A stretch of DNA of 64,000 nucleotides from Paracoccaceae bacterium. GTDB lineage: Bacteria; Pseudomonadota; Alphaproteobacteria; Rhodobacterales; Rhodobacteraceae. Below the pieces are notes generated by a model. That model was given only the letters and a program-made list of their open reading frames with translations, did not search any database and was not told where the DNA came from. Made by a program: the position numbers and the translations under genes. The stretch lies in assembly GCA_020447005.1 (NCBI GenBank), contig JAGRDO010000006.1:63047-127046 (forward strand), written 5' to 3'. Below, piece after piece: positions 1 to 64,000 of the stretch. The stretch's first letter is position 1. Every line of letters begins with the position of its first letter.

Positions 1-1215
1 GATCAGGAACTCGATCGCGTCAGTGGTCCCCATCGGGTTGAGGATCCGGCGAAGCACATAGGTCTTCTGCAGATCGTTCTTGTCGACCAGCAGATCTTCC
101 TTCCGGGTGCCCGATTTCAGAATGTCCATCGCCGGGAAGACGCGTTTGTCGGCCACCTTGCGATCAAGCACGATTTCCGAGTTACCCGTACCCTTGAATT
201 CCTCAAAGATGACTTCGTCCATCCGGCTTCCGGTATCGATCAGCGCCGTTGCGATGATCGTCAGCGAACCACCCTCTTCGATATTCCGCGCGGCGCCGAA
301 GAACCGCTTTGGCCGCTGCAGGGCGTTCGCATCCACACCACCCGTCAAAACCTTGCCAGAGGACGGAACAACAGTGTTGAACGCACGGCCAAGTCTTGTG
401 ATAGAATCCAGAAGAATAACAACATCTCGTTTGTGCTCAACCAGACGCTTCGCCTTCTCGATCACCATTTCCGCCACGGCAACGTGCCGCGTCGCCGGTT
501 CGTCAAAGGTCGATGACACGACTTCACCCTTCACCGAACGCTGCATGTCGGTCACTTCCTCCGGCCGTTCGTCGATAAGAAGCACGATCAGGTAACATTC
601 CGGGTGATTGGTCGCGATGGAATGCGCGATATTCTGCAAAAGCACCGTCTTACCTGTTCGCGGCGGCGCCACGATAAGCCCGCGCTGGCCTTTGCCAATC
701 GGCGCGACAAGGTCGATGATCCGCGCCGAACGGTCACGGATCGTCGGGTCTTCGATCTCCATTTTCAGCCGTTCATCGGGGTAAAGCGGTGTCAGGTTGT
801 CGAACGCAACCTTGTGTCGCGCCTTTTCCGGTTCTTCGAAATTGATCGTTGTCACCTTTGTCAGGGCAAAATACCGTTCGTTCTCACCCGGCGCACGAAT
901 GACCCCTTCGATGGTATCCCCGGTCCGCAACGAATATTGACGCAACATGTCGGGCGACACGTAAATGTCATCGGGGCCCGGCAAGTAGTTCGCCTCAGGC
1001 GACCTGAGGAACCCAAATCCGTCCTGCACAACCTCCAGAACGCCGTCTCCACCGATTTCCCAACCCTCTTCGGCATGTTCCTTGAGGATCGAGAACATCA
1101 TCTCGCCCTTGCGCATGGTCGAGGCATTCTCGATCTCAAGCTCCTCGGCCATCGACAAAAGATCGGCAGGGCTTTTTGCTTTGAGATCGGAAAGATTAAG
1201 GCGCTCTTGGGTCAT
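1..1215 (-). CDS. rho: Transcription termination factor Rho (3' end outside window)
   Basis: Hexameric RNA helicase that ends untranslated transcripts. Reading leftward from the ATG at 1213-1215 gives 405 uninterrupted codons to the window edge, so only the last few residues are missing (the family is about 420 aa). The N-terminus [16 protein letters not shown] is the Rho N-domain; the RNA-binding fold follows at about 55-125. The Walker A is APPRTGKT at residues 183-190, followed by the [13 protein letters not shown] Walker B/Q-loop region and the [16 protein letters not shown]-loop. It points away from the candidate oriC. In alphaproteobacteria rho lies beside hemE/hemJ and mnmE near the origin, which fits. 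Open reading frames on the opposite strand here are shadows. Confidence 0.96.
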
Positions 1216-1339
1216 ATCGCATTCCAACGCATCGGCGAACGGCCTGAGCCTGTTCTGGTGGTTCACATAGGGAAGGATCCCATCCGGACGGAAGGGCCCT
1301 CAGCGCTTACACCGCCGCCCGCGGCAAGTCAACAAATCC

Positions 1340-1789
1340 TCAGAATCTGACGATCACCGAGATGACGATCACCACCAGCAGCACGGTCGGAACCTCATTC
1401 ATTATCCGATACGTCCTGCCGGACCGGGTGTTCTCTCCGCGCAGAAAATCCTTGCGGCGGTACCCAAGCCAGTGGTGAAACCAGGTCAACCCAAGAACCC
1501 CCGCCGCCTTTGTCCAGGGCCAGAGCTCGGACCAGTCGACAATCCCCGGCGTAAAGACAAGGGCAAGTCCGAATGTCCAGGTCAGCACCATCGCCGGGTT
1601 CATGATCAGTCTCAGAAGATTTCGCTCCATCTTCTGAAAAAGCCTGTCTGTGTCCCCGCCCCGCTCGACCGCCTCACTGTGATACACAAAGAGCCGCGGC
1701 AAATAGAACAAACCGGCCATCCATGAGATCACGGAAATGACGTGCAACGCCTTTGTCCAAGGATAGATCAAAGCAAGAAAATCCGTCAT
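1340..1789 (-). CDS. hemJ: Protoporphyrinogen IX oxidase, HemJ family
   Basis: Membrane enzyme that oxidises protoporphyrinogen IX to protoporphyrin IX in heme (and chlorophyll) synthesis. The 149-residue protein has four hydrophobic segments, the early WTKALHVISVISWMAG motif with the conserved His, and the C-terminal NEVPTVL motif typical of HemJ. I chose the ATG at 1787-1789 (MTDFLALIYPW) because the family starts there; an in-frame ATG at 1819 would add ten unconserved residues. It is transcribed in the same direction as rho, about 125 bases upstream of it, and away from the candidate replication origin. Confidence 0.93.
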   Translation of the reverse strand: MTDFLALIYPWTKALHVISVISWMAGLFYLPRLFVYHSEAVERGGDTDRLFQKMERNLLRLIMNPAMVLTWTFGLALVFTPGIVDWSELWPWTKAAGVLGLTWFHHWLGYRRKDFLRGENTRSGRTYRIMNEVPTVLLVVIVISVIVRF

Positions 1790-1864
1790 CCGGTCCCCAG
1801 AGGTTGGCAGTCTGACCATCTATTAAGAAAGAAATAGATAGAAAGGAAGTTGATGTTGTTATGG

Positions 1865-1873
1865 TGTGGATAA
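1865..1873 (-). promoter_or_regulatory. DnaA box, perfect consensus
   Basis: Minus-strand TTATCCACA, an exact match to the DnaA consensus. It lies at the right edge of an AT-rich stretch inside the candidate oriC. Confidence 0.75.
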
Positions 1874-1921
1874 CAGGGATAAATCGAATTCTACACCTTT
1901 AACCCACAAGGGGGCCAAGGC

Positions 1922-1930
1922 TGTGCATAA
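1922..1930 (-). promoter_or_regulatory. DnaA box, perfect consensus (TTATGCACA)
   Basis: Minus-strand TTATGCACA matches TTATNCACA exactly. It has the same orientation as the box at 1865 and lies 57 bases away, so the two are on a similar helical face. Confidence 0.72.
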
Positions 1931-2128
1931 CCCTAGGGACAAGGGAAAAACATGCCAGGTAAGAAGTTTTCATTCAATAATATCAGTAAGATAGACAAGA
2001 CCTGGATCGCGGCACCCTATGAATAATCTTGTGTGAAAACACCGGGACAAGCGGGGCTCTACCAGATCGCAGCAAACAGCGTTGCACAGCTGTAAAAAAA
2101 ACAGGTAGGGGGTGGAAACCCGATGGGT

Positions 2129-2137
2129 TTATCCAGA
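2129..2137 (+). promoter_or_regulatory. Weak DnaA box (one mismatch)
   Basis: TTATCCAGA differs from consensus at position 8. Together with ttacccaca at 2192-2200, just before maf, it makes four boxes or near-boxes in about 340 bases. Confidence 0.45.
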
Positions 2138-2213
2138 CGATGAAGGCCCAGCGTCATTCCACCATCACCGATCCACCCGGTTTCCCCGTCTTTACCCACA
2201 ACACAGCACCCAC

Positions 2214-2822
2214 ATGCTAACTGTAGAAAATCCGCTCCTCCTCGCGTCAGGTTCCGAAATTCGCGCCGGTCTGCTGCGCAACGCGGGCGTACCGTTCAAA
2301 ACGATGCCGGCCCGGATTGACGAAGAGGCGCTTCGTCAATCGCTTCGCGCCGAAGGCGCAACGCCCAGAGATCTGAGCGATGCCCTGGCCGAGGCCAAGG
2401 CGCGCAAAGTCTCGGCATCCCATCCCGAAAGCCTGACCCTTGGATGTGACCAGATCCTTTCCTGTGACGGCGAAGTTCTGGACAAACCCGATAATCAGGA
2501 CTCTGCGATCCGAACATTGTCGGCTCTCTCGGGCCGCACGCATCATCTCTTTTCCGCCGCGGTCGCCTATCAGCACGGAAAGCCGATCTGGCGTCACATT
2601 GGCCATGTCAGGCTGACAATGGTCGAGCTTCCGCCCGACTACATCCGCTCATATGTCTCCACCTATTGGGATGAGATCCGGCACTGCGTCGGATGCTACC
2701 GGCTCGAGGCGGAAGGGGTGCGCCTTATCTCACACATCGACGGCGACTATTTTCATGTTCTTGGCCTGCCGCTAACAGAGCTCTTGACCTGGCTGCGGCT
2801 TCGGGGCGACATCACGCCATGA
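2214..2822 (+). CDS. maf: Maf-like nucleotide pyrophosphatase
   Basis: Hydrolyses non-canonical or modified nucleoside triphosphates (house-cleaning dNTP/UTP pyrophosphatase) in the cytoplasm. The 202-residue protein begins MLTVENPLLLASGSEIR, the LASxSxxR nucleotide-binding motif of the family, and has the acidic TLGCDQILSCDGE segment. I place the start at 2214 because upstream in-frame sequence runs through the candidate oriC and shows no family similarity. The stop overlaps the aroE start (ATGA). It is the first gene of the rightward maf-aroE-coaE-dnaQ operon, an arrangement conserved beside the origin in many alphaproteobacteria. Confidence 0.92.
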   Translation: MLTVENPLLLASGSEIRAGLLRNAGVPFKTMPARIDEEALRQSLRAEGATPRDLSDALAEAKARKVSASHPESLTLGCDQILSCDGEVLDKPDNQDSAIRTLSALSGRTHHLFSAAVAYQHGKPIWRHIGHVRLTMVELPPDYIRSYVSTYWDEIRHCVGCYRLEAEGVRLISHIDGDYFHVLGLPLTELLTWLRLRGDITP

Positions 2823-3658
2823 ACAGCCATCCGCGTATCCCGCTCGCAGGCGTCATCGGCTCGCCGGTCGCGCATTCCCGCTCGCCGCTTCTGCATCGCC
2901 ACTGGCTGAAGCGTTACGGTATCCAAGGGTATTACATCCCTATGGACGTCGCGCAGGCTGACCTGCGCGAGGTGATATCCGCGCTGCCCAAAGCGGGTTT
3001 CGTGGGCGTGAATGTCACCATACCGCACAAGGAAACGGTTCTTGCGCTCGCGGATATCGTGACCGACCGGGCCGCACTAATCGGCGCGGCCAATACGCTC
3101 ATCTTTCGCAAGGATGGGCGCATCCACGCCGATAATACCGACGGCTTCGGTTTCATCGCAAATCTTCGCCAGAATGCAACCGGATGGTCGCCGACGGCAG
3201 GGGCGGCCGCAGTGATCGGGGCGGGCGGCGCCGCGCGCGCTGTCATCGCATCGCTGATCGAAGTCGGAGCGCCGGAAATTCGCCTTGCCAACCGAACCCG
3301 CGCCCGCGCCGAAGCGTTGCGGCAGGAATTCGGGGCAAAGGTCGTCGTTTATGATTGGGTGCAGGCCGGCAACATGATGGACGGCGCGGCGACGGTGGTA
3401 AACACATCGTCGCTGGGAATGGAGGGCAAGCCCGAGTTTCGCGTGCCCCTTGACGCCCTGTCCCGCAACGCGGTGGTAAGCGATCTGGTCTATACGCCCC
3501 TCAGAACGCATTTTCTTGAACAGGCGGCAGAAATCGGCTGCGTGACTGTCGACGGCCTGGGAATGCTGATTCACCAGGCAGCACCTGCATTCGAACGGTG
3601 GTTCGGCACCAGACCAGAGGTTGACCAGACCACACGTGACGTGGTTCTGGCCGGATGA
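2819..3658 (+). CDS. aroE: Shikimate dehydrogenase
   Basis: NADP-dependent reduction of 3-dehydroshikimate to shikimate in aromatic amino acid synthesis. The 279-residue protein shows the substrate motif GSPVAHSRSPLLH at 14-26, the catalytic Lys71 in TIPHKET, the substrate-binding NTD at 106-108, and the NADP glycine loop GAGGAAR at 134-140. The C-terminal GLGMLIHQAAPAFERWFG is the usual family ending. The start at 2819 forms an ATGA overlap with maf; longer in-frame starts lie inside maf and are not needed. The stop overlaps coaE the same way, so the three genes are probably translationally coupled. Confidence 0.96.
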   Translation: MNSHPRIPLAGVIGSPVAHSRSPLLHRHWLKRYGIQGYYIPMDVAQADLREVISALPKAGFVGVNVTIPHKETVLALADIVTDRAALIGAANTLIFRKDGRIHADNTDGFGFIANLRQNATGWSPTAGAAAVIGAGGAARAVIASLIEVGAPEIRLANRTRARAEALRQEFGAKVVVYDWVQAGNMMDGAATVVNTSSLGMEGKPEFRVPLDALSRNAVVSDLVYTPLRTHFLEQAAEIGCVTVDGLGMLIHQAAPAFERWFGTRPEVDQTTRDVVLAG

Positions 3659-4257
3659 CCCGGCCCTTTCTGCTCGGGTTGACCGGTTCGATCGGGATGG
3701 GCAAATCCACCACATCCGCAATGTTCCGCGACGCGGGCATCCCCGTCTGGGATGCCGATGCAACCGTTCACCGCCTGTATTCCGCCAATGGCGAGGCTGT
3801 AACGGGAATTTCCGAAATCTGCCCCGAAGCCATTCGCTCTGACGCGGTCGACCGCAATGTCCTTTCCCGCTGCATAGCGGACGATCCTGGCCTGCTGGGC
3901 AGGATCGAAGCCATCGTTCATCCGCTGACCGCTGTCGATCGCAACCGGTTTATCGCCGACGCCGGGGAGCGGGGCGATCCGCTTGTCGTTCTGGACATTC
4001 CGCTTTTGTTCGAAACAGGCGCGGACCGGTTTGTCGACGCGATTGTTGTCGTATCCGCCCCGAAGGAGGTTCAGCGCAAAAGGGTCTTGGACCGTCCGGG
4101 AATGACCGAGGAGAAATTCAGGGCCATTCTCGGAAGGCAGCTTCCCGATGACGAAAAAAGACGCAAGGCAAACTACGTCATCGAAACGCATAGCCTTGAT
4201 CAAACCCGCATGGCGGTGCAGAATCTGATCGACACTATTCTGGCTGAAAATGCGTGA
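3655..4257 (+). CDS. coaE: Dephospho-CoA kinase
   Basis: Phosphorylates dephospho-CoA in the last step of coenzyme A synthesis. The 200-residue length is normal. The P-loop is GLTGSIGMGKSTT at residues 8-20, followed by the WDADATVHRLY substrate motif and the IPLLFETG segment. It overlaps aroE by four bases (ATGA) and dnaQ by eight, in the rightward operon leaving the candidate origin. Confidence 0.95.
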   Translation: MTRPFLLGLTGSIGMGKSTTSAMFRDAGIPVWDADATVHRLYSANGEAVTGISEICPEAIRSDAVDRNVLSRCIADDPGLLGRIEAIVHPLTAVDRNRFIADAGERGDPLVVLDIPLLFETGADRFVDAIVVVSAPKEVQRKRVLDRPGMTEEKFRAILGRQLPDDEKRRKANYVIETHSLDQTRMAVQNLIDTILAENA

Positions 4258-4942
4258 AATCGTCCTTGATACCGAGACAACCGGTTTTGAGCCCGCCGAG
4301 GGCGACCGCATCGTCGAAATCGGCGCAATCGAGCTGTTCAACCACCTACCAACCGGTCGAAGCTATCACCAGTATATCAACCCCGAACGTTCGATGCCGG
4401 CGGCCGCGTTCGAAGTTCATGGGCTGGGGGACGATTTCCTGCGCGACAAGCCTGTATTCGCGGCCATTGCAGACGAGTTCATAGACTTCGTCGGAAAGGA
4501 CGCCAAGCTGGTGATCCACAATGCGTCCTTCGACATGAAGTTCCTGAATGCCGAACTTGGCTGGGCCGGGCGCCCGCTCCTTCCGCCCGACTGCGCGATT
4601 GATACCGTGGCAATGGCCAGACGACGGTTCCCCGGTTCGCCTGCCTCGCTCGACGCGCTCTGCCGCCGCTTTGGCATCGACAATTCGCGCCGCGAAAAAC
4701 ACGGCGCATTGCTCGACAGCGAGCTGCTTGCCGAAGTTTACCTGCAACTGATCGGCGGGCAGCAACCGGATTTCGGGTTGACGACAACGCAGGGCAGCAG
4801 CTCGGCGGTGTCCGAGCCATCCTGGCGCCCGGAACCCAGGACGGTGCGGCTGTTTCCACGACTGACCGCCGAAGAAAAGCGCGCGCATGAAGAGTTTGTC
4901 GCGAAGCTTGGCGAAAACGCAATCTGGCGCCGCTTTGGCTAG
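4250..4942 (+). CDS. dnaQ: DNA polymerase III epsilon subunit (proofreading exonuclease)
   Basis: 3'-5' exonuclease subunit of the replicative polymerase. The 230-residue protein has the DEDDh signature: Exo I DTETTG with D7 and E9, Exo II HNASFDMKF, and the Exo III region HGALLDSELLAEVY. The C-terminal part after about 185 would carry the alpha-subunit contact. It overlaps coaE by eight bases and is the last gene of the operon; the next gene is convergent with its stop immediately adjacent. In related genomes secB commonly follows dnaQ; here secB lies about 26 kb away. Confidence 0.95.
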   Translation: MREIVLDTETTGFEPAEGDRIVEIGAIELFNHLPTGRSYHQYINPERSMPAAAFEVHGLGDDFLRDKPVFAAIADEFIDFVGKDAKLVIHNASFDMKFLNAELGWAGRPLLPPDCAIDTVAMARRRFPGSPASLDALCRRFGIDNSRREKHGALLDSELLAEVYLQLIGGQQPDFGLTTTQGSSSAVSEPSWRPEPRTVRLFPRLTAEEKRAHEEFVAKLGENAIWRRFG

Positions 4943-5614
4943 TTACCTTCCGGTCGCCCGAAACACGACACCTACCGTCTTCACAAGGATCCGCATATCG
5001 GTCACGAGTCCGATGGTTTCTTCGTATTTCGCGTCATAGTGGGCCCGCTCTTCAAAGCTGCCCTCATTTCGGCGGCCCACCTGCCAAAGGCCCGTAATAC
5101 CCGGCTGCAATCTGTAATAGGACGTATCGCGCCGACCATTGCGGTACAGGCCTGCCTGTGCGGGCATGAAGGGGCGAGGTCCAACAAGGCTCATCGTTCC
5201 GTTGACCACGTTGAAAAGCTGCGGCAACTCATCAAGGCTCAGCCGGCGAAGCAACCTGCCGATGACGGTGACGCGCGGATCCCGGGCCAGCTTCTGCGTC
5301 CGGTGCCATTCTTCCCGCAGCGCGGGATTGGTGCTCAGAATTCGTGGCAAAGCAGCTTCCGCGTCGGGAATCATGGTGCGTATTTTCCAGCAGCGGAAAT
5401 ACTGCCCGTTCTTACCGACCCGCAACTGTGAGTAGAACGGACTTCCACCGCCAAGCGATACCATTGCGACGATCAGAAGCATAACGGGCGCCACGACAGG
5501 AAGCATGACAGCTACCAGGACAAGATCGGTCAACCGCTTGCCAGACTGCCTGTAAAAACCTGAAGAGGGGGCGGGAACTAGGTCTGAGCTGAACTCAAAC
5601 TGGGGGGCAGCCAT
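4943..5614 (-). CDS. Undecaprenyl-phosphate sugar-1-phosphate transferase (WcaJ/ExoY type)
   Basis: Bacterial sugar transferase that loads the first sugar phosphate onto undecaprenyl phosphate for polysaccharide synthesis at the inner membrane. The 223-residue protein has one hydrophobic hairpin at about 27-51, then the family motifs RVGKNGQYFRCWKIRTM, RRLSLDELPQLFNV, MSLVGPRP and LQPGITGLWQVGRR. I start at the ATG at 5612-5614, which has GGGAG upstream; a GTG at 5656 is in frame but less likely. No glycosyltransferase, flippase or polymerase gene is adjacent, so the polysaccharide it starts is unknown. Its stop directly abuts that of dnaQ. Confidence 0.9.
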   Translation of the reverse strand: MAAPQFEFSSDLVPAPSSGFYRQSGKRLTDLVLVAVMLPVVAPVMLLIVAMVSLGGGSPFYSQLRVGKNGQYFRCWKIRTMIPDAEAALPRILSTNPALREEWHRTQKLARDPRVTVIGRLLRRLSLDELPQLFNVVNGTMSLVGPRPFMPAQAGLYRNGRRDTSYYRLQPGITGLWQVGRRNEGSFEERAHYDAKYEETIGLVTDMRILVKTVGVVFRATGR

Positions 5615-5730
5615 TCGGAATATCTCCCTGTGCGTCGTTGCCGGACCAACCCCCACTGGCCCACGACTGATAAACTATGAGTTGAGTCGTTACTGTTTGG
5701 TTAATGTTAAATTGACGTAAAGATCTCATA

Positions 5731-5762
5731 GGCGCCCGACCGCGAAATTGGTCGGCGCGCCA
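5731..5762 (-). terminator. GC-rich hairpin downstream of xylA
   Basis: CGACC and GGTCG arms extend outward into GC-rich flanks around an eight-base loop, inside the gap between the xylose operon and the sugar transferase. There is no clear U-tract on the transcribed strand, so it could be a weak or Rho-assisted terminator or an mRNA 3'-end stabiliser. The rest of 5615-5838 is an AT-richer leader that probably carries the sugar transferase promoter. Confidence 0.35.
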
Positions 5763-5838
5763 AGCGGAAAACCGCGTAACGGCATAAAATCGAACAATGA
5801 TTTTTCTTGATTTCAGCCAAGCGTCACGGGCCGCAGGT

Positions 5839-7140
5839 TCATACGAACCGATTCCACAGGTTTTCCAACCGTTCCTGGCGGCCCGACCTTGGATTGGGGC
5901 GGAGATTCTCTTCCAGAACCTGACGCGACAGCTCTTCCATCCCGCTCGCCAGTATCCTCTGCCCCCGCTCGGTGTCCCACCCTGAATAACGGGCTGTTCT
6001 GGCCTCTTCGAGTGCGCCGCTTTCGAATAGCGCGGCGGCGGATTTCAGGGCGCGGGCACAAATGTCCATTGCGCCGGAATGGGCAAGGATCAGGTCTTCT
6101 GGATCAAGCGATTGCCGCCGAAGCTTTGCGTCAAAGTTCGTGCCGCCGGTGGTAAAACCGCCGATGCGCAGGATCTCGTAATAAGCCCTGGCCATCTCGG
6201 GGACGGAATCGGGAAACTGATCGGTATCCCAGCCGGACTGATAGTCGTTCCGGTTCATGTCGATCGAACCGAAAAGACCAAGGGACCCGGCCAATGCAAT
6301 CTCGTGCTCAAAGGAATGCCCCGCAAGGATCGCGTGCCCCTGCTCGATATTGACCTTGACCTCGGCTTCCAGCCCGAACCGCCTGAGAAAGCCGTAGACC
6401 GTGGCAACATCATAGTCATACTGGTGCTTCGACGGCTCCTGCGGCTTCGGTTCGATCAGGATCGCGCCCTTGAACCCGATCTTGTGCTTGTAATCGACAA
6501 CCATCTGAAGGAACCGTCCGGCCTGCTCGGCCTCGCGTTTCAGATCCGTGTTCAACAGCGTTTCATATCCCTCGCGGCCACCCCACAGAACGTAATTCTG
6601 CCCGCCCAGCTTGTGGGTGGCGTCGATACAGGATTTCACGGTCGCAGCCGAATAGGCATAGACGTCCGGATCAGGATTGGTGGCGGCACCGGACATGAAT
6701 CTGCGGTGGGAAAACAGGTTCGCCGTACCCCAAAGCAGCCGCGTCTTGTGGGTGCTCATCTTCTCGCCGAAATAATCCACGATTTCTTCCAGATTGCGCA
6801 GACTTTCGGCAAAACTCGCGCCCTCCGGGCGCACGTCGGCATCGTGAAAACAAAAATACGGAACCCCGAGGATATCGAACATCTCGAAGGCCACATCGGC
6901 CTTCAGCCGCGCCAGATCCATGGTATCGCCGAACCACGGCCGCTCAAACGTCTGACCGCCGAAGGGGTCGCCGCCCGGCCAGGCGAAACTGTGCCAATAG
7001 GCAACCGCAAAGCGAAGGTGGTCTTCCATCCGCTTTCCCAGAACAACCTCATCGGGGTTGTAATGGCGAAAAGCGAATTCATTGCCGCTGTCCGGGCCTT
7101 CGTAGCGGATCTTCGGTATCGCGTTGAAAAAGCGGCTCAT
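5839..7140 (-). CDS. xylA: Xylose isomerase
   Basis: Converts D-xylose to D-xylulose, using divalent metals. The 433-residue length is standard for the long (class II) form. Visible motifs include [10 protein letters not shown] with the catalytic His-Asp pair, [13 protein letters not shown], the metal-site [18 protein letters not shown] and DTDQFP. The ATG at 7138-7140 follows GAGGGA. It is the last gene of the leftward xylF-H-G-B-A operon and overlaps xylB by four bases. Confidence 0.97.
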
Positions 7141-8576
7141 TTCAATCCCTCAATGGCGTCGCGGGCAGCGCGATATCTCTCGTGACCGGCATCAAAAGCG
7201 GCCGTCAGTTCGGAAACGGGTTCGAATACATTGGCGACGGATGGCGGCGTCGCGATTTCGGCGCCGGCGCCGGATTCGGCCATGATCGCCAACCGTGTCG
7301 CCCCGAGTGCGCCGCCATAATCGCCGCTCTCCGGCGCAAGGACCGGCGTGTCGAGCGCCGTGGCAATTGCCGAAAGCCAGTAATGTGAACGCGATCCCCC
7401 GCCCACGGCAAAAAGGTTGTCGATCCGGGTCCCCGTCGCGGCCAGCGCATCCCGACAGTCCCGGATCGCGAAGGCGATGCCTTCCAGAACCGCCCTTGTC
7501 GCCGCATCGGGATCGGTCGCATGCTCAAGCCCGATGAACGCGCCTCTGATCTCGGCGTTGTTCAGCGGCGTTCTTTCTCCACCGAGATAGGGTAGAAACC
7601 TGGTTCGGCCCGGCGCACGCAGTGCGCCAAGCCCGTCGGTCAACCCGGCGGCATCCCGTCCGAGCAGCCTTGCAAACCAGTTCAGGGCATCGGTCGCCGA
7701 CAGGATCACGCCCATCTGATGCCACCTGCCGGGCAGCGCATGGCAGAAAGTGTGAACGGCAGTCGCCGGGTCGGGACGATACTTGTCGTTTGCAGCAAAC
7801 AGGACGCCGGACGTCCCGAGCGAGACAAAGGCCTGACCCGCGCGGACAACCCCCAAACCAATGCCGGCCGCCGCGTTGTCGCCTGCCCCGCCCGCAATGA
7901 TCACGTTGGCCGGCAACCCGAAGCGTGAGGCCAGTTCCGGCCTGAGCGTCGCGCTGCGCTCCGATCCCTCGACAAGTCTCGGCATTACCCGTCGATCAAG
8001 GCCGGTCCTGTCAAGCAGGGTATCTGACCAGTCGCGCGCGCCTGTGTCGAGCCAGCCTGTCCCGGCTGCGTCCGACAAGTCGGACACATGTTCGCCGCTC
8101 AACCACAAACGCAAATAGTCTTTGGGCAAAAGCACTTTTGCCACACGCGAAAAAACCTCGGGCTCATGGTGTTTTACCCAATCCAGCTTGGGCGCCGTGA
8201 AGCCGGGAAACACGATATTTCCGCTGATCTTGCGGAAATCCGGATCCGCATCCATCCTGGCTGCCTCGGCATGCGCGCGGGTGTCGTTCCACAGAATGGA
8301 CGGCCGCAGAACATCATCGGCGGCGTCCAGCAATGTGGCCCCGTGCATCTGCCCCGAAAGGCCGATGGAGCGGACCGACGCGCGGGCTGTCGCAGGAAGT
8401 GCCCCGAAAACCGCCTCGGCCGCGGCAACCCAATCGGCTGGCGATTGCTCTGACCATCCATCCCTCGGCCGTGAAACCGTCAGCGGTGCGGTTGCCTCGG
8501 CAACGATCTTCTGGGTCTCATCCGCGATGACACCCTTCAAGCCCGAAGTTCCAAGGTCGAGCCCGAGATACATCAC
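7137..8576 (-). CDS. xylB: Xylulokinase
   Basis: Phosphorylates D-xylulose to xylulose 5-phosphate, which enters the pentose phosphate pathway. A 479-residue FGGY-family kinase with the N-terminal phosphate motif [14 protein letters not shown], the substrate segment [32 protein letters not shown], and the C-terminal [12 protein letters not shown] adenosine motif. It overlaps xylA and the upstream transporter ATPase by four bases on each side, indicating one transcript for uptake and catabolism. Confidence 0.96.
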
Positions 8577-9346
8577 GCCGCCCTGTCGGGTTGCTTGCCG
8601 AGGATGATCATGCCGAGGATGTCCTCATCCGTCACTTCGTTCACGTTGACAGTCCCGACAAGCTGGCCGTTCTTCATGACGCTTGCCCGGTCGCACAGCT
8701 TCATGACACTGTGAATGTCATGCTCGATCAGGAAGATGCCAAGCCCCTGCGCCTTGAGCTCTTCGATCAGCTCGGCGACCATCTGGGTTTCCTGCGGGCC
8801 AAGCGCGGCGGTCGGTTCGTCCATGATCAGGATGCGCGCATTGAAATAGACGGCGCGGGCAATGGCCACGGACTGACGCTGCCCGCCCGACAGCGCGGAT
8901 ACCGGTTCGTTGAACTTGCGGAAGTTCGGGTTGAGCCGGCCCATGATCTTGCGCGCTTCGGCCTCCATCCGGACATCGTCGACCAGCCCGGTGGCAGTGG
9001 TCAGCTCGCGCCCCAGAAAAAGGTTCGATGCCGCGTCGAGATTGTCCGCCAATGCCAGCGTCTGATAGATCGTCTCGATGTTGTACCGTCGCGCATCGCG
9101 CGGATTCTCTATGGTCGCCTCTTCGCCATTGATGATGATCGAACCGCTATCGGCCTGGTATGCACCGGAAAGGCATTTGATCAGCGTCGATTTTCCCGCG
9201 CCGTTATGACCCAGAAGCCCGACAACCTCACCGGGATAAAGATCGATGGTTACATGGTCGACGGCCTTGATACCGCCAAAGGCGATCGAGATGTCGCGCA
9301 TCTCGACAAGGGGGGTTCCTCTGTCTTTCATGACCATTCCCTTCAC
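8573..9346 (-). CDS. xylG: Sugar ABC transporter ATP-binding protein (single-domain XylG type)
   Basis: Powers D-xylose uptake with the XylH permease. The 257-residue protein has a single nucleotide-binding domain: Walker [10 protein letters not shown], signature [16 protein letters not shown], Walker [13 protein letters not shown], and the switch His in FLIEHD. Enterobacterial XylG has two such domains; the single-domain form is common for alphaproteobacterial ribose/xylose/fructose-type importers and would work as a dimer. The start at 9346 overlaps the xylH stop (ATGA), as does its own stop with xylB. Confidence 0.92.
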
Positions 9347-10674
9347 TTGGATTTGCCGCGATAGAGCTTGTCGAGATAGACAGCAAGGACAAGGACCGTG
9401 CCGACGACAACCTGTTGAATGGCCGCGTCGAAACCGATCAAGACCATCCCCGTCTGAAGGCTCTGCATGACAAGCGCTCCGATGATCGCGCCGTAGATCG
9501 TACCGATCCCGCCGCCCAGAGATGTGCCGCCGATCACCGCGGAAGCGATGACATACAGCTCATCCAGCGTGCCCAGCGCGTTCGTCGCCGAATTCAGCCG
9601 GGCAGAGGCGACCACCGAGGAAAGGCCACAAAGAAAACCCATCAACGCGAAAATCTTGACGGTCATCCACCGCGTGTTGATCCCCGCCAGCTCGGCTGCT
9701 TCGGGGTTGCCGCCGATGGCAAAGACATAGCGGCCAAATCGGGTGCGGGTCATGAGAAATGTCATCGCGATGCCGACCGCGATAAGGATCAGAACCGGGA
9801 TGGCAAAGCCATGGCTGATGAAAAGCCCTTCCGGCGGCAGCTCAATCGCGTTCCGTTCGGCATATTGCGCCACGATGCCCTTCGGCCACGGATAGGAATT
9901 GACCAGAAGAACCGCGCCAAGAACGATGCCGCATCCGACGAACCCCAGAAATGCTTCCGCCCAGACCGGGCGCAGCGGAAACTCGAATTTGCGGCGCTGA
10001 GCGCGTCCATTCAGGATCAGCAGGACAATCCCGGCGCAGGCGATCAGCCCGACAATCCAGCTGCCCGTTGACCCGACAGCGCCATAGGGACCGCCGCCAA
10101 GCAGGGCAAACGTGGCATCTACCGGCGAAATCGTCTCGCCCCGCGCCACAAGAAACGCCGCGCCGCGCCAGACCAGCAGCCCGCCCAGCGTGACGATGAA
10201 CGCGGGAATGCCGCCATAGGCGATCAGAAAGCCGTGAAACGCCCCGACCGCGGTTCCAAGCGCAAGGCCGCAAAGGACCGCGATGACCCAGATCAGCGGG
10301 TGCCCAAGCCCCAGATACTGCGGAAGTACATAGACCTGCATCACACCCATGACGATCGCGCAGAACCCAAGGATCGAACCAACCGAAAGGTCGATATGCC
10401 GCGTGACGATCACCAGAACCATTCCCGTGGCCATGATCCCGATGGATGCGGTCTGAACCGACAGGTTCCAAAGGTTCCGGGGGGTAAGGAACGCACCGAA
10501 ACCGTTCACGATCTGACCGTATAGATGAAATCCGATCCAGATCAGGACCAGCGCCCCGACCATCCCCAGCAGGCGGGTGTCAAGTTCGGTCGCCCTCATG
10601 AAGCGTTTCACAGGTCCTTCGGAGGTGCGAGAAGTTGGATGAGCGGTCATTTCGGTCATATCCTCATCGGCCAT
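9343..10674 (-). CDS. xylH: Sugar ABC transporter permease, XylH type
   Basis: Inner-membrane permease of the D-xylose importer (BPD_transp_2 family). About 443 residues with ten or more hydrophobic segments, including [20 protein letters not shown] and the conserved [20 protein letters not shown] cytoplasmic loop that contacts the ATPase. The exact start is uncertain: ATGs occur at 10737, 10674, 10659 and 10650, none with a strong ribosome-binding site. Homologous permeases start shortly before the [14 protein letters not shown] segment, so I use 10674. A strong hairpin separates it from xylF. Confidence 0.9.
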
Positions 10675-10772
10675 GAATTGGGTGTGGCGAAGCCCCCGCC
10701 AGAAGAAACTGGCGATTCTAACAGGCTGATTTCGCATGGAGTGTGCGGCACCGACCGGCCACAGGGGGGGCA

Positions 10773-10799
10773 GGGGTCCGGGCTTCAGGCCCGGACCCC
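10773..10799 (-). terminator. Strong hairpin between xylF and xylH
   Basis: A perfect 11-base-pair stem (GGGGTCCGGGC at 10773-10783 with GCCCGGACCCC at 10789-10799) and a five-base loop lie directly after the xylF stop in transcription order. No T-tract follows, so full termination is unlikely. Hairpins at this place in binding-protein operons usually protect the upstream mRNA or attenuate, giving more binding protein than permease. Confidence 0.7.
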
Positions 10800-10810
10800 C
10801 TTCGGTTGGA

Positions 10811-11827
10811 TCAGCAGCCGTTCACACCGGCCATCGCGCCTTCACAGGCCTGCTCTTTCGAGATGTGGCCAGCGTCGATAGCGACACCAAGGTTGTCTTT
10901 CGTGATCGGCGTCGGCGCCAGGAAGATCGCGTTCATCTCAACGCCCTTCTCGCCGCCAGACCATTTCACTGCGCCTTCAACGGCATCCATCGCGGTGCCG
11001 CCCGCAAGGGCCACGGCAATTTCCGCGGCAGCCTTGCCGAGTTGGCGCGAGTCCTTCCAGACCGAAACGGTCTGCGTGCCGCGCGCAACGCGGTTAAGCG
11101 CGGCAAGGTCGCCGTCCTGTCCGCCAACCGGCACGTTGAGACCCTGAGCGGAAAGTGCCGCAATAGCACCGCCGGCCATCCCGTCGTTTTCGGCAAGAAC
11201 CGCATCAACCTCGTTATTCGCCGAGGTCAGGATCTGCTCCATGTTCTTCTGGGCGTTGTCGGGCTTCCAGCCGTCGGTAAAGCTTTCGCCGACGATCTTG
11301 ATGTTTCCGGCGTTAACGTCGTCGCCAATGACCTCCATCATGCCTTCAAGAAGGAAGGCGGCGTTCGGATCGCCCTTGTCGCCCTTGATGATGGCGTAGT
11401 TGCCGGTCGGCTGCGCAGCCTTCACCTGTTCGGCGATGATGCGGCCCACACCCTTGTTGTCAAAGGTCAGATAGAATGCGCGGTTGTCCTCGATCAGCCG
11501 GTCATAGCCGACGACCGGAATGCCCTCGGCGGCGGCCTGATCGACCGCGGGTCCGACCGCATCCTTGTCGACCGACAGGATGATAAGGGCCTGGGCACCC
11601 TGTGCAATCAACGCCTCGACATCGGTCAGCTGCTTTGCCGCCGAATTCTGTGCGTCCGCCGAAATATAGGTAGCTCCCGCAGCTTCAAGCGCGGCCTTCA
11701 TCGCAGCTTCGTCGGTTTTCCAGCGCTCTTCCTGAAAGTTCGACCAGCTCACGCCGACGGTCTGGGACCAGGCGGATGTGGCGAAACCCGCCGTCAGCGC
11801 GACGGCGGCGAGAATGGCTTTATTCAT
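10811..11827 (-). CDS. xylF: D-xylose-binding periplasmic protein
   Basis: Captures D-xylose in the periplasm for XylGH. The 338-residue protein starts MNKAILAAVALTAGFATSAWS, a signal peptide, followed by VGVSWSNFQEERWKTDE and the xylose-specific VGYDRLIEDNRAFYLTFDN, KGDKGDPNA and LAENDGMAGGAIAAL segments of XylF. The ATG at 11825-11827 follows GGGAGGAA, which decides the start. It is the first gene of the leftward xylFHGBA operon and diverges from the ROK repressor gene. Confidence 0.95.
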   Translation of the reverse strand: MNKAILAAVALTAGFATSAWSQTVGVSWSNFQEERWKTDEAAMKAALEAAGATYISADAQNSAAKQLTDVEALIAQGAQALIILSVDKDAVGPAVDQAAAEGIPVVGYDRLIEDNRAFYLTFDNKGVGRIIAEQVKAAQPTGNYAIIKGDKGDPNAAFLLEGMMEVIGDDVNAGNIKIVGESFTDGWKPDNAQKNMEQILTSANNEVDAVLAENDGMAGGAIAALSAQGLNVPVGGQDGDLAALNRVARGTQTVSVWKDSRQLGKAAAEIAVALAGGTAMDAVEGAVKWSGGEKGVEMNAIFLAPTPITKDNLGVAIDAGHISKEQACEGAMAGVNGC

Positions 11828-11894
11828 GTGTTCCTCCCGTTGGCGGGCCAGACGCCCGGATCGGCCATTTTGCCGAACTGCCAACAAGCTTGCC

Positions 11895-11913
11895 GACAAT
11901 AAATTCGCTTGTC
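11895..11913. promoter_or_regulatory. Inverted repeat GACAA-N9-TTGTC, candidate operator of the xyl operon
   Basis: GACAA at 11895-11899 and TTGTC at 11909-11913 lie about 70 bases upstream of xylF, overlapping a minus-strand TTGACA that could be a -35 element. A second small inverted repeat, TTAG-N5-CTAA (12019-12031), sits just before the xylR start. Either could be bound by the divergent ROK repressor; neither is proven. The remainder of 11828-12034 is ordinary leader sequence. Confidence 0.45.
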
Positions 11914-12034
11914 AAATTAAAAAACCTTCGCCAGACTGATGATTACCGAAATCCGGCGAGAATTGCCTCTGCTGGGCGCCGTATTTCGGCGCAGGCTGCA
12001 AGAAAACGCCGCAATAATTTAGACGAGCTAATTA

Positions 12035-13318
12035 ATGGCAGAGCAAATCGGTAGAAACGGGCAAAGGATGGGCCCCGATTCGCATGGCTGCGGTCCGATT
12101 ATCCCTGCGCTCTCGGAAGCCGCCAGACCTCTTCGCCAGCAGATATTCGAACGCGTCCGCGCCGCCGGGTATATCCCGCGTGTTCAGGTTGCCAAGGACC
12201 TTTCAATCAGCCCCGCGACCGTAACCACCCTGACATCGGAACTGATCGAGCTTGGCCTTCTTGAAGAGACCGCGACCCCACGCGATGGTGAAACCGGGCG
12301 TGGCAGACCGGCGGTGGCGCTGGGCGTAAGGCCCGACGCGCATATGGTGCTGGGCATCAAGTTGTCAGACCGCGAAAACACGGCGGTTATCGTCGATTTC
12401 GCCGGAAATCTGGTTGCCGACCTTGCCATCCCACACCCACCCAGCCCGATGACACTGCCCGAACTGGCCGCCGCCGCCGAGGATCTGATCGACCGGGTCT
12501 GCAAAAAATCGGGCGTTTCGCGCGGCTCGATCAGCGCCATCGGTCTTGGTGTGCCCGGCTTTGTCGATGCGGCAACAGGCATCGCGCATTGGTCGCCGAT
12601 ACTGTCCGAGCGTCATGTTCCACTTGCCACGGCGCTGACGGCACGGTTCGGATTGCCGGTCCATGTCGACAATGACGCAAACCTTGTCACTCTGGCCGAA
12701 CTTTGGTTCGGCGCAGGGCGACGCCTTTCCGATTTCGCTGTCGTCACGATCGAACACGGCGTCGGAATGGGCTTTGTCCTCAACCACAGGATCTATCGCG
12801 GCGCGCTCGGGCTGGGAATGGAGCTTGGCCACACCAAGGTGCAGCTTGATGGCGCGCTCTGCCGTTGCGGTCAGCGGGGCTGTCTGGAAGCCTATGTGGC
12901 GGACTATGCCCTCGCGCGGGAGGCGACCACAGCCCTTAACTGGACCAGCCGCCAAACCCAGTCACTGCCAATCCTTCTGGAAAGCCTCTACGACCACGCG
13001 AAAGCCGGCAATCAGGCCGCAAGATCGATCTTCCGACGCGCGGGGCGCTTCCTTGCCCTGGGTCTTGCCAATGTCGTGAACCTGTTCGACCCGGAACTGA
13101 TAATATTGTCGGGCGAACGGATGAGATACGATTACCTCTATGCGAATGAGACGCTTGCGGAAATGAAAGCACTCGCCTTGAACACCGGCCGGCCGGAACC
13201 GCGGATCGAAATCCACGCATGGGGCGACCTTCTTTGGGCGCATGGGGCGGCAGCGCTTGCGCTGTCGGCCGTAACCGACGGGCTGCTTGCTCCGGCCCGC
13301 GAAATCGCCGCACAATGA
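12035..13318 (+). CDS. xylR: ROK-family transcriptional repressor of xylose genes (XylR-like)
   Basis: Predicted xylose-responsive repressor. The 427-residue protein has an N-terminal winged helix (about 30-85, VQVAKDLSISPATVTTLTSELIELGLL) and a ROK domain with the VDNDANLVTLAELWFGAG substrate motif. It also has the zinc-type cluster LGHTKVQLDGALCRCGQRGCLEAY (HxGxCxCGxxGCxE-like). It diverges from xylF and therefore probably controls the xyl operon and itself. The ATG at 12035 has only a weak GACGAG upstream; an ATG at 12068 would also keep the helix-turn-helix. The stop overlaps the next gene by four bases (ATGA). Confidence 0.88.
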   Translation: MAEQIGRNGQRMGPDSHGCGPIIPALSEAARPLRQQIFERVRAAGYIPRVQVAKDLSISPATVTTLTSELIELGLLEETATPRDGETGRGRPAVALGVRPDAHMVLGIKLSDRENTAVIVDFAGNLVADLAIPHPPSPMTLPELAAAAEDLIDRVCKKSGVSRGSISAIGLGVPGFVDAATGIAHWSPILSERHVPLATALTARFGLPVHVDNDANLVTLAELWFGAGRRLSDFAVVTIEHGVGMGFVLNHRIYRGALGLGMELGHTKVQLDGALCRCGQRGCLEAYVADYALAREATTALNWTSRQTQSLPILLESLYDHAKAGNQAARSIFRRAGRFLALGLANVVNLFDPELIILSGERMRYDYLYANETLAEMKALALNTGRPEPRIEIHAWGDLLWAHGAAALALSAVTDGLLAPAREIAAQ

Positions 13319-14835
13319 AACGCCTTATCCCGGCACTGTTCATTGCCTTTCCTGCCTGCGCAGACCCGGTTTTCATCGATCGAAGCGCCGCTTTGCCGGT
13401 CCAGCACATCTATGCCGGCGGGTGGGAGCACTTCGTGGGCGGAGGTGTCGCTGTCTTTGATTGCAATGGCGACGCAAAGCCCGACATGCTGATTGCCGGC
13501 GGCGCAAACCCCGCCACCCTTTTGATCAACGACACCGCTTCGCCGGGCGACGGGATCACCTTCAGGCAAGGGGAACTGGCGCGGATCGATCATTCGACCG
13601 GGGCCTATCCGCTCGACATCGACGGTGACGGGAACATCGACATCGCCCTGCTTCGGGTGGGACCGGACCGGCTTTTGAAAGGTGACGGGCACTGCCATTT
13701 TTCCGATGCTTCCGATGACTGGGGCTTTCATCCGCGCGATGCCTGGACGACCGCATTCTCGGCCACGTGGGAGAACGGAAACGAATGGCCCACGCTCGCC
13801 TTTGGCCACTATGTCGACCGCAGCAACCCGAACGGCCCGTTCGAGGCCTGCGATACCTCTGACCTTTATCGACCCGAAGGGCGCGGCTACAGCCGGTCAG
13901 AGGTCATAGCGCCCGGATTTTGCGCCCTCTCGATGCTGATCACGGATTGGCAGCGAAACGGGGCGCCGGAACTCAGAATCTCCAACGACAGACACTATTA
14001 TGTGCGCGGCGGATACGAACAGATGTTCCGATTGAACCCCTTGGCCGAGCGGGTCGAGGATTGGAAAAAGGTATCCCTTTGGGGGATGGGAATTGCCAGT
14101 CAGGACGTAAACGATGACGGGTTGCCGGATGTCATGCTGACCTCGATGGGCGATCAGCTTTTGCAGTTCAACACCGGCACCGGGTTTCAGAACGCGCCAT
14201 TCTCGATTGGAACCTATTCCCAGCGGCCATTTCTTGGCGATGACGGCCGCCCGTCGACAGGCTGGCACGCCGAATTCGGCGATATCGACAATGACGGGTT
14301 GATGGATCTGTTCATTTCAAAGGGCAACGTCGATCAGATGCCATCAAACGCAATCCACGACCCGAACAACCTTCTCATGCAGCAATCCGACGGTACCTTT
14401 GTCGAAAAGGCAGACAAGGCCGGTATCGCGACCACGGAACGATCCCGCGGTGCGGCGCTGGTGGATTTCAATGGCGACGGGCTGCTGGACATCGTGGTTG
14501 TAAACCGCCGCGCGCCGCTGGAGCTGTGGCAGAACGCGACCGGAAATACCGGCAATTGGGCCGCAATAGAGCCGAAAACAGCAAGAAACACGCCCGCCAT
14601 CGGTGCCTGGATCGAAGTGCGGGCCAATGGCCGCACCACGGCGCGGGAAGTGACGATCGGCGGCGGTCACGCAGGCGGGCAATCGGGCCCTGTCCACTTT
14701 GGTCTTGGAAGCTCCACGCAGGCAGAGTTTCGTATCATCTGGCCAGACGGAACTGCCAGCGAATGGACAGAACTGCCGCAAAACCGGATCACCGAAGTCC
14801 GAGCCAACGGCAAAACGTTGGAACTGGGTGGCTAA
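13315..14835 (+). CDS. Secreted FG-GAP repeat protein with C-terminal ASPIC/UnbV domain (CRTAC1 family)
   Basis: Function unknown. The 506-residue protein starts with a signal peptide (MKRLIPALFIAFPACA). It carries at least five calcium-binding FG-GAP/integrin-like repeats: DCNGDAKPDML, DIDGDGNIDIALL, DVNDDGLPDVML, DIDNDGLMDLFIS and DFNGDGLLDIVVV. This suggests a beta-propeller in the periplasm or outside the cell. The last 90 residues (WIEVRANGRTTAREVTIGGG onward) match the ASPIC/UnbV domain. The start overlaps xylR by four bases, so it is probably co-transcribed with the repressor, an odd pairing. Its 3' end overlaps by four bases the convergent MauG-like diheme gene. Confidence 0.82.
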   Translation: MKRLIPALFIAFPACADPVFIDRSAALPVQHIYAGGWEHFVGGGVAVFDCNGDAKPDMLIAGGANPATLLINDTASPGDGITFRQGELARIDHSTGAYPLDIDGDGNIDIALLRVGPDRLLKGDGHCHFSDASDDWGFHPRDAWTTAFSATWENGNEWPTLAFGHYVDRSNPNGPFEACDTSDLYRPEGRGYSRSEVIAPGFCALSMLITDWQRNGAPELRISNDRHYYVRGGYEQMFRLNPLAERVEDWKKVSLWGMGIASQDVNDDGLPDVMLTSMGDQLLQFNTGTGFQNAPFSIGTYSQRPFLGDDGRPSTGWHAEFGDIDNDGLMDLFISKGNVDQMPSNAIHDPNNLLMQQSDGTFVEKADKAGIATTERSRGAALVDFNGDGLLDIVVVNRRAPLELWQNATGNTGNWAAIEPKTARNTPAIGAWIEVRANGRTTAREVTIGGGHAGGQSGPVHFGLGSSTQAEFRIIWPDGTASEWTELPQNRITEVRANGKTLELGG

Positions 14836-16154
14836 CGATCGACCGCCAGCCCGCTTGGAACCCTGTCCGGTATTCCCAGCCGTCCCGCCAGCGCAACCGG
14901 ATCCTTCAGGGTCAGAAGAAACGCCCGGATATCCTCGGCCTCGGCTTTGCCAAGGTGGTAAGAACTCTTTTCCGCCGCCGCGGTGATCGCGTCCGACTCT
15001 TCGGCCGAATCGAGCACGACCCAATCGGGCTTCGCGACGTTCATTTCCGGCAGCACCGGTTCGGCCCGGTCGAACCCGGCCAACCCTTCACCGGGATTGC
15101 TGTGATGAAGCAGGAACTCGGTCAGGTCGGACCAAGCCCCCGCATGCCCCCAAGGGCCGGTTTCGGTGACGTTTCGCAGCGATGGCGTACGGAACGCATA
15201 GGCATCACGCGGATCATTGGTCACGCGCATCCGGCCGACGTCGCGGGAATGCGATTCAAACCGCTCGGCCTTGCCTGGGCCGATCTGCGGTTCACCCATG
15301 GCATGGAACGACTGATCGGTCAGGAACGGTCCGGAATGGCACGCCGAACAGCCCGCAGGGCCATAAAACAACGTCATCCCGGCCAGCGCCGGCGGCGGAA
15401 GCTGGCCCACACCACGCAGGTAGGCGTCAAACGGCGACTGGTCACTGCGCCATTCAAAGGCCACAAACCCGGCAATCGCGTTCGAAATATCGGTAAACGC
15501 AATCTTCCGGCCCGAGGCGATCTCGGGGTACACGGCCGCGAACATCGCCTGATATTCCGGCAGCGCGGCCACCCGCCGCGAAATAAGATCCCACGCGCCA
15601 CCCTCGCCGGTGATCAGACCTTCCCGAACGGCCGTCGAGATGTCGTTTTCCGAATAATGCCCGGCCATTTCATCCGGTGACAGAACGGGAAACATCGTCT
15701 GCGCCGAAAGAACCGATGCAAACCCGGAAACCATCTCATCCTCAAGCGGGGTTCGCAGCCCCGAGGGGCGTGTCGGATCGGCTTCGATACGGCCATCGTG
15801 AAAAAGCACTTTGAATTCGTGCGCGCCGAGGTTGAACAGCGCCGTCGCGTTTCGGGGTATGCGCTGTTCGGGGTAGTCCGCCGGATCGGGATGCCGCTGG
15901 GGCCCAAGGTCGATCCCGCCCTCGCCAATCCCCAAGGACAGGCCATCGGACGTCGCGAAGCGCGGATGGTGGCAGGTCGAACAGGCGATATTCCGGTTGC
16001 CCGACAATATCCGGTCATAAAAGAGAAGTTGGCCAAGTTTGGCCTCGTCAAGGTTCACGGCCTGAAAATCGGAATCGCTGACTGGCGGCGGCAGGTCTTT
16101 TGCCAAAGCAGGCAACGCACCGAAAAAGAGGGCGAAAATCACTCCGATACGCAT
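14832..16154 (-). CDS. Diheme cytochrome c peroxidase / MauG family protein
   Basis: Periplasmic diheme enzyme, either a peroxidase or a MauG-like protein-modifying oxidase. The 440-residue precursor starts MRIGVIFALFFGALPALA, a signal peptide. It binds two c-type hemes through CSTCH at 58-62 and CSACH at 269-273, with the family segments FYDRILSGNRNIACSTCHHPRF and FRTPSLRNVTETGPWGHAG. I use the ATG at 16154 because the ten residues before it are not signal-like. It is convergent with the FG-GAP/ASPIC gene and divergent from yihY. The substrate is not apparent from the sequence. Confidence 0.87.
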   Translation of the reverse strand: MRIGVIFALFFGALPALAKDLPPPVSDSDFQAVNLDEAKLGQLLFYDRILSGNRNIACSTCHHPRFATSDGLSLGIGEGGIDLGPQRHPDPADYPEQRIPRNATALFNLGAHEFKVLFHDGRIEADPTRPSGLRTPLEDEMVSGFASVLSAQTMFPVLSPDEMAGHYSENDISTAVREGLITGEGGAWDLISRRVAALPEYQAMFAAVYPEIASGRKIAFTDISNAIAGFVAFEWRSDQSPFDAYLRGVGQLPPPALAGMTLFYGPAGCSACHSGPFLTDQSFHAMGEPQIGPGKAERFESHSRDVGRMRVTNDPRDAYAFRTPSLRNVTETGPWGHAGAWSDLTEFLLHHSNPGEGLAGFDRAEPVLPEMNVAKPDWVVLDSAEESDAITAAAEKSSYHLGKAEAEDIRAFLLTLKDPVALAGRLGIPDRVPSGLAVDR

Positions 16155-16268
16155 CAGGACGCTCCTTCCGCGCCCAGATACCACCTCTGTACGCGGTGGC
16201 GCAATCGGCGTTGCAGTCCGCGCCGCTCCGCGCGAACATGGTCGGCAGGAAGGATCAGATCGCCGACG

Positions 16269-17078
16269 ATGGAATTACTGACCCAGATCCTGCGGTCGAT
16301 AACGGACCGGCATGTCAGCCTGATTGCCGCCGGCGTCGCCTTTTACAGCTTTTTCGCGATATTTCCCGGGATGGCCGCGATCATCGCAATCTGGGGACTA
16401 TTCTCGGACCCGGTCGTGATGCGCGAATATCTTTCCCAGACGCACAGCCTGCTGCCGGACATGGTTTTTTCGGTCCTCAGCACCCAGCTTGATGCCCTGC
16501 TTGGCGCGCGGCCGCATACGCTCGGCTGGGCCAGTCTTCTTTCCCTCGCTGTCGCGCTCTATTCCGTTCACAATGGCGTCTCTGCCCTGATCTCGGCCGT
16601 GAACGCAATTCAGGGACACAAGCCCCGCGGCGGGGTAAGGGGGCTTATCGCCTCGATAGCCATGACAGCATTCCTGATCGTCATCGCCGTCTGCGCATTG
16701 GGTACGGTTGTCGTTCTGCCCATCGTCATGCAATTGGTGCCCCTTGGCCAGTTTGCCGCACCGTTCCTGCACGTGGCGCCCTGGGTCATCCTGCTGGCAG
16801 TCGTGCTCGTTTCGCTCGGGCTATTCTATCGGTGGGGGTCGAACCCGACCGGGCGGCGACATTCCTGGCTAAGCCCGGGTTCGGTTCTGGCGACGGCACT
16901 CTGGGTGGCGAGTTCTGTCGGGTTTTCGATCTATCTCGCGAATTTCGGCGCCTATAACAGAATCTACGGATCGATCGGGGCGATCGTCGCCCTTCTGATG
17001 TGGTTCTGGATTTCGGCCTATATCGTTCTTTTGGGGGCTACCCTGAACGCCGAGCTGTGGCGCAGGAAAGATCAATAG
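16269..17078 (+). CDS. yihY: YihY/virulence factor BrkB family membrane protein
   Basis: Six-transmembrane inner-membrane protein once mistaken for ribonuclease BN; its role is unknown. The 269-residue sequence begins MELLTQILRSITDRHVSLIAAGVAFYSFFAIFPGMAAII, with the family's AAGVAFY and FPG motifs. It ends with a short polar tail after NAELWRRKDQ. In-frame sequence upstream of 16269 is antisense to the diheme gene and not protein-like. The 3' end overlaps convergent tamB by seven bases. Confidence 0.86.
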   Translation: MELLTQILRSITDRHVSLIAAGVAFYSFFAIFPGMAAIIAIWGLFSDPVVMREYLSQTHSLLPDMVFSVLSTQLDALLGARPHTLGWASLLSLAVALYSVHNGVSALISAVNAIQGHKPRGGVRGLIASIAMTAFLIVIAVCALGTVVVLPIVMQLVPLGQFAAPFLHVAPWVILLAVVLVSLGLFYRWGSNPTGRRHSWLSPGSVLATALWVASSVGFSIYLANFGAYNRIYGSIGAIVALLMWFWISAYIVLLGATLNAELWRRKDQ

Positions 17079-20000
17079 TTCCGTTCGTAGTAGACACCCA
17101 CCCCGGTTGACCCGTCGGACCCGACCGAACCTTTCAGGGTCAGATCCTTCCTGACATCGAAGTTCAGATTGATGCGGCTCGTGCCGTCCGAACCCACCGT
17201 CAGGTCGGAATAGACCTTTTCGGAAAGGTATTTTCCCGCCCGCAACGCGGCCGCACCGCTTTCATCCGTCGTCACGTCAAGATCATCAAGGCCAATGCCG
17301 CTTCGCAGGCGGGCGACAAGCCCCTCGCCCCCCTTGCCCGCCAGCGTCGCGACGGCAGAGGCAAGCTGGGCGGCCTGAAACGCGGACAGGTTGGCAAGTG
17401 ACCGCCCGAACAGGATATGAGCGATGACCTCCTCTTCGGGAAGTTCCGGATTGGAATAAAAACGGACTTCGGGTTCGGTCGCATCGCCTTCAATCATGAT
17501 TGTGCCGGTGATGCCGTCGCTTTCCGTGCTGGCGGCAAACCGGATATAGGGCACCAAAGCGCCCTGAAGCTGGACCTGCCCCTCATCGATCGTGAAGCGC
17601 TTGCCGAGAATATCGAGCCGCCCGCGGATCAGGCGGAACTGACCGACCGGGGTGGCGTTATCGGTGGTGCCGGTGATCCGGATCGCGCCCCCAAGCTCGG
17701 CGTCCAGACCCCTGCCGCGCACGAAAAGGCGCCCCGGCGCGTTCAGGCGAATGTCGAGCCCATAGGACGCCCCGGCACCTTCGGGGCCACCTTCCTTCAG
17801 CAACCCCGCACGCCGCCGCGTTTCGCGTGAGGCTTCCGGTTCGTTGATGTGTTCCAGTCCCGGCAATGCGGCAGCAGAACCAAAACCATCGGTGGCAACA
17901 CGAATTTCCGTCGTACCAAGCGTGATTGATCCCCGGGCGATGGCGCCGCCCGTCAGGGGCCCTGTCAGCTGGACAAGACCAGTTGCCATTGTTTCGTACA
18001 GCTGCGGGTCTTGAAGAACGACGCCGTCCATCCTCACGCTCAGATCGGCACGGAACGGTGATGTCATGCCAATCGGGCCTGACAGTTCCAGCCGGCCGCC
18101 GCCCTTCACCCTGGCCTGGGCCGAGACCTCGGCCTTCGCGTTTGCCGCTGTCACGCGCAGGGATATTTGCTGCAGTTCAGCACCCAGTGTCGGGGCGACA
18201 AGACGAAGGTCGGATGCGGTGATGGTGCCTGTTACGGAATTGAGCGTAAGCGGACCGGCGACCCGAATATCGAAGCTTACCGGCCCGTCAATATGTTGCG
18301 GTGCAAGGAAGGGGTTGAGAATTCCCGATTGAAGACTGCCGCGAACCGCCAGATCCGCCCGATCCAGCGCGGCTGAAACACTTCCCCCCAACTCGGCCTT
18401 GGTCGCGCCGGGGCCGGTTGCCTCAAGGTTCAGGCGGTAATTCGCGCCGTCCTCGACAACGGTTCCGGACACATTCAGGGGGCCAGGAAAATCCGGTGTC
18501 AAAAGCGCCATATCCCGAAGGGCAAGGGACAATGTCAGTTGCTGCGCCCCGGCAGCGTCGGTGCCCTCGGCCTTCGCCGTCAGGTTCCGGTTGTTCAGGC
18601 TGAGCGAGTTGAGCCAGAACCGACCGGCAGTCCGTTCGGCTTGAAGGGCCAGTTGCGTTGATCCGGCCAGAACGCGGTCAGCCTCGGCACTGCCGAGGCT
18701 GAGATCCTCGCTTTGACCCGTAAGATTGACGGTCAGCGCATCAGGGGCACCCGTGACGCTGGCCCTGGCCGCCAAGCTGCCCCCGTAAGCCGCGCCCAGC
18801 GCCGAAAGATCGTCAAGCGTCGCGGATATATCAAGCGCGATTGACTTGCTTGACACTTTGCCGCGCGCCCCGATCTCCGCTGCCTCCAGCTTTGCGGCAA
18901 AGTCCCGGATTTCAATGCCGTCCAAGTCGCGCCTGACCGACGCGGAAACCTGTGACGCACCCCGCAACAATCCATCCGCCTCTGGCTGATCAACGGTCAG
19001 ATCTACCCCGGCCACTTCCGCGGTCACGTCAAATATGCCGGACAAAAGGCCTGCTGTCCCCTTCAGGCGCATTGTCGCTTTGCCCGAAAGATCGCGCCCG
19101 GCCACAGCCGAATATCTCGCCATGTCTTCAACATCGGCATTGGCTTCGCCGGTGACTTCGGGCCCGTCCGCGCCGATCTTGAAATCGGCCAAACCGGAAA
19201 TGTCAAAGCCCGCACCCTTCAAACCGATATCCGCAAGATGAAGGGGGGCGTCCTTCTGCCAGTCGAATGCAAAACGCCCCGAAACCTCGGTGCCAATGGC
19301 ATCGGCCAGTGCCGGGTCCGCAACAGCGATCCGGCCTGCGCCAAATTCAAGCGCTCCGTCGATGCCACGAAGATCTGCCACAGCCCCGGAACCTGATTGA
19401 ACGGAACCCAGACCCGAAAGGCGGATATCGCCGATCCGATTGCCGCCACGCTCGAATCCCCGGACCGCTCCGGAAAGTGACCATTTGTCCCCGCTGCCCC
19501 GATCGTAGCTTAGCTTCAGATCGGCCCTTTCCAGCCGGGTCGGGTCTCCGGTCAGGGGCAACAGCATCGCCGTGCCGTCGCCAAGACCAAGATGCGCGGT
19601 CAGCTCGGCCTTTTCCGGCAGGCCCCCGGCCGAAATCGCCAGATGCCCTGAAAGGTCGATGCCGCGCGTTGACAGAGAGAACCGCTCAAGATCAAGGTCG
19701 CCGGCAGCCGATCGCTGACCGTCTGCCTCCAACGCCGCGGCGGTGCCGAAAAAGTCCCGGTATTCGGGTTGAAACAACGGAGCGAGATCGCCCGACAGCC
19801 GTACCGAAAATTGCTGCGCGGAACCGGTTTCCTGCGCCTTGGCCAGCGTGACCGTCCCGCCAAGGCGCGGCGCCCCGTCGGTCGACAACACCACGTCCGC
19901 CTGAAAATCATTGATGGACCCAGACCCGTGGATCGCGAACTCGACCGAAGGCGCTCCGGGCAATCCGATCAGGTTGACGGCAATTCCGTCCCTTGCTTCA

Positions 20001-20617
20001 CGACCCAGAAGGTCCAGCGAGAGTTTGCCCGTCGCATTGGAATAGCCCGCATCCAGCGACAGAACCCCGTCAACGCCGCCCAGACGTTTGACAGCAAGTT
20101 TGGCCTGCCCGGCGCCGTCACCCAGAACCAGGGAACCTTCCAGCGACAGCGAAACCTCTGTGCCAAGCACGCTTGGGCCAAGGTGGACGCGATCCGCGCG
20201 AAGACTGTCGATGGCGACGGAAACCGGCAATTCCGGCAGGGCAAAACCCGATGCCTCGGCCGAAGCGCCGTCACCCGGCGGAAGCCTCTCAAGATCGATT
20301 TCGCGGGCCGACATCTCGGCAATCTCGATACGCCCGCGCAGAAGGGCCGACCTGCTCCAGGAAATCGCGCCGTCGCGCACCGTCAGCCAGACACCGCTGT
20401 CATCGGCGATGCTGAGTTCGTCAAACGTGGCCCGGGACGAAAACGCACCCGCAAATCCCGTAATCCTTACGGTCCGGTCCCCACCGGAAAGATTGTCCTC
20501 TAGAAGGGCGGTCAGATAGTCGCGGTCGCTGTCAGAAGGCGCGGTCTGACCGGCCTCCTGTGCAAAGGCAACGGTGGCACCCAGACAAACAACCATGGCG
20601 GCAAAAAGACGTCGCAT
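17072..20617 (-). CDS. tamB: Translocation and assembly module protein TamB
   Basis: Very long periplasm-spanning inner-membrane protein that works with TamA in outer-membrane protein insertion and phospholipid transport. The 1181-residue protein has an N-terminal hydrophobic segment (MRRLFAAMVVCLGATVAFA), a long beta-rich AsmA-like body, and the C-terminal DUF490 signature (RGRLDILGKRFTIDEGQVQL, LPEEEVIAHILFGRSL, DLTLKGSVGSDG...VGVYYERNY). Its ATG overlaps the tamA stop by one base (TGATG), the classic tamAB coupling. Confidence 0.94.
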   Translation of the reverse strand: MRRLFAAMVVCLGATVAFAQEAGQTAPSDSDRDYLTALLEDNLSGGDRTVRITGFAGAFSSRATFDELSIADDSGVWLTVRDGAISWSRSALLRGRIEIAEMSAREIDLERLPPGDGASAEASGFALPELPVSVAIDSLRADRVHLGPSVLGTEVSLSLEGSLVLGDGAGQAKLAVKRLGGVDGVLSLDAGYSNATGKLSLDLLGREARDGIAVNLIGLPGAPSVEFAIHGSGSINDFQADVVLSTDGAPRLGGTVTLAKAQETGSAQQFSVRLSGDLAPLFQPEYRDFFGTAAALEADGQRSAAGDLDLERFSLSTRGIDLSGHLAISAGGLPEKAELTAHLGLGDGTAMLLPLTGDPTRLERADLKLSYDRGSGDKWSLSGAVRGFERGGNRIGDIRLSGLGSVQSGSGAVADLRGIDGALEFGAGRIAVADPALADAIGTEVSGRFAFDWQKDAPLHLADIGLKGAGFDISGLADFKIGADGPEVTGEANADVEDMARYSAVAGRDLSGKATMRLKGTAGLLSGIFDVTAEVAGVDLTVDQPEADGLLRGASQVSASVRRDLDGIEIRDFAAKLEAAEIGARGKVSSKSIALDISATLDDLSALGAAYGGSLAARASVTGAPDALTVNLTGQSEDLSLGSAEADRVLAGSTQLALQAERTAGRFWLNSLSLNNRNLTAKAEGTDAAGAQQLTLSLALRDMALLTPDFPGPLNVSGTVVEDGANYRLNLEATGPGATKAELGGSVSAALDRADLAVRGSLQSGILNPFLAPQHIDGPVSFDIRVAGPLTLNSVTGTITASDLRLVAPTLGAELQQISLRVTAANAKAEVSAQARVKGGGRLELSGPIGMTSPFRADLSVRMDGVVLQDPQLYETMATGLVQLTGPLTGGAIARGSITLGTTEIRVATDGFGSAAALPGLEHINEPEASRETRRRAGLLKEGGPEGAGASYGLDIRLNAPGRLFVRGRGLDAELGGAIRITGTTDNATPVGQFRLIRGRLDILGKRFTIDEGQVQLQGALVPYIRFAASTESDGITGTIMIEGDATEPEVRFYSNPELPEEEVIAHILFGRSLANLSAFQAAQLASAVATLAGKGGEGLVARLRSGIGLDDLDVTTDESGAAALRAGKYLSEKVYSDLTVGSDGTSRINLNFDVRKDLTLKGSVGSDGSTGVGVYYERNY

Positions 20618-22437
20618 CAGAAAGCCTGCCCGATACCGATGTAAAACTGCACTCCGCCTGATCCACCCGAAACCGGAACGCCGATGTCGAGGCGGATCGG
20701 CCCGATACCGGTATTATACCGCGCCCCAATGCCGGCACCCGAATGCCAGCGGCCCGTACCGCCCATAAGCTCGGCATCGCTGATAAAGCCGGCATCATAG
20801 AAGGCAACCGCGCCTATGGTGTCGGTCACGGCAAAGCGGGCCTCGCCCGTCAGGCCGGCAAAGCTCATCCCGCCGGTTGTCGTCGTGACAGCCCCTTGGG
20901 TGATCGTACTGCCCAGCGACTGGTAGGGCTGGCCCCTGACCGTTCCGCCCCCGCCCGAGGCAAAGAGGTAATCCGGTGGCGTGTCAAGCAGCGCCGGGCC
21001 GACGACCGTTCCGAATTGCATGCGCCCGGCCAGCACCAGACGATCGTCCGTGCCCAGGCCGCGATATCCCCGCAGATCCCCGGAAAGACGAATGCCGGAA
21101 CCCGTCCGGCCAAAGCCCAGGAAAGGTGTGGCAACCGTCTGAAGATAATAGCCGTGCGCCGTGTCCAGCACATTGTCGCGCTTGTCCCAAGTCAGCGAAA
21201 CCGGCAGGGCGAGGCGTTCGTAGCTGCGGGCGCCAAACGGATAATCCGCATTGATGCTGGCATAGGACAGACCCGCCTCGGCATGCAGGTAATCGCCAAA
21301 CCCGCGTGTCAGGCCAAAGGAAAACTCGGTCGAGGTCAGCGTGGTGGCGAAAAGTTCGGATTTGTCCATTCCGAATGCAAGAAATGCAGAGGCATCGGTG
21401 ACCGGCGTCGCGGGGCGATCAATTCTTGCGCCCAGCGAATAGCCGACCGCATTGCCGGAACTGCCGATCTGGGTCACGGCCCCATCGACACGCAACCGTT
21501 CCGCGCCCCCGAAAAGATTGCGGTGCAACCAATAGCCCGAAAGGTTCAGGCCCTCGGTGCTCGACAGTTCGGCGCCGAAACCGAAACGGCGCAGTTTTTC
21601 CTCGACAAGCACGACGTCCACATCAAGCGTGTCGCCGGGGCCAAGCGCGTCCGCCTCGCTGACCGCGACCGAACGGAAAACCCCCGTGTCACGCAGCCTT
21701 GCCGCAACCTTCTTCAATTCGGCGGGGCTATAGATCTCTCCGGTCGGGAAGCCGGCAATCTTGGCAAGGCGGCGTTCCTTCATCCGTTCCTGGCCGGTCA
21801 TGCGGATGGTACCGAACCTTGCCAGTGGCCCCGGCTCCAGCACGATCTCAGAAGCGACCGTCGCGGACCGGTGATCGGCGACGATATCCTGCCCGGCGAC
21901 GTCTGCCTTCGGGTGTCCGGTGTTTCGCCAGCCTTCGACACCGGCGCTTGCCGCGGCGACGATCGCGGCCGACTTCGCGGGCAAGGTGTCGCGATAATCG
22001 GAAGGCAGCTCGGTCCCTTTGGCATAGGGTTTCATGCGGGCTGCCGAGAACCGGAAGAGCGGGCCGGGCTGAACCTCGATACGGATTTCGCGGATCGAGG
22101 TCGGCGCTTCCAGCGGCGCAATCTCGGCCGCCTCGCGCCCATCGACCAGAATATGGATCACACCGGAATAGTAGCCCTCTGAATAAAGCGCCCCCACCAA
22201 TCGGCCGTAATCGGCGCGTGCCGCCGCAAAAAGACTGAGCGGGTCGGTTTCACCGTCAGCTTTCGCCTGAACCGAAAGAGAGGACGCCTGAAGGGATTTG
22301 AGCAGCTCGGGGCTGGCCGCCGGGGCGGAAAAGACCAACCGTTCGAGGGAAAGGGCCGGAACCGGGCAGACAAGCAGCGCGGCGCCGGAAAGCGCCCCGA
22401 TCGTGCCCCGGATCACGCCCTTCAGTCGAACACTCAT
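20617..22437 (-). CDS. tamA: Outer-membrane assembly protein TamA (Omp85 family)
   Basis: Outer-membrane beta-barrel partner of TamB. The 606-residue precursor has a signal peptide (MSVRLKGVIRG...CPVPALS), POTRA domains to about residue 280, and an Omp85 barrel with SNAVGYSLGARIDRP, LPVSLTWDKRDNVLDTAHG, LFASGGGGTVRGQPYQS (the VRGY/F-type loop) and GIGPIRLDIGVPV. The start at 22437 has an AGGGGCAGGGG ribosome-binding site directly upstream; the longer reading frame to 22515 lacks one. The 115-base gap from the upstream binding-protein gene may hold its promoter. Confidence 0.93.
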   Translation of the reverse strand: MSVRLKGVIRGTIGALSGAALLVCPVPALSLERLVFSAPAASPELLKSLQASSLSVQAKADGETDPLSLFAAARADYGRLVGALYSEGYYSGVIHILVDGREAAEIAPLEAPTSIREIRIEVQPGPLFRFSAARMKPYAKGTELPSDYRDTLPAKSAAIVAAASAGVEGWRNTGHPKADVAGQDIVADHRSATVASEIVLEPGPLARFGTIRMTGQERMKERRLAKIAGFPTGEIYSPAELKKVAARLRDTGVFRSVAVSEADALGPGDTLDVDVVLVEEKLRRFGFGAELSSTEGLNLSGYWLHRNLFGGAERLRVDGAVTQIGSSGNAVGYSLGARIDRPATPVTDASAFLAFGMDKSELFATTLTSTEFSFGLTRGFGDYLHAEAGLSYASINADYPFGARSYERLALPVSLTWDKRDNVLDTAHGYYLQTVATPFLGFGRTGSGIRLSGDLRGYRGLGTDDRLVLAGRMQFGTVVGPALLDTPPDYLFASGGGGTVRGQPYQSLGSTITQGAVTTTTGGMSFAGLTGEARFAVTDTIGAVAFYDAGFISDAELMGGTGRWHSGAGIGARYNTGIGPIRLDIGVPVSGGSGGVQFYIGIGQAF

Positions 22438-22552
22438 CCCCTGCCCCTCGTACCCGCAATCCTTTGCCCTTCGTCGCAGCATTCCTTGCGGATATCCAGT
22501 CTTGGCGCGGGCCATCCGGCGCGTTTCTGCCCAGTCTTGACGAAGATGTGAA

Positions 22553-23587
22553 TCACTTGCGGTTCAACGCCGACTCCCACTCGTCAAGGAAGGCTTTTCG
22601 CTTGAAGGCATCAAGAAAGACAAGAAGACCGGGATCAAGCCGCATGGGCCGCAAATGTGGGCTGGCAAACAGCGCGGCACCGTCAATGGGCGGCAGCCCC
22701 GCCTTTTCCCGGATAAGCTGGCGCCCGTTGGGTGACAGCAGAAAATCCAGGAATGCACCACCCAATTCAGGGTGTCTGGCGGTTCGGGGCACAAGGCCCG
22801 TCCGCAACAGGGTCAGCGTGTAATCCTCCAGCTCGACCACGACGTCATCCTTATTGTCGGCAAGCCGTGGCCCGGCGTAACTGCCCAGGACATTGTAAGC
22901 CAGCACCAGCCGGCCATGTTTCAGGTCTGAAATCATTTCGTTGGACGATGTGTAAAGCCGGGGCGAAAGACCGCCCAACACTTCGGCAAGCCGCCAGAAA
23001 CTGTCCGATTGACGAACGTCCTGCGTCGCAAAAAGGTAGCCCGCCCCAGAGCGTGCCGGATCATAGGTGCCGATGCGCCCGCGAAACAGGCCCGGGTCAT
23101 CGCGCAGCAACTCGATCAGATCACGCCGGGTCTGCGGCAACTGATGCGCGCCAAGTGCTTTGCGCGACACGATCAGCACCACATTTTCCTGCGCGAAGGC
23201 GAACAGCCGGTCCTGCCAGCGGGCCCAGCCTGGCAGCGCCTCGGAAAGGGCCGAACGGACCGGGGCCGCAAAGCCGTCATTGGCCAGTTTCATCTGAAGG
23301 TCCATCGCCGAGGAGATGACCAGATCGAATGCCTTTCCCTCGTCATTGATCGCCGCATAAACCTCTTGCGAATTGGCGACGGTGTAGCTGATCGCGATCC
23401 CGGGATTAGCTGCCTGAAAGGCCTCGATCACCGGGCGCATGACGTCCGTGTCCGTGGTCGACAGGATTGAAAGTTCACGGCCGGGCTGACCGGCCGGAGG
23501 AAAGAGAACCTCTTCCTCGACGGTGAAACCTCCGGCAACCGACCCGAGAAGCAGGATCAGGCCAAGGGCAACAACAAACGCGCGCAT
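22553..23587 (-). CDS. Periplasmic binding-protein-like partner of the TctE sensor kinase
   Basis: Solute-binding-protein fold (iron/AfuA-like, SBP_bac_11) of 344 residues with a signal-like N-terminus (MRAFVVALGLILLLGSVAGG). It contains LSILSTTDTDVMRPVIEAF, NPGIAISYTVANSQEVYAAI and GAFLDFLLSPNGRQLIREKAGLPP. No permease or ATPase gene is near. It follows the tctD-tctE pair with a 31-base overlap into the kinase gene. This resembles PgtC, the binding-protein-like regulator encoded with the PgtA/PgtB two-component system. It is therefore more likely a periplasmic signal receptor than an importer subunit; this role is inferred from context. Confidence 0.72.
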   Translation of the reverse strand: MRAFVVALGLILLLGSVAGGFTVEEEVLFPPAGQPGRELSILSTTDTDVMRPVIEAFQAANPGIAISYTVANSQEVYAAINDEGKAFDLVISSAMDLQMKLANDGFAAPVRSALSEALPGWARWQDRLFAFAQENVVLIVSRKALGAHQLPQTRRDLIELLRDDPGLFRGRIGTYDPARSGAGYLFATQDVRQSDSFWRLAEVLGGLSPRLYTSSNEMISDLKHGRLVLAYNVLGSYAGPRLADNKDDVVVELEDYTLTLLRTGLVPRTARHPELGGAFLDFLLSPNGRQLIREKAGLPPIDGAALFASPHLRPMRLDPGLLVFLDAFKRKAFLDEWESALNRK

Positions 23588-24924
23588 GTTCCTCCCCCTT
23601 CACGATCAACGATTTCAAAGCGCCCGCCATGGGCGGCGGCGACTTCGCTGACGATCGTCAGCCCCAGCCCCGAGCCGATCACGTCCGAGGCATTCTCGCC
23701 CCGCGCAAAACGCTTGGTCAGACGTGACGTCCCCTGCCCGCCAAGGCCCCTGCCGCGGTCCGCCACCTCGACAACCGCCGCGCCGTCACGCCGCAGCGTC
23801 AGTTCCACTGTCGTCTCGGGCGGCGAATATTTTACGGCATTGTCGATCAGATTGCGCAACGCCGCCTCGATCAGCGCCCTGTCCCCCTGCACCACGACCG
23901 GTTCGACCGACATCCTGATCGTCAGGTCTTTCAAGTCGGCTGTCGGGGCAAATGCTTCGGACTGCGCGGCGATAAGCCGGGCCAGATCAACCGCTTCGTC
24001 AGCCAGCCGGTCCGAGCGCGCGACGACGGTCGCATGGTCCAGCAACTGTCCCGCCGAACGGCTGCTTTCCTCGACCGCGCGTATCACCGCGCGCAACGTT
24101 TCGCGTGTTTCTTCCGAATTGCTTTGGCGCAACGCGATTTCTGCCCTAGCACGCACGGTCGCCAGTGGTGTGCGGATATGGTGCGCCGCCTCGGCGATAA
24201 ACGTCTCGGTCCGGCTCAGCGCGCCGCGCAACCGGGCGATGAAGCCATTCAGCGCCGTTATCAGCGGGCGCAGTTCGACAGGGGTCGGGTGGTCGACTGC
24301 ACGCAGATCCTGAGGCCCCCGTCTTCCAACCGCGTCGGCAAGCCGGTTGATCGGGCCAAGCACGTTTCCCGCCGTCAAAAGCGATAGCGCCGCGGCCAGA
24401 ACGAATGACCCCAGACCAATGGCTGCCGCGCGCTGGGCCACGCTCTGCGCGATTGCCTCTTGTCCCTGCCGCGTCTGCGCGACCATGACCATGACCGGCA
24501 CCGGCTTGCGCGCAACCAGAACCGTTCGCACGACCGCGGCAATGCGAACCTCGGTGTCACGGTAGGGCATCGTGTAAAAGACCGGCGCGGCCGCTGCATC
24601 GGTCTTTGGCGGCTGCGGCAGGTCGGGATAGCCGGTCAACGTGTCGTCCCCGGTGGTGATCCGGTAAAAGACGCGGTCGGCGCTGATCGATCCCAGAATC
24701 GAAAATGCCTCATATGGCAGGTCGACGTTCACTCCATCGTCGCCGCCCTGAAGGCTTTCTGAAATCGCCAGGGTCGCGGCGCCAAGCACCCCGTCCTGCG
24801 TCGCTTCGGCCGCCTCGTCCGCAACTGTCCGCACCGTAAAATAAAGAACGATCGCCAGAACGGCCGCAATCCCGAGAAGTTGAAGGACAAGCCGTAGCCT
24901 TAGCGAAACCGAAGCGCGATTCAT
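23557..24924 (-). CDS. tctE: Sensor histidine kinase, TctE family
   Basis: Membrane sensor kinase predicted to detect tricarboxylates or related acids and phosphorylate TctD. The 455-residue protein starts MNRASVSLRLRLVLQLL with a first membrane segment. A periplasmic domain of roughly 130 residues and a second membrane segment (GLGSFVLAAALSLLTAG) follow, then HAMP, the H-box AEAAHHIRTPLATVRA, and N, G1 and G2 boxes (LRNLIDNAVKYSPP, VADRGRGLGG, IGSGLGLTIVSEVA). The start at 24924 overlaps the tctD stop by four bases. It faces the divergent tctCBA operon. Confidence 0.9.
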   Translation of the reverse strand: MNRASVSLRLRLVLQLLGIAAVLAIVLYFTVRTVADEAAEATQDGVLGAATLAISESLQGGDDGVNVDLPYEAFSILGSISADRVFYRITTGDDTLTGYPDLPQPPKTDAAAAPVFYTMPYRDTEVRIAAVVRTVLVARKPVPVMVMVAQTRQGQEAIAQSVAQRAAAIGLGSFVLAAALSLLTAGNVLGPINRLADAVGRRGPQDLRAVDHPTPVELRPLITALNGFIARLRGALSRTETFIAEAAHHIRTPLATVRARAEIALRQSNSEETRETLRAVIRAVEESSRSAGQLLDHATVVARSDRLADEAVDLARLIAAQSEAFAPTADLKDLTIRMSVEPVVVQGDRALIEAALRNLIDNAVKYSPPETTVELTLRRDGAAVVEVADRGRGLGGQGTSRLTKRFARGENASDVIGSGLGLTIVSEVAAAHGGRFEIVDREGGGTCARLLLPLA

Positions 24925-25586
24925 TCCGCAATCAGCCGGTAGCCGACGCCCCGAATGGTGTCGATTCTGGCGCCGGAGCCTTCCAGTTTCTTGCGAAGAC
25001 GGGCGACATAGACCTCGATCGCATTGTCCGTCACGCTTTCGGCATAGGAAAAAAGCCGATCGCATATCTGCGCCTTGGAATGGATCCGCTCGGGTGCGGC
25101 TATCAGAATCTCCAGCAGCCGCAGTTCGCGGTTGCGAAGTTCGCGCTCTTCACCGCCGACCGAAAGGCTCGCATTCAGCGGATTGAAGACCAGCCCGGCG
25201 AATTGCTGCACGGTCTGCAACGCGGCCCCCCTGCGCCGCAAAACCGCGCGGCAGCGCGCCTCAAGCTCGGAAAAGTCGAAGGGTTTGGTGACATAATCGT
25301 CCGCCCCGAGGTCAAGGACATTGACCCGGTCCGAAACCTCGGCCCGCGCCGTCATCACGATGATCGGCGTATCGCGCCCCCGGCGCCGTTCCTGCCGCAG
25401 AAAATCGCGCCCGTCGCCGTCGGGCAGCGAGATGTCGAGAAGGATCAGATCGTAAGATGCCGCAGCAAGACAATCCAGGGCCTCGGCCAGCGTCCCCGCC
25501 GGGTCGACGGCATGACCATCGAGCCGCAGCCGTTCGGCGACGGATTGCGAAAGGTCCGGGTTGTCTTCAACCAAAAGAAACCGCAT
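24921..25586 (-). CDS. tctD: Response regulator, TctD family
   Basis: OmpR-type transcription factor of 221 residues. The receiver domain starts MRFLLVEDNPDLSQSVAERL and holds the phospho-acceptor Asp in LILLDISLPDGDG and the conserved Lys in DDYVTKPFDF. The C-terminal winged helix has SYAESVTDNAIEVYVARLRKKLEG. The ATG at 25584-25586 is the natural receiver start; longer reading frames run into the divergent promoter region. It probably activates tctCBA, whose start lies 127 bases away on the other strand. Confidence 0.92.
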   Translation of the reverse strand: MRFLLVEDNPDLSQSVAERLRLDGHAVDPAGTLAEALDCLAAASYDLILLDISLPDGDGRDFLRQERRRGRDTPIIVMTARAEVSDRVNVLDLGADDYVTKPFDFSELEARCRAVLRRRGAALQTVQQFAGLVFNPLNASLSVGGEERELRNRELRLLEILIAAPERIHSKAQICDRLFSYAESVTDNAIEVYVARLRKKLEGSGARIDTIRGVGYRLIAE

Positions 25587-25605
25587 CGTACCCCAACGCC
25601 TCTCG

Positions 25606-25621
25606 TGACAGGTTCCTGTCA
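25606..25621. promoter_or_regulatory. Palindrome TGACAGG-TT-CCTGTCA in the tctD/tctC divergent promoter region
   Basis: Perfect seven-base arms around TT lie 20 bases before the tctD start and about 90 before tctC. The place suits a binding site that controls one or both transcripts. OmpR-type regulators more often use direct repeats, so the binding factor is open. Confidence 0.5.
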
Positions 25622-25713
25622 GCTTCGGCGCGAATCGTACCGCACGCAAGGGGCACGAAACCGGCTTTGGCCGGGAAAGCGGCCTGCAAAAAGTCTGCAA
25701 CAGGGAGAAGATC

Positions 25714-26682
25714 ATGAAATTCACGATACTCAAGACACTGGGCGCCAGCGCCGCACTCAGCCTGATGGCCGCTTCCACCGCCTGGTCGACCGAATGTATC
25801 GCGCCGGCGAACCCCGGTGGTGGCTGGGATTTCACCTGCCGCCAGATCGGCAAGATCCTTTTCGACATCAAGCAGGTTGATGCGCCGGTTCAGGTCACCA
25901 ACATGGCTGGCGCCGGCGGCGGTCTGGCCTTTTCCACCGTTGTGGCCGAACGGAATGATGACCCCGATCTGATCGTCGCCGCATCATCGGCAACGACCAC
26001 CCGGCTTGCGCAGAAGGCCTTCGGCGACGCGACCGCCGATCAGGTCCGTTTTGTCGGTGCGATCGGCGCTGATCCCGGCGTCATCGTCGTTGCGGCCGAC
26101 AGCCCGTTCCAGTCGCTGACCGATCTTGTCGAGGCGATCAAGGCCGACCCCGCTTCGGTGGCCTTCGCGGGCGGTTCCGCCGCGGGCGGGTTTGACCACA
26201 TGAAACCGCTTCAGGTCCTCAAGGCCGCGGGCTTCAACGACATCACCGCTGTCAAGTATATCGGTGTCGATGGCGGCGCGGATGCGATCACCCAGACTGT
26301 GGGCGGCTTTACCCAGGCGATGACGGGCGACATGTCCGAAATCGTCGGCTTCATCAACTCGGGCGAAGTACGCGCGCTGGCCGTTCTGACCGAAGAGCGC
26401 GTGCCGGGCTTTGACCAGATCCCCACGGCGCGCGAGCAGGGCTATGACGTTGTCGCGGTGAACTGGCGCGGGCTTTATGTTCCGGGCGGCATCTCGGACG
26501 CGGACTTCCAGAAATGGGCCGACCGTCTTCAGGCCGTTGCCGACAGCGATGAATGGAAGCAGGCCATGGCCGATAACGGTCTGGCGCCCTTCACCAAGGT
26601 CGGCGCAGACTTCCAGAACTGGATCAACGACGTCATTGCCCAGACCGCCGAACTCAGCCGCGAAATCGGTGTGATCCAGTGA
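25714..26682 (+). CDS. tctC: Tricarboxylate-binding periplasmic protein TctC
   Basis: Extracytoplasmic receptor of a tripartite tricarboxylate transporter. The 322-residue precursor starts with a signal peptide (MKFTILKTLGASAALSLMAASTAWS), then ECIAPANPGGGWDFTCRQIGKIL, the ANPGGGWD ligand loop of the family, and VQVTNMAGAGGGLAF. The ATG follows GGGAGAAGATC. The ligand could be citrate or another di- or tricarboxylate; the sequence does not tell. First gene of tctC-tctB-tctA-atuA-like-DUF4387. Confidence 0.93.
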   Translation: MKFTILKTLGASAALSLMAASTAWSTECIAPANPGGGWDFTCRQIGKILFDIKQVDAPVQVTNMAGAGGGLAFSTVVAERNDDPDLIVAASSATTTRLAQKAFGDATADQVRFVGAIGADPGVIVVAADSPFQSLTDLVEAIKADPASVAFAGGSAAGGFDHMKPLQVLKAAGFNDITAVKYIGVDGGADAITQTVGGFTQAMTGDMSEIVGFINSGEVRALAVLTEERVPGFDQIPTAREQGYDVVAVNWRGLYVPGGISDADFQKWADRLQAVADSDEWKQAMADNGLAPFTKVGADFQNWINDVIAQTAELSREIGVIQ

Positions 26683-27122
26683 TCAGGACCGACCGCATCT
26701 TCGGGGTGGTCGTAATTCTCGTGGCGCTCGCGTATATCGCGAGCGCCTACAATCTTCCCCCCGGCAACGTTTTCGACAAGCTTGGTCCCAAGGCCTTTCC
26801 CATCGTGATCGGTATCGGAATGGCGATCTGCGCCGCCGTCATGGTCCTGCGGCCGGACGCGGAACCGGATTGGCCGGGGCAAAAAACGCTGCTGTCGCTT
26901 GCCTTCGCGACCGCGATGCTGATCGGCTACGCCTATGCGCTGAAACCGATGGGTTTTCTGGCGCCGACCGCCATTGCGGCCGCGGTGCTCAGCTATCAGA
27001 TCAGCCCGAAAAGGGTCCCGGCCATCCTGACCGGGCTTGGCCTTTCCATCGGCCTTTTCATCATCTTCAAATATGCGCTGGGCCTCAGCCTGTTTGCCCT
27101 GCCGCGCAGCCTGACCGGCTGA
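26679..27122 (+). CDS. tctB: Tripartite tricarboxylate transporter small subunit TctB
   Basis: Small membrane subunit of 147 residues with four hydrophobic segments, starting MIRTDRIFGVVVILVALAYI. It uses a GTG start that overlaps the tctC stop (GTGA). The low-complexity middle and GPKAFPIVIGIGMAIC match the TctB family, which is poorly conserved in sequence; position between tctC and tctA supports the call. Confidence 0.9.
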   Translation: MIRTDRIFGVVVILVALAYIASAYNLPPGNVFDKLGPKAFPIVIGIGMAICAAVMVLRPDAEPDWPGQKTLLSLAFATAMLIGYAYALKPMGFLAPTAIAAAVLSYQISPKRVPAILTGLGLSIGLFIIFKYALGLSLFALPRSLTG

Positions 27123-27132
27123 GGGGGAACCC

Positions 27133-28653
27133 ATGGACCTGTTTTCGAACCTCGCGCTTGGGTTTTCCATCGCGCTGACGCCATGGACGCTCATCCTGGC
27201 CGTGATCGGTTGCTTTCTTGGCACGATCATCGGCGCCCTGCCCGGGCTTGGCCCGTCGAACGGTGTCGCGATCCTGATCCCGATCACCTTTTCGATGGGG
27301 CTTGATGCCACGGCCGCACTCGTCTTGCTGACGTCGGTCTATTACGGCGCGATGTATGGTGGCCGGATCAGCTCGATCCTGCTGAACATCCCCGGCGATG
27401 AACCGGCAATGATGACAACGCTTGACGGCTATCCAATGGCCAAGCAAGGTCGCGCGGGCGACGCGCTGGTCATCTCGGGCGTTGCCTCCTTCGTGGGCGC
27501 GCTGCTCGCGACGATTGCTCTGGCGCTGGTCGCGCCCTATCTGGCCCGCATCGCCTATAAATTCGGACCTGCCGAATATTTCGCGCTCTATACGCTGGCC
27601 TTCGCCACGCTGGGCGGGATGGCGTCGAACAATCAGGCCAAAGCGGCGCTTGCCTCGTTCATCGGGCTTGCCATCGCTCTGATCGGGCTCGACAACAATT
27701 CGGGCTTCGCGCGGTTTACCGGCGGCAATCTGCATCTCAGCGACGGGATCGATTTTCTGGTGGCCATCGTCGGGCTTTTTGCGGTGTCCGAAGTCTTCAT
27801 CTTCATCGAAACCCACGGCAAGAGCAGCGCAGTCGGCGTCAAGCTTGGCAAGGTCACCGTGCCCTGGGCCGAAATGTGGTCAACCCGCTGGACGATGCTT
27901 CGATCCTCGGTCGTGGGCTTCATCGCGGGCGTTCTGCCCGGCGCCGGGGCATCGCTTGGTTCCTTCATGACCTATATGATGGAAAAGGGCATAGCGGGTG
28001 AAAAGGGCGGCTTTGGCACGGGTGTGGCCAAGGGCGTGGCCGCGCCCGAGGCGGGCAACAATGCCGCCGCCGGGGGTGCCCTCGTGCCGATGCTGACCCT
28101 CGGCGTTCCGGGGTCTGGCACCACGGCGGTGTTGCTTGCGGTCCTCATGACACTGAACATCACGCCGGGTCCGACGCTTTTCGCCGACCGCCCGGACGTG
28201 ATCTGGGGCCTGATCGCCGCTCTGCTGATCGCGAATTTCGTGCTCTTGCTGATGAACGTGCCGATGGTGAAGATCTTCGTGAAGATCCTCATGGTTCCGC
28301 CTGCCGTTCTGCTGCCGGGTGTCACGATGATTTCCTTCGTCGGGATCTATTCGCTTTCGGGCAGCTATTTCGATCTGGTGCTGATGATCCTCTTCGGCGT
28401 CATGGGCTATGTGTTCCGAAAGATGGACATACCCACCGTGCCGGTGATCCTTGGCATCCTTCTCGGCTATCAGATGGAAAACAACCTGCGCCACGCTATG
28501 ACGCTTTCGGGTGGTGAATGGACCTATCTCTTCTCTTCGCCAATCGCGATCGGGCTTTGGATCGCCGCGGTTCTCGGCTTTGTCGCGCCGATGTTTCTGC
28601 GCGGCATTCTGAAGAAGCCGCCGATGCCCGAAACCGATAGTACGGTCGACTGA
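27133..28653 (+). CDS. tctA: Tripartite tricarboxylate transporter large subunit TctA
   Basis: Twelve-segment membrane transporter of 506 residues. The family signature GALPGLGPSNGVAILIPITFSMG is near the N-terminus; YYGAMYGGRISSILLNIPGDEPAMMTTLDGYPMAKQG and the mirrored GVLPGAGASLGSFMTYMMEK and PEAGNNAAAGGALVPMLTLGVPGSGTTAVLL are also seen. The ATG follows GAGGGGGAACCC. It overlaps the next gene by one base (TGATG), so the DUF1446 protein is made with the transporter. Confidence 0.95.
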   Translation: MDLFSNLALGFSIALTPWTLILAVIGCFLGTIIGALPGLGPSNGVAILIPITFSMGLDATAALVLLTSVYYGAMYGGRISSILLNIPGDEPAMMTTLDGYPMAKQGRAGDALVISGVASFVGALLATIALALVAPYLARIAYKFGPAEYFALYTLAFATLGGMASNNQAKAALASFIGLAIALIGLDNNSGFARFTGGNLHLSDGIDFLVAIVGLFAVSEVFIFIETHGKSSAVGVKLGKVTVPWAEMWSTRWTMLRSSVVGFIAGVLPGAGASLGSFMTYMMEKGIAGEKGGFGTGVAKGVAAPEAGNNAAAGGALVPMLTLGVPGSGTTAVLLAVLMTLNITPGPTLFADRPDVIWGLIAALLIANFVLLLMNVPMVKIFVKILMVPPAVLLPGVTMISFVGIYSLSGSYFDLVLMILFGVMGYVFRKMDIPTVPVILGILLGYQMENNLRHAMTLSGGEWTYLFSSPIAIGLWIAAVLGFVAPMFLRGILKKPPMPETDSTVD

Positions 28654-30017
28654 TGGCAACCGTCCGCGTCCTGATCCCGACCGGAGCGCTTGGTCTTGGC
28701 TATGACAGACAGGCCCTTGAACGCGGGGTCGCGTCGCAGCCCGATATCATCGCGGTGGACGGGGGTTCCACCGACAGCGGCCCCGCCTATCTCGGGCGGG
28801 GTCAGTCGAAATACTCTCGCGCGACGGTCAAGGCCGAATGGCGCGAACTGATGATCGCGCGGGCCAAGGCCCAAGTCCCGCTTGTCATCGGAACTGCGGG
28901 CACCTCGGGGGCGGATTCGGCCGTCGACTGGATGTGGGATATCACCCGCGAACTGGCGGAGGAGCTGGGCCAGACACTGCGTGTCGCAAGGCTCTATTCC
29001 GGCCAGAACCCCGGAAAGATCGCCGATGCATTCGGGGCGGGCCGGATCATTTCCCTGCCCGCCGCGCCTGCGGTTGATGCCGGCGTCATCCGGTCCTGCA
29101 CGAACATCGTCGCGCTTGCCGGGGCTGAACAGGTACAGGCCGCGCTGGCGACCGGCGCCGATATCGTGATTGCCGGGCGCACGACAGATACCGCGATCAT
29201 CGCCGCGCTGCCGCTCATGTGCGGCTGCAATGCCGGCGGCGCCTGGCACGGCGCGAAAATCGGCGAATGCGGCGCCCTTGCGACGACCAACCCTGCATCG
29301 GGCACGATCCTGATCACCTTCGATGCAACCGGCTTCACGGTCGAGCCGATGGGCGCCACGGCCCGTGCCACGCCCTATACCGTATCCGCCCACATGCTTT
29401 ATGAAAACTCTGATCCCTACCTGCTTTATGAACCGGGCGGCGTGCTGGACGTCACGGAGGCAAAGTACAAGGCGCTCGACGATCGCCGGGTCCGGGTCGA
29501 AGGCTCGGTCTGGCGATCCGGCAAACACAGCGTCAAGCTGGAAGGGGCGCGCATCGCCGGCTACCAGACGGTAAGTCTGACGCTGGTCCGTGACCGGCGT
29601 TACATCGCCGGCATCCGCGACTGGGTCGCGGGCATCGAGGCGCGGGCGCGCGCCGACATCGCCCAGCGCATGAATATCGGCCCCGAGGATTACGGGATCG
29701 AAATCCGCCTGATCGGGCTCGACGCCACACTCGGCGGCCTCGAAACCCGGGAAGTGACCCCGGCCGAGGTTGGCGTGCTGGCAATCGCGACCGCGCCGAG
29801 CGAGGCCGAGGCAACCGAGATCGGCAAGATCCTGAACCCCTATCTGCTGCATCACGCCCTGACCGCGGACGAGCCGATGCCAACCTTTGCCTTTCCGTTT
29901 TCACCAGCCGAGATGAGCCGGGGCGCGCTCTACGAATTCGTGCTGCATCACATCATCGAGCTTGACGATCCGATGGCGGTCTTCCGGCTTGTGACCGAGG
30001 ATATCGGGCATGGCTGA
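28653..30017 (+). CDS. DUF1446 / AtuA N-terminal family protein
   Basis: 454 residues of the acyclic terpene utilisation AtuA / DUF1446 family, with no established reaction. Conserved segments seen: GALGLGYDRQALERGV, DIIAVDGGSTDSGPAYLG, VIGTAGTSGADSAVDW, IVIAGRTTDTAIIAALPL, AHMLYENSDPYLLYEPGG and IRLIGLDATLGG. It is translationally coupled to tctA and overlaps the DUF4387 gene by eight bases. The context implies a role in processing the acid imported by TctABC; atu-type terpene degradation genes are absent, so the name AtuA should not be read as a function. Confidence 0.85.
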   Translation: MATVRVLIPTGALGLGYDRQALERGVASQPDIIAVDGGSTDSGPAYLGRGQSKYSRATVKAEWRELMIARAKAQVPLVIGTAGTSGADSAVDWMWDITRELAEELGQTLRVARLYSGQNPGKIADAFGAGRIISLPAAPAVDAGVIRSCTNIVALAGAEQVQAALATGADIVIAGRTTDTAIIAALPLMCGCNAGGAWHGAKIGECGALATTNPASGTILITFDATGFTVEPMGATARATPYTVSAHMLYENSDPYLLYEPGGVLDVTEAKYKALDDRRVRVEGSVWRSGKHSVKLEGARIAGYQTVSLTLVRDRRYIAGIRDWVAGIEARARADIAQRMNIGPEDYGIEIRLIGLDATLGGLETREVTPAEVGVLAIATAPSEAEATEIGKILNPYLLHHALTADEPMPTFAFPFSPAEMSRGALYEFVLHHIIELDDPMAVFRLVTEDIGHG

Positions 30018-30309
30018 ACTGCGCGGACTGGTCGAGAAGATTCGTTCCAAGAATGCCGGGCCATTCTGGCTGACGATCGACATTTTCTGCGGAAACAGAG
30101 ACTGTTTTGATCGGGTCTCGGCCGCGCTTGAAACAGGGCGCGTCGCAAGCCTTTTCAAGGTGTCGCCGGAAACACTGAAGCGGTTCGATATCGCCGATCT
30201 GAACGTCATAAAGTTTTCGCTGCCCCGTCCGTCGGTGCAGGGAACGCGGGCCGACCGCGACATGCATGGCGCGGCCTGGGCGACGCTGCTGGAAGATCTG
30301 GAAATCTAG
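30010..30309 (+). CDS. DUF4387 protein (AtuA-associated small subunit)
   Basis: Ninety-nine residues beginning MAELRGLVEKIRSKNAGPFWLTIDIFC. The KNAGPFWLTIDIFC and FKVSPETLKRFDIADLNVIKFSLPR segments mark the DUF4387 family, which occurs beside or fused to DUF1446 proteins. Function unknown; probably the partner subunit of the preceding gene. Last gene of the tctCBA operon; the convergent idi gene ends six bases away. Confidence 0.82.
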   Translation: MAELRGLVEKIRSKNAGPFWLTIDIFCGNRDCFDRVSAALETGRVASLFKVSPETLKRFDIADLNVIKFSLPRPSVQGTRADRDMHGAAWATLLEDLEI

Positions 30310-30315
30310 GCCTGG

Positions 30316-30849
30316 CTAGCCGGCGCGCGCGAGGATCATGGGCCGATGTTCGGCCATGTAGATCCGCAGCCAGGGCGTGAAGCGATCCGGCTTTGCGCCG
30401 ATTTCGTCCAGAAGTTCGGCAATGCCGATCCACCTGGTTTCCATCACCTCATCGGGATTGGGGCGAACCGTCGGGCCCGCCGGGGCAATCGCGGTGAAGA
30501 TGTCGACGACCTCATGCTCGGTCATGCCCTTGCCCACATCCGCCCGATATTCGACCTGACCGCGATGGAAAAGCGCAAGCCCGGCGATCCCCAGCTCCTC
30601 GTCAAGGCGTCGCGCGGCGCAGTCTTCGGCCGTCTCGTTCCAATGGGGGTGCGTGCAGCAGGTATTCGCCCAAAGCCCCGGCGTGTGGTATTTCGACAGC
30701 GCCCGGCGTTGGATCAGAACCTGTTCGCCATCAAAGACAAAGACCGACACCGCCTTGTGGCGATGCCCGGCCAGATGTGCGCCAAGCTTGTCGAAAGGCA
30801 CAAGGCGCCCATCGACCCAGGCCGGAATAAGGGCGCCGCCGCCGCTCAC
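30316..30849 (-). CDS. idi: Isopentenyl-diphosphate delta-isomerase, type 1
   Basis: Interconverts isopentenyl and dimethylallyl diphosphate for isoprenoid synthesis (quinones, carotenoids, undecaprenol). The 177-residue Nudix-fold protein has IPAWVDGRLVPFDKLGAHLAGHRHKAVSVFVF, the catalytic Cys in WANTCCTHPHWNE, the RRLDEELGI Nudix-like helix and GMTEHEVVDIF. I place the start at the GTG 30847-30849, which overlaps the secB stop (GTGA); longer frames run inside secB. Operon partner of secB. Confidence 0.9.
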   Translation of the reverse strand: MSGGGALIPAWVDGRLVPFDKLGAHLAGHRHKAVSVFVFDGEQVLIQRRALSKYHTPGLWANTCCTHPHWNETAEDCAARRLDEELGIAGLALFHRGQVEYRADVGKGMTEHEVVDIFTAIAPAGPTVRPNPDEVMETRWIGIAELLDEIGAKPDRFTPWLRIYMAEHRPMILARAG

Positions 30850-31346
30850 GAAACCTGTTCGGCCGACGCCTGCTGAGACGCGCGCCGCGCCAGTTCCTGC
30901 CGGTAAAGCGCAAGGAAATCGACGGTGTCGATATTCAGCGGCGGGAAACCGCCATCGCGCGTCACATCCGAAATGATACGGCGAATGAACGGGAACACCA
31001 TGCGCGGGCATTCGATAAGCAGGAAGGGGTGCAGCTGATCCTCAGGCACGCCCTCGACATGGAAGATCGACCCGTAATCCAGCTCAAGCAGGAAAAGCGG
31101 CGCCTTGTCGGCCTTGTTGGTCGACGTCACCTTGAACTTCGACACCACTTCATACTGGTGTTCCACGCCCCGCTTGCGCGCATCAAGGCTGACCTGAACC
31201 TGAATGTCCGGCTGAACCTCGGCGTTGTTAATCCCCTTCTGCGCGACGACGTTTTCAAACGACATGTCGCGAATGAACTGGCCAAGCACGCTCATCTTCA
31301 CTTGTGGTGCTTGTGCGGGCGCCGTGCCGTTACCGTTTTCGGCCAT
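30846..31346 (-). CDS. secB: Protein-export chaperone SecB
   Basis: Tetrameric cytosolic chaperone that keeps precursors unfolded and hands them to SecA. The 166-residue protein has KMSVLGQFIRDMSFENV, IQVQVSLDARKRG, FLLELDYGSIF and LLIECPRMVFPFIRRIISDVTRDGGFPPLNI, the classic SecB C-terminal block. The ATG at 31344-31346 follows GAGGAGAGACAG. In many alphaproteobacteria secB follows dnaQ next to the origin; here it is about 26 kb from dnaQ. Confidence 0.95.
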   Translation of the reverse strand: MAENGNGTAPAQAPQVKMSVLGQFIRDMSFENVVAQKGINNAEVQPDIQVQVSLDARKRGVEHQYEVVSKFKVTSTNKADKAPLFLLELDYGSIFHVEGVPEDQLHPFLLIECPRMVFPFIRRIISDVTRDGGFPPLNIDTVDFLALYRQELARRASQQASAEQVS

Positions 31347-31403
31347 TCTGTCTCTCCTCAGATCACTGGTTGAGCGGTGGTTTATCACCTCGCACCAAGG
31401 TCC

Positions 31404-31883
31404 TCAATGCCGCGTCCACCCGGAGTTGCCCCCGGGCGCCGGCCCATCCGGATCGATTTCGATGAAATCGCCGTCGATGACATCCGGCCGATGCGGCTCG
31501 CGCCTGCCCCGTGGCGGTTCGGCGCCGAAACGATCAACCGTGACCCGCGCCGCGATACGCCGGATCAAGGCCGCCCTCAAACCGGGAACAAGCAGCAAAA
31601 GCCCCACCGTGTCCGTGAAAAACCCCGGCGTCAGAAGCAGAACGCCCGAAACCAGGATCAAGGCCCCGTGGGCGATCGGTTCGGAGGGATCGCTCATGTC
31701 CTGCAAGGTCTCGCGCAGGCGGCCAAGCACCGCCAGCCCCTGAACCCGGACCAGATAGCTTCCGGCAATCGCCGTGACGATCACGATGCCCAGTGTCGGC
31801 CACAGCCCGATCAGCCCGCCGACCTTGATGAACAGGGCGATCTCGATCATGGGAACCATGACAAAGAGCGCAAACAACCACAT
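31404..31883 (-). CDS. fxsA: FxsA family membrane protein
   Basis: Small cytoplasmic-membrane protein of 159 residues; E. coli FxsA affects phage T7 exclusion by F, but the general role is unknown. It starts MWLFALFVMVPMIEIALFIKVGG and has the family segments IGLWPTLGIVIVTAIAGSYLVRVQG and LTPGFFTDTVGLLLLVPGLR, then a polar tail. The ATG at 31881-31883 follows AAAGGAAA. It lies directly upstream of secB on the same strand and diverges from the Tim44-like gene. Confidence 0.88.
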   Translation of the reverse strand: MWLFALFVMVPMIEIALFIKVGGLIGLWPTLGIVIVTAIAGSYLVRVQGLAVLGRLRETLQDMSDPSEPIAHGALILVSGVLLLTPGFFTDTVGLLLLVPGLRAALIRRIAARVTVDRFGAEPPRGRREPHRPDVIDGDFIEIDPDGPAPGGNSGWTRH

Positions 31884-31997
31884 CGAATTTCCTTTCAGCT
31901 CCCAAGGTGGACTTGACCCCACCTGTAACTTACATAAGTGGAGAGTGACCAAGATACCAACCCGATGAAGGGTCCGGCGGCACGAGGGTTAGAGATT
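31884..31997. promoter_or_regulatory. Divergent promoter region of fxsA-secB-idi and Tim44-mltA-smr
   Basis: A 114-base gap between divergent starts. It contains a small inverted repeat AGGTGG/CCACCT (around 31904-31923) and ACTTA-CA-TAAGT at 31928-31939. No consensus promoter could be fixed by eye. Confidence 0.35.
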
Positions 31998-32654
31998 ATG
32001 TCCAATAGTATCATACAACTGCTCGTCCTTGCCGGGATCGCAATATTTCTGATTCTGCGGCTTCGCAGCGTTCTTGGCACCCGCGAAGGTTTTGAAAAGC
32101 CGCCGGCGCCGGCCCCGGTGCAGGGCAAGCCCGACACGCGTTTCGAGGTGATCGAGGGCGGGGTCGATCACGATATCGTCGATCATGTTCCCGAAGGCAG
32201 CGACGCGGCGCGGGCATTGGCCGAGATGAAGCGGGCGGAACCCAGCTTTTCGGTGTCCGAGTTTCTGGGCGGCGCGCGGGGCGCTTATGAGTTGATCCTT
32301 CTCGCCTTCGAAAGGGGAGACCTCGCGTCGGTGAAACCCTTCCTCGCGCCGGATGTTCTCGATGCCTTCTCGGAAGTCGTCGAGGCGCGCAAGGCGCGTG
32401 GATTGACTTTTACGGCCGAATTCATGGGGATCCGTGAAGTGACGTTGCAAGAAGCGACATTCGACAAGAAGTCGGGTGAGGGCGAGGTAACCGTCCGATT
32501 CTCCGGTGAATTGATTTCGGCAGGGCGCGACAAGGACGGCAAGGTTGTCGAGGGCAGTCCGACGGAAGTTCGCCGTCAGCGCGACAGTTGGACCTTTGCG
32601 CGCAAGATGGGGTCAAAGGATCCCAACTGGCTGCTTGTCGCCACTGGCGAGTGA
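31998..32654 (+). CDS. Tim44-like domain protein
   Basis: 218 residues with one N-terminal membrane segment (MSNSIIQLLVLAGIAIFLILRL), a linker, and a Tim44-like domain from about residue 80 (AEPSFSVSEFLGGARGAYELILLAFERGDLASVKPFLAPDVLDAF). This is the bacterial relative of mitochondrial import factor Tim44 (TimA), an inner-membrane protein of unclear role in alphaproteobacteria. The ATG follows CGAGGGTTAGAGATT. The stop overlaps mltA (GTGA). Confidence 0.9.
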   Translation: MSNSIIQLLVLAGIAIFLILRLRSVLGTREGFEKPPAPAPVQGKPDTRFEVIEGGVDHDIVDHVPEGSDAARALAEMKRAEPSFSVSEFLGGARGAYELILLAFERGDLASVKPFLAPDVLDAFSEVVEARKARGLTFTAEFMGIREVTLQEATFDKKSGEGEVTVRFSGELISAGRDKDGKVVEGSPTEVRRQRDSWTFARKMGSKDPNWLLVATGE

Positions 32655-33544
32655 CGTCCGGTTCCAAAGGTGAATTCGACCGGCTGCCCGGATGGCGGGA
32701 CGATGACCTGCAAGCGGCACTCGCGGTATTCCGCGCCGGCCTTGAAGGACCGGCACCCGCCGAAGATCCCGTCGCGGCGCGGGATTTCTTCGAAACCACG
32801 TTCCTGCCCGGACCGACCCGGCCCGCGCTTCTGACCGGCTATTACCAGCCCGAGATTGCGGGCGCGGCGGTCCGGGATGACCGGTTCTGCCATCCGCTTT
32901 ACGGGCCGCCCCCCGATATCCCGACGGACCGCCCCTGGTACACGCGCAAAGAGATCGAGCAGCGCAATCTGCTTGCCGGGCAAGAGATCGTCTGGCTGAC
33001 CGACCCGGTCGACGCCTTTTTCGCGCAGGTGCAGGGCTCGGTCCGCGTGCGGCTGCCTGACGGCACTGACCTCAGGCTTGGGTTCGGCGGGAAGAACGGG
33101 CATCCGTACAAGTCGATAGGTGCCGAGTTGATCCGCCGGGGTGAAATCGCCGGCGAAGAAATGTCGGCGATGGCCATCAGGCGCTGGTGCGCATCGCATC
33201 CATCCCTTGTTCAGGATCTCTTGCAGATCAACCCGTCCTTCGTTTTCTTCCGCAAACTCGATCCGGCGCCGGATCAGGGCCCTTTGGGTACGGCGGGTGT
33301 GCCGCTTGCCGCGCTTCGCAGCATAGCCGTTGATCCGGATCATTATCCGCTGGGAACACCGATCTGGGTTGAAACCGGTCAGGGAAAGGGCCGCTTGATG
33401 ATTGCACAGGATACCGGTAGTGCCATCGCAGGATCCGGCCGCGCGGATATCTATTGCGGTTCGGGCGACGCGGCGGGCATAGCGGCGGGCGGAATGCGGG
33501 AGGACGGATTTCTGACGCCATTGCTTCCCCGCGGCCGCCAGTAA
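32651..33544 (+). CDS. mltA: Membrane-bound lytic murein transglycosylase A (no visible signal peptide)
   Basis: Cleaves peptidoglycan glycan strands to 1,6-anhydro products. The 297-residue sequence has the MltA domain (FLPGPTRPALLTGYYQPEI, GGKNGHPYKSIGAELIRRG) and the 3D domain with GRLMIAQDTGSAIAGSGRADIYCGSGDAA, holding the Asp residues of the active site. The GTG at 32651 overlaps the Tim44-like stop (GTGA). With that start, or with the only longer in-frame start (TTG 32588), there is no hydrophobic export signal, unusual for this periplasmic enzyme. Confidence 0.88.
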   Translation: MTSGSKGEFDRLPGWRDDDLQAALAVFRAGLEGPAPAEDPVAARDFFETTFLPGPTRPALLTGYYQPEIAGAAVRDDRFCHPLYGPPPDIPTDRPWYTRKEIEQRNLLAGQEIVWLTDPVDAFFAQVQGSVRVRLPDGTDLRLGFGGKNGHPYKSIGAELIRRGEIAGEEMSAMAIRRWCASHPSLVQDLLQINPSFVFFRKLDPAPDQGPLGTAGVPLAALRSIAVDPDHYPLGTPIWVETGQGKGRLMIAQDTGSAIAGSGRADIYCGSGDAAGIAAGGMREDGFLTPLLPRGRQ

Positions 33545-33555
33545 GGATCAATCGG

Positions 33556-34131
33556 ATGAGCCGCCGGCGCCGCACATTAACCCCGGATGAACGCGACCTC
33601 TGGCAGCGCGTTGCCGCGACGGCGCAACCGATCCGACCCTTGCCCAAACCCGCAGAGCAGCCAAAAACAGACACTGAAGCGCCTGAATTCCAGCCAAAGT
33701 CAAAACTGAAACCGGCACCGGCAATGCCACGAGCGTCCCGGCCGGCGGCGCAAAGGCCGCAAACCGCCCAACCGCAATCCGGCTTGAACATGGATTACCG
33801 CCTTCACAAGGCGATGACCCGCGGCAAGCTGACGCCAGAGGCGCGGCTAGACCTTCACGGGATGACGCTGAACGAGGCGCATGCAGAATTGAACCATTTC
33901 ATTCTTGGCGCGCAGGCGCGGGGCAAGCGCATGGTTCTGGTCATCACCGGCAAGGGCAAACCTGACGAGGATATCGGACCGATCCCCCGCTTTCGCGGGC
34001 TTTTGCGCCATCAAGTGCCGCAATGGCTGACACAGGCGCCGCTTGGCGGGGTTGTGATGCAGGTCGTCCCGGCACATCTGCGTCACGGCGGCATGGGCGC
34101 GCTTTATGTCTATCTGCGACGGCGCGGATAA
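33556..34131 (+). CDS. Smr-domain protein
   Basis: 191 residues: a basic, proline-rich N-terminal half and a C-terminal Smr domain (from about 95: LDLHGMTLNEAHAELNHFI, VLVITGKGKP, RHGGMGALYVYLRR). Smr domains are nucleases or nucleic-acid-binding modules; the small alphaproteobacterial type has no assigned task. The ATG at 33556 follows AAGGATCAATCGG. Third gene of the Tim44-mltA-smr run; convergent hslU ends seven bases away. Confidence 0.9.
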   Translation: MSRRRRTLTPDERDLWQRVAATAQPIRPLPKPAEQPKTDTEAPEFQPKSKLKPAPAMPRASRPAAQRPQTAQPQSGLNMDYRLHKAMTRGKLTPEARLDLHGMTLNEAHAELNHFILGAQARGKRMVLVITGKGKPDEDIGPIPRFRGLLRHQVPQWLTQAPLGGVVMQVVPAHLRHGGMGALYVYLRRRG

Positions 34132-34138
34132 AGCCTGA

Positions 34139-35440
34139 TCAGAGTACGTAGCGGCTGAGATCGGCCGAGCGAGCCAGATCGCCAAGGTTCTTCTCGACGA
34201 ACCCGGCATCCACCATCACCGTATCGCCTGACCGGTCCGGCGCGGTGAAACTCAACTCTTCGAACACCCGTTCCATCACCGTATAAAGCCGCCTTGCCCC
34301 GATATTCTCGACGCTCCGGTTAACCTCGGCGGCGATCCGGGCAAGGGCTGCGATTCCGTCTTCCGTAAAGCTGACCGAAACGTCCTCGGTGCCCATCAGC
34401 GCGGAATACTGCCGGGTCAGGGCATTTTCCGTCTCGGTCAGGATCCGGACGAAATCTTCCTCGGTCAGGGCGCGAAGCTCGACCCTGATCGGCAGACGGC
34501 CCTGCAATTCCGGCAGCAGATCCGATGGCTTGGCGATATGGAACGCGCCCGACGCGATGAACAGGATATGGTCGGTCTTGACCGGCCCGTATTTCGTGCT
34601 GACGGTTGTGCCTTCGATCAGGGGCAACAGATCGCGCTGCACGCCTTCCCGACTGACATCCGCACCGCGCGTTTCAGCCCGGGCACAGACCTTGTCGATC
34701 TCATCGAGGAAAACGATGCCGCTTTCCTGAACCGCCTCAAGCGCCGCCGCTTTCACCGTCTCGTCGTCAAGCAACTTGTCCGCCTCTTCCGAGATCAGGA
34801 TATCGTAGCTCTCAGCCACCGTCAGTTTCTTGCGGATCTTCCGCCCTCCGAACGCCTTGCCGAAAATGTCGCCAAGGTTGAGCATCCCCATGCCCTGCTG
34901 GCCGGGCAGGTCCATCATTGGCATTTGCGGCGCGGCTTCGGCCACCTCAAGTTCGATAACCGTCGTGTCAAGCTCGCCCCTCTTCAGCCGCGCCCTGAAC
35001 ATCTCGCGCGTTTGCTCGCGCGCATCCGCGCCGGCGATCGCCTCGATCACCTTGTCCTCGGCAGCCTGATGCGCGCGCGCCTTGACATCCTCGCGCATCC
35101 GCTCGCGCGTCTCGATCATCGCGGTATCCATCAGGTCGCGGATGATCTGTTCCACGTCCCTGCCGACATAGCCGACCTCGGTGAATTTCGTGGCTTCGAC
35201 CTTCAGGAACGGCGCCTTGGCCAGTTTCGCCAGTCGACGGGAAATCTCGGTCTTGCCGACGCCCGTCGGCCCGATCATCAGGATGTTCTTGGGATAAACC
35301 TCCTCGCGCAGCTCATCGGGCAGGTGTTTCCGGCGCCAGCGGTTACGAAGCGCTACCGCGACGGCGCGCTTGGCGTCCTTCTGGCCAATGATGAACCGGT
35401 CAAGTTCCGAAACGATTTCGCGGGGGGTCAGATTGGTCAT
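34139..35440 (-). CDS. hslU: ATP-dependent protease ATPase subunit HslU (ClpY)
   Basis: AAA+ unfoldase of the HslVU protease. The 433-residue protein starts [28 protein letters not shown] and has Walker [10 protein letters not shown], the [14 protein letters not shown] pore-loop region, Walker [14 protein letters not shown] and the C-terminal [16 protein letters not shown] that docks into HslV. The ATG follows GGAGGAAAA. It overlaps the upstream membrane-protein gene by four bases, not hslV directly. Confidence 0.96.
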
Positions 35441-36528
35441 TTTTCCTCCGAATAGGGCGGAAGCCGGTCCTTGCCCGGAAAATCGGGAAGCGCACGCATG
35501 ATCCCCGTGCGAAGCGGTACCCACCAGGTGCCAAGGACTGTGAAAAAAGCTCCGACAATGATCAGGACCTTGGCCCAGTCCATAGCGTCGGCCGATCCGT
35601 CACCGGCCACGGCCCAATAGATCATGGCACTGATATAGCCGATGCCCGCAGTCAGGATGGAGCGGCGGTCGACGACCAGCGCCACAAGGGCGAAGATCAG
35701 AAGTGCGGCAGCGGTGGGAAGCACTGCGTCCGCGCCGCCCCCACCCCAGATGTTTCCGGCGATCGAATTCACCAGCGCCACGCCCGCCAAAAGATGCAAC
35801 CAGAACGCCGTCGCGGAATACCGGCCGATCCGGTAGCGATCCTTCATGTCGAAATACATCGCCCCTGCAAAGGCGCCAAACCCAAAGACCAGCGAGGCAA
35901 GAATCAGATTGGACCGGGGGACAAAACTCTGCGACCAGTCGCTCCAGCCGGTTATCGCCCTGTCGGGTGTTGAATGCACGAACAGCGCATAGATCGCAGC
36001 GAACGACAGCACCCCGAACACGAACATCGAAAACGGCAGCCGGAAACGCCTGTACCAGACCAGCACGCCCCCAGCGGTCAGGGCCGCGGCCAGAAAACCC
36101 ATGGCCGACACACCGATATCGGCCTGAAACAAGGCGGTGAAAACCGAAACGTAGATCCCCCCGGCATAGGCCGAGACAAGCACCATCGAAGGCAGGTTCA
36201 TACGACGCTTCAGCGTGAAATATTCGGCCATCATCCAGGATGCAAACGCGATGATCGCCGGAATAAAGATAAGGGTAGCGACACCGCCGATCACCCCGAG
36301 CAGCAGCGCCAGCCCCCCGATCAGGATCGCAAGGCCGACGGCGATGAAAATTTCGGAAAAGCCGCGGAAGAACTCGAATGGTTCATCCTCCGACGAAAAG
36401 GCGGCGCGTTTGCCCGCCCGGTCATGGGCAAGTGCGGTCAGGCCTGCGGCCTGCGCTTCGGACATCAGGCCAGAGGCGACCGCCGCGCGAATGTCGGCGG
36501 CGCCGATAGTCGGGGCCTCGTCAGCCAC
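35437..36528 (-). CDS. DUF2157-like multi-pass membrane protein inserted between hslV and hslU
   Basis: 363 residues with a polar N-terminal region ([30 protein letters not shown]) followed by about ten hydrophobic segments, for example [22 protein letters not shown] and [20 protein letters not shown]. The architecture recalls DUF2157 proteins; function unknown. It overlaps hslV by eight bases and hslU by four, so all three are probably one coupled transcript. This placement suggests a link to envelope stress or to the protease, but nothing in the sequence proves it. Confidence 0.75.
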
Positions 36529-37078
36529 GGATTGTCTCCACCGTCAGGTTTCCGTTGGTATAGACACAGATATCCGCCGCGATCGCCATCGCCTTGCGGG
36601 CGACCGCTTCCGCGGAAAGATCGGTCTCCATCAGCCCTCTTGCGGCGGCAAGCGCAAAATTCCCGCCAGAGCCGATGGCCGCCACATCATGCTCGGGCTC
36701 CAGCACATCGCCGGCGCCCGTCACAACCAGAAGCGTGGTGCCGTCGGTCACGATCAGCATCGCCTCCAGCTTTTGCAGATACTTGTCGGTGCGCCAGTCC
36801 TTGGCCAATTCGACGCAGGCGCGCATCAACTGGCCGGGTGCTGCCTCCAGCTTCTTTTCCAGCCGCTCAAGCAGGGTAAAGGCGTCGGCCGTCGATCCGG
36901 CAAAGCCGCAGACCACGTCCCGGCCGCCTGGAGAAAGCCTGCGAACCTTGCGGGCTGTCCCCTTGATCACCGTCTGGCCAAGGCTGACCTGCCCGTCCCC
37001 CGCGATAACAACCTCGCCTCCGCGCCGCACGCCGATGATCGTCGTGCCATGCCAGCCGGGGAATTGTTCGTCAGCCAT
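36521..37078 (-). CDS. hslV: ATP-dependent protease peptidase subunit HslV (ClpQ)
   Basis: Proteasome-like N-terminal threonine peptidase. The 185-residue protein has a short propeptide ending before the Thr of [24 protein letters not shown], then [32 protein letters not shown] and [16 protein letters not shown]. The ATG at 37076-37078 is preferred because GGAGG lies six bases upstream; the in-frame ATG at 37090 falls in front of that site. Confidence 0.96.
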
Positions 37079-37138
37079 CAGCGCCTCCATTTGTCATGTG
37101 CTATATGGCTGCCGCCCGCTTCGCCCGCAACCTTCCCA

Positions 37139-37166
37139 GCAAAAAAGGCGCCCGAAGGCGCCTTTC
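37139..37166 (-). terminator. Intrinsic terminator of trxA
   Basis: A nine-base-pair stem (AAAGGCGCC 37144-37152 with GGCGCCTTT 37157-37165) with a CGAA loop. Read leftward, the direction of trxA, it is followed by a run of six T. It closes the tsaE-to-trxA series before hslV. Confidence 0.85.
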
Positions 37167-37187
37167 GCTAAGTTGGGGCTGTGGACC

Positions 37188-37508
37188 TCAGACCGCCGAC
37201 TTGATCCAGCTTTCCAGCGCGGCCTTGGGTGCCGCGCCGACCTTGTTCGAAACGATTTCGCCGCCCTTGAACATGAAGAGCGCGGGAATGCCGCGCACGC
37301 CCATCTGCGCCGGAGAATCGGGGTTCTCGTCGACATTCACCTTCACGATCTTCACCTTGCCGGCAAATTGCTCGGACAGTTCTTCGAGCGCGGGCCCGAT
37401 CTGCTTGCACGGTCCGCACCATTCCGCCCAGAAATCCACCACGACGGGGATATCGGACTTGCGAACTTCGGTATCGAAAGTGGCGTCTGTAACGGCGACG
37501 GTGCCCAT
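37188..37508 (-). CDS. trxA: Thioredoxin
   Basis: Disulfide reductase of 106 residues, starting [15 protein letters not shown]. It has the active site [13 protein letters not shown] (Cys-Gly-Pro-Cys), the conserved cis-Pro in [14 protein letters not shown], and the usual NVDENP segment. The ATG at 37508 suits the family length; a longer frame to 37568 adds unrelated residues. Lies 56 bases after addA on the same strand and ends at an intrinsic terminator. Confidence 0.96.
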
Positions 37509-37564
37509 GGCGGTTCTCCGGTTTCGGGAATACCCGGCAAAGGTAGAATTGCCTATGCCAATCG

Positions 37565-40500
37565 TCAAGGGATGGTAGTGGCTTGAACTGCCTGCCTCAC
37601 CATATCGTGCGGAAGCGGCATCATGCGCGCGGTTCTGGTCCAGAAGATCGCTGTTTCGATCTTTCGCCCCGGATAAATCGCGGCAAGCACCTCGGCGTAA
37701 GCCCCCATTTGGCGCAAAAGACCATCGGGCACGAATTCGGGCGCCGACGGCACCACCCGGTTTGTCTTGTAGTCGATGGCCAGAACCCGATCGGGTGAAA
37801 TCACCAACCGATCGATCGTGCCGTGGACGATGCGCCCATCCAGAACCGCAACCGGGGCCGATACCGGCACCTCGCCGAACGTGCCCGCAGCCAGAGCCTG
37901 CGCCAGATCCGGCGAGGTCAGCGCCGCGCGTGCCTCGGCAAAAACCGGCTCTAACAAAGCCGAATGACCTTCAGATTCCAGCAACCTTGCCGCAATCGCC
38001 GGCCATTCGTCCAAAGGATGTTCGGGCAAAAGTTCCAGCAAAAGATGCACCAGTGTTCCGTGGCGCTTGGCGGTTTCCTCATCCTCACCGGCTTCACCGG
38101 CGAGTGCTTTGGCGCCGCCAAGGCCGGACGGCGACAATGGCCCGGCTTTCGCCTCGGTGTTCGGCGCGATTGCGTCGATCCAATCGGGAAGGTCGTAACC
38201 CGGCCGCCCGGTTTCTTCCCCTGCCCGGCCGGTTTCGGCATCGGGCCACTCATGCGCGCTGAACCGCTTGCCCGGTGCATAGGCCGGGTCTGCCGACGGC
38301 AACTCTACCCATGCGCTGTGCTCCATTGCCTGAGACAACAGCCAGTACCAGCTTTCCGGCCCGTCTTTGGGTTTTCCCGAAGTGGCAACGATCAGCCAAA
38401 CCTGAGCCCGCGTCATCGCCACATACAAAAGCCGCATCCGTTCTTCCTGCAGCAGCGCGAGTTCCGAAAGCTTGGCCGCCTCCGTTTCTTCCGGGCTCTC
38501 GCCGGCGGGCGGCTTCCAGATGGCCTTGCCGTCGACCTGCAGGATATTCTTCTTGTTCAAGGGGGATTTCGGCGCCTCGGTATCGGGCAGGATCACGACC
38601 GGGGCCTCCAGCCCCTTCGCCCCGTGAACCGTCATGACCCGGATCGTCCCCTTGGCGACCTCAAGCCTGCGCTTGATCACCGCCTCATCGGTTTCAATCC
38701 AGGTAAGGAACCCTGTCAGGCCGGGCACATTGCTGCGTTCATATTCCAGCGCCTGGTCCAGAAGCGCGTCGATCCCGTCCTCGGCTTCAACGCCCAGCCG
38801 TCCGATCAGCTTGCGCCGCCCGTCGTGCCGCGTCAGCATCCGCTCGATCAGTTCATAAGGCCGAAGATAATCCGCGGAATCGCGCAAATCGGCCAGAACA
38901 GACACGGTTTCCGAATGGATTTCCATCTTGTCGCGAAGCTCTTGCCAAAGATACCTCTTTGGCCCTCGCGGCTGGGCCAGCCGATAAAGGTCATCCTCGC
39001 TCCAGCCAAACAGCGGGGACCGAAGCACGGCCGCCAGCGAAAGATCGTCTTCAGGCGTGGCCAGAAACGACAACAGCGCGGTGATGTCCTTCACGGCGAT
39101 CTCGGCGCCAAGCCGCAACCTGTCAGACCCCGCGACCTTCAGCCCCCTCAGCTTGCAGGCGCGGATGATCGCGTGGAAAAGCGCCGAACGGCGCTGGACA
39201 AGGATAATGATATCGCCCTCGTCCAGCGCCTTGCTTCCCCCGTCCTTGAGCGGGATTCGCGTTCCGCAGTCGATCATGCGCCTTATTTCGTCGGCGATAC
39301 GCTCGGCAAGGCGGATATCATGGTGGTCGTCAGGCAGAAGGATGACCGGGTCATACCAAAGCGCGGGGTCCGGGGTCTCGCCGGGCAGTACGGGGGACCA
39401 GAGGTCGACGCGACCGGCAAGGCTTTCATTGAAGGCGCGATGTTTCGTTGCCCCGCCAAGACCCCTGCCGGCCCGTTCGTCAAAGGCAAGATCGACGAAA
39501 TCGAGGATGGCAGAGGATGATCGGAAGGAATGTACCAGTTCGGTTGTCTGATAAGGGGTCGCAAGCGCCGCGTGCTTGTCGGCGAAATGGTCGCGCATTT
39601 GCTCGAATGCGCGCAGGTCGGCGCCCTGAAACGAATAGATGGATTGTTTCATGTCGCCGACGACAAATATCGTCCGCAACTTGTCGCTCGCACCCTGTCC
39701 GGCGGTAAACTCTTCGGAAAGCCGCTCGATGATCCGCCATTGTTCCGGTGACGTATCCTGCGCTTCGTCCACAAGAACATGATCGATCCCGCCATCAAGG
39801 CGGAACAGAACCCAGGACGCCACGTCTGAATCGGCAAGCAGCCACGACGTGCGGCGGATCAGGTCGTCGAAGTCAAGTGAACCGCTGGCCGATTTCGCAG
39901 CGTCGTATTCCGACAGGAATACCCTCGCGAAGCGATGAAGGGCCGCCGTTTTCGTCGCCGATGCCAGCGCCACCCGCCGGATGCGCGCGGTTTCCACCCG
40001 TTTCATGAACGCATCGAACTCGGGCATCAGCGCCGCTGCATCCCCTTCGCGGACGTCCTTGGTGGGAAGCTTGCCGATCTTCGCGCCGAAGGGCGTTGCC
40101 GCATTCTGTTTGAAAAGCAACGCATCTTCCAGCGCCGCAAGCGTTTGGATATTCGCCCGCAATGGGCTCAGGTCGGAAAACTTTGCGGCAAGCTTCTTGT
40201 CGTTCGTACCGCTTGCGCGAAGGATTGGCAGAAGCGCCGAAATCAGCTGCCCCTCGCCGCCAAGAAAAACATCGGCCAGAAGGGCGGACGTGTCGAAATC
40301 CGGTGCAAGCCCAAAGATGTCCTTGGCCCCGGCCTCATCCATCCCGGCGTGAAAATAGTCCCTGTTCGCGATGATTTCGGCAAGGATAGTGTCGATATTC
40401 TCGTCCGAAGCCAGACTGGCCAATGCGTCAAAGTCATGGGGATACCGGGCAGCGATTTCTTCGGCCGTATCCCGACGCAACAGCTTTGCGCCATGCTCGT

Positions 40501-40942
40501 CGATCTCGGTAAAGTTCGGCGATATTTCGGCCTCCAGCGGAAAGCGTCGCAGGACGCCACCGCAAAAGGAATGGATCGTCTGGATCTTCAGGCCCCCGGG
40601 CGCTTCGATCGCGCGGGCAAAAAGGCGCCGCGCCGAGGCGAGCGTTGCCGCATCGATCGCCCTGTCGATGCCCACCTCGCCAAGCGCGGCTCTCAGCTCG
40701 GGCTCGGGCAGCATCGCCCAGCGGCCAAGACGATCGAACAGGCGATTCTGCATCTCGGTGGCGGCCGCCTTGGTATAGGTCAGGCACAGAATCCGCTGCG
40801 GTTCGGCACCGTCCAGCAGCAAGCGGGCCACACGGTCGATAAGAACGCGGGTCTTGCCCGAACCCGCATTCGCCGACAGCCATGTGGACGAAGCAGGATC
40901 GGCGGCACGAACCTGGGCGATGCTGGCGTCACTTCGCGTCAT
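37565..40942 (-). CDS. addA: Double-strand break repair helicase-nuclease AddA
   Basis: UvrD-type helicase and nuclease subunit of the AddAB end-resection complex, the alphaproteobacterial counterpart of RecBCD. The 1125-residue protein has Walker [14 protein letters not shown] near residue 25, helicase motif [14 protein letters not shown], motif III/IV region [39 protein letters not shown], and a C-terminal nuclease motif [10 protein letters not shown]. It overlaps addB by four bases (ATGA). Confidence 0.95.
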
Positions 40943-43899
40943 CCGACATCCTCTTCGACGGCTGGATCAGTCATCTGCCATTCACCGAACCGGGCGAGGT
41001 GATCGTAATCCTCGTCCTTGCGCGCATCGAACACCGCCCGGCGCGCGGTATAACCCGTCTCTTGCCGGTGATAGTTGGCGATCAGGCGCTGGAACTCGGA
41101 CCAGACTTCGTCGGTCTGGCCCGCTTCCAGTTGCCGCGTCTTCACACTCCCGGAACCGCCAAGATGGATATAGGTCACCGCCGCGACCTCGGTCGGCACG
41201 GGCAGATCGAACGCGCCGCGTTCGGCCATCACCGCCTCAAGGAAAAGTTGCTTGTCGATCGTATCCTGCTGTTTCGCCGACGGTGGTGTTCCGGACTTGT
41301 AGTCATAGATGTGGACGCGCCCGTCGGCCCCAAGATCGATGCGGTCCGGGCGCGCGACCAATGTGAAATCAAGATTATCGAGCGTGATAGAGCCTTCCTT
41401 TTCCAGAATGACGGGCGAACCGCCAGATTGCCGCCTGAACTCTTCCGCGATGAAACTGTCGGAAATCTTCGTCAGCCGCGCGCGCCATAGCCGCTGAGAC
41501 CCGGGCCAGGCGACTTCGCGGCCCAGAACCGAATCGGCCGTGTCCAGCAGAAACTTGCCCGCTTCGGCCTCGCTCATTCCGGGGTTGAAACCTCTGATGA
41601 ATTCTTCGATCACCTCGTGAAGCACCCTGCCGCGCAATGCGGGATCCGGATCAGGGTGAAGCGGGCGCAAAGGCCTAAGGCGCAGGATCTCGCCCGCATA
41701 GACCGCGTATGGATCACGTACCAGCGACCGGATTTTCGTCACCGACAGCCGGCGGGGACGCGCCAGGACCGGCGGGCGCGGCGATGGGCGCCGGGCGGGC
41801 GGGCGCAGATGTTCGTCGCGGGCGGCGCCCGATCTTTCGGCCAGCATCAGGATTTCTGCGCCACGCCCGCGCATTTCACGAAGCGCGCGTGGCCCCCCCT
41901 GATCCGTCAACCCTTCCAAAAGGTTGGTCAGCCTGACCAGCCACCTTGCGGCAACCGCCTCGCCTTCCCCATCGCGAAGCGAGCGGCTGAGGATGACAGA
42001 GCGTCCGGCAACCGCCTGCTGAAAATCATGCGCCGACAGCCCTATCTGGCGCTCGGGCAGCAAAAGCCCGGCCTTTTGCCGCATCTGGCGCGAAAGCCAG
42101 GCGTCCGGTTCCGGCAGCTCGGGCCAGGACCCTTCGTTAAGCCCGCCCAGAATGATCAGATCGGCCTCCAGCGCCCGGGCTTCCAGGGTTCCGACGATGG
42201 CCACATCCGGATGCGTGGCGGCAACCATCCGAACCGGCCCGCCCGCCGCAAGGGCATTTGCCAGAAGGCCCGAATAGTCGTGGGGCGTCATCCTGCCCCC
42301 GTGCGGCGCGGCGGCGGACAATTCTCCGATGACATTCCGGGCAAGTTGCCCCGCCTCGCTTTTCCAAAGCTCGCTGGCCTCAGCCGTTCCGCCCGGCCCG
42401 GCTGCGAACCTGGTACCAAGGTTCAAATGCGTGTCTAACAATGCCGAAAACAGTGCATCGCCCGTGTCAACGGCTGGCCAAAGACACATCTTTAGCCATT
42501 CTACCCATGCCGCACGATCCGGGTCGGAATAGCCGGACGCCCAGAAGTCGAGATCCTGCGGCGCGGGAAATGCGGGGCCGTGGCGGCGCAGGCTCAGTTC
42601 CAGATCGCGCGTAAATCGCAGATGATCGCCCCGGGTTGCGCCGCCGGTGGATGTCACCGGGTTTTTCAACACCGAGATCAGCGTGCCGATCGACAGCTGC
42701 CGCCCGATCAGCGCAGCCGTCTCGCGAAGGAAACGCCCGGATGCGCTCAGCTCCAGCGGGCGTCCGGCGCTGTCGTCGGGAATGATCCGCCACCGGTCGA
42801 GCGCCGCGCTGACCCGACGCGTCAGCGCCCGGTTGGGCGTGATCAGCGCAACCCGTGTCCCGTCCTCGGCCGCCTTGCGCATCCGGGTGGCGATGGCCTC
42901 TGCTTCGCCGCGAAGGGTCGGTGCCTCGATCAGCGACAGATGGGCCGTCGCTTGGCCAAGGTCGGTCAGCCTGGCCCCCTCGGACAGCCACTGATCCGTC
43001 ACGGGCGCGGGGCGCAGCGCAAGCGATATCAGACGGTTTCGCGCCGGATCGGCCGGGTTCTGCGCTGTCCATTGCTCGACGACGCTTGCATCGCAAGACA
43101 TCAGTTTCAAGAGATGGGCGTAGCGGAACTGCGGGTGATCTTCGGCCGGGGTTGCGCCGGAACAGAGACTGTTCCAAGCGGTGTCCGTCATGTCAAAATC
43201 AAAACCCGGAAGGACGATCGCGCCTTGCGAAAGACGTGCAACGCCCTGCATCAGAAGCTGGGTCGTCCCGCGTGATCCCGTCGAACCGGCAATGATGACC
43301 GGATCGCCGGGCGGCGTCTTCCCCCAACGCTCCAAAAGCGCTTCAACGGCTTTTCGCTGACGCAATTCCGGGTCGGGCGCCGCATCCTCGCGATCATGAT
43401 AGCCGGCCACCAGCCGAAGAAACCTGAGGCTCCGTTCCCAATGGGCCGCGTGTCCTTCAGGTATCTCAAGCCCTTCCAGCGCGGCAATCGATACCCCTTC
43501 GTCGTGCATTTCAGCCAAAAGGCGTGAAAGACTGGCGCTGAGGTCAAACAGGCCTTTTCCCGGCGCGAAATCCGTTTCGTGTTGAACAAGGCTGCGGATA
43601 AGCTGGGCCAGTTCCAGTTGCTGGCGAAGGGCCGATACGGCCGCCGGAAGCGCAAGTGACGGATCCGACCCGATTTCCGAAATCAGTTTGAGTTTTGGCA
43701 AAAACCCGGCCGAGTGCCCCAGGAAAGCGTCGCGAACCGCGCGCAGCATCCGGCCGGAATTCAGGTAGACGGTTACGCGCGCCATCGCCTCCGGAGGGTC
43801 CGGGGCCAGACGGGCGCGCATCCCGTCCACGAACTGCGTGGCAAAGGCCGCGCCGGGCGGCAATGCAAAGATCCGGTGGTGGCGCGTGGGGTCAAACAT
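40939..43899 (-). CDS. addB: Double-strand break repair protein AddB
   Basis: Second subunit of AddAB. The 986-residue protein has a helicase-like N-terminal half without an obvious Walker A, the PELPEPDAWLSRQMRQKAGLLLPERQIGL segment common to AddB, and a C-terminal PD-(D/E)XK nuclease (GRVLHEVIEEFIRGF, RPDRIDLGADGRVHIYDYKSGTPPS). Overlaps murU by eight bases and addA by four. Confidence 0.94.
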   Translation of the reverse strand: MFDPTRHHRIFALPPGAAFATQFVDGMRARLAPDPPEAMARVTVYLNSGRMLRAVRDAFLGHSAGFLPKLKLISEIGSDPSLALPAAVSALRQQLELAQLIRSLVQHETDFAPGKGLFDLSASLSRLLAEMHDEGVSIAALEGLEIPEGHAAHWERSLRFLRLVAGYHDREDAAPDPELRQRKAVEALLERWGKTPPGDPVIIAGSTGSRGTTQLLMQGVARLSQGAIVLPGFDFDMTDTAWNSLCSGATPAEDHPQFRYAHLLKLMSCDASVVEQWTAQNPADPARNRLISLALRPAPVTDQWLSEGARLTDLGQATAHLSLIEAPTLRGEAEAIATRMRKAAEDGTRVALITPNRALTRRVSAALDRWRIIPDDSAGRPLELSASGRFLRETAALIGRQLSIGTLISVLKNPVTSTGGATRGDHLRFTRDLELSLRRHGPAFPAPQDLDFWASGYSDPDRAAWVEWLKMCLWPAVDTGDALFSALLDTHLNLGTRFAAGPGGTAEASELWKSEAGQLARNVIGELSAAAPHGGRMTPHDYSGLLANALAAGGPVRMVAATHPDVAIVGTLEARALEADLIILGGLNEGSWPELPEPDAWLSRQMRQKAGLLLPERQIGLSAHDFQQAVAGRSVILSRSLRDGEGEAVAARWLVRLTNLLEGLTDQGGPRALREMRGRGAEILMLAERSGAARDEHLRPPARRPSPRPPVLARPRRLSVTKIRSLVRDPYAVYAGEILRLRPLRPLHPDPDPALRGRVLHEVIEEFIRGFNPGMSEAEAGKFLLDTADSVLGREVAWPGSQRLWRARLTKISDSFIAEEFRRQSGGSPVILEKEGSITLDNLDFTLVARPDRIDLGADGRVHIYDYKSGTPPSAKQQDTIDKQLFLEAVMAERGAFDLPVPTEVAAVTYIHLGGSGSVKTRQLEAGQTDEVWSEFQRLIANYHRQETGYTARRAVFDARKDEDYDHLARFGEWQMTDPAVEEDVG

Positions 43900-44587
43900 C
43901 TTGATTGGCCGTCAACATGGCTTCCGCAAGGGGAATGCTCTCGGGTCTGCCGACGTCGCACCAGCCGCCGGAATGGACCACACCCCAAAGACGGCCAGCC
44001 GCCGCGACGGAATTCCAGATCGCGTTCAGGGAAAAAACGCGGCCCGGATGGCTGGCCACGATGTCGGAATTGATGATCTGCGCACCGGTGTAGACATGGC
44101 TTGCCCCGCGCGTCAGCCGCCCATCGCCGCCCAGGTCAAAGTCCCCGCCGGAATGGCCGCACGCCCGGCCGGTCGGAACCAGCAGCAGCAATGCGTCCAT
44201 CAGCGCCGGATCCCAGGCAGCACCGAGCGTTGCGAATATGTTGGGGCCGGTCCAGGCCGCGTCGGTGTTGAGCGTGTAAACCGCCCCGCCCCCCAAAAGC
44301 GGCACAGCCTTTTTCAATCCGCCGCCCGTGTCCAGAATAGTGTCTGTTTCGGCGGAAATCGCAATATCGCCCCGGCCACGCAACGCATCGGCGATCTGGT
44401 CGCCATGATAGTGGGTATTTACGACGATGCGGGGGATATTGGCCTGATCGACCTGCAAAAGCGCATGTTGCAACAGCGAAACTCCAGCAACCTTGATCAG
44501 GGGCTTCGGCCGGTTTCGTGTCAGCTCGCCCATCCGGGTTCCGAACCCGGCGGCGAACAGGATCACGGCGTCTGGACGTTTCCGCAT
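43892..44587 (-). CDS. murU: N-acetylmuramate alpha-1-phosphate uridylyltransferase (MurU-like)
   Basis: Predicted to make UDP-MurNAc from MurNAc-1-phosphate and UTP in peptidoglycan recycling, avoiding the MurA step. The 231-residue nucleotidyltransferase starts MRKRPDAVILFAAGFGTRMGELT (the GxGTRM loop) with RPKPLIKVAG, TILDTGGGLKKA and YTLNTDAAWTGPN. It overlaps the kinase amgK by 25 bases; the amgK-murU pair is the known recycling module of many proteobacteria and is associated with natural fosfomycin tolerance. Confidence 0.9.
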   Translation of the reverse strand: MRKRPDAVILFAAGFGTRMGELTRNRPKPLIKVAGVSLLQHALLQVDQANIPRIVVNTHYHGDQIADALRGRGDIAISAETDTILDTGGGLKKAVPLLGGGAVYTLNTDAAWTGPNIFATLGAAWDPALMDALLLLVPTGRACGHSGGDFDLGGDGRLTRGASHVYTGAQIINSDIVASHPGRVFSLNAIWNSVAAAGRLWGVVHSGGWCDVGRPESIPLAEAMLTANQDV

Positions 44588-45579
44588 AGGGTTCTTGCTC
44601 GATCTAGGATTGTGCTGTCTGCGATGGGCAGAGCTTCCCGTACCTGCCGGGAAAAGGCAACCAACGCAGGGTGGTCCAGATTGCGCCGCGCCGTCTCGAT
44701 CGTCCGGGGCAGATAGTCGAGGTATTGCGGCTTGCCGTCGCGCAGGACCAGCCGCAGGAAAACCCCGACGATCCTCAGGGCGCGCTGAGCGCCAAGCACG
44801 GCATAGGCGGCATCGAACCGCGACGGGTCGGTCAGACCTGCGGTTTCGGCAAAACGCCGCTTCGCCGCGATGACGATGTCAGCGGGTAAGTCGCGCCTGA
44901 CGTCTTGCAGGTAGGACACAAGATCATAGGCGGGATGCGCAAGCACGGCGTCCTGAAAGTCGAGCAGTCCAAGCCGCGCGATCCCGGGCCGCTCCGGTAT
45001 CCAGACCAGATTGCCCGCATGAAAATCGCGCAGCGAAACCACGTAATCGGTGCCGCAATGCGCTTCCGCCGCCGCCTGAAGCCTATCCGGAATCTCTGGC
45101 AGGGCCGGGGTTCGCCCAAGGCCCGCGGCGATCCACGGAATGACCTCCCGGACAAGATCGCCAAGGCGTGCCGGATCAAGGCAGGCCAGCCCCTCTGGCG
45201 GTGTCTGACGGCGCAGATCCGCAAGAAACGCGACCACGCCCCTTGCCACCATGGCTTCGTCTGCCGGCCGGCGCGCAAGGCGCTGGGCGACGGTCTCTTC
45301 GCCAAGATCCTCAACAATCATCAGGCCCAGTTCGTCATCGGCGGCAAGGATCTGCGGCGCGGAATACCCATGCCCGGAAAGCCAGCGGGCGATGGTGGCG
45401 AAGCGGCTTGTGCTTTCGCCCTTCGACGGCGGGGCATCCATCAGAATGGCGCGCCGCGACCCCAGGAACAGGCGGTGATAGACCCGCGCCGAGCCATCGC
45501 CGGCAATCTTCTCGCGCCGGGCTGCCGCCCAGCCGTGACGCGCCAGCAGGGCATCGATTTCGGACGCGCGGTCAGTCAT
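44563..45579 (-). CDS. amgK: N-acetylmuramate/N-acetylglucosamine kinase (AmgK-like)
   Basis: Anomeric sugar kinase of the aminoglycoside-phosphotransferase fold, 338 residues, that would phosphorylate recovered MurNAc at C1 for MurU. Seen: GDGSARVYHRLFLG, ILMDAPPSK (ATP-binding Lys region replaced by the AmgK type), LRDFHAGNLVWIPER (catalytic loop with Asp and Asn) and LGLLDFQDAVLAHPAYDLVSYLQD (metal-binding Asp). The start at 45579 overlaps tsaE by eight bases. Confidence 0.9.
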   Translation of the reverse strand: MTDRASEIDALLARHGWAAARREKIAGDGSARVYHRLFLGSRRAILMDAPPSKGESTSRFATIARWLSGHGYSAPQILAADDELGLMIVEDLGEETVAQRLARRPADEAMVARGVVAFLADLRRQTPPEGLACLDPARLGDLVREVIPWIAAGLGRTPALPEIPDRLQAAAEAHCGTDYVVSLRDFHAGNLVWIPERPGIARLGLLDFQDAVLAHPAYDLVSYLQDVRRDLPADIVIAAKRRFAETAGLTDPSRFDAAYAVLGAQRALRIVGVFLRLVLRDGKPQYLDYLPRTIETARRNLDHPALVAFSRQVREALPIADSTILDRARTLCGNVQTP

Positions 45580-46099
45580 CGGCGAAGGCAGACCTGGTTG
45601 CCATTGCCTCAAGCACCGGCCGCCACCGCCCGGCCGCCGCCGAAAGTTCGGCATGTCGGGCTTCGGGGTCGCGGTCGTCGTACAGCAATCGCAGGCTCAG
45701 CGCGTCGGGCGGCAGATAGGCGCTCAGCCTCTCGGGCCATTCGACAAGGCAGATTTCGCGACCCAAGGCGTCACCAAGGCCAAGCTCGTCCAGCTGGTCT
45801 TCCCCGGTCAGACGATACAGATCCGCATGCCAGACCTCTCCCTGACCGGTGTCATAGGTCTGAACCAGCGAAAAGGTGGGCGAAGGCACCTCCTCGTAAC
45901 GGCCATCTTCGGCCAGCATTGTCTGGATCAGCGACCTTGCGAAAAATGTCTTGCCCGCGCCGACAGGCCCTGTGAGCAACAGGGTGTCACCGGGCATCAG
46001 GTGTCGTGCAAGCTGCCGCGCAAGCTTCGAGGTGGCTTCCGGCGAGGGAAGCGCGATTGTCGCGGGGCGGGGTGTCTGGGGCGCGGCATCCGATTGCAT
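45572..46099 (-). CDS. tsaE: tRNA threonylcarbamoyladenosine biosynthesis ATPase TsaE
   Basis: ATPase that drives the TsaBD complex in t6A37 tRNA modification. The 175-residue protein has the P-loop LLTGPVGAGKTFFARSL, PSPTFSLVQTYD and VWHADLYRL with the DxYR motif, and LVEWPERLSAYLPPDAL, all TsaE landmarks. I use the ATG at 46099; an ATG at 46141 is possible. First gene of the leftward tsaE-amgK-murU-addB-addA-trxA series. Confidence 0.93.
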   Translation of the reverse strand: MQSDAAPQTPRPATIALPSPEATSKLARQLARHLMPGDTLLLTGPVGAGKTFFARSLIQTMLAEDGRYEEVPSPTFSLVQTYDTGQGEVWHADLYRLTGEDQLDELGLGDALGREICLVEWPERLSAYLPPDALSLRLLYDDRDPEARHAELSAAAGRWRPVLEAMATRSAFADD

Positions 46100-46365
46100 G
46101 GGGCGACTATCAGTTGCCTTCGCTCTGCCCGCAAGTCCCATGGCGCATCCGATCCGGCCCCGGCGCCGGGCACTTTCCGCTGACTGGGCTTGATTGCGCG
46201 GCGGCGATCCAGTCTTCTCGGGCTGTCGCCGATGGGCGGTTCGAGCGGCTGGAAAAGCTGCCCGCGGTCGGCTTCGAAGATCTTCGGGCGGTCACCGGCG
46301 CAGCGCTTCACGCCCATGCCGGCCACGCCGGTCCGAAGGTACCGCGGTTGGTTCAGGGACAAGAG
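46100..46365. other. Intergenic region between tsaE and pcaF
   Basis: Divergent promoter region of 266 bases. No family-like coding sequence was found on either strand. Reading frames that cross it (for example extensions of pcaF or antisense frames) are arginine/glycine-rich and not credible. No operator was recognised. Confidence 0.4.
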
Positions 46366-47568
46366 ATGAGCGAGGCATTTATCTGCGATTATGTGCGAAC
46401 GCCCATCGGGCGCTTCGGGGGGGCCTTGTCGTCGGTTCGGACGGACGATCTCGGGGCGGTACCGCTCAGGGCGCTGATGGCACGGAACCCGGGGGTGGAC
46501 TGGGCGGCGATCGATGACGTGATCTTCGGTTGCGCCAATCAGGCGGGCGAGGACAACCGCAATGTCGCGCGGATGTCCCTTTTGCTTGCCGGGTTGCCCG
46601 AGGACGTCCCCGGCACGACGATCAACCGGCTTTGCGGTTCGGGGATGGACGCGGTCATCACCGCGGCACGGGCGATCAAGGCCGGCGAGGCCGAGATCAT
46701 GATCGCTGGCGGCGTCGAAAGCATGAGCCGCGCACCCTTCGTGCTGCCGAAAGCCGAGACGGCGTTTTCGCGGTCTTCGGAAATTCACGACACGACGATC
46801 GGCTGGCGGTTCATCAATCCGCTGATGAAGGCACAATATGGCGTCGATTCGATGCCCGAGACGGCTGAAAACGTGGCGGAGGATTTTGGCATCTCGCGCG
46901 AAGATCAGGATGCGTTCGCGTTCCGCTCGCAGGAAAGGGCGGCGGCGGCAGGGGCCAGTGGCCGACTGGCCGCCGAGATAGCGCCGGTCCGGATCGCGCA
47001 ACCCAAGGGCGACCCGAAATGGATGGACCGCGATGAGCATCCGCGCGCCACGACACCCGAGGCGCTGGCGCGCCTGAAGGCGCCGTTTCGCAAGGGCGGC
47101 TCGGTCACCGCCGGCAACGCGAGCGGCGTCAACGACGGCGCGGCGGCGTTGATCGTCGCCTCCGGTTCGGCGGCGCGGCGCCACGGGTTGACGCCCGTCG
47201 CGCGCATCTTGGGCGGCGCGGTGGCCGGGGTCGCGCCCCGGATCATGGGCATCGGCCCGGCGCCGGCCTCGCAAAAGCTGATGGCGCGGCTTGGGCTGAC
47301 GACAGGGGATCTTGATCTGATCGAGCTGAACGAGGCTTTCGCAAGCCAGAGCCTTGCGACCCTCCGCGCGCTTGGCATCGCCGACGACGATCCGCGCGTG
47401 AACCCCAATGGCGGGGCGATCGCGCTTGGCCACCCCCTTGGGATGTCGGGCGCGAGGATCACCGGAACAGCGGCGCTGCACCTCGCCCGAACCGGCGGCC
47501 GCCTCGCGCTTGCCGCCATGTGCATCGGCGTCGGACAGGGCATCGCCATCGGGCTTGAGCGTGTGTGA
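46366..47568 (+). CDS. pcaF: Beta-ketoadipyl-CoA (3-oxoadipyl-CoA) thiolase
   Basis: Thiolase that splits 3-oxoadipyl-CoA into acetyl-CoA and succinyl-CoA at the end of aromatic degradation. The 400-residue protein starts MSEAFICDYVRTPIGRFGG, the PcaF-type N-terminus. It has the nucleophile Cys in INRLCGSGMDAV, GGVESMSRAPFV, the His in NPNGGAIALGHPLGMSGAR and the second Cys in LAAMCIGVGQG. Other thiolases are similar, but the N-terminus favours PcaF. No pca or paa partner is adjacent; it sits alone between tsaE and divL. Confidence 0.87.
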   Translation: MSEAFICDYVRTPIGRFGGALSSVRTDDLGAVPLRALMARNPGVDWAAIDDVIFGCANQAGEDNRNVARMSLLLAGLPEDVPGTTINRLCGSGMDAVITAARAIKAGEAEIMIAGGVESMSRAPFVLPKAETAFSRSSEIHDTTIGWRFINPLMKAQYGVDSMPETAENVAEDFGISREDQDAFAFRSQERAAAAGASGRLAAEIAPVRIAQPKGDPKWMDRDEHPRATTPEALARLKAPFRKGGSVTAGNASGVNDGAAALIVASGSAARRHGLTPVARILGGAVAGVAPRIMGIGPAPASQKLMARLGLTTGDLDLIELNEAFASQSLATLRALGIADDDPRVNPNGGAIALGHPLGMSGARITGTAALHLARTGGRLALAAMCIGVGQGIAIGLERV

Positions 47569-47663
47569 ACCCGCCGGATGACCGCATGATCTTCCGGGTC
47601 CGGGGTCAAAATTCCGTTGGCTTCCGCACGGATCGTGACCGCGCTTTGGCGGGGCGTTTTCTC

Positions 47664-47683
47664 TGGCCCTGCCGACAGGGCCA
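47664..47683. terminator. Hairpin between convergent pcaF and divL
   Basis: A perfect eight-base-pair stem (TGGCCCTG with CAGGGCCA) and a CCGA loop. No T-tract follows on either side, so it is a weak terminator candidate for one or both genes. Confidence 0.4.
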
Positions 47684-47702
47684 TGCGGATTGACCGGCCC
47701 CG

Positions 47703-49295
47703 TCAGGCGACGATGTTCTGACCCTCGCGCCGCGAATGGCGGATGCGCCGGCTTGGTGACCTGTCAGGCTGCGGGGTGTCGAACCCGATCAAGGTCCGGC
47801 CGCCCGGAATAGGCGTTACCCGACAGTAGATCAACCGGCCGTCCTTATGCGAGATTTCGGCGGCCCATTCGACACGTTCACTCGTGCCATCGACGAAATC
47901 GCAAGCATCGTCCCACAGGTCCGAAGATGCGGTCATGCTCTGCCAAAGCCGCGCCGAGTCGCGTATCGTGACCGTTCCAAAAGCCGCCCCCGGGTCGGTT
48001 TCCCACAATTTCGCGTAGGCGGAATTCGACAGGATAAGATCCCCGCCGGGCGAAAAGACGGCGATGGCTTCGTCCAGCTTGTCGACAACCGCCTGGCCAA
48101 GTTCGATCTCGGACCGGAAATGGCGGGTAAGGGTGATTTCCCCGGTGATGTCCTCGATCAGAAAGGCGATTGCACCGTCCGGATGCGGGCGCCCGGTGAC
48201 CTTGTAGGTCTGGCCGGTCGGCAGGGTCCAGTTATCTTCGTAAAGCCCCGACGCCGCCGCCTTTTCAAGCTCGGTCATCTGCTGGCGCCAGACCCGATAG
48301 TCCTTCGGTTCGGGAATGATCCGGACCTCACGCAGGCGATCGAGAAAAACCGTAAGTGTCGGCCGCGCCGACAGGAAGGCCGCGTCCAGCGTTGTCAGGT
48401 CGATCAGCGCCGGGTTGAACAGGGCAAGCTGGCGCTTCCTGTCAAAAACGGCAAGCGCGATCGGCAGATGCGCAAAGGTCTTGGTCAGGGTCTGAACGAA
48501 CCCGCTCAGGGATTGTTCGGCCTTGACGGTCGCGTCGGCCGGCACGGCAAAGTGCAGGGTTCCATTCTGGGTGACAAAGCTCTGCCGGTCGAACCAATGC
48601 TCCTCCTGCCTGCCGGGCAGCGTGATTTTCTGTCTGCGCCCCTCGCCTGATGGTTGCCCGTCTATCGTCTGGAAGACGGCCGGAATTGGCCAGGTCAGTT
48701 CGTCTGGGTTGATCCCGGATGTGCTGGCCGCGATTTCAAGATAGGCCGTATTCGCCCAGCTGACGGCGCCATCCGAAGTCGTGCGCCAGACCAGCACCGG
48801 GGCATGCATGACCGTATCGCGCAATGAGCGCAGCTCTTCCTCTTGCGCGCGCAGACTGAGACCGTCGACAAGAATGCCCTGACCTTCGCGCCCCTTGTCC
48901 TCGACGGTCAGCCGAAGATGCGCGCCAAGGTTCTCGGCCACCACCTTCAACTCACCGTCGCCACCCGATGAAAGCTCGAGCACGCCGGTCGTTGCGATAT
49001 CCTTGATACGGTCCGAGAAATGCGGGATGCGGGGGCCAAGGAAAAACGTCAGCCTGTCCCAATCCTCGCCTTGCAGGTCGATGCTTTCAAGCAAATGGCG
49101 GGCCGGCCGGGTTGCGTCGATCAACTCGCGCCCTTCGAACAGGAAGATCGTCGGTTCGATCCCGGTATCGAAATGGGCAAGCGCCGGCTTGCGCCTGCGC
49201 CGTATCGGCAGATGCGCCACTATGATCAGGGCGGCCAGGGCCGTTGCGATGGATGAAACAACCACCACAGCCGCGAAGGTCAGCGGAGTAAACAT
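47703..49295 (-). CDS. divL: PAS-domain protein, DivL-like, lacking a kinase domain
   Basis: 530 residues: one N-terminal membrane segment (MFTPLTFAAVVVVSSIATALAALIIVA) followed by PAS-type domains, for example LRDTVMHAPVLVWRTTSDGAVSWANTAYLEI, HLPIALAVFDRKRQLALFNPALIDL and VVDKLDEAIAVFSPGGDLILSNSAYAKLWE. The protein ends about 110 residues after the last PAS core with a basic tail. There is no H-box and no ATPase domain. A PAS-only DivL is known to affect the CtrA pathway in Rhodobacter capsulatus, and its gene lies near regAB there (from memory). The CtrA box upstream supports the call. Start at 49295; an in-frame start at 49346 is less likely. Confidence 0.75.
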   Translation of the reverse strand: MFTPLTFAAVVVVSSIATALAALIIVAHLPIRRRRKPALAHFDTGIEPTIFLFEGRELIDATRPARHLLESIDLQGEDWDRLTFFLGPRIPHFSDRIKDIATTGVLELSSGGDGELKVVAENLGAHLRLTVEDKGREGQGILVDGLSLRAQEEELRSLRDTVMHAPVLVWRTTSDGAVSWANTAYLEIAASTSGINPDELTWPIPAVFQTIDGQPSGEGRRQKITLPGRQEEHWFDRQSFVTQNGTLHFAVPADATVKAEQSLSGFVQTLTKTFAHLPIALAVFDRKRQLALFNPALIDLTTLDAAFLSARPTLTVFLDRLREVRIIPEPKDYRVWRQQMTELEKAAASGLYEDNWTLPTGQTYKVTGRPHPDGAIAFLIEDITGEITLTRHFRSEIELGQAVVDKLDEAIAVFSPGGDLILSNSAYAKLWETDPGAAFGTVTIRDSARLWQSMTASSDLWDDACDFVDGTSERVEWAAEISHKDGRLIYCRVTPIPGGRTLIGFDTPQPDRSPSRRIRHSRREGQNIVA

Positions 49296-49354
49296 CTCAA
49301 ACCCGTTTTCCCAATGGGGTCTTTGCCCCTTGCCTACAGGCTTCATCTAAAGAG

Positions 49355-49369
49355 TTAATAGGGCGTTAA
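49355..49369 (-). promoter_or_regulatory. CtrA box TTAA-N7-TTAA upstream of divL
   Basis: TTAA at 49355-49358 and 49366-49369 are separated by exactly seven bases, a perfect full CtrA site. It lies 60 bases upstream of the divL start and 34 bases past the end of regB, in an AT-rich patch. DivL acts upstream of CtrA, so the site would close a feedback loop. Confidence 0.65.
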
Positions 49370-49402
49370 TAAAACAATTCTAAGGCGAAAATTCCTAATT
49401 GG

Positions 49403-50827
49403 TTAATTTACCAGAACCGGATTGTCGCCAAATGCCTGCCCGCCCGGCCGCTCGATCCTGTCGCGTGGCCAGAGGACCGCTACAACCGCACCGCTTTTTT
49501 CGGGACGCTCGTCCTCGGTAAGGAACGGATCCGCCCCATTGGTAAAGCGGACCGTTGCGCCGGTGCGTTCAAGCAGGGTCTTGGAGATGAACAGGCCAAG
49601 CCCCATTCCGTCATATCCGGGCCGTGCCGGGGCGTCATCGCCGCGCCTGCCGCGCAGAAACGGGTCGCCAATCCTGCCGATCAGGTTCGCCGGATAACCC
49701 GGCCCGTTGTCCGAAATCCGGATTGTCAGATCGCCCTCCGTCCAGCTGCAATCGATCCAGACCGTATCGGCGGCAAAATCCACGGCGTTCTGGACCAGAT
49801 TTCTAAGCCCGTGCACCAATTCCGGATACCGCAGGATTTCGGGTTGCGCGTCCCCGCCGCCCGCTGTTCCGCGAACCGAAATCCGGATCGCCTTTCCCCG
49901 TCCCTGATGCGGCTCGGCCGCCTCGCGGATGACTTCGGACACCGGGGCGCCCTTCACCAGAAGATCGCTTTTGCCGCTTTGCCCCATCGATCTGAGGATA
50001 TCGCGGCACCGATCCGCCTGGGCGCGTATCAATCTGACGTCTTCAAGAAGTTCGGGTTGATCCGCGACCATCCCGTCAAGTTCAGAGCTGACAAGCGTTA
50101 TCGTGGCCAGGGGTGTCCCAAGCTCATGCGCGGCGGCCGCCACGACACCGCCAAGATCGGAAAGCTTCTGTTCGCGGGCAAGGGCGATCTGGGTGGCCAG
50201 AAGCGCGTCACTCATCGATTTGACCTCGGCGGCGACACGCCGGGAATAAAGGCCAAGAAAGATGATCCCGATCACGATCGAAATCCAGAAACCGAAACTG
50301 AACAATGGTGGCGTGACCACCATATCTCCGCTTTCCAGCAGCAATGGCGTGCTTGTCCACGCAATGACCGAGACGGAAACGATCGTGACGGCCCCGACAG
50401 CCGCCGCCACCATACTTGGCAAGGTCGCCGCCGCGATCGTCGCCGGCACAATCAGCAAAAGCGCAAAGGGGTTGTTCAGCCCGCCGGTCAGATACAAAAG
50501 CAGCGCCAGCTGGCAGGTATCGAATACAAGTCCGGCGGCGGTCTGGCCGACCGAAAGCCGGGCAGATCCCGGAAAGGCAAAGATGAAAAGGAAATTCACC
50601 GCGGCTGCGGCGGCAACGACGGCCAGACAGGCGGCAAGATCGATCCGGACGCCAAACTGGCTTGCGGCCAGAAAAAGCGCCACGGTCTGCCCGGCGATCG
50701 CAACCCAGCGAAGCGCCGTATGCGTCCGCAGCCGCACCCAGTAGCGCCCGTACTCTGGCAACACGGGCGCGTTGCCGGAAAAGCTACTTTTGCCAAGCTC
50801 GGATTTTCCCGGCAAGAACACTCCCAA
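49403..50827 (-). CDS. regB: Redox-responsive sensor histidine kinase RegB/PrrB
   Basis: Global redox sensor that phosphorylates RegA when the quinone pool is reduced. Six membrane segments come first, with the ubiquinone-binding GGLNNPF at about 115-121. The H-box AAAAHELGTPLATI follows (His about 234), then the redox-active Cys in ADRCRDILRSMG (about 274) and the ATPase motifs LRNLVQNAVDFA, ISDNGPGYP and GMGLGLFISKTLLE. The start is uncertain: the reading frame opens with TTG at 50878, but the TTG at 50827 has GGGGAA suitably spaced and leaves room for divergent promoters. Divergent from senC-regA. Confidence 0.93.
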   Translation of the reverse strand: MGVFLPGKSELGKSSFSGNAPVLPEYGRYWVRLRTHTALRWVAIAGQTVALFLAASQFGVRIDLAACLAVVAAAAAVNFLFIFAFPGSARLSVGQTAAGLVFDTCQLALLLYLTGGLNNPFALLLIVPATIAAATLPSMVAAAVGAVTIVSVSVIAWTSTPLLLESGDMVVTPPLFSFGFWISIVIGIIFLGLYSRRVAAEVKSMSDALLATQIALAREQKLSDLGGVVAAAAHELGTPLATITLVSSELDGMVADQPELLEDVRLIRAQADRCRDILRSMGQSGKSDLLVKGAPVSEVIREAAEPHQGRGKAIRISVRGTAGGGDAQPEILRYPELVHGLRNLVQNAVDFAADTVWIDCSWTEGDLTIRISDNGPGYPANLIGRIGDPFLRGRRGDDAPARPGYDGMGLGLFISKTLLERTGATVRFTNGADPFLTEDERPEKSGAVVAVLWPRDRIERPGGQAFGDNPVLVN

Positions 50828-50864
50828 AGTAAATTCCCCGTGCAGATCATTGATAGTCCCGCCA

Positions 50865-50877
50865 TGATCGGCGATCA
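50865..50877. promoter_or_regulatory. Palindrome TGATC-GGC-GATCA in the regB/senC promoter region
   Basis: Perfect five-base arms around GGC lie 28 bases upstream of senC and about 40 upstream of the proposed regB start. It resembles an FNR-type site (TTGAT-N4-ATCAA), but the spacing is wrong, so the binding factor is open. Confidence 0.35.
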
Positions 50878-50905
50878 ATGCGCAGCTCGTCCAGAAGGTG
50901 CCCGA

Positions 50906-51532
50906 ATGACAGTATCAACAAGGACCTATGCCATCGCCGCGATTTCTTTCGTCTGCATCGGGCTGATGTCGGTCTATCTTTACACAAGAAACGGCGGCAA
51001 TGATCGCTTTTCGAAGTGCCGGACCAGCCAGGTGACCGGCGGGGGCGCGATCGGCGGGCATTTTACCCTGACCGACGAAAACGGAAACTCGGTGACCGAT
51101 ACCCAGGTTCTTTCGAAACCCAGCCTTGTCTATTTCGGCTATACCTATTGCCCCGACATCTGCCCGACCGACACCGCGCGCAATGCCGAAGCCGTCGATG
51201 CGCTTGAGGAAATGGGCCTTGACGTGACGCCGGTATTCATTTCGGTTGATCCGGGCCGCGATACACCGGACGTGTTGAAAGAATGGACGGATTATATTCA
51301 TCCGCGCATGATCGGGCTGACCGGAACCGAAACGCAGATCGCCGAGGTCGCAAAACTTTATCGCACATATTTCAAGGTTCCGGACGACAAGTCGGACGAA
51401 TATTATCTGGTCGATCATATGACCCAGACCTATCTCATGCTGCCGGAATACGGTTTTGTCGATTTCTTTTCCCGCGAAGACACGGCTGAAGATGTCGCCA
51501 GAAAGACCGCCTGCTTTCTTGAAGCTGGCTAG
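50906..51532 (+). CDS. senC: SCO1/SenC/PrrC family copper chaperone
   Basis: Membrane-anchored thioredoxin-like copper protein for cytochrome c oxidase assembly. The 208-residue protein has an N-terminal anchor (TYAIAAISFVCIGLMSVYLY). It has the copper ligands Cys82 and Cys86 in YCPDICPTD and His171 in YLVDHMTQTY. The start is the ATG at 50906, as in the family; longer in-frame sequence lies antisense to regB. It is encoded between regB and regA, as in Rhodobacter. Confidence 0.94.
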   Translation: MTVSTRTYAIAAISFVCIGLMSVYLYTRNGGNDRFSKCRTSQVTGGGAIGGHFTLTDENGNSVTDTQVLSKPSLVYFGYTYCPDICPTDTARNAEAVDALEEMGLDVTPVFISVDPGRDTPDVLKEWTDYIHPRMIGLTGTETQIAEVAKLYRTYFKVPDDKSDEYYLVDHMTQTYLMLPEYGFVDFFSREDTAEDVARKTACFLEAG

Positions 51533-51598
51533 GCCGTTTGACCGGCGGAGTTGATGACTTTATGAAAGCCAGACCCGGCAAGCTTTGAAAGGGGCGGG

Positions 51599-52150
51599 AT
51601 GACTGAACCAGAACCCCATGCCGAAAAAGACATGTCGCTGCTGCTTGTCGATGACGACGCGCCTTTTGTGAACCGTCTTGCCCGGGCGATGGAAAAACGC
51701 GGGTTCCGTCCCGAAACCGCCGAAAGCGTAAAGGACGCGGTTTCTGCGGCGACAAGGCACCCCCCTGCCTATGCCGTCATCGATCTGCGCCTCGCGGATG
51801 GCAACGGGCTGGAGGTGGTGGAGGCGCTGCGCCTGTCGCGCCCCGATTGCCGGATTGTCGTCCTGACGGGATATGGTGCGATTGCCACTGCCGTCGCGGC
51901 GGTAAAGGTCGGGGCGGTGGACTATCTTGCCAAACCTGCCGATGCCAACGACATCGCGAATGCTCTCCTGGCCTCGGAAGGCGCGCTGCCCGAACCGCCG
52001 GAAAATCCGATGTCCGCCGACCGCGTTCGCTGGGAACATATTCAGCGCGTCTATGAACTCTGCAACCGAAACATTTCCGAAACCGCCCGGCGCCTTAATA
52101 TGCACCGCCGGACATTGCAAAGAATATTGGCAAAGCGGCAGCCGAAATAA
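51599..52150 (+). CDS. regA: Redox response regulator RegA/PrrA
   Basis: DNA-binding regulator of respiration, carbon and nitrogen fixation, and (where present) photosynthesis genes. The 183-residue protein has the receiver domain with LLVDDDAPF, the phospho-acceptor Asp62 in AVIDLRLADGNG and VDYLAKPAD. The Fis-type helix-turn-helix NRNISETARRLNMHRRTLQRIL at the C-terminus is almost invariant in RegA. The ATG at 51599 follows AAAGGGGCGGG. Confidence 0.95.
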   Translation: MTEPEPHAEKDMSLLLVDDDAPFVNRLARAMEKRGFRPETAESVKDAVSAATRHPPAYAVIDLRLADGNGLEVVEALRLSRPDCRIVVLTGYGAIATAVAAVKVGAVDYLAKPADANDIANALLASEGALPEPPENPMSADRVRWEHIQRVYELCNRNISETARRLNMHRRTLQRILAKRQPK

Positions 52151-52187
52151 CAAATCCCCGGCAATATTGCGGTCCAACCGGGTTTGT
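52150..52187 (+). terminator. Hairpin after regA
   Basis: ACAAA-CCCGG and CCGGG-TTTGT arms (with one bulged T) enclose about 15 bases, directly after the regA stop and before hvrA. No long U-tract follows; it may attenuate read-through into hvrA or protect the regA mRNA. Confidence 0.4.
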
Positions 52188-52227
52188 AATAGGGTCCGGG
52201 CAGGATAACCTGAACGCGTGCGGAAAA

Positions 52228-52545
52228 ATGAAAAACCTCGACATCAACAGCCTTTCTTTGAAAGAACTCAAAAAGCTGAAAAACGAAATCGAAACGGCGA
52301 TCGTCAGTTTTGAAAAGCGGCGCAAGGACGAAGCCCGCGCCAAGCTGGAAGAGCATGCCCGCGAGATGGGGTTTTCTCTCAATGAGCTTGTCGGCGGCCC
52401 CGCAGCCCGCAAGCGCGCGCCGGCAAAGGCGAAATACGCCAATCCGGCCAACCCTTCGGAAACCTGGACGGGCCGCGGCCGCAAGCCGCGCTGGGCGCAG
52501 GCGGCGCTTGCCGCAGGCAAATCGCTTGACGATCTGGCGATCTGA
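52228..52545 (+). CDS. hvrA: H-NS family nucleoid protein (HvrA-like)
   Basis: 105-residue H-NS family protein: a coiled-coil N-terminal half (LSLKELKKLKNEIETAIVSFEKRRKDEARAKLEEHA) for dimerisation and the C-terminal DNA-binding core WTGRGRKPRWAQAALAAGKSLDDLAI. In Rhodobacter capsulatus hvrA follows regA and tunes photosynthesis and nitrogen-fixation genes, and the order here is the same. No photosynthesis genes are in the window, so its targets here are unknown. Confidence 0.9.
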   Translation: MKNLDINSLSLKELKKLKNEIETAIVSFEKRRKDEARAKLEEHAREMGFSLNELVGGPAARKRAPAKAKYANPANPSETWTGRGRKPRWAQAALAAGKSLDDLAI

Positions 52546-52633
52546 CCAGCGCTTGATCGCGATCCGGATGGACTTCTGATCCAAGGGGCGCTTAGCTGGG
52601 CCTTTCTCTGGCGTTCTGGCGACAGGAGGGCGA

Positions 52634-54334
52634 ATGGCACAGCTGGAATCCCTGATAGCGATAGGCAAGGGCGATGAACCCGCCGATATCGTCCTGCGCG
52701 GCGGGGCGGTATTCGATGTCGTCACCGGCGCAAGGATCGACGGCGATGTTGCGATCGCAGGGGGCGTGATCGTCGGGATCGGGGCCGATTATGCGGGCCG
52801 AGAGGTGGTGGATGTCTCGGGCAGAACGCTCGTTCCGGGTTTCATCGACACGCATCTGCATATCGAAAGCTCGCTTGTCACGCCGTTCGAATTTGACCGC
52901 TGCGTGACGCCTCTCGGCGTCACGACCGCCATATGCGATCCACATGAAATCGCGAATGTCATTGGCCTCGACGGGATCCGCTATTTTCAAGAGGCAAGCC
53001 GCCACACGATGATGGACATCCGTGTCCAGCTTTCCTCCTGCGTACCTTCGACGCATATGGAAACATCGGGCGCGGAAATCACGGCCAAGGATCTTGCGCT
53101 GGTCATGGGGCATGAAAGCGCGATCGGGCTTGCGGAATTCATGAACTACCCCGGCGTGATCCACCGCGACCCCGAGGTGATGAACAAGCTCAACCTGTAT
53201 CGGGGCCGTCACATCGATGGCCACGCTCCGCAGCTGAGCGGTCGTGATCTCAACGCCTATATCGCGGCCGGAATCCGGACCGAGCACGAGGCGACAACCG
53301 CAGACGAGGCGCGCGAGAAGCTTTCCAAGGGTATGCGTATCCTTATCCGCGAAGGATCGGTCTCGAAAGACCTCGTCGCGTTGCAGCCCGTACTGACCGA
53401 TATCACCTCGGCCTATATGTGCCTGTGCACCGATGACCGGAACCCGCTCGACATCGGCGAACACGGGCATCTCGACTACATGATCCGCCGGCTGATCGCC
53501 CTTGGCTCATCGCCGCTTGCCGTCTACCGCGCCGCCACTCTTTCAGCAGCCGAAGCCTTCGGCCTGAAGGATCGCGGCCAGATCGCGCCGGGCAAGCGGG
53601 CGGATATCGTGGTGCTGGACCGGTTGGAGGATTGTCGCGCCGAAATGGTTTTCTGCGCCGGAAAGCGTGTCGATCCCGACGCATTCGCCAAGCGGACGAC
53701 AATCGCGCCGGTCGGCAGAAACTCGGTCAAGGCCCCGAAGGTTACGGCCGCGGATTTCCGGGTCCGCGCCAATCGTTCGGAAACCGACGTCATCGGCATT
53801 ATCGAAGGAAAGATCATCACCGAACACCTGACCGAGGACATCCCCGTCCTCAACGGTGACAAGCTGCCCGATCCGTCGCGCGATCTGGTGCGGATTTCCG
53901 TGGTCGAACGGCACGGCAGGAATGGCAACATCGCCAATGGCTTTGTGAGGGGCTTTGGCCTGACCGCCGGCGCCATAGCCTCGACCGTATGCCACGACCA
54001 TCACAACATCGCCGCCGTCGGCGTGAACTATGACGACATGGCGCTGGCCGCCAACCGCCTGTCCAAGCTTGAAGGCGGTTTCGTCGTCGCACGCGACGGG
54101 GTCATCCTGGCCGAACTGGCGCTGCCCGTCGCGGGGCTGATGAGCCTTGAGCCCTTTGAAAGCGTCCGCGAAGCGCTGGTCGCTCTGCGATCGGCCGCAC
54201 GCAGCCTTGGCGTGACACTGGAAGAACCCTTCCTCCAGCTTGCCTTCCTTGCCCTGCCGGTGATCCCGGCGCTGAAGATCACCGACCGCGGCATGGTCGA
54301 TGTCCGCAAGTTTGAAATCATCGCGGGCGGTTAG
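52634..54334 (+). CDS. ade: Adenine deaminase
   Basis: Deaminates adenine to hypoxanthine in purine salvage. The 566-residue amidohydrolase has the metal motif [57 protein letters not shown] and the C-terminal domain [12 protein letters not shown], all characteristic of Ade. The ATG follows AGGAGGGCGA. Rightward, 88 bases after hvrA; convergent with the ligase operon, whose stop is ten bases away. Confidence 0.95.
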
Positions 54335-54343
54335 CGCGACGGC

Positions 54344-55735
54344 TCAGACAGTGTGCAGGTAAAGGTCGAAATCCACCTCTGAAATCGTCCGCTGGACCCG
54401 GGCGAACTCGGCCGCCTTCACCGCCGTGAAGGTGCGGTGCATATCCTCGCCCAGCGCCGATTTCAGAAACTCGGAATCCTGCGCCGCCTCGATCGCGGAC
54501 CGCCAGTCGCGCGGGATCGGTGGCCCGTCCGGATCATCGGCATAGCCGTTGCCGGTGGTCTCGGGTCCGGGGTCGAGCCTTGCGTCAAAGCCGTGCAGAA
54601 TGCCCGCCAGCACCGTCGCGGCCACCAGATAAGGGTTGGCATCGACGCCCGAAGGCCGGTGCTCGATCCGCCGCGCCTTCACGTCCCCCGCGGGCACGCG
54701 CAGCGCCACCGAACGGTTGTTGACGCCCCAGCTTGTCGATACCGGCGCATAGCTCTGATTGGCAAAACGGCGCCAGGAATTCAGATGCGGGGCAAAGACC
54801 AGCATCGCCTCGCCCATCGTCGCCCGCAGCCCGCCCAACGCCTGCAAAAGCGGCTCTGTCCAACCGGAACCCGGCTTTTCGGCGAAGATGTTTTCGCCGG
54901 CCTCGTCCATCAGCGAAACATGAAAATGCATGCCCGACCCGGCATAATCGGCGATCGGCTTGGCCATGAAACAGGCCACGACCCCATGCGCGCGCGCCTG
55001 CGCCCGCACGATCCGCTTCAGCCGGATCAGATCGTCCGCCGCCTGCATCACGTCTTCGCGGTAATGCAGCGTCAATTCGTACTGTCCGGGCGCGTATTCC
55101 GAAATCATCGTCTCGGCCCTGATCCCGGCCTTTTCGGCCCCGGCATAGATGTCGGAGAAAAGCGGCAGCATCCCGTGCAAATGATCGACCGAATAGACCT
55201 CGGTCTTCAGGCTGTCGCGGCCGTCCAGCACATCGGCGGCCGGGCGAACCTTGCCATCCGCGCCGCGCTCGCGGGCCAGAAGGAAGAACTCCAGTTCAAA
55301 GGCCCCGGCCGGTTTCAGCCCGCGCCGCGCGAACTCGTCCACCTGCCGTTGCAGGGCGTGGCGCGGGTCCGATGTCATCGGCCGCCCGTCCAGCTCGTAA
55401 AGCGACATCAATACCTCGGCACGCGGCGGTGTGGTATTGTGCAGCGCCTTCAGGGTGCCCGGCACCGGCCAGGCCCGCAGGTCGCCATCGCCGTGATCCC
55501 AGATCAACCCCGTCTCGTCCACGTCCTCGCCGCAGATATCCAGCCCAAGGATCGAAATCGGCATGTGCCGGCCGGATTTGTAGATCGAAGCCAGTTCATG
55601 CCGGCGGATGATCTTGCCGCGCCCGATCCCGTTGGAGTCGTTCAGGACGATATCGACCGCCTCGATCTCGGGGTGGGCGGCCAGAAACGCTTCGGCTTCA
55701 GCAAGGGTTGCGCCAGAGGGGCAAATGTCGGTCAT
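54344..55735 (-). CDS. Glutamine synthetase-like ligase (PuuA/GlnT family)
   Basis: 463-residue glutamine synthetase fold. N-terminal beta-grasp region: AVDIVLNDSNGIGRGKIIRR, SILGLDICGEDVDETG. Catalytic part: GAFELEFFLL, SEYAPGQYELTLHYRED, GSGMHFHVSLMDEAG, PHLNSWRRF and NNRSVALRVP. This family (gamma-glutamylpolyamine synthetase and related amine ligases) joins glutamate to amines other than ammonia. The ATG at 55735 has GAGGA upstream; a TTG at 55750 is in frame. It overlaps or abuts the aminotransferase gene, so the two likely form one pathway; the amine is not evident. Confidence 0.85.
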   Translation of the reverse strand: MTDICPSGATLAEAEAFLAAHPEIEAVDIVLNDSNGIGRGKIIRRHELASIYKSGRHMPISILGLDICGEDVDETGLIWDHGDGDLRAWPVPGTLKALHNTTPPRAEVLMSLYELDGRPMTSDPRHALQRQVDEFARRGLKPAGAFELEFFLLARERGADGKVRPAADVLDGRDSLKTEVYSVDHLHGMLPLFSDIYAGAEKAGIRAETMISEYAPGQYELTLHYREDVMQAADDLIRLKRIVRAQARAHGVVACFMAKPIADYAGSGMHFHVSLMDEAGENIFAEKPGSGWTEPLLQALGGLRATMGEAMLVFAPHLNSWRRFANQSYAPVSTSWGVNNRSVALRVPAGDVKARRIEHRPSGVDANPYLVAATVLAGILHGFDARLDPGPETTGNGYADDPDGPPIPRDWRSAIEAAQDSEFLKSALGEDMHRTFTAVKAAEFARVQRTISEVDFDLYLHTV

Positions 55736-55742
55736 GGGATCC

Positions 55743-57116
55743 TCAGCCAAACAGCTCGGTCAGAATATCTTCGAATGCGGCGATCAGCCGGTCGATCTGC
55801 TGGTCGCTCGTCGCCGGGCTGATCAGCATCATGTTGTGGAAGGGTGCGATAAGACAACCGCGGTTCAAAAGCGCGGTGTGCAACGTCGCCTCCACCTCGG
55901 GCATATGGGCCATCCCGGCCTCGCTGCCGTTCTTCAGGGGGCCGGGGGCGCAGATGAACTCTACCCGCGCACCGACCCGCACCACATGCCAGGGCGCGCC
56001 ATGTGCTTCAATCACGCGGTTCAGGCCGGAACAGAGCCTTTTTGCGCCCTTCTCCATGTGATCATAGCTGGCCTTCGTCATCACCTCGGCAAGGTTCGCC
56101 GCAAGGCAGGCGAACTGCATCGGATTGGCCGACAGGGTCGTGCCCATGCCCGAATGGCCCGAAGGGCGGCCATTGTTATAGTCCAGATAATCGGCGGCCA
56201 CCTTTGGCCGCAGCCCCCAGACAGCGGTCGGCATTCCACCGGCCACGCATTTGCCGACGACGAAGATATCCGGGTTCAGCCCATGCACGGCCGTATATCC
56301 ACCAAGCCCGGACGAAATCGTATGCGTCTCATCGATGATCAGAAGCGCGCCATAGTGATCGGCCAGCCTGCGCAGCCCGGCATGAAAGCCCGGGTCAGGC
56401 AGCACCATGCAGGAATTCGTCATCACCGGTTCGGTCAGGATCGCGGCGATCTCGCCGCTTGCCAATGCCGCCTCGACACCCGCCAGATCGTTGAATTCGG
56501 CACAGGTGGCCAGCGTGGTCAGATCGGTCACCTGCCCGGTCAGCCCCGGCCGCGTCATCGTCCTGCCGTTCGAAAGCTCGACCATCGCGTCGTCGACCGT
56601 GCCGTGATAACAGCCGTTGAAGACCAGGATCTTGGGCCTGCCGGTCACCGCGCGGGCGACGCGGATGGCAAAGCGGTTGGCATCCGTGGCCGTGGTGGCG
56701 ATCTGCCATTTGAAGTCGCCAAAACACGCGCTCAGCAATTTCCCCGCGATCAGCGCGGCCTCGGTCGGCAGCATATAGGTCAGCCCGTTCGCCGCCTGTT
56801 CGGCGATCGCGCGGGCGACGGGTTCGGGCGAATGGCCGAACATGGATCCGGTATCGCCAAGGCAGAAATCATCAATCCTGTGCCCGTCGAGATCTGTCAG
56901 TTGCGCCCCCTTGGCCTTTTCGACCAGCAGGGGAAAAGGCATCGGCCAATCCTTCATCCAGTGCATCGGCACCGAATCAAGGTAGCTGTCCGCGCCCTTT
57001 TCCAGGGCCATCCGCGTCAGCGGCCGCGCCGCGGCAAACCGGTCGGCCTCGCGGGTGGCGATGTCGCGCAGCTTGCGCCTGTCGATACCGGCGATGAACT
57101 CGGGGTTGGGTGTCAT
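55743..57116 (-). CDS. Class III aminotransferase (glutamate-1-semialdehyde aminomutase-like)
   Basis: PLP-dependent aminotransferase of 457 residues. Seen: GLTYMLPTEAALIAGKLLS, FNGCYHGTVDDAM, AILTEPVMTNSC, LIIDETHTISSGLGG (PLP ring-binding Asp) and FVVGKCVAGGMP with the Schiff-base Lys. The ending LIAPFHNMMLISPATSDQQIDRLI is typical of the aspartate aminotransferase family annotated beside GS-like ligases. AAGGAGAG precedes the ATG. It is first gene of the leftward pair; substrate unknown, probably an amine or its semialdehyde. Confidence 0.85.
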   Translation of the reverse strand: MTPNPEFIAGIDRRKLRDIATREADRFAAARPLTRMALEKGADSYLDSVPMHWMKDWPMPFPLLVEKAKGAQLTDLDGHRIDDFCLGDTGSMFGHSPEPVARAIAEQAANGLTYMLPTEAALIAGKLLSACFGDFKWQIATTATDANRFAIRVARAVTGRPKILVFNGCYHGTVDDAMVELSNGRTMTRPGLTGQVTDLTTLATCAEFNDLAGVEAALASGEIAAILTEPVMTNSCMVLPDPGFHAGLRRLADHYGALLIIDETHTISSGLGGYTAVHGLNPDIFVVGKCVAGGMPTAVWGLRPKVAADYLDYNNGRPSGHSGMGTTLSANPMQFACLAANLAEVMTKASYDHMEKGAKRLCSGLNRVIEAHGAPWHVVRVGARVEFICAPGPLKNGSEAGMAHMPEVEATLHTALLNRGCLIAPFHNMMLISPATSDQQIDRLIAAFEDILTELFG

Positions 57117-57150
57117 GGCGACTCTCCTTGATTGGCAAGGTTATCGTCCT

Positions 57151-57164
57151 AATTTGATCAAATT
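57151..57164. promoter_or_regulatory. Perfect 14-base palindrome AATTTGATCAAATT
   Basis: Lies 34 bases upstream of the aminotransferase start, in an AT-rich patch of the 106-base gap after cobS. Its sequence and position suit an operator for a GntR- or Lrp-type regulator of the aminotransferase/ligase operon; no regulator gene is adjacent. Confidence 0.6.
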
Positions 57165-57222
57165 GGAATACGGAATTTTTGGGACAATGATGCCGAATGA
57201 AGAGCGCCCGGCGGATGTTTGA

Positions 57223-57972
57223 TCAAAGCAGGGCGCACAGGGCGACCCAGCCGGCAACCTCTGCCACCTGCTGCATGGCGCCCAGAACGTCGCCGGTTTG
57301 CCCGCCGATCTGGCGCATGGCGATCCCCGCCAGAATAAGGGCCGCCAACACCATCGCGAAGGCCACCAGAAGCGCGGTCCCAAGCCCCAGCGGCAGAAGG
57401 CAGAAAAACCCGATCAACGCAGCGGCCCATGCCGGGGCGGGATCATCCCCGGCCGCCATCCTGCCCAAACCGTTGTCGCGCGCCGCGGGCATGCGGATCA
57501 GTGCCATCGGCAGAACCGCGCGGCTTGCCGCAGCGATCCCGATCAGGGCCATCGCGGCCCCTCCGGCCCCGGCCAGCGCGGCGATGCCAACGGCGCGCAT
57601 CCCCAGCGCGATGCACAAGGCCACCACGCCATAGGTGCCGATCCGGCTGTCGCGCATGATCTCCAGCTTGCGTTCGCGGTTCCGGCCGCCGCCAAACCCG
57701 TCCGCCAGATCGGCCAGCCCGTCCTCATGCATGGCGCCGGTCGCCAGCAGCCCGGCCGCCAGCGCCATCAGGGCGGACATCGTCGCGGGCAGTCCCAACA
57801 GGGTGCCAACCCCGCAGGCCAGCGCCGAAATCAGGCCGACACCCGCACCGGCAAGCGGCCAGGCCCAGGAACTCGCGGCCATCGCGGGCGGCTCGCCCCC
57901 GATCCGGCCGACGGGCAGGCGGGTCAGAAGCTGAAAGGCCAGCCGCGCCTCATCTGCCCGCGACGGGGTCAT
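57223..57972 (-). CDS. cobS: Adenosylcobinamide-GDP ribazoletransferase (cobalamin synthase)
   Basis: Joins adenosylcobinamide-GDP to alpha-ribazole to give adenosylcobalamin (called CobV in some alphaproteobacteria). The 249-residue membrane protein has the metal motif HEDGLADLADGFGGGRNRERKLEIMRDSRIGTYGV and several hydrophobic segments. It overlaps cobT by four bases and is the last gene of cobU-cobT-cobS. Confidence 0.94.
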   Translation of the reverse strand: MTPSRADEARLAFQLLTRLPVGRIGGEPPAMAASSWAWPLAGAGVGLISALACGVGTLLGLPATMSALMALAAGLLATGAMHEDGLADLADGFGGGRNRERKLEIMRDSRIGTYGVVALCIALGMRAVGIAALAGAGGAAMALIGIAAASRAVLPMALIRMPAARDNGLGRMAAGDDPAPAWAAALIGFFCLLPLGLGTALLVAFAMVLAALILAGIAMRQIGGQTGDVLGAMQQVAEVAGWVALCALL

Positions 57973-58988
57973 GCCTCCGATACTCCCGCCTCGCCGAAGG
58001 TGGCCATGCCGTTGTGACAGGCCAGTGCCGCCCGCACGATACCCAGCGCCAGCGCCGCCCCCGAGCCTTCGCCCAGCCGCATGTCGAACTCCAGAACCGG
58101 GCGCTTGTGGATCGCGGCCAACAGCTTGCGATGCCCCGGCTCGGCCGAGGCATGGCCGACAAGGCAGTGGTCCAGCAACCGCTTGTCCGTGGCGTAAAGT
58201 ACCGCCGCCGCGGCCGTGCAGATGAACCCGTCGAGTATCACCGGGATCCGCGCGGCCCGCGCCGCCAGCACGGCACCGCAGATCGCCGCCTGTTCGCGCC
58301 CGCCAAGGGCGGCAAGGATCAAGGGCGGATCGCCCGCGACATTCGCGTGACGCTTCAGGCCCCTTTCGATCGCGTCGATCTTTCTTGCGATTCCGGCATT
58401 GTCAGAGCCTGTTCCCGGCCCCGTCCACTCGGCAACCGGCCCGCCGAAACAGGCGGCGGCAAGGGCGGCGGCAACCGTCGAATTGCCGATGCCCATTTCG
58501 CCGAGAACAAGGATGTCGGCGCCCTCATCGACCGCGGATGCCCCCTGCCACAGCGCGTCGAGACACTCGGTCTCGGACATCGCCGGGCCGGCGGTGAAAT
58601 CCCCCGTCGGCCGGTCGAGTTCCAGCGCGATCACCGAAAGTTTCGCCCCGTTCACCTCGCAAAGCTGGTTGATCGCGGCGCCGCCGGCCTCGAAATTGGC
58701 CACCATCTGGGCCGTCACCTCTTGCGGATAGGGGTTCACGCCCTGCGCGCAGACGCCGTGATTGCCGGCAAAGACCAGCGCCTGCGCCCCCCAGATCTCG
58801 GGCCGCGCGGTGCCGCGCCATTCGGCCATGAACTCGGCCAGCGCCTCCAACCGTCCCAGAGACCCCGGCGGTTTGGTCAGCGAATTCTGCCGCGCGCGGG
58901 CGGCTTCGGCCGCCGCATGGTCGGCAACGGGCAGGCGATCGGCCAATCTGGCGATGTCGGAAAGGGCGGCTACTCGGGGAAATGTCAT
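57969..58988 (-). CDS. cobT: Nicotinate-nucleotide-dimethylbenzimidazole phosphoribosyltransferase
   Basis: Activates the lower ligand as alpha-ribazole phosphate (named CobU in the Pseudomonas denitrificans scheme). The 339-residue protein has LTKPPGSLGRLEALAE, FAGNHGVCAQGVNPYPQEVT, GEMGIGNSTVAAAL, GFICTAAAAVLYA and FDMRLGEGSGAALAL, whose Glu is the catalytic base. It starts one base after the cobU stop and overlaps cobS (ATGA). Confidence 0.95.
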   Translation of the reverse strand: MTFPRVAALSDIARLADRLPVADHAAAEAARARQNSLTKPPGSLGRLEALAEFMAEWRGTARPEIWGAQALVFAGNHGVCAQGVNPYPQEVTAQMVANFEAGGAAINQLCEVNGAKLSVIALELDRPTGDFTAGPAMSETECLDALWQGASAVDEGADILVLGEMGIGNSTVAAALAAACFGGPVAEWTGPGTGSDNAGIARKIDAIERGLKRHANVAGDPPLILAALGGREQAAICGAVLAARAARIPVILDGFICTAAAAVLYATDKRLLDHCLVGHASAEPGHRKLLAAIHKRPVLEFDMRLGEGSGAALALGIVRAALACHNGMATFGEAGVSEA

Positions 58989-58989
58989 A

Positions 58990-59496
58990 TCATTTTACTT
59001 TCAGGGGAAGTCCGGCAACGGCCAGCCAGACTTCGTCCGACCCCGCCGCCACCCATTGATTGACCAGCCCGGCCGCATCGCGGAATTCCCGGGCAAGCTT
59101 GTTTTCGGGCACGATACCACTGCCCAGCTCGTTACTGACGATGACGACCGGGTCATCCTGCACCGCCAGGGCAGAAACCAGTTCCTGCCCCGCTTGCCGC
59201 CAGTCGCGCCCGGCGAACATCAGATTGGACAGCCAGAGCGTCAGGCAATCGACCAGTCTCGGCCCCTGCCCATCCGTCGCCTTCAGCGCGGCGACAAGAT
59301 CCAGAGGTTCGGCGCGGGTCGTCCATTCGGGCCCGCGCCGCATCTGATGGTCGGCGATTCGCCGGGCCATTTCATCATCGCCTGCCTCGGCCGTTGCGAT
59401 ATAGACGGCGCGAACCCCAAGCGAGAGCGTCATTGCCTCGGCAATGCCGCTTTTGCCCGATCGTGCGCCACCTGTAATGAATATCGTCTTGCCCAT
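58990..59496 (-). CDS. cobU: Adenosylcobinamide kinase / adenosylcobinamide-phosphate guanylyltransferase
   Basis: Bifunctional nucleotide-loop assembly enzyme (CobP in the aerobic nomenclature). The 168-residue protein has the P-loop FITGGARSGKS near the start, ARRIADHQMRRGPEWTT with His50 (site of guanylylation), VDCLTLWLSNLM and VSNELGSGIVP. The ATG at 59496 gives the usual length; longer frames are antisense to the divergent phosphatase. Confidence 0.95.
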   Translation of the reverse strand: MGKTIFITGGARSGKSGIAEAMTLSLGVRAVYIATAEAGDDEMARRIADHQMRRGPEWTTRAEPLDLVAALKATDGQGPRLVDCLTLWLSNLMFAGRDWRQAGQELVSALAVQDDPVVIVSNELGSGIVPENKLAREFRDAAGLVNQWVAAGSDEVWLAVAGLPLKVK

Positions 59497-59547
59497 GAGC
59501 CGATCTAAAATCAGAAACCCGTACCCGGTGAAAGTGAGAATCCGACA

Positions 59548-60132
59548 GTGAACGGCAGCGATACGACCGAGATCACGATCATACGGCACGCGCCCACGCG
59601 TTCCCCCGGCCGTCTTTGCGGCCGGACGGATGTCCGGGCGAACACCGATGGCGACATGCGCATTGCCCGAATGGCGCGCGATTTGCCCGTTCCCGCGCGG
59701 CTGATCGCCAGCCCGGCCCGCCGCTGCATAGAAACCGCCGCCGCCCTCTGGCCCGGCCGCCGCCCCGACGCACTCGAAAACAGCCTTTGGGAACAGGATT
59801 TCGGCGAATGGGAAGGGCTCGCCTATGCCGATCTTCCCGATCTGGGTCCGCAAAGCCTCGATTACCTTGCCAGTCACCGGCCGCCAAAAGGGGAAAGCTT
59901 CGCCGACATGGCGCATCGCGTCGCGCCGGTATTGCAGACACTCGCCCGTCAGGGCGACACGACTGTCGTCGCCCATGCCGGCACGGTCCGGGCGGCCATC
60001 GCCCTTGCGAACGGATCGCTCGCATCGGCCCTCTCGTACGAGATCGCGCACCTGTCGATGACACGGCTCCGCGCCGCCCCGGATGGCCGCTGGTCCATCG
60101 TCTTTGTCAACAGAACGGCGGATATCGGATGA
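59548..60132 (+). CDS. cobC: Histidine phosphatase, probable alpha-ribazole phosphatase
   Basis: 194 residues with the RHG signature IIRHAPTR (catalytic His), the acidic WEQDFGEWEGL and the second His in VVAHAGTVRA. In this cobalamin cluster the likely role is removing phosphate from alpha-ribazole phosphate or adenosylcobalamin 5'-phosphate. It starts at a GTG (59548). It diverges from cobU across only 51 bases. Confidence 0.85.
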   Translation: MNGSDTTEITIIRHAPTRSPGRLCGRTDVRANTDGDMRIARMARDLPVPARLIASPARRCIETAAALWPGRRPDALENSLWEQDFGEWEGLAYADLPDLGPQSLDYLASHRPPKGESFADMAHRVAPVLQTLARQGDTTVVAHAGTVRAAIALANGSLASALSYEIAHLSMTRLRAAPDGRWSIVFVNRTADIG

Positions 60133-60283
60133 CTATCCGCATTTTACCCAATGAGTCCAAAAGGAACCCGGGTCCGACCATATCCCCCTTTTATGTCGCA
60201 AACGATGGGACTATGACTCCAAATCGCCCGTCAGGCCTGAAGCGGGCACCGGTGTTTAATTGGTATCAGGGTTGGGGGGTAAG
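60133..60283. other. Gap between the phosphatase and cbiB
   Basis: 151 bases with two near-identical direct repeats, ATGAGTCCAAAA (60151-60162) and ATGACTCCAAAT (60213-60224), and an ACCCGGGT palindrome between them. No cobalamin riboswitch B12-box could be found, although the site would suit one. Confidence 0.4.
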
Positions 60284-61225
60284 ATGTCGGGCGCATCCAT
60301 GATGCTTGTGGCCTTGGCTATCGATGCGTTGATCGGCTGGCCGAAACTTCTGTACGAAGCAATCGGCCATCCCGTGACGTGGATGGGGCGGCTCATCGGG
60401 TTTCTCGACCGGCATTTCGGCGGCGATGGCATCGACGACCGCGCACGCAGGATGGGCGGCATAGCCACGCTGGTCATTGTCGTCGGCATCGCGGCCGAGA
60501 TCGCATGGCTCCTCACGTTCCTGCTGCCCGAAGGAAATCTGGGCATCGTTTTGGGCGGCATCCTCGCCTGGCCCTTCATCGCGACCCGCTCCTTGCGTGA
60601 ACATGTGTCCGCCGTCGCCGATGACCTCGATGCAGGCGACATGCGCTCGGCGCGCGTCTCGGTCAGCCGCATCGTCGGGCGCGATCCGGACCAGCTGGAC
60701 GAAGCCGGTATCAGCCGCGCCGCGCTGGAAAGCCTTGCCGAAAACAGCTCTGACGGGATTGTGGCCCCGGTCTTCTGGGGGGTCATCCTCGGCCTGCCGG
60801 GCATCGTCGCCTACAAGGCCATCAACACACTCGATTCGATGATCGGCCACCGCACGCCGCGTCACGAAGCCTTTGGCTGGGCCTCCGCGAAACTTGACGA
60901 TCTGGTCAATATCATTCCCGCGCGACTCACCGGGGCGCTTTATGCGCTCTTGTCCGGCCATCCCGGGGTCGCGCTCACAACCATGCTGCGCGATGCCCGC
61001 CGCCACCGCTCGCCCAATGCCGGTTGGCCCGAGGCCGCACTGGCAGGGGGCCTTGGTGTCCGTCTGTCCGGCCCGCGCAGCTATGCCGACGGGATATCCG
61101 ACGAACCCTGGCTCAATCTCGGGGCGCCCGACCCGGGCCCCGCGGACCTTCGCCGCGGGCTTCGGCTTTATGGTTACGTTATCCTTGCTCTCGTCGCGCT
61201 CGTCGCGGTATCTGCCCTTGCCTGA
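60284..61225 (+). CDS. cbiB: Adenosylcobinamide-phosphate synthase (CbiB/CobD)
   Basis: Attaches (R)-1-amino-2-propanol phosphate to adenosylcobyric acid at the membrane. The 313-residue protein has ALAIDALIGWPKLLYEAIGHPVTWMGRLI, RVSVSRIVGRDPDQLDEAGISRAALESLAENSSDGIVAPVFW, NTLDSMIGHRTPRHEAFGWASAKLDDLVNIIPARLT and SPNAGWPEAALAGGLGVRLSGP, all family hallmarks. GGGGGGTAAG precedes the ATG. Called CobD in aerobic-pathway nomenclature. Confidence 0.95.
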   Translation: MSGASMMLVALAIDALIGWPKLLYEAIGHPVTWMGRLIGFLDRHFGGDGIDDRARRMGGIATLVIVVGIAAEIAWLLTFLLPEGNLGIVLGGILAWPFIATRSLREHVSAVADDLDAGDMRSARVSVSRIVGRDPDQLDEAGISRAALESLAENSSDGIVAPVFWGVILGLPGIVAYKAINTLDSMIGHRTPRHEAFGWASAKLDDLVNIIPARLTGALYALLSGHPGVALTTMLRDARRHRSPNAGWPEAALAGGLGVRLSGPRSYADGISDEPWLNLGAPDPGPADLRRGLRLYGYVILALVALVAVSALA

Positions 61226-61238
61226 TGGCGGAGGGGCG

Positions 61239-62207
61239 ATGCGGGATCACGGTGGCAACATCGACAAGGCAGCGGCCAGATTTGGCGGCAAAAGATCGGA
61301 TTGGATCGATCTTTCCACGGGAATCAACCGCGTACCCTATCCGGTTGGCAGGCTCTCGGCCGCGGCCTGGACCGATCTGCCGACCGAATCCGCCCGCGAC
61401 ACGCTGATCGCCGCCGCCGCAAACGCATATCGTTCGACCGCCGCCATCCTGCCGGTGGCCGGGGCGCAGGCGGCAATCCAGCTGATCCCAAGGTTGACCG
61501 CGCCGGCGCATGCCCGCGTGCTCGGCCCGACCTATAACGAACACGCCGGCGCGCTGGTGGCCGCTGGCTGGCAGGTGAAAGAGGTATCAAGGCCCGAGGA
61601 TCTCGCCGGTGCGGACCTGGCCGTCATCGTCAATCCCAACAATCCGGATGGCCGCCGCCTGACCACGGACAGGCTTCTGGCGCTTCAGGATGATATAGGC
61701 ACGCTTGTTGTGGACGAAAGCTTTGCCGATCCTCGCCCCGACTGCTCGATCGCACCTTTCGCGGGCCGGCCCGGGCTGCTGATTCTCCGGTCTTTCGGCA
61801 AGTTCTACGGCCTCGCCGGGCTTCGTCTCGGGTTTGTCCTCGGCTCAGAAGGGCCGATAGCCCGGCTTGCGGCCATGGCCGGCCCCTGGCCGGTTTCCGG
61901 CGCCGCGATCGAGCTTGGCAGACAGGCGCTGAGCGATACCGAATGGCAGGCGGAAACGACGGCGCGCCTGACAAGGGAAACGGCCCGGATGGACGAAATC
62001 GCCGCATCGGCCGGGTGGCGGACCATCGGCGGAACCGAGCTTTTTCGGCTCTATGACACGGGAAATGCCCTGAAGTCACAGGAACGGCTGGCAAAGGCGC
62101 ATATCTGGTCGCGGGTGTTTCCCTACAGCGACAGCTGGCTGCGCCTTGGCATGCCGGGAACCCCCGAAGAATGGTCGCGGCTGGCGGCGGCCCTGGCAAC
62201 GCCCTAA
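61239..62207 (+). CDS. cobD: L-threonine-O-3-phosphate decarboxylase
   Basis: PLP enzyme that supplies aminopropanol phosphate for CbiB (CobC in Pseudomonas denitrificans naming). The 322-residue protein has [73 protein letters not shown] with the PLP-Lys, and [16 protein letters not shown] precedes the ATG at 61239. It follows cbiB by 13 bases and is convergent with cobQ (4-base overlap of stops). Confidence 0.9.
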
Positions 62208-63646
62208 CGGGCCAGCGCCAGAAGCCCGTCAATGTCCAGATGCGTCTCCATGTGATCGGCAAGACGGTCGAGCGTCACATCGACATCCTCACCGTATCGA
62301 AGGGACGATACCGCCCCCAGCCGGTCCAGAAAGGCGGCGCGGAATGCGTCGCCCGTGAACATGCCATGCAGATAGCTGCCGATGATCCGGCCATTCGCCG
62401 ACATGGCCCCTTCGGCAATGCCCGAAACATGCGCGAAAGGGCGCGCCCGGTCTGCCCCTTCGGTTCGCCCGATGTGAATTTCGTACCCGCTCATCGCCAC
62501 GCCGCTGACGGCATGAACGGCCGTGACCCGCTCAAGCCGCTTGTCCGCCGTCATGACCGTCGCGACATCAAGGTGGCCAAGCCCGATCGTGTCGCCGGCG
62601 GCACCTTCAACCCCGTCCGGATCGGAAATGCGCGAGCCGAGCATCTGGTAGCCGCCGCAGATCCCCAGAACATGCCCCCCGCGCCGGATATGCGCGGCAA
62701 GATCGATGTCCCAGCCCTGCTCACGCAGAAAGGCCAGATCTCCACGCGTGGATTTGGATCCGGGAAGAATCACAAGACCGGCATCCCCCGGTATGGCCTC
62801 GCCCGCGCGAACCATGGCCAGGCTGACCGCCGGTTCGAGTTTCAGGGGGTCGAGGTCATCGAAATTCGCGATACGGGACAGTGCCAGACAGGCGATCTTC
62901 AGCGGCCCGTCCCCCGCATTGCCGCCAAGGTCCAGAGCATCCTCGGCGGGCAGTTTCGACGCCTCCCGGAAATAGGGCAAAACCCCGAAGCCGCGCCACC
63001 CGGTCCGCGCCCCGATCAGCCGGTATCCGTCGTCGAAAAGGCTCGGGTCGCCGCGAAACTTGTTGATCAGAAACCCCGCGACCAATGCCGCATCCTCCGG
63101 GTCAAGCACGGCCTGCGTGCCCACAAGCTGCGCAATGACACCGCCCCGGTCGATATCGCCCGCCAGCACGACCGGCACATCCGCCGCCCGCGCAAAGCCC
63201 ATATTGGCAATGTCGCCCCCGCGCAGATTGACCTCGGCCGGGCTGCCCGCACCCTCGACGATGACAAGATCATGGGCGGCCTTCAGCCGGTTGAAGCTTT
63301 CCAGCACCGAGGTCAGAAGTTGCGGCTTCAGGGCGGCATAGTCTCTTGCCCGCACCGTCGTCAGCCGCCTGCCCTGCACCACCACCTGCGACCCGGTATC
63401 GGTCTCTGGCTTCAAGAGCACCGGATTCATGTCCGTGTGCGGCTCGAGCCCCGAAGCCATGGCCTGCAAGGCCTGCGCCCGCCCGATCTCGCCCCCGTCG
63501 ACGGTCACCGCGGCATTGTTCGACATGTTCTGCGGCTTGAAGGGTGCGACCGAAAACCCCCTGCGCCTCGCGGAGCGGCACAGCCCCGCGACCAGCAACG
63601 ACTTGCCGACATTCGAACCGCAGCCCTGAATCATCAGCGCGACCAA
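62204..63646 (-). CDS. cobQ: Adenosylcobyric acid synthase (amidating)
   Basis: Amidates four carboxylates of adenosylcobyrinic acid diamide using glutamine and ATP. The 480-residue protein has [47 protein letters not shown], the glutaminase nucleophile in [11 protein letters not shown] and the His in [11 protein letters not shown] start at the TTG 63644-63646: GGAGG lies six bases upstream, and four residues precede the usual MIQG. The ATG at 63634 lacks a site. Its leader can fold so as to hide the ribosome-binding site (see separate entry). Confidence 0.92.
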
Positions 63647-63650
63647 GGCA

Positions 63651-63700
63651 TACCTCCGCCAAGGCGCCTGCCGCGCCGTCGGATGCCTCCGGCGGAGGTA
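63651..63700 (-). promoter_or_regulatory. cobQ leader with SD-sequestering inverted repeat
   Basis: On the transcribed strand TACCTCCGCC (63691-63700) is perfectly complementary to GGCGGAGGTA (63651-63660), which holds the cobQ ribosome-binding site; 30 bases separate them. The upstream arm can instead pair locally (CCTCC-GCC-GGAGG, 63686-63698), freeing the ribosome-binding site. The two pairings exclude one another. No known riboswitch consensus was recognised. Confidence 0.5.
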
Positions 63701-63863
63701 TTTTTGACCACGATGAAAGGCAGGGGAACAGATCTGCACCCCGCCTCGGGCGGACAGGTCCGGGGAGACGGGGTGCTTTCACCGTGGGCGGTCATCGGCG
63801 CCTCCGCCTGTACCGCAGAACCATTCTGCGCGCGCAATCCTTTCATCGTGGTTAAAATACCTC
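63695..63863. repeat. Long inverted repeat element between cobO and cobQ
   Basis: The 26-base arm at 63695-63720 (begins GAGGTATTTTTGACCACG) recurs inverted at 63839-63863 with one indel and one mismatch. About 118 bases of non-coding sequence lie between. The right copy runs into CGGGGGTCCGGGGG and a CCGGGGGC-GGC-GCCCCCGG hairpin (63870-63888), a form I know as a common intergenic repeat in Rhodobacteraceae (from memory). Two inverted copies make a possible small mobile or REP-like composite. No transposase gene is inside. Confidence 0.65.
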
Positions 63864-63869
63864 GGGGGT

Positions 63870-63888
63870 CCGGGGGCGGCGCCCCCGG
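63870..63888 (-). terminator. GC hairpin downstream of cobO
   Basis: An eight-base-pair stem (CCGGGGGC / GCCCCCGG) with a GGC loop, 51 bases after the cobO stop in transcription order. On the minus strand it runs on into GAGGTATTTTAACC, a weakly T-rich tract. It could serve as the cobO terminator as well as the end of the repeat. Confidence 0.5.
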
Positions 63889-63938
63889 CTGTGACACCCC
63901 GGGCGCACCTGCCAAATCAACGCCGCATCCGCGCGCCA

Positions 63939-64000
63939 TCAGAACTCCACGCCCTTCTGGCCCTTGATGCCCGACCGGAACGGATGCTTGACCAGCGTCA
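63939..64000 (-). CDS. cobO: Cob(I)yrinic acid a,c-diamide adenosyltransferase, C-terminal end
   Basis: Only the last 19 codons and the stop (TGA, 63941-63939) are in the window: TLVKHPFRSGIKGQKGVEF. The KHPFRSGxKxQxGxEF ending is typical of CobO/BtuR-type corrinoid adenosyltransferases, which attach the adenosyl group to Co(I) corrinoid. The gene fits the cobalamin cluster and lies upstream of cobQ on the same strand. The rest is beyond the window edge. Confidence 0.82.
   Translation of the reverse strand, partial: TLVKHPFRSGIKGQKGVEF

Follow-up and report, generated by a model that had tools for sequence, protein, structure and literature searches.

The window analysed here, the whole stretch of 64 kb, corresponds to C91:63047-127046 in a draft genome of 196 contigs (3.5 Mb, 91% complete). 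Near its left end, hemJ and maf diverge from a common intergenic region, as the earlier note had described, with rho beyond hemJ and with aroE, coaE and a dnaQ-like exonuclease gene beyond maf (Table 1); the start codon of rho was picked from similarity to relatives. The AT-rich tracts reported for this gap are also evident from its composition, with a GC content of 0.481 versus 0.62-0.63 on the two contig flanks, and elsewhere on the 130-kb contig, 424-base windows with a GC content as low are confined to a single stretch, C91:3014-3794. The description of the gap as the largest in the window was not confirmed: a crude gene call listed longer gaps, but this call misses real genes (part of rho remained uncalled). 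GANTC methylation sites are absent from the gap of our genome and average 1.3 per gap across the aligned gaps of its relatives.

Table 1. Genes and sequence features at the hemJ-maf locus, in window coordinates; column counts refer to 90 aligned hemJ-maf gaps.
Feature	Position	Strand	Remarks
rho	1..1215	-	Pfam Rho_N, Rho_RNA_bind; truncated by the window start
hemJ (UPF0093)	1340..1789	-	Pfam PF03653
hemJ-maf intergenic region, proposed oriC	1790..2213	none	424 bp; four DnaA boxes; GC 0.48
AT-rich, purine-rich tract, proposed unwinding region	1815..1860	none	72% AT; adjoins first DnaA box
DnaA box TTATCCACA, perfect	1865..1873	-	box (<=2 mismatches) at aligned column in 52/90 gaps
Weak DnaA box TAACCCACA, 2 mismatches	1900..1908	+	conserved column, 51/90 gaps
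DnaA box TTATGCACA, 1 mismatch	1922..1930	-	column box in 44/90 gaps
IHF-like site TATCAGTAAGATA	1981..1993	+	1 mismatch to WATCARNNNNTTR; mid-gap
Weak DnaA box TTATTCATA, 2 mismatches	2018..2026	-	conserved column, 56/90 gaps
DnaA box TTATCCAGA, 1 mismatch	2129..2137	+	column box in 27/90 gaps
DnaA box TTACCCACA, 1 mismatch	2192..2200	+	13 bases 5' of maf start; column box in 48/90 gaps
maf	2214..2822	+	Pfam PF02545
aroE	2822..3658	+	Pfam shikimate dehydrogenase domains
coaE	3655..4257	+	Pfam PF01121
dnaQ-like exonuclease	4250..4942	+	Pfam PF00929

DnaA boxes were defined by the consensus TTATCCACA and, in a looser form, by TTATNCACA. The earlier note had counted two perfect boxes and two with one mismatch in the gap; the perfect box at 1865-1873 and the one-mismatch boxes at 2129-2137 and 2192-2200 stand, whereas the box at 1922-1930 departs from TTATCCACA at one position and matches TTATNCACA, so that there is one perfect box rather than two. 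With up to one mismatch allowed, the 64-kb window contains six boxes (shuffled mean 4.14), four of which fall inside the 424-base gap, and 200 shuffles of the gap itself gave a mean of 0.16 boxes, none of them reaching four. The gap is likewise the densest such cluster on the 130-kb contig C91, the next best stretch of about 430 bp holding a single box, and the cluster at the gap also exceeds the next best one in the sampled DNA of G014 (four versus two; 800 kb), G024 (six versus two; 840 kb) and G033 (five versus three; 422 kb). Clustering at the genome-wide scale is claimed for TTATNCACA sites and not for one-mismatch sites: the whole 3.5-Mb draft contains 19 of the former (20 in the reversed control), and the sole neighbouring pair is that of the gap, 57 bp apart, the next same-contig pair being about 7 kb apart, with about 0.006 such close pairs expected by arithmetic. 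That words resembling DnaA boxes had gathered by chance in a gap of higher AT content would be in line with the one-mismatch words, which show no genome-wide enrichment (227 in the whole draft versus 289 in the reversed control), but it is at odds with the shuffles of the gap and contradicted by the recurrence of box columns across 90 gaps described below, and we find it hardly credible at all.

A Maf relative is present in 76 of 81 genomes, and 30 of the corresponding loci, our own among them, were compared. The order rho-hemJ-gap-maf was found in 28 loci, the gap measuring 376-436 bp, and L027 and L031, the remaining two, yielded no hemJ between rho and maf. In a scan of named genomes, which covered the best 80 of 209 HemJ relatives and partly the same genomes as the 30 loci, hemJ was accompanied by a divergent maf and an adjoining rho in 79 of 80 cases, maf not being found in the examined flank of the remaining locus (L255). 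Every one of the 79 gaps from these best 80 relatives is AT-richer than its own locus; at least two boxes with no more than one mismatch occur in 62 of them and at least three in 37, and a single gap has none. Taken together, the 30 gaps contain 92 boxes versus a shuffled mean of 3.3 and a maximum of 8, with only one box of up to one mismatch in four gaps. For the column alignment, 107 hemJ-maf gaps were reduced to 90 non-redundant ones, and both the length and the box columns of the gap proved to be kept in relatives. At each of six column/strand sites, spread over approximately 330 bp, between 44 and 65 of the 90 gaps carry a box (<=2 mismatches), compared with a median of 1 over alignment columns with any box, and it is not only the columns but also the strands of the boxes that recur. 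The gap is also conserved inside the genus of our organism.

Conserved boxes between divergent genes could, in principle, be operators, at which DnaA acts as a transcription factor on the hemJ and maf promoters and no replication starts. Such a role would suit the divergence of the two genes and the box 13 bases 5' of the maf start, the column of which is conserved, and gene regulation by DnaA is known, according to the abstract of one report (PMC8203912). However, promoters would not need as much as is present here, namely box columns conserved at six sites on both strands and covering about 330 bp, a block rich in AT, adjacent parS and skew minima in two relatives, which makes a purely regulatory array very unlikely indeed. 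The conserved box just 5' of the maf start might, as a separate matter, allow DnaA to regulate maf as well.

The mid-gap IHF-like site differs at one position from WATCARNNNNTTR, which we take to be the IHF consensus. Exact matches to these letters number nine in the 30 gaps, versus a shuffled mean of 1.05 and a maximum of 5, and eight of the nine are located at gap positions 184-201, the copy in our gap being imperfect. The CtrA site TTAA-N7-TTAA has exact matches in two of the 30 gaps and none within one mismatch in our own, where the best candidate carries two mismatches. An AT-rich region beside the boxes, one of the criteria for an origin, is recognizable on composition alone in the tract preceding the first box, which closes with a G-periodic triplet run (1846-1860, GAA GTT GAT GTT GTT). 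Of the 90 gaps, 76 contain at least three G[AT][TGA] triplets in a row, as opposed to 16.9 on average and at most 24 after shuffling. Literal GAT runs of at least three occur in 25 of these gaps, our own not being among them, versus an average of 0.09 in shuffled sequence; the loose DnaA-trio rule (.A.){3,} is satisfied by 89 of 90 gaps versus a shuffled mean of 86.7 and is uninformative in an A-rich tract. The trio repeat of Bacillus subtilis has the strand sense 5'-TAG. Read toward the box, the repeat here is 5'-GAT, whereas that of B. subtilis is 5'-TAG, which equals 3'-GAT-5'. The two share the placing of a DnaA box beside a triplet repeat, as described for the B. subtilis BUS in the consulted portions of two papers (PMC8287927, PMC6669920). 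It is conceivable, if rather doubtful, that the Rhodobacteraceae origin has itself kept its place after the loss of hemE and ppsR and employs a lineage-specific variant of the DnaA-trio unwinding element, a G-periodic run with the consensus 5'-GATGATGATGTAGG; in such a variant, proposed just as tentatively, the run would precede the first DnaA box, be degenerate (GTT/GAT) in our genome and differ from B. subtilis in phase or polarity.

Searching with the letters that we take to be the parS consensus, we identified exactly two exact parS sites in our draft, at C91:61647 and 59745, both outside the window and to the left (rho side) of the gap, at distances of 3.2 and 5.1 kb. In our own genome, where the gene order was examined, rho is followed to the left on C91 by mnmE, mnmG, rsmG, parA and parB. 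Both parS and parAB, the proximity of which is a criterion for oriC, are found near the gap, parAB having been identified in our genome itself. Among 12 relatives, exact parS sites number two in 11 genomes and one in G038, with none elsewhere, and all lie 3-6 kb from maf; the same confinement applies to nine same-genus genomes including our own. As a side note, the parS palindrome at C91:59745 and 61647 opens with the nine letters TGTTTCACG, a word used as the Rhodobacteraceae DnaA-box motif in the part consulted of an earlier study (PMC6699656), where the motif probably counts parS sites.

The vicinity of dnaA was considered as an alternative location and rejected. Neither G014 nor the sampled G024 DNA has a cluster of at least three boxes near dnaA. 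On our own dnaA contig, C78, three boxes with up to one mismatch are scattered, none being closer than 4 kb to dnaA, among the 100 of 227 matches listed, which reach up to C92 and hence cover C78. In the six of seven relatives that have both genes on one contig, dnaA and maf are separated by 81 to about 311 kb. The side of the gap on which dnaA is found varies among G002, G003, G014, G024, G030 and G033, a pattern suggestive of recurrent inversion in the neighbourhood of the origin.

In two closed relatives, the cumulative GC skew has a local minimum at the gap or in its vicinity. In G024, a single contig, the local cumulative minimum of a contiguous 100 kb is at 3,475,899, less than 2 kb from the end of the gap at about 3,477,834. 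Between 1.62 and 3.42 Mb, all 11 samples are negative; of the 28 that run from 3.50 Mb across zero to 1.44 Mb, 24 are positive, and the sample ending just beyond the gap has a skew near zero. A minimum about 500 kb from maf, obtained in this genome from a coarse set of 20 stretches, was dismissed as sampling noise upon denser sampling and inspection of the contiguous 100 kb. In G033, the local minimum of a contiguous 162 kb is at 1,163,224, about 18 kb from the gap; the floor is flat until the gap, and a steady rise starts there, at about 1,181,100. Among 17 samples of this chromosome, the six before the gap and the last three are negative, and seven of the eight between the gap and 3.2 Mb are positive, the remaining one being -0.002. 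The family member G030 displays positive skew on both sides of the gap and no local flip, and the skew of G038 fits weakly with an origin at the gap.

Within the genus of our organism, the picture is less regular. Our own contig has a GC skew of -0.0285 to the left and -0.0382 to the right of the gap, with no flip over 130 kb, and the third-position skew, computed from the crude gene call and split by strand, does not flip either. The latter result speaks against attributing the odd skew to biased gene orientation, and a rearrangement just right of dnaQ was likewise rejected, as C91 is collinear with the same-genus genome G014 from about 52.5 to 115 kb. This collinearity stops about 12 kb to the left of the gap and extends about 50 kb to its right. 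The maf side (2214-64000 in the window; C91 from 65.3 kb onward) has a skew of -0.038, more negative than the collinear part of G014. G014, which is closed, is two-armed and ambiguous, with a low zone from -141 kb to +93 kb of its coordinates and maf at 92-93 kb; the low beside the gap is shallow, and the contiguous 340 kb reaches a deeper, lowest point some 234 kb off, on the maf side. Skews within about 80 kb in seven further genomes of the genus (four stretches each) are near zero and mixed.

These data bear on the main rival explanation, namely, a displacement of the active origin in this genus by tens to hundreds of kb toward maf and beyond, which would leave the gap as a relic or a DnaA-titration site. 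A shift of this kind would account for the missing flip on our contig, the distant minimum of G014 and the weak, mixed skews of the seven additional genomes. Yet the contiguous 340 kb of G014, far minimum included, contains no other cluster of at least three boxes, the gap stays conserved inside the genus, exact parS sites keep their confinement to the neighbourhood of maf in all nine same-genus genomes, and the boxes listed for our own dnaA contig are scattered away from dnaA. We therefore regard a moved origin as quite unlikely. Instead, we read the skew near the origin as weak or disturbed within our genus, because the 340 kb of G014 that span the two lows hold no other cluster of at least three boxes and because parS stays beside maf.

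The classical flanking genes of the Caulobacter origin, ppsR and hemE, were searched for in six of 32 other-family genomes. Five of them (G057, G060, G062, G063 and G075) have the order hemE-gap-ppsR-maf, and in the sixth (G052) ppsR adjoins maf and hemE is on a separate contig. By contrast, ppsR was not found in our own 91% complete draft (G000) or in G014, G024 and G033, and hemE is away from the gap in all four, on contig C63 in our genome; the search controls, Caulobacter included, gave matches for both families. In Caulobacter, maf presumably comes next after ppsR. The place of the gap relative to maf is thus the same as in this Caulobacter-type order, even though both classical flanking genes are gone from it.

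The Caulobacter origin is flanked by hemE and COG1806, as stated in the section covered of PMC1914354. Similar to the gap described here, Cori of Caulobacter crescentus carries several DnaA boxes and is AT-richer than the genome, and it contains an IHF-like site (PMC1914354, PMC4285127, in the excerpts available to us), to which the imperfect mid-gap site may correspond. Nevertheless, we do not file the gap as a strict Caulobacter-type Cori, given that it is flanked by hemJ and maf rather than by hemE and COG1806/ppsR and that the CtrA sites of Cori have no counterpart within one mismatch. For Hyphomonas neptunium, the part consulted of PMC6650430 reports a marker-frequency peak near hemE, with parAB about 7 kb from hemE and two parS sites. 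The likeness extends to the pair of parS sites and to parAB being on the same side as these; the difference is that the origin region of H. neptunium, near hemE, was measured, whereas here we infer it and hemE is not adjacent. Within the family and order, oriC has been assigned in 101 Rhodobacteraceae strains from skew, boxes and parAB (PMC6699656), and one unambiguous origin was recognized in 70 of 147 closed Rhodobacterales genomes (PMC9836097), according to the portions covered of both papers. These Ori-Finder predictions draw on the same kinds of evidence as ours, and hemJ and maf are not given as flanks in the passages covered; maf is a listed Ori-Finder indicator gene in the consulted part of PMC3794950. 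Our literature search of listings and passages found no paper naming hemJ and maf as origin flanks, which does not prove that there is none.

Collectively, the clustering of boxes and their conserved columns, the nearby parS and parAB, the local skew minima in two closed relatives and a place relative to maf that is the same as in Caulobacter bear out the proposal of the earlier note, and we conclude that the chromosomal oriC is very probably the hemJ-maf gap (1790-2213). As such, the gap would be a conserved, ordinary representative of a known type of origin and not a new system, and Rhodobacteraceae origins have already been predicted in bulk. From the sequence comparisons, we infer protein binding, strand opening and replication start at the gap, as well as segregation and dosage, as follows. 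DnaA-ATP would bind the box array, probably assisted by bending at the mid-gap IHF-like site, and, beginning with the box at 1865-1873, would extend along the neighbouring tract, rich in purines and AT (1815-1860), and open it. Two helicases could then be loaded onto the opened tract, with forks departing both ways, and the new copies would be separated by ParB, which would occupy the pair of parS sites on the rho side, 3-5 kb off.

With the origin in the gap, the region from 2.2 to 64 kb would therefore lie on one replichore near the origin, in which case the xyl, tct and cob clusters may be present at high dosage. The gap also offers a zero point for the draft chromosome, and in the conserved triplet run there is a modest, testable clue to the opening of such origins. 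For the family, these observations suggest a rule to be tested, whereby the origin is to be sought in the hemJ-maf interval, at a distance of a few kb from parS, and not at dnaA or hemE.
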